DNA from: Candidatus Saccharimonadota bacterium
GTDB lineage: Bacteria > Patescibacteriota > Saccharimonadia > Saccharimonadales > Saccharimonadaceae
DNA length: 15,269 nucleotides
Reading direction: 5' to 3'
NCBI GenBank assembly: GCA_900555425.1
Contig: UNSM01000013.1
Coordinates: 1 to 15,269, forward strand
A program made the translations under genes and the position numbers. Below the pieces are notes generated by a model, which had not been told where the DNA came from, made no database searches, and saw only the letters and a list, made by a program, of their open reading frames with translations. This document shows positions 1 to 15,269 of the stretch, piece by piece (within the stretch, counting starts at the first letter, position 1; each line of letters opens with the position of its first letter).

Positions 1-180
1 GATAGTCTTAGAAATTGACGTATCATAATCAATGCCAAGTAACGGCAGATACTCACACACAAACGACCGCACATCAGCCGCACTACGAATTAAACCGAGC
101 CTATTCGACCAGAACATGTCGATGTCGTTGTGGATGAGATTATTGAACGGCGGTGTATTCATATAGATAACGTAAAACAT
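1..180 (-). CDS. Partial hypothetical protein, 5' end only
   Basis: An open reading frame enters from the left edge on the minus strand and gives 60 residues beginning MFYVIYMNTPPF. A stop codon (TGA, 183-181) lies directly before the ATG at 180, so the start must be ATG 180 or ATG 162; I cannot choose between them because neither has a Shine-Dalgarno sequence. The visible part is soluble-looking with no signal peptide or membrane segment. I do not recognise the family. A good minus-strand promoter about 90 bases upstream supports it being a real transcribed gene. It is divergent from hisS. Only the N-terminus is visible, so function cannot be assigned. Confidence 0.5.
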   Translation of the reverse strand, partial: MFYVIYMNTPPFNNLIHNDIDMFWSNRLGLIRSAADVRSFVCEYLPLLGIDYDTSISKTI

Positions 181-265
181 TCAAGTAAGACGGACAGTTT
201 TATGACATGTCCAGAGGTCTGGGGGCTAGAGCAATTCAGCGTTTACAATTTCGTTGCCCCAGGCT
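181..265 (-). other. Structured 5' leader of the minus-strand gene
   Basis: This is the roughly 85-nt untranslated region between the predicted start near 265 and the first ATG at 180. Read on the minus strand it contains CTGGGG and CCCCAG arms that can close a large hairpin, then GGACA and TGTCC arms enclosing an 11-nt loop. There is no ribosome-binding site before either candidate start. I compared it by eye with common riboswitch cores (TPP, glycine, preQ1, fluoride, c-di-GMP) and saw no match. Its role is unknown. Confidence 0.35.
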
Positions 266-271
266 GATACA

Positions 272-300
272 TATATATTAATTATTAGACCCGCTGTCAA
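272..300 (-). promoter_or_regulatory. Sigma-70-type promoter for the leftmost minus-strand gene
   Basis: On the minus strand there is a perfect -35 TTGACA (300-295), a 17-bp spacer, and a -10 TATATA (277-272). The predicted transcription start is near base 265. It points toward the partial gene at 1-180 and is divergent from the hisS promoter. Confidence 0.65.
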
Positions 301-307
301 CAGTCAC

Positions 308-336
308 TTTACAAAAAGCATAAAATTTACTATAAT
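308..336 (+). promoter_or_regulatory. Promoter of the hisS transcript
   Basis: The -35 is TTTACA (308-313), the spacer is 17 bp, and the -10 is a perfect TATAAT (331-336). The predicted start, seven bases past the -10, is A343. That base is also the A of the ATG of the His-rich leader ORF, so the transcript should start with AUG. Confidence 0.85.
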
Positions 337-342
337 GGACTC

Positions 343-387
343 ATGATTTTACCTAAATTCCATCATTCACACGTGTTGCCGAGGTAG
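343..387 (+). CDS. His-rich leader peptide of hisS (14 aa, leaderless)
   Basis: A 14-codon ORF, MILPKFHHSHVLPR, ends with TAG at 385-387. Codons 7, 8 and 10 are histidine, which is far above chance in so short a peptide directly ahead of histidyl-tRNA synthetase. Its ATG coincides with the predicted transcription start, so it would be read from a leaderless mRNA. The end of the ORF overlaps the 5' arm of the downstream RNA hairpin, as in classical attenuators such as the his operon leader and pheM ahead of pheST in Escherichia coli. The role is inferred: the peptide itself is probably unimportant and ribosome stalling at His codons is the sensor. No Shine-Dalgarno is possible or needed. Confidence 0.72.
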   Translation: MILPKFHHSHVLPR

Positions 388-434
388 GACTCTGATTTTT
401 GATTGTACGCGCCGAGTTCTGCCTCGGCGTTTTT
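378..434 (+). promoter_or_regulatory. Histidine attenuator: alternative hairpins plus T-tract
   Basis: Two incompatible structures share the same bases. The compact terminator pairs CGCCGAG (410-416) with CTCGGCG (423-429), a perfect 7-bp stem with a 6-nt loop, followed by TTTTT (430-434). The long form pairs 378-392 with 414-428, 15 bp with two G:U pairs and a 21-nt loop. Inferred model: a ribosome stalled at the His codons covers bases up to about 384. This leaves 385-392 free to pair with 414-421, which sequesters 414-416 and breaks the terminator, so hisS is transcribed. A ribosome that reaches the stop codon masks 378-398, so the compact terminator forms. With no translation, the full long stem abuts the T-tract and should also terminate. 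Confidence 0.7.
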
Positions 435-474
435 GATTGCTATAAATAAGAAATAATGACATAATGGAGCTAAC

Positions 475-1809
475 ATGAGCAGTTTATCTACACAAAGTTA
501 CAAAGGTTCGCGAGACTATTTTCCAGAGGAAAAGCGTCTGCAGAATTACATTTTTAACGTTTGGCACAAGACGGTTGAGAGTTTTGGCTATGAAGAATAT
601 GGCGCGCCGCTACTGGAGCCGCTAGATATTTATCTGGCGAAGTCAGGCCAGGAATTGGCGGGCGAGCAAACATACGCTTTTGAAGATCGTGGTGGTCGAA
701 TGGTGGCGATTCGTCCTGAGATGACGCCGTCGATTTCTCGAATGGTGGCGGCTAAGCGTCAGGAATTGGCGATGCCTGCGCGGCTGTATTCAATTGCTAA
801 TTTTATGCGCTATGAACGACCGCAACGTGGGCGTGAGCGTGAGTTTTGGCAATTGAATGCGGATTTGTTTGGCGTGGACGGCGCGGCGGCGGACGCGGAG
901 ATTATTGAGCTGAGCCACGCTAGCGTGATGAATTTTGGTGCCAAGCAAGAAATGTTTACGGTCAGGGTTAATAATCGCCAATTGATAAATCGTCTGATGA
1001 GCCAATTTTTGAAGCTTGATATTGTTGGCTCGACGATGATGATGAAGTTACTTGATAGGAAAAATAAGATTCCTGCCGAAGAATTTAAGCGTCAGGCGAT
1101 TGAGATTTTTGGCAATCAAGCATCAGAGGGTTTGCCAAAGCTAGCAAAAATGATCAGCATGAAATCTGTTGATGATTTGCCGAGCGAATTGATGGAAGAT
1201 GAAAGCGTTAAGCAGCTTCGCGAAGTGATGAAATTGCTTAGCCAAAAAGGCATTACGAATGCAGTGTTTGATGTTACTTTGATGCGCGGATTGGACTATT
1301 ACACGGGCATGGTTTTTGAGCTGTTTGATAATTCGCCAGAGAATAACCGAGCATTGTTTGGTGGCGGACGATATGACGGATTAGTTGGGCTATTCGGTGT
1401 CGAACCGATTGCTACGGTTGGTGTTGGTATGGGCGCGACAACGATGGAGCAATTTTTGGAAGTGCACGGCTTGTTGCCTAAATTGGCGTCCAAAACAGAT
1501 GTATATATAATTCCGGTGTCAAAAGAATCTATGGCTGGCGCGGACGATTTGGCGCGAAAATTGCGCAGCGAAGGCGTGCGAGCGGAGTTGGATATCACTG
1601 GTAGAAAGATTGACAAGCAGATAAAAGCGGCGTTGAAAAAGCAAATTCCGTTTGCGGTGTTCGTGGGTGAGGATGAAATTGCTAGCGGCGCATACACGGT
1701 TCGAAACTTGGTGGAATCTGATGAGCAGAAGGTTGGCGCTGAACGAATCGTGACAATTGTCAAAGATCGTCGATATGATGGCGATGAAGACGCTCTGTTT
1801 GAGGTATAG
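475..1809 (+). CDS. hisS: Histidyl-tRNA synthetase
   Basis: A class II aminoacyl-tRNA synthetase, 444 residues, that charges tRNA-His with histidine in the cytoplasm. Visible signatures are RPEMTPSISR (80-89), class II motif 2 RYERPQRGREREF (112-124), the histidine-binding RGLDYYTGMVFE (271-282) and GGGRYDGLV (296-304). The C-terminal anticodon-binding domain begins near 341. Motif 3 (GVGMGATTME, 316-325) lacks the Glu-Arg pair seen in the Escherichia coli enzyme; the family assignment is still secure from the His-specific motifs. The ATG at 475 is preceded by GGAG (466-469) at a 5-nt spacing. Expression is probably set by the His leader peptide and terminator upstream. The tig promoter overlaps its last codons. 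Confidence 0.96.
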   Translation: MSSLSTQSYKGSRDYFPEEKRLQNYIFNVWHKTVESFGYEEYGAPLLEPLDIYLAKSGQELAGEQTYAFEDRGGRMVAIRPEMTPSISRMVAAKRQELAMPARLYSIANFMRYERPQRGREREFWQLNADLFGVDGAAADAEIIELSHASVMNFGAKQEMFTVRVNNRQLINRLMSQFLKLDIVGSTMMMKLLDRKNKIPAEEFKRQAIEIFGNQASEGLPKLAKMISMKSVDDLPSELMEDESVKQLREVMKLLSQKGITNAVFDVTLMRGLDYYTGMVFELFDNSPENNRALFGGGRYDGLVGLFGVEPIATVGVGMGATTMEQFLEVHGLLPKLASKTDVYIIPVSKESMAGADDLARKLRSEGVRAELDITGRKIDKQIKAALKKQIPFAVFVGEDEIASGAYTVRNLVESDEQKVGAERIVTIVKDRRYDGDEDALFEV

Positions 1810-1827
1810 CCTGATATCTGTTATAAT
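1799..1827 (+). promoter_or_regulatory. Promoter of tig-clpP
   Basis: The -35 is TTGAGG (1799-1804), inside the last codons of hisS. A 17-bp spacer leads to a perfect -10 TATAAT (1822-1827). Only 8 bases separate the -10 from the tig ATG at 1836, so transcription should begin at or within two bases of the start codon (leaderless mRNA). Confidence 0.75.
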
Positions 1828-1835
1828 TAGTCTTT

Positions 1836-3125
1836 ATGAAGACTACTGTAAAAAAACTATCAGATACTAAAGTTCAATTGACGATTTCTTTGGGTGCTAG
1901 TGAATTAGCTGACGCAGAGCAGGTTTCCTTGACAAAGTTGGCTCGCGACATCAAAGTTCCAGGTTTCCGCAAAGGAAAAGTTCCCGCAAGCATAGCCGCT
2001 AAGCATGTTGATCCGAATGCGCTTCAGGAGCAGATTTTAGAGAATGCTTTGTCAAAGGCAGTAGCTGAGGCGTTTCTACAGGAAAAATTGCAAGCTTTGG
2101 ATCGACCAAGTGTTGAGGTGAAGAAGTTTGTGCCGGGCGCTGAGTTGGAATTTACGGCTGAAGTTGAAGTTATTCCGCCAGTAAAATTGGGCGATTACAA
2201 AAAATTGACAGCGAAAAAAGAAGTAGCCAAGGTCGAGGATAAAGATGTCGACGAGGTTATTGAGCGAATCCGTAAAAACTATTCTGAAAAATCAGAGGTC
2301 AAGCGCGCCGCTAAAACTGGCGACGAAGCCGTGATTGACTTTACGGGAAAGAAAGATGGCGTGGCGTTTGACGGCGGTTCGGCTAAGGAATATGGCTTGA
2401 AGCTTGGCGAAGGTCAATTCATTCCTGGATTTGAGGAAGGTGTGATTGGTCATAAGGCTGGTGAAGAGTTCGATTTGAAACTGAAATTCCCAGAGGATTA
2501 TCACGCTGAGAATCTGGCAGGTCAAGACGTTGTGTTTACCGTGAAACTTCACAAGGTTAATGAATTGAAATTGCCAGAACTAAACGATGAATTTGCTGCA
2601 AAATGTGGTCCATTTACAGAGATGAAAGAAGTAAAAGCGGACATCAAGCGTGAACTCACCGCGCAAAAAGAGCGCGAAGCTGACGAGAAGTTTAAGGACG
2701 CGTTGGTTGGTGAATTGACTGAAAAGAGCAAGGCTGCGTTGCCAGAACTTTTGGTTGAGGACCAATTACGATCAATCGAGCGTGATTTGACTCAGAATTT
2801 GATGTATAGCGGACTGAGTTTGGATAGCTATTTGAAAACTCAGGGCTTCAAGGATAAAGATGAATGGACGAAGAAAGAGGCTCGTCCAGCGGCTGAAAAG
2901 CGCGTTAAGGCTGGTCTAGTATTGGCGGAATTGTCGAAGGAATTGAAGATTGACGCTTCTCATGACGAGATTCAAGAGCAGATTAATTTCTTTAAGCAGC
3001 AATACGGCAAAGATAAGAAAATATTAGAGCAATTTGACAATCCAAACGTCCACCGCGACATTGCCAACCGAATGATTACAGATAAGACCGTTGCTAAATT
3101 GGTCGAATTAAACACGAAGAAATAG
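1836..3125 (+). CDS. tig: Trigger factor, ribosome-bound chaperone and peptidyl-prolyl isomerase
   Basis: 429 residues, the usual trigger factor length. The N-terminal ribosome-binding domain carries the signature GFRKGKVP (43-50), which docks the chaperone at the nascent-chain exit. The FKBP-type peptidyl-prolyl isomerase domain spans about 162-241, including [10 protein letters not shown] and FIPGFEEG. The rest is the helical C-terminal substrate-cradling domain. There is no Shine-Dalgarno before the ATG and a TATAAT lies 8 bases upstream, so it is probably translated from a leaderless message. clpP follows 7 bases after the stop and is probably co-transcribed, the common tig-clpP pairing. 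Lysine and glutamate are abundant throughout. Confidence 0.96.
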
Positions 3126-3132
3126 GGTAAAT

Positions 3133-3726
3133 ATGCCAAAATCATATCTCATTCCAACTGTCGTTGAAAAGTCGGCCGACGGCGAGCGTGCTTTTGATAT
3201 CTATTCGAGATTGTTGAATGAGAGAATTATTTTTCTTGGTGAAGACGTTAACGAACATACCGCGAACAGCGTAGTGGCGCAATTGCTGCATTTGGCATAT
3301 GTTGACCCGCAAGCTGATATATCGCTATATATCAATAGTCCAGGCGGCAGCGTTTATGACGGAATGGCAATTTACGACACGATGAATTTTATAAAGCCCG
3401 ATGTGGCGACGTATGGAATTGGTTTGCAGGCAAGCATGGGGGCGTTTTTGCTCAGCTCTGGCGCTAAGGGCAAGAGGTTTTGCTTGCCGCATGCCAAGGT
3501 TATGATTCATCAGCCGTCTTCTGGAACGCACGGAAAAGTGACCGACATGGAAATTGACATGAAGGAAACTTTGGAAGTTAAGGAGATGCTAGCGAAGATT
3601 ATGGCTAAAAACACCGGTCAGAAATTAGCTAAGGTTAAGTCTGACATGGAGCGCGATTATTGGATGACGCCAGATGAAGCCGTAAAGTACGGACTGATTG
3701 ATAAAGTCTTGACTAAATTGTCGTAA
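3133..3726 (+). CDS. clpP: ATP-dependent Clp protease proteolytic subunit
   Basis: 197 residues, a serine protease of family S14 that forms a barrel and degrades proteins fed by a Clp ATPase. The catalytic triad is visible: Ser101 in QASMGAFLL, His126 in MIHQPSSG, and Asp175 in ERDYWMTP. The oxyanion-type loop [11 protein letters not shown] (68-78) and the ending EAVKYGLID (182-190) are also canonical. The ATG has a weak AGGG four to five bases upstream and lies 7 bases after tig, so it is likely translationally linked to tig. The usual next gene, clpX, is not here; thyA with its own promoter follows, so the partner ATPase must be encoded elsewhere. Confidence 0.96.
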
Positions 3727-3766
3727 AAATTTGCGTGTTTGTTGTTAAAACTACTAGTGATTCTGC

Positions 3767-3795
3767 TTGTGGTTTTTGGAGGATATTGTCATAAT
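3767..3795 (+). promoter_or_regulatory. Promoter of thyA
   Basis: TTGTGG (3767-3772), a 17-bp spacer and CATAAT (3790-3795). The predicted start is near 3802, giving a 16-nt leader that contains the strong ribosome-binding site GAGGAGGG (3807-3814). I see no intrinsic terminator for clpP between 3727 and this promoter. Confidence 0.65.
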
Positions 3796-3817
3796 TTGAA
3801 GTAAACGAGGAGGGCTT

Positions 3818-4756
3818 ATGAGGCAATATTTAGACGCATTGAAATACGTTCGTGATAACGGTGTGCGGAAGGGTGATCGTACGGGAACGGGAACGACGGA
3901 AGTTTTTGGTATTCAGACGCGATATAATTTGGCGGGCGGATTCCCGGCTATGACCACGAAGAAGTTGTATTTCAAAAGCGTCGCTCATGAGCTTTTATGG
4001 TTTCTTAAGGGCACGGGCAATATTGAATATTTGGCGCAAAACGGCGTTCATATTTGGGATGAGTGGCCATATAAAAATTACCTAGAAAAAACCGGTCAGA
4101 AAATACCGGAAATTAACGGCGATGAATGGCGCGCTGGCATGAAGGAATTTATTGATAAGATTGCGAATGATCACGCGTTTGCTGAAGAATGGGGAAATTT
4201 GGGTCCTGTTTATGGTGTTCAATGGCGAAAATGGCCGGACGGGAAGGGCGGAACTATTGACCAGATTCAGAGCGCCATTGACATGATAAAGACAAATCCA
4301 GAGTCGCGTCGGAATATCGTGAGCGCGTGGAATGTGGCGGAAATTGACGACATCGTTCAAGCCGGCGGGCTGCCTCCGTGTCATACGATGTTTCAATTTA
4401 ACGTAAGACCTGGCAAGAACGGCGGGAAGGACAAGCTGGATTTGGCGCTGACTCAGAGATCGGCAGATATGTTCCTTGGGGTGCCGTTTAACATTGCCAG
4501 CTATGCGCTGCTTTTGTCGATTGTCGCTCAAGTTACCGACAAGCAACCCGGCGAGTTTATCCATACCTTAAATAGTGCACATATTTACAATAATCATCGC
4601 GCGCAAGTTGACGAGCAATTATCGCGCCGTCCGCTGCCGCTACCGAAACTGTGGCTCAATCCAGACATCAAGAATATTGACGATTTCACGATTGATGATA
4701 TCCGTCTGGAGAATTATGAGTGCCATCCAGCGATTAAGGCGCCGATTGCGGTATAA
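3818..4756 (+). CDS. thyA: Thymidylate synthase (ThyA type)
   Basis: 312 residues. It methylates dUMP to dTMP using methylene-tetrahydrofolate and releases dihydrofolate. The phosphate-binding GDRTGTGT (19-26) with Arg21, the SRR pair (163-165), the nucleophile Cys188 in [12 protein letters not shown], the [12 protein letters not shown] block (214-225) and HIYNNH (255-260) are all present, so the enzyme should be active. A strong Shine-Dalgarno GAGGAGGG sits 3 bases before the ATG. It lies tail to tail with dihydrofolate reductase, its natural partner for folate recycling, with a 27-base gap between the two stop codons and no obvious hairpin terminator in it. Confidence 0.97.
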
Positions 4757-4761
4757 GTTGA

Positions 4762-4790
4762 TTGTGTCTGCCGACTGAAATGGCTATAAT
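4762..4790 (+). promoter_or_regulatory. Possible promoter for RNA antisense to dfrA
   Basis: TTGTGT (4762-4767), 17 bp and a perfect TATAAT (4785-4790) lie in the thyA/dfrA convergent gap and just into the dfrA stop. Transcription would begin near 4797 and run antisense through dfrA. No plus-strand gene follows that it could serve before dcd, which has its own promoter. Confidence 0.35.
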
Positions 4791-5299
4791 TTACTTTTTT
4801 CAGGAATTTTTCTTTTATACGTCACAAAATCAAAATCGTAATTATTTTCAGCGTCTGCTGGGTGATGTGTGCGACTTACTTCCTCCCACGCGTCCATATC
4901 TATCTCTGGGAAAAAAGTGTCAGCGTCGGGAAACTCGGCATTAATCTCTGTGGCGTAAATAGTGTCAATTTCTGGAATATCTAGCGCGTCTTTATAAACC
5001 CGTGAGCCGCCAATGATAAAAGTCGGATATCGCGACAAAGCCAGGGCGCTTCGTAAATTCATAGCCGTAAGAACTTTTTTTACGCCAGTTGGCTTGGATG
5101 AAATGACAATATTTTCTCTGTCTGGGAGTGGTCGCGAGCCAATTGACTCAAACGTTTTTCTACCCATGATGACATTGCTGTTTCTCGTCAAACGCTTAAA
5201 ATTCGCCAAATCGACTGGTAAACTTCGCCCCCACGGCATATCGCCATTTTGTCCGATGGCGCGGTTTTTATCGTAAGCTACAATAATGGCTTTTTCCAT
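4784..5299 (-). CDS. folA: Dihydrofolate reductase
   Basis: 171 residues. It reduces dihydrofolate to tetrahydrofolate with NADPH, regenerating the cofactor oxidised by the neighbouring ThyA. Visible features are the N-terminal AIIVAYDKNRAIGQNGDMPW (4-23) with Trp23, the active-site acid Asp30 in LPVDLANF, the NADPH-binding VIMGRKTFESIG (43-54) with RPLPDREN, and IIGGSRVYKDAL (95-106). The start ATG (5299-5297) has no Shine-Dalgarno. A weak -10-like TAAACT on the minus strand (5311-5306) would place transcription exactly at the ATG, so leaderless expression is possible. It is divergent from dcd and convergent with thyA. Confidence 0.95.
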   Translation of the reverse strand: MEKAIIVAYDKNRAIGQNGDMPWGRSLPVDLANFKRLTRNSNVIMGRKTFESIGSRPLPDRENIVISSKPTGVKKVLTAMNLRSALALSRYPTFIIGGSRVYKDALDIPEIDTIYATEINAEFPDADTFFPEIDMDAWEEVSRTHHPADAENNYDFDFVTYKRKIPEKSKL

Positions 5300-5336
5300 A
5301 ATTTCAGTTTAACATGCTGTAAAATTTACTAAAAGC

Positions 5337-5365
5337 TTGATAGGAATGCATAAACTTGCCATAAT
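5337..5365 (+). promoter_or_regulatory. Promoter of the dcd-HIT-tmk operon
   Basis: TTGATA (5337-5342), a 17-bp spacer and CATAAT (5360-5365). The predicted start is near 5372, giving a leader of about 32 nt with the ribosome-binding site GGGAGG (5392-5397). It also places transcription downstream of the alternative TTG start at 5371, which argues against that start. Confidence 0.68.
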
Positions 5366-5403
5366 AAGATTTGGTAGAAAAATCACGCAATGGGAGGTGT
5401 TTA

Positions 5404-6123
5404 GTGAGCGTGTACTCAAATAAAGATATATTAGCGGCGATTGAAGATGGGACGATTGTCTGTACGCCGTTCAACCCAAAAAACGTATCGGAAGCCAGCT
5501 TAGATTTTACGCTAGGCTTTAATTTTTATAAGCAGGAATATGACGATATTTCGCGAGTTTATAATCCGTTTGACGAGTCTGATGTCAATCGATACTTCAA
5601 GGGTCCACTTAAGGCGATTCCGCACGCCGAATGGTGTGAGCGGCACGGTTTTCGGGAATTTAAGAATATTCCGCCAGATCATCCGATTATCGTTTTGAAG
5701 CCTGGTGAGCGAATTTTGGCGCATACGCACGAATTTGTTGGAATTCGGACGCATGGCGGCGCGGCTGAGGTGAAAAGTCGTAGCTCTTGGGGGCGAAATG
5801 GCGTGGCGGTGTGTTTTGATGCTGGCTGGGTTGATCCGGGATATATCAATCGGATTACGCTTGAGATTTACAATTTGAATAAGCATGAGAGCGTAGTTCT
5901 GCCTGTCGGTGAGAGAATTGGGCAATTGATTTTTCATCACACTGGTCAGGTTGACGGCGGATATGCTAGTGGGCGCGGCGGAATGAGCGGCAAATATCAG
6001 CACACTGACGATTTGGATGAATTGATAAAAACTTGGCGTCCAGAAATGATGTTGCCGCGGGCGTTTAAGGATAATCGGCATAAACCGATGGAAATCGCGG
6101 GGCTTGGCGAGGGGATTTTGTGA
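5404..6123 (+). CDS. dcd: dCTP deaminase, possibly bifunctional with dUTPase
   Basis: 239 residues from GTG 5404, chosen because GGGAGG lies 6 bases upstream and the protein then begins MSVYSNKDI, like known Dcd N-termini. A member of the dCTP deaminase/dUTPase trimer superfamily that converts dCTP to dUTP. Conserved blocks are KSRSSWGRNG (124-133), DAGWVDPGY (139-147), TLEIYN (152-157) with probable catalytic Glu154, IGQLIF (172-177) and the C-terminal KYQ (197-199). It is longer than the 193-residue Escherichia coli enzyme, with extra residues around 45-90. The SSxGR form, with Gly rather than Ala, resembles the bifunctional deaminase-dUTPase of mycobacteria; no dUTPase gene is nearby. First gene of an overlapping operon with HIT and tmk. 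Confidence 0.88.
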   Translation: MSVYSNKDILAAIEDGTIVCTPFNPKNVSEASLDFTLGFNFYKQEYDDISRVYNPFDESDVNRYFKGPLKAIPHAEWCERHGFREFKNIPPDHPIIVLKPGERILAHTHEFVGIRTHGGAAEVKSRSSWGRNGVAVCFDAGWVDPGYINRITLEIYNLNKHESVVLPVGERIGQLIFHHTGQVDGGYASGRGGMSGKYQHTDDLDELIKTWRPEMMLPRAFKDNRHKPMEIAGLGEGIL

Positions 6124-6566
6124 TGATGGAAGGTTCAATGTTTCGCTCACGAACGAAAGAGAAAGAATATATCGATCACAGGAAAAAGCACAAGTCTGAC
6201 GGCTGCGATTTTTGTCAATTGGTAAAACATCACACAGATCAGGTAGTTGACGAAACGGCGCATTGTCTGATTATTAAGAACAGGTTTGGCTATAATTTTT
6301 GGGATGGCTGCGGCGTGGACGATCATTTGATGGTGATACCGAAACGGCACGTGGATTCATTGGCGAATTTGAGCGATGAGGAAAAAATTGACTATATGAA
6401 TCAGATTGCGAAATTTGAGAGTGACGGCTATTCGATTTACGCCCGAGCGCAAGGAAGTAAAACCAGGTCAATGGCACACCAACATACGCATTTTATAAAA
6501 GTTGACGGCAAGGCGAAAAAAATGATGATTTATCTGAATAAGCCGCATACTGTGATTACGAGGTGA
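6123..6566 (+). CDS. HIT (histidine triad) family nucleotide-binding protein
   Basis: 147 residues from ATG 6123, whose A is the last base of the dcd stop; GAGGGG (6109-6114) lies 8 bases upstream. ATG 6126 and ATG 6138 (with GGAAGG just before it) are alternatives. The histidine triad HQHTH (119-123) forms the nucleotide alpha-phosphate site of HIT hydrolases and transferases. DDHLMVIPKRHV (67-78) is the usual upstream block. An N-terminal CDFC (28-31) could bind metal. The substrate is not predictable from sequence; placement between dcd and tmk suggests a role in nucleotide turnover, which is only an inference. Its stop overlaps the tmk start region. Confidence 0.88.
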   Translation: MMEGSMFRSRTKEKEYIDHRKKHKSDGCDFCQLVKHHTDQVVDETAHCLIIKNRFGYNFWDGCGVDDHLMVIPKRHVDSLANLSDEEKIDYMNQIAKFESDGYSIYARAQGSKTRSMAHQHTHFIKVDGKAKKMMIYLNKPHTVITR

Positions 6567-6568
6567 TG

Positions 6569-7213
6569 ATGAGCGACGCGGGAAAATATATAGTTATCGA
6601 GGGCAATGACGGGACGGGCAAGTCGACGCAGGTCGCGAAATTGGCGGAATATTTTCGGTCAATCGGGCGAACGGTTTGCGTGATTGAAGAGCCGGGAAGC
6701 GATGATCCGGAAAAATCAACTCCGATAGCAAATGAACTTCGAAAAGTGATTAAAAATGGTGATCTGGCGCGCTCTGCGGCGGTGAATGTGGCGCTATTTT
6801 CTGCAGCTCGGCGTGAATTATGGCGGGAAAAAATTCAACCTGCGTTGGAGCGTGGGGAAATTGTTTTGAGTGCGAGGAATTATATTTCAACGCTGGTTTA
6901 TCAGGGGCGAGGCGAAGGTTATGACGAGTCGGAAATTCTGCGATTGACAGAATTGTTCACCGATGAAAAATATTTGAAGCCAGATGTTATGGTTATTTTG
7001 AGTTTGAGTCGCGATAAGCGGGAAGAGCGAATTTCTATGCGCGGCGAGCTGAAAAATCCCGACACTTTTGAGTCGCGCGGGCAAGATTTTCAGAAAAAAG
7101 TCGACGATGGATATTTGGAAATTGCCGAGGCGTACGGAATTCCGGTAATCTCTGCTGACGGGACGATTGACGAAGTTCACGATATGTTGATTGATAATAT
7201 TGAAAAACACTAG
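6569..7213 (+). CDS. tmk: Thymidylate kinase (dTMP kinase)
   Basis: 214 residues from ATG 6569; GTG 6563 and ATG 6566 also lie in frame, but GAGG (6560-6563) is best spaced for 6569. It phosphorylates dTMP to dTDP. The P-loop GNDGTGKST (12-20), EEPG (40-43), LFSAARRELW (76-85), the YQGRGEG block (111-117) and the lid-region RISMRGELKNPDTFE (154-168) match the family. The usual Asp-Arg-x motif before it is replaced by SARN (101-104), with Ala102 where a near-invariant Asp is expected. Function as a dTMP kinase is favoured by context with thyA, dcd and folA, but another nucleoside monophosphate specificity remains possible. The gene overlaps the end of the HIT gene region and closes the operon. 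Confidence 0.87.
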   Translation: MSDAGKYIVIEGNDGTGKSTQVAKLAEYFRSIGRTVCVIEEPGSDDPEKSTPIANELRKVIKNGDLARSAAVNVALFSAARRELWREKIQPALERGEIVLSARNYISTLVYQGRGEGYDESEILRLTELFTDEKYLKPDVMVILSLSRDKREERISMRGELKNPDTFESRGQDFQKKVDDGYLEIAEAYGIPVISADGTIDEVHDMLIDNIEKH

Positions 7214-7222
7214 TAAAACCCC

Positions 7223-7251
7223 TTGATTTTATTGACGTTTTTCGTCATAAT
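7223..7251 (+). promoter_or_regulatory. Promoter of rpoBC
   Basis: TTGATT (7223-7228), a 17-bp spacer and CATAAT (7246-7251), with a predicted start near 7258. Within the spacer and -10 lies an inverted repeat, TGACG-TTTTT-CGTCA (7233-7247), which could be an operator or a small hairpin ending tmk transcripts; nothing in the sequence decides between these. Confidence 0.62.
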
Positions 7252-7257
7252 GAGTAG

Positions 7258-7382
7258 TTATAGAAGTAGTGTATTCATGGCGGGTGAAAATTGCGAGTGG
7301 CAAATCGTGATTTTGGGCTATGAATTAGAGATCTTCACGGCCGTCTATTAACCACTAATTAAAGCGAGGAGTGTTTACGCCT
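7258..7382 (+). other. 125-nt leader of rpoB with hairpin and small upstream ORF
   Basis: The leader contains a 10-bp stem with two wobble pairs (7287-7296 with 7305-7314) around an 8-nt loop. It is not followed by a T-tract, so it is not an intrinsic terminator. A 24-codon ORF (7277-7351, starting MAGENCEW and ending in TAA) spans the hairpin but has no ribosome-binding site, so I do not call it a gene. The leader ends with GCGAGGAG (7364-7371), the ribosome-binding site of rpoB. Confidence 0.4.
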
Positions 7383-10300
7383 GTGGCAAAAAAACCAACC
7401 ACAAGTAGCGAGCGCGTCTATTTCACCTCTGGTGATAATGCCCTGCCGCTACCAAACTTAATCGCTCACCAAAAAGATTCTTGGCGCTGGTTCGTCGAAG
7501 AAGGTTTGAGTGAGATATTTTCAGAAATTAATCCAATTGACGACTACACTGGTCAGAAGTTGTCGTTAAAGTTCGGCAAATACTATTTTGGCGAGCCAAA
7601 AAATACTGACCAATTTGCCAAAGAAAACAACTTGACATTTGAAGCTCCATTGCACGCAACGGTTGAATTGACAAACAAGACAACCGGCGTAGTTGAAGAG
7701 CAGGAAATTTACCTCGGTGAATATCCATGGATGACCGAGCGCGGTACGTTCATTATCAACGGTACGGAGCGCGTGGTTGTTAGCCAGTTGATTCGCTCTG
7801 CTGGTGTTTTCTTTACCGCTGAAACAGTAGCGGGACGTAATTACTACGGCGCAAAAATCATTCCAGGACGTGGAGCTTGGATGGAATTTGAGACGGCTTC
7901 TAACGGCGCGATTTACGTAAAAATTGACCGCCGCCGCAAGATGCCAGCAACGACTTTGTTGCGCGCTTTGGGCTATCCAAAGACTAGCGAAATTAAGGAA
8001 TTGTTCGCTGATATTGATACTGGCGACGTAAAATACATTGACGAAACTTTGGACAAGGATACTTCTCGTGGTGCGAACGAGGCGTTGATTGAGGTTTATC
8101 GTCGATTGCGTCCAGGCGATTTGGCGACAGTTGATAACGCTCGTCAGATGATTGAGCGAATGTTCTTTGACTTCAAGCGGTTCGATTATTCGCGGGTTGG
8201 TCGTTATAAATTGAACCAACGCTTGGGTCTGGATGTTGCAAATACAGCAGAAAATCGTACATTGCAGATGAGCGATTTGGTGGCGATTTTGCGTGAAGTT
8301 ATTCGCTTGAACAATACACAAGAGCCAGCTGACGACATTGACGCATTGAGTAACCGCCGAGTTCGCTTGGTTGGTGAATTGATTGCCCGACAATTCCGCG
8401 TTGGTATGCTTCGAATGCAGCGCAACGCGATGGATCGCATGAGTGTGGCTGATTTGGAAAGTGTTAGCCCAAGTCAATTGATTAATGCTCGTCCAATTGT
8501 TGCGGCTGTTCGTGAATTCTTTACTTCAAGCCAGTTGTCGCAGCTGCTTGACGAAGTTAACCCATTGTCAGAATTGAGCCACAAGCGACGTTTGAGCTCG
8601 ACTGGCCCTGGCGGTTTGACTCGTGAGCGCGCTGGATTTGAGGTTCGCGACGCCCACCCAACTCACTATGGTCGTATCTGTTCAGTGGAAACGCCAGAAG
8701 GTGCGAATATCGGTTTGGTACTGAACTTGGCGGCTTACGCACGTGTTAATGAATATGGATTTATTGAAACTCCATATCTTCGCGTGAAAGACGGCAAAGT
8801 TACTGATGAACTTGTTTACTTGGATGCTTCACAGGAAATTGGTGAGGTTATCGCTGATGCTGGTGAAGCTCTTAACGAAGATGGAACTTTCCGCGACGAG
8901 CGCGTTAATGCTCGAAGTAACATGCAGCCATCACAAGTTGATGCTAGCCAAGTTACATTCATGGATGCAGCTCACCGCCAGATTCTAGGTTCGACTGCGG
9001 CACTTGTTCCGTTTATTGAAAAGACTCGTGTCGACCGTGCCTTGACTGGTTCAAACATGCAACGTCAGGCTGTTCCTCTATTGTGTCCAGAATCCGCAAC
9101 TGTTGGTACTGGAATTGAGGAGGCTGTGGCTGAGAATAGCGGTCACTTGATTCAAGCTAGCGCCGACGGCGAAGTCGTTCGCGCTGATGCCGACGAAGTT
9201 CACGTTAAATATGCTGACGGCGTAAAGATTTACACATTGAAGCACTTCGTGAAGAACAATGACGATCGTTGTTACAACCAAAAAGTTCGCGTCGAGCGTG
9301 GCGACAAGGTAAAGAAGGGTGACATTTTAATTGAAGGTGCCTCAATTGCCGGCGGTGAAATTGCCCTAGGTAAAAACCTTCTGGTTGCCTTCATGCCATG
9401 GGGTGGCTACAACATGGAAGACGCGATTATTATGAGCCGTCGCTTGGTTGAAGATGATCGATTGACAAGCATTAACATTAAAGATTACACCGTTGAGGTT
9501 CGTGAGACGAAGCTTGGTCCAGAGATTGTGACGCGCGATATTCCAAACGTTTCCGAGGAAAGTTTGCGTCACTTGGACGAGAACGGAATTGTTCAAATTG
9601 GTTCCGAGGTTAAGGCTGGCGATGTTTTGGTTGGTAAGATTACACCAAAGGGCGAGCAGGAATTGAGCTCTGAGGAGCGTTTACTTCGTGCAATATTCGG
9701 TGAAAAAGCTAAGGATGTTCGCGACACATCACAGCGAATGAACAACGCGGGCGGCGGTAAAGTTGTTGGCGTTAAGATCTTTAGTCGTGAAAATGGTCAC
9801 GAATTGAAGGCTGGCGTTTTGATGCAAATTCAGATCTTTGTTGCGCAATTACGAAAGATTGGCGTTGGTGACAAGATGGCTGGACGCTTCGGTAACAAGG
9901 GTGTTGTGGCGAAAGTTCTTCCCGTTGAAGATATGCCATTCCTAGAGGACGGTACGCCGGTTGACGTGGTTTTGAACCCACTTGGTGTGCCAAGCCGTAT
10001 GAACCTTGGTCAGATTTTTGAAACTCACCTTGGTATGGCGGCACGAGCATTGGGCTACCGTGTGGCAACTCCGTCATTTAACGGTGTTCCGAGCGAGAAG
10101 ATTTCTGATGAGCTAGAAAAAGCTGGTTTGGCGCGTGACGGCAAGAGCCAATTGTTTGACGGTCGCACCGGTGAACCATTTGAGGAGCGAACAACAGTTG
10201 GTGTGATGCATATGATTAAGTTGCACCACATGGTTTCTGACAAGATCCACGCTCGTTCAACTGGTCCATACACGATGGTTACTCAGCAGCCGCTTGGTGG

Positions 10301-10724
10301 TAAAGCACAAAACGGTGGTCAGCGCTTCGGTGAAATGGAGGTTTGGGCATTGGAAGCTTACGGTGCTGCTGCAACCTTGCAGGAAATGTTGACAATTAAG
10401 TCCGACGACGTTTACGGTCGCGCAAAGGCTTACGAGTCAATCATTAAGGATGAGCCGATTGTTGGTCCAAAACTTCCAGAATCCTTCAACGTGTTGGTTA
10501 AGGAACTTCAAGGTTTGGGTCTTCGAGTTGACTTGGTTGATGACGAAGCAACAGTTGACGCCGAACACGTTATTGCCTCAAGTGGCCCAGAAGACAAAAC
10601 CGTTGCCGCTGACGATAAGGAAGAAGAAACATACTTGGACGAATCAGATGACATCGGTGAAATTGACGATGGCATGAGCGTGCAAGATATTGATGAAGTA
10701 GAAGAAATAAAGGAGGACGCGTAA
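7383..10724 (+). CDS. rpoB: RNA polymerase beta subunit
   Basis: 1113 residues from GTG 7383, giving MAKKPTTSS; the in-frame GTG at 7371 is rejected because the Shine-Dalgarno GAGGAG overlaps it, while 7383 has an 11-nt spacing. This is the catalytic-side large subunit of RNA polymerase. Visible are the rifampicin-region block SQLLDEVNPLSELSHKRR (384-403), RERAGFEVRDAHPTHYGR, the GGYNMEDAI motif (674-682), GDKMAGRFGNKGVV (829-842) and the C-terminal GGQRFGEMEVWALE. It is shorter than the 1342-residue Escherichia coli protein, which fits a form without the large enterobacterial insertions. The last about 60 residues (1053-1113) are a strongly acidic tail. rpoC follows one base after the stop. 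Confidence 0.97.
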   Translation: MAKKPTTSSERVYFTSGDNALPLPNLIAHQKDSWRWFVEEGLSEIFSEINPIDDYTGQKLSLKFGKYYFGEPKNTDQFAKENNLTFEAPLHATVELTNKTTGVVEEQEIYLGEYPWMTERGTFIINGTERVVVSQLIRSAGVFFTAETVAGRNYYGAKIIPGRGAWMEFETASNGAIYVKIDRRRKMPATTLLRALGYPKTSEIKELFADIDTGDVKYIDETLDKDTSRGANEALIEVYRRLRPGDLATVDNARQMIERMFFDFKRFDYSRVGRYKLNQRLGLDVANTAENRTLQMSDLVAILREVIRLNNTQEPADDIDALSNRRVRLVGELIARQFRVGMLRMQRNAMDRMSVADLESVSPSQLINARPIVAAVREFFTSSQLSQLLDEVNPLSELSHKRRLSSTGPGGLTRERAGFEVRDAHPTHYGRICSVETPEGANIGLVLNLAAYARVNEYGFIETPYLRVKDGKVTDELVYLDASQEIGEVIADAGEALNEDGTFRDERVNARSNMQPSQVDASQVTFMDAAHRQILGSTAALVPFIEKTRVDRALTGSNMQRQAVPLLCPESATVGTGIEEAVAENSGHLIQASADGEVVRADADEVHVKYADGVKIYTLKHFVKNNDDRCYNQKVRVERGDKVKKGDILIEGASIAGGEIALGKNLLVAFMPWGGYNMEDAIIMSRRLVEDDRLTSINIKDYTVEVRETKLGPEIVTRDIPNVSEESLRHLDENGIVQIGSEVKAGDVLVGKITPKGEQELSSEERLLRAIFGEKAKDVRDTSQRMNNAGGGKVVGVKIFSRENGHELKAGVLMQIQIFVAQLRKIGVGDKMAGRFGNKGVVAKVLPVEDMPFLEDGTPVDVVLNPLGVPSRMNLGQIFETHLGMAARALGYRVATPSFNGVPSEKISDELEKAGLARDGKSQLFDGRTGEPFEERTTVGVMHMIKLHHMVSDKIHARSTGPYTMVTQQPLGGKAQNGGQRFGEMEVWALEAYGAAATLQEMLTIKSDDVYGRAKAYESIIKDEPIVGPKLPESFNVLVKELQGLGLRVDLVDDEATVDAEHVIASSGPEDKTVAADDKEEETYLDESDDIGEIDDGMSVQDIDEVEEIKEDA

Positions 10725-10725
10725 G

Positions 10726-14559
<3,834 letters not shown>

Positions 14560-14580
14560 TAAGTAGGCTTCGTAACTACA

Positions 14581-14609
14581 GAAACCGCCTCAATTCCGGG
14601 GCGGTTTTC
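14581..14609 (+). terminator. Intrinsic terminator after rpoC
   Basis: AAACCGCC (14582-14589) pairs perfectly with GGCGGTTT (14600-14607). Inner T:G and C:G pairs extend the stem around a 6-nt loop, and the 3' arm runs into TTTT. It lies 22 bases after the rpoC stop and separates the rpoBC unit from the next promoter. Confidence 0.85.
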
Positions 14610-14611
14610 TA

Positions 14612-14640
14612 TTGATTATTTACAAGAACAGTTGTATAAT
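14612..14640 (+). promoter_or_regulatory. Promoter of the alpha/beta-hydrolase-like gene
   Basis: TTGATT (14612-14617), a 17-bp spacer and a perfect TATAAT (14635-14640), immediately after the rpoC terminator. The predicted start is near 14647, giving a leader of about 55 nt with GGAG (14690-14693) 8 bases before the GTG start at 14702. Confidence 0.72.
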
Positions 14641-14701
14641 ACGCACACACTAAATGAAGGTGAAATGTTCAGCTTGATTGTTAAGAAATGGAGATTCGAT
14701 T

Positions 14702-15269
14702 GTGAGCGAATTATTTATAGCCAAGACTATGCCTGAAAAGGATTGGAGCCAAGTGTCAAAGCCAAATGGCTGGGACGATGTTGCTTGCGGGCGAATCATA
14801 ACAGATAACAATCTGGGCGTTTATGTAGCCGACGCTCGTCAAGGAAATGCTAACGGGAAAGCTACGATAATATTGCCTCAGTGGTCTGATGGCACGTTAC
14901 ATAATCCATTGTCTCAGGAGCGGGCAAAAGCCACCGCAGCTATAGAGGGCGGTGTGGTGCTGTATGTAGATAACCCAGGTGTTGAACCTGGTTTACCGAA
15001 GATGCCTGGGTATATTAAGCAAGCACTTCTGTCGGGGGATTTTAAGCCTGGCGCCATAAAACAGTGGGGTGCTATTGCTCAAGGGTTGGACTATGTCGGT
15101 CTGGACTTTGACTCAATTAGTCGAGTTGTGGGGGCGTCGCTTGGAGCTCACGTTGCGTCGGCTATTGTGTGTACCGCACCGGAAGAAGTTCATCTGGAGC
15201 GGATGGACTTATGGGAAACGGCTGGTCTTGGAGAAGAGAATAATTTTTTACAGTTTGCCGCCAATTTTA
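14702..15269 (+). CDS. Partial alpha/beta-hydrolase-like protein
   Basis: The first 189 codons of a gene that runs off the right edge. GTG 14702 is chosen for its Shine-Dalgarno GGAG at 8 bases and its own promoter. The protein contains GASLG (144-148) with a candidate nucleophile Ser146 in RVVGASLGAHVASAIV, a strand-turn-helix typical of the alpha/beta-hydrolase nucleophile elbow. VVLYVDNPGVEPG (85-97) resembles the D-x-P-G strand-turn seen in the same fold. There is no signal peptide, so it is probably cytoplasmic. The acid and histidine of a catalytic triad would lie beyond the window. The substrate is unknown. Family-level confidence is moderate. Confidence 0.68.
   Translation, partial: MSELFIAKTMPEKDWSQVSKPNGWDDVACGRIITDNNLGVYVADARQGNANGKATIILPQWSDGTLHNPLSQERAKATAAIEGGVVLYVDNPGVEPGLPKMPGYIKQALLSGDFKPGAIKQWGAIAQGLDYVGLDFDSISRVVGASLGAHVASAIVCTAPEEVHLERMDLWETAGLGEENNFLQFAANF

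Follow-up and report, generated by a model that had tools for sequence, protein, structure and literature searches.

The DNA analysed here, called the window, is 15,269 nucleotides long. In it hisS lies behind a promoter, a short leader ORF and two overlapping hairpins (Table 1). An ORF with His codons, mutually exclusive hairpins and a target gene of histidine metabolism are thus all present, as in known attenuators of this kind. The source is of the type of a Nanosynbacter-like Saccharibacterium: hisS is 100% identical to that of isolate PRJEB56001 and 99% identical to that of TM7 oral taxon 352, and in the comparison of genome contigs it is 76% identical to its Candidatus Nanosynbacter counterpart.

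Table 1. Positions of the features upstream of and at hisS in the window
Feature	Position	Strand	Evidence
Promoter P1: -35 TTTACA, 17 nt, -10 TATAAT	308-313 and 331-336	+	Scan, 11/12 consensus matches
Leader ORF, 14 codons: MILPKFHHSHVLPR, then stop	343-387	+	Sequence; related leaders in other genomes
Tandem His codons 7-8, likely sensing codons	361-366	+	Masked folding; His rather than Gln at CAN codons in relatives
Third His codon (codon 10)	370-372	+	Equivalent place in relatives
Antiterminator 5′ arm, holding the Pro-Arg codons and the stop	378-392	+	15 pairs with 414-428; covarying stem in relatives
Antiterminator 3′ arm, overlapping the terminator	414-428	+	Pairing, covariation, masked folding
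Intrinsic terminator: stem 409/410-416 with 423-429/430, T-run 430-434	409-434	+	Scan: 8 pairs, 6 GC
Possible second promoter P2: TTGCTA, 17 nt, CATAAT; TG before -10	437-465	+	Scan, 9/12
GGAG, Shine-Dalgarno-like, before hisS	466-469	+	Sequence
hisS, histidyl-tRNA synthetase, 444 aa, predicted regulated gene	475-1809	+	Pfam PF13393 (6.8e-45), PF03129 (1.1e-19)

P1 is the top of the 27 promoter-like sites that the promoter scan found in the window. The ATG of the leader stands 6 nt past its -10 box, and a -10-like box occupies the equivalent place upstream of the leader start in relatives. Each pair of the long stem was verified, two of them being G-U. The five T residues directly follow the stem 410-416/423-429, and hisS starts 40 bases past them. 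The first-pass annotation had placed the promoter, the ORF with His codons 7, 8 and 10, the 15-bp stem, the terminator with its T-run and hisS in just this way, and direct reading of the sequence confirmed these coordinates. P2 is past the terminator and just upstream of hisS, which puts it outside the control of the attenuator. In genus relatives, including those without the leader, a -10-like box is seen by eye at roughly the place of P2, near the start of hisS.

It should be mentioned that the promoter-like and terminator-like sites, taken alone, are in no clear excess over shuffled sequence (27 against 21.6 and 13 against 15.0, respectively); it is their combination and recurrence that exceed chance. 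The window gave no Rfam match above the gathering score. Up to an E-value of 10 there were six matches, none of them to RF00514, and those at the leader belonged to unrelated families; the covariance model of RF00514, the His leader of Rfam, likewise had no match in the window. In 11 leader-holding loci, the matches at the gathering score were five tRNAs and nothing else. A T-box (RF00230), a riboswitch or another known RNA family at the leader was rejected, as none matched in the window or in these 11 loci. A HisR repressor for the window was rejected as well: in TTTACAAAAAGCATAAA the half sites are separated by 9 nt instead of 6, and a search of six genus genomes gave no TIGR02531 match.

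Recurrence of the leader and its downstream genes

hisS was sought in 61 genomes and matched in 57, and in genome contigs 80 of 98 relatives were kept. A scripted search revealed 12 distinct leaders upstream of hisS in which a short ORF has the motif [HQS]-H-x-H, two residues and Pro (the window, L005, L008, L012, L015, L016, L024, L040, L046, L052, L053 and L073). These leaders have promoter spacing, peptide motif and hairpins in common; inspection by eye shows, in each of the 12, a -10-like hexamer whose end is 6 to 8 nt upstream of the ATG. Alignment of the sequences upstream of hisS, where short ORFs with clustered His codons and covarying stems had been expected from the window, thus gave both the ORFs and a covarying antiterminator. 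The relatives that keep the hairpins also hold the His codons in frame. In L012 and L015, hisS has, by eye, an in-frame N-terminal extension within which a promoter-like sequence directly precedes an inner ATG; two starts are possible.

The other distinct hisS loci had no ORF with the motif, among them the genus mates L003, L004, L006 and L009; L007, with 10 nt of upstream sequence, was not judged. By the exact DNA pattern, the motif is kept in four of nine genus genomes, of which two are of the window's own species (hisS 99 and 100% identical). This makes the switch dispensable.

At E ≤ 0.01, model R1 had matches in 65 of the 392 genomes of Saccharimonadia. In a scan of the phylum it matched 14 of 379 genomes: nine were Saccharimonadia at E ≤ 5e-5, and the five matches in Patescibacteria outside the class (E 1.6e-3 to 5.0e-3) were rejected as being at the level of chance over 379 genomes. 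Sixty-eight R1 sources were searched, of which nine were dropped (L170, L173 and L176-L181 as partial or chance-like, L128 as the window's species), together with two weak second matches, leaving 59 accepted. Model R2, built from the 59 accepted matches, found 72 of 392 genomes at E ≤ 0.01; 72 matches in 70 genomes had E ≤ 1.6e-4, followed by a gap to 5.9e-3. The models and their matches are related by construction, and downstream genes played no part in the models.

Within the fetched DNA, a hisS match lies downstream of 43 of the 59 accepted R1 matches, 11 of the 43 being seeds of the model and one (L141) having an identity of just 30%. Of the 16 that lack hisS, several have short DNA. In the class, the leaders precede hisS, other histidine genes (hisG, hisD, hisI), or peptidases and others. 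Among ten downstream proteins that were scanned, HisG with PRA-PH, PRA-CH and histidinol dehydrogenase domains were present, in addition to M15 dipeptidase, M20 peptidase, AstE/AspA-like, SLOG and GNAT domains; two proteins had no family.

Fifty-eight of the 59 leaders were parsed (L156 was left out). Six are tails of HisR genes, described below, and 52 are stand-alone. The full HHxH is present in 26 of the 52 and HxHxxP in 40; at least two His residues occur within the last 13 residues in 45, and the remaining seven have a single His. The His codons keep a constant spacing to the antiterminator arm (last His, two codons, Pro). Throughout the 59 accepted matches they are found again in frame, with variation between CAT and CAC. 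Across the 58 leaders, CAT/CAC stands three codons ahead of the last His in 36 and CAA/CAG in three (His in 36/39); two codons ahead of it, CAT/CAC stands in 46 and CAA/CAG in two (His in 46/48). The count for the last His itself is uninformative, because the search pattern required it. A subclass with a single His, [ST]H[MI]QP..VLR, is formed by L158, L162, L168, L171 and L175, which have hairpins of a like kind.

Of the 52 stand-alone leaders, 46 have an in-frame start preceded at 5-10 nt by a -10-like hexamer, under a loose rule that allowed four matches to TATAAT. In 37 of the 46 the distance is 6-7 nt, in 42 the start is ATG, and in 43 the hexamer fits TATAAT in at least five places. As the ATG in the window follows the -10 box by 6 nt, the leader there is probably translated without a 5′ leader, judging by the -10 spacing only. 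In the near genome G002, 128 of 268 pairs of -10 box and ATG within 3-40 nt of each other have a spacing of 5-8 nt (6 nt in 67 pairs, 7 nt in 42). This peak suggests that leaderless transcripts are common in G002, and such an architecture looks common in the lineage. In the window itself, the trigger factor gene is likely to have a leaderless start too: TTGAGG and TATAAT with 17 nt between them (1799-1827) end 8 nt upstream of its ATG at 1836. Other leaderless leader attenuators were sought in G002, which is about 83% complete: a strict scan gave four candidates, and a convincing peptide was found only in the hisS leader.

Covariation and masked folding of the hairpins

The covariation was examined in MAFFT alignment A1, which was not fitted to structure. 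In the antiterminator columns (39-48/96-105), 89.1% of cells are paired. Both sides have changed in 14 cells, and the covariation score amounts to 0.367; none of 500 shuffles reached either value. The number of pairs with changes on both sides (5) was reached by 116 of 500 shuffles and that of further pair types (11) by 268, so that neither exceeds the shuffles. Related sequences can beat shuffles without any structure, and slid versions are the better control: when the partner was slid by 1-3 columns, pairing fell to 32-48%. The antiterminator covaries in the relatives. The terminator stem is 91.7% paired with little covariation, a level reached by 45 of 500 shuffles.

Folding of 343-434 gives the 15-bp stem as the minimum-energy structure (-27.6 kcal/mol); none of 200 shuffles was as stable (z -3.4). 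With no ribosome imposed, the window is predicted to fold as the antiterminator (P about 1). The first-pass annotation had assumed that lack of translation gives termination, and this part of its model has to be given up. Given this preference for the antiterminator, hisS would be switched on by whatever blocks translation of the leader.

In masked folding of the window with the A-site at His7 or His8, the probability of the antiterminator is 1.00. With the A-site at the stop, that of the terminator is 1.00, which agrees with the earlier proposal that completion of the peptide leads to termination; Pro13 gives the terminator as well. At His10, the outcome depends on the edge of the footprint: an edge of +9 gives the antiterminator and an edge of +11 or more the terminator, the footprint then covering much of the antiterminator arm. 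The proposal that stalling at the His codons frees the antiterminator is therefore retained for His7 and His8 and lost for His10 at an edge of +11 or more. In this model, sensing is more likely to take place at His7-His8 than at His10.

The same procedure was applied to 72 leaders, namely the 59 accepted matches and 13 further HisR tails, of which six without a recognised terminator were excluded from the counts (n = 66). The antiterminator was predicted in 65 of the 66 with the A-site at H1 and in 65 with the A-site at H2, H1 and H2 being fixed positions (those of the tandem His) and not a His codon in every leader. The terminator was predicted in 64 of the 66 at H3 and in all 66 at the stop. 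As a control, the segment from the last His to the terminator was shuffled ten times in each of 56 of the 66 leaders, and H1 then gave the antiterminator in 23 of 560 cases. Since the mask at the stop necessarily hides the arm, the terminator is expected in that state, and the information lies in how the His-codon states compare with the control. These predictions come from a procedure that takes no account of kinetics, of pausing by RNA polymerase or of the real footprint of the ribosome in this phylum.

With no ribosome, 45 of the 66 leaders fold as the antiterminator and 21 as the terminator. A protector hairpin may act in these 21; none was seen in the window. In leaders of the HMQP/HIQP type, the single His codon predicts the terminator in the four tested of the five, the fifth (L175) having no recognised terminator.

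Putative HisR-borne leaders in other Saccharimonadia

Six R1 matches (L165, L166, L167, L169, L172 and L174) have no start of their own, and their His codons terminate a longer ORF. One of the six proteins was scanned and belongs to the TrpR family (PF01371, 7.1e-14), with a match to YerC/YecD TIGR02531 (6.6e-16); all six places also match TIGR02531. In the class, TIGR02531 was found in 24 of 392 genomes, in 22 of them over the cut-off. The operator core TTTA-6-TAAA lies near the gene start in all 22 TIGR02531 genes over the cut-off, and four matches below the cut-off have neither the operator nor a His tail. In the cited part of PMC9413887, the HisR operator of other phyla is cacTTTAnnnnnnTAAAgtg, with the core TTTA-6-TAAA. 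An example of such a locus is L234:1474-1797 (series L234-L254).

Of the 22 HisR C-termini, 17 have HxHxxP; L237 and L243 have close variants, L233 and L251 other HH tails, and L239 none. Among the best 120 of 1036 nearest proteins, 110 end in HHxH and eight of the other ten in close variants. Alignments to three solved TrpR-like chains end short of the His tail. Nineteen HisR tails were subjected to masked folding; 16 have a recognised terminator and 15 of the 16 are predicted to switch, L237 being the one that does not, and no terminator was found in L249, L250 and L253. Ten proteins downstream of nine HisR-borne loci comprise five HisG, one PRA-CH, one M15 and three without assignment.

Two side observations were made at these loci. 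Behind the HisR-borne leaders of L245 and L249 are histidine racemase-like genes of the CntK type, below the equivalog cut-offs, one of which is fused to a D-Ala-D-Ala dipeptidase-like domain. In L233, L251 and L293, HisR with other His tails is followed by a gene whose product begins ...GAE[VI]ET.FVD....

Outside the class, the best 30 HisR proteins of a longer list include eight with the operator core, seven of which have HH near the C-terminus by eye. Eleven tails were folded with masks (nine of those 30, and L233 and L251 from within the class), and a terminator was recognised in four: L283 and L286 show the predicted switch, and L276 and L284 keep the terminator. This picture is mixed and is a lead only.

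Because 17 of the 22 HisR genes end in leader-like HxHxxP codons, a single ORF may act as a repressor gene and as the leader of an attenuator. We consider it fairly likely that, in Saccharimonadia, an autoregulated HisR gene ends in an attenuator His leader, so that one leaderless ORF would sense histidine twice, by the protein at the promoter and by its last codons on the ribosome. The stand-alone leaders would then be versions of this device that lack the repressor domain, which they have perhaps lost, and other Patescibacteria may have related forms.

Proposed mechanism and comparison with known systems

Sequence and comparison together show the parts of the element and that these recur, a constraint on the coding sequence, covariation of the stem, the predicted switch and the histidine-related downstream genes. 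The core of the first-pass annotation, a leaderless His leader peptide and a terminator that form a ribosome-mediated histidine attenuator of hisS, is supported by the comparison. We put the probability that the element is a ribosome-mediated transcription attenuator sensing charged His-tRNA and controlling hisS at about 0.87. We infer the following mechanism, including the precise 5′ end, stalling and termination in the cell, and the strength of the effect. Transcription would start at or beside the ATG of the leader, which would be translated without a 5′ leader. When His-tRNA is short, the ribosome would wait at His7/His8; 378-392 would then be free to pair with the emerging 414-428, no terminator would form, and hisS would be transcribed. 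When His-tRNA is plentiful, the ribosome would reach the UAG at 385-387 and cover 378-392, the hairpin 410-429 would form, and RNA polymerase would stop in the T-run near 434.

An ordinary terminator, or an attenuator sensed by a protein or an RNA such as a T-box or riboswitch, with the His codons present by chance, is hardly credible, given that at the gathering score the Rfam scans of the window and the 11 loci gave nothing except tRNAs in the loci and that His codons and frame recur with CAT/CAC variation. Another explanation is an effect coupled to translation (a default-on antiterminator, polarity or ribosome supply to hisS), or an acting peptide, in place of stalling at His codons. The preference of most unmasked leaders, the window included, for the antiterminator and the existence of single-His leaders are consistent with this explanation, and peTrpL of S. 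meliloti works in trans in the cited part of PMC7298713. Nevertheless, the fixed distance of the His codons before the antiterminator arm, the frequency of HxHxxP and the role of the downstream genes in histidine metabolism all argue against it, and we regard it as improbable.

A different alternative is compatible with the attenuator reading: the attenuator might be real and minor, hisS being expressed mainly from P2. The P2-like site beyond the terminator means that hisS may have an unregulated supply, and the genus relatives lacking the leader, in which by eye a -10-like box is retained close to where hisS begins, point in the same direction. Against this, P1 is the better promoter match (11/12 compared with 9/12 for P2) and the best in the window, and a minor role seems rather doubtful.

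Attenuation of the enteric his operon, as described in the cited parts of PMC9413887 and PMC3896937, involves His codons in a short leader ORF, stalling, alternative hairpins and a terminator. The window resembles this leader (RF00514) in its His-codon ORF, in stalling, here proposed, and in alternative hairpins with a terminator before the gene. It differs in that it probably has no 5′ leader, has three His codons and shows no protector hairpin, its target is an aminoacyl-tRNA synthetase gene, and RF00514 does not match it. A closer likeness in target is offered by Bacillus hisS* and hisZ, for which an upstream His leader peptide with predicted control is reported in the cited part of PMC2965389. 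Both have a His leader peptide with a hisS-type target, whereas the phylum is different and the Bacillus leader has a stretch of His codons. By term search, the word leaderless is absent from the main text of that source.

Leaderless leader ORFs also have precedents. Those of the mycobacterial poly-Cys type were reportedly treated by Canestrari in 2020. According to the cited part of a review (PMC9031893), they act on the translation of downstream genes, and the trpL leader ORF of S. meliloti is described in PMC7298713, again in the part cited, as a leaderless attenuator ORF. In both, as predicted in the window, the leader ORF is at the 5′ end of the transcript; they differ from the window in concerning Trp and Cys and in belonging to other phyla. 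The leader-bearing genes of Saccharimonadia share with the published HisR/YerC the TIGR02531 match and the operator core, and differ in that their last codons also form a His leader; in the part of PMC9413887 cited, HisR and attenuators are kept separate. Among the matches listed from the open-access literature (title and start of abstract), there was neither an amino-acid attenuator in Saccharibacteria nor a HisR-borne leader. The novelty claimed for the arrangement at first holds in part: the variant is new, and earlier descriptions exist both of leaderless attenuator leaders and of a His leader upstream of hisS paralogues in Bacillus. The kind of attenuator is known, and the repressor-borne leader, which is outside the window, is the newest point.

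Saccharibacteria, epibionts with small genomes, presumably obtain amino acids from their hosts, and to our knowledge little is known of their regulation. The leader probably lets a very small oral bacterium tune the level of its histidine-loading enzyme by whether a ribosome must wait for histidine. The element is a putative histidine sensor that is open to testing, and it predicts coupling of transcription and translation from the first nucleotide in this group. Furthermore, the HisR-fused form illustrates how one gene could serve both a repressor and a leader peptide, and a possible origin of the stand-alone leader.
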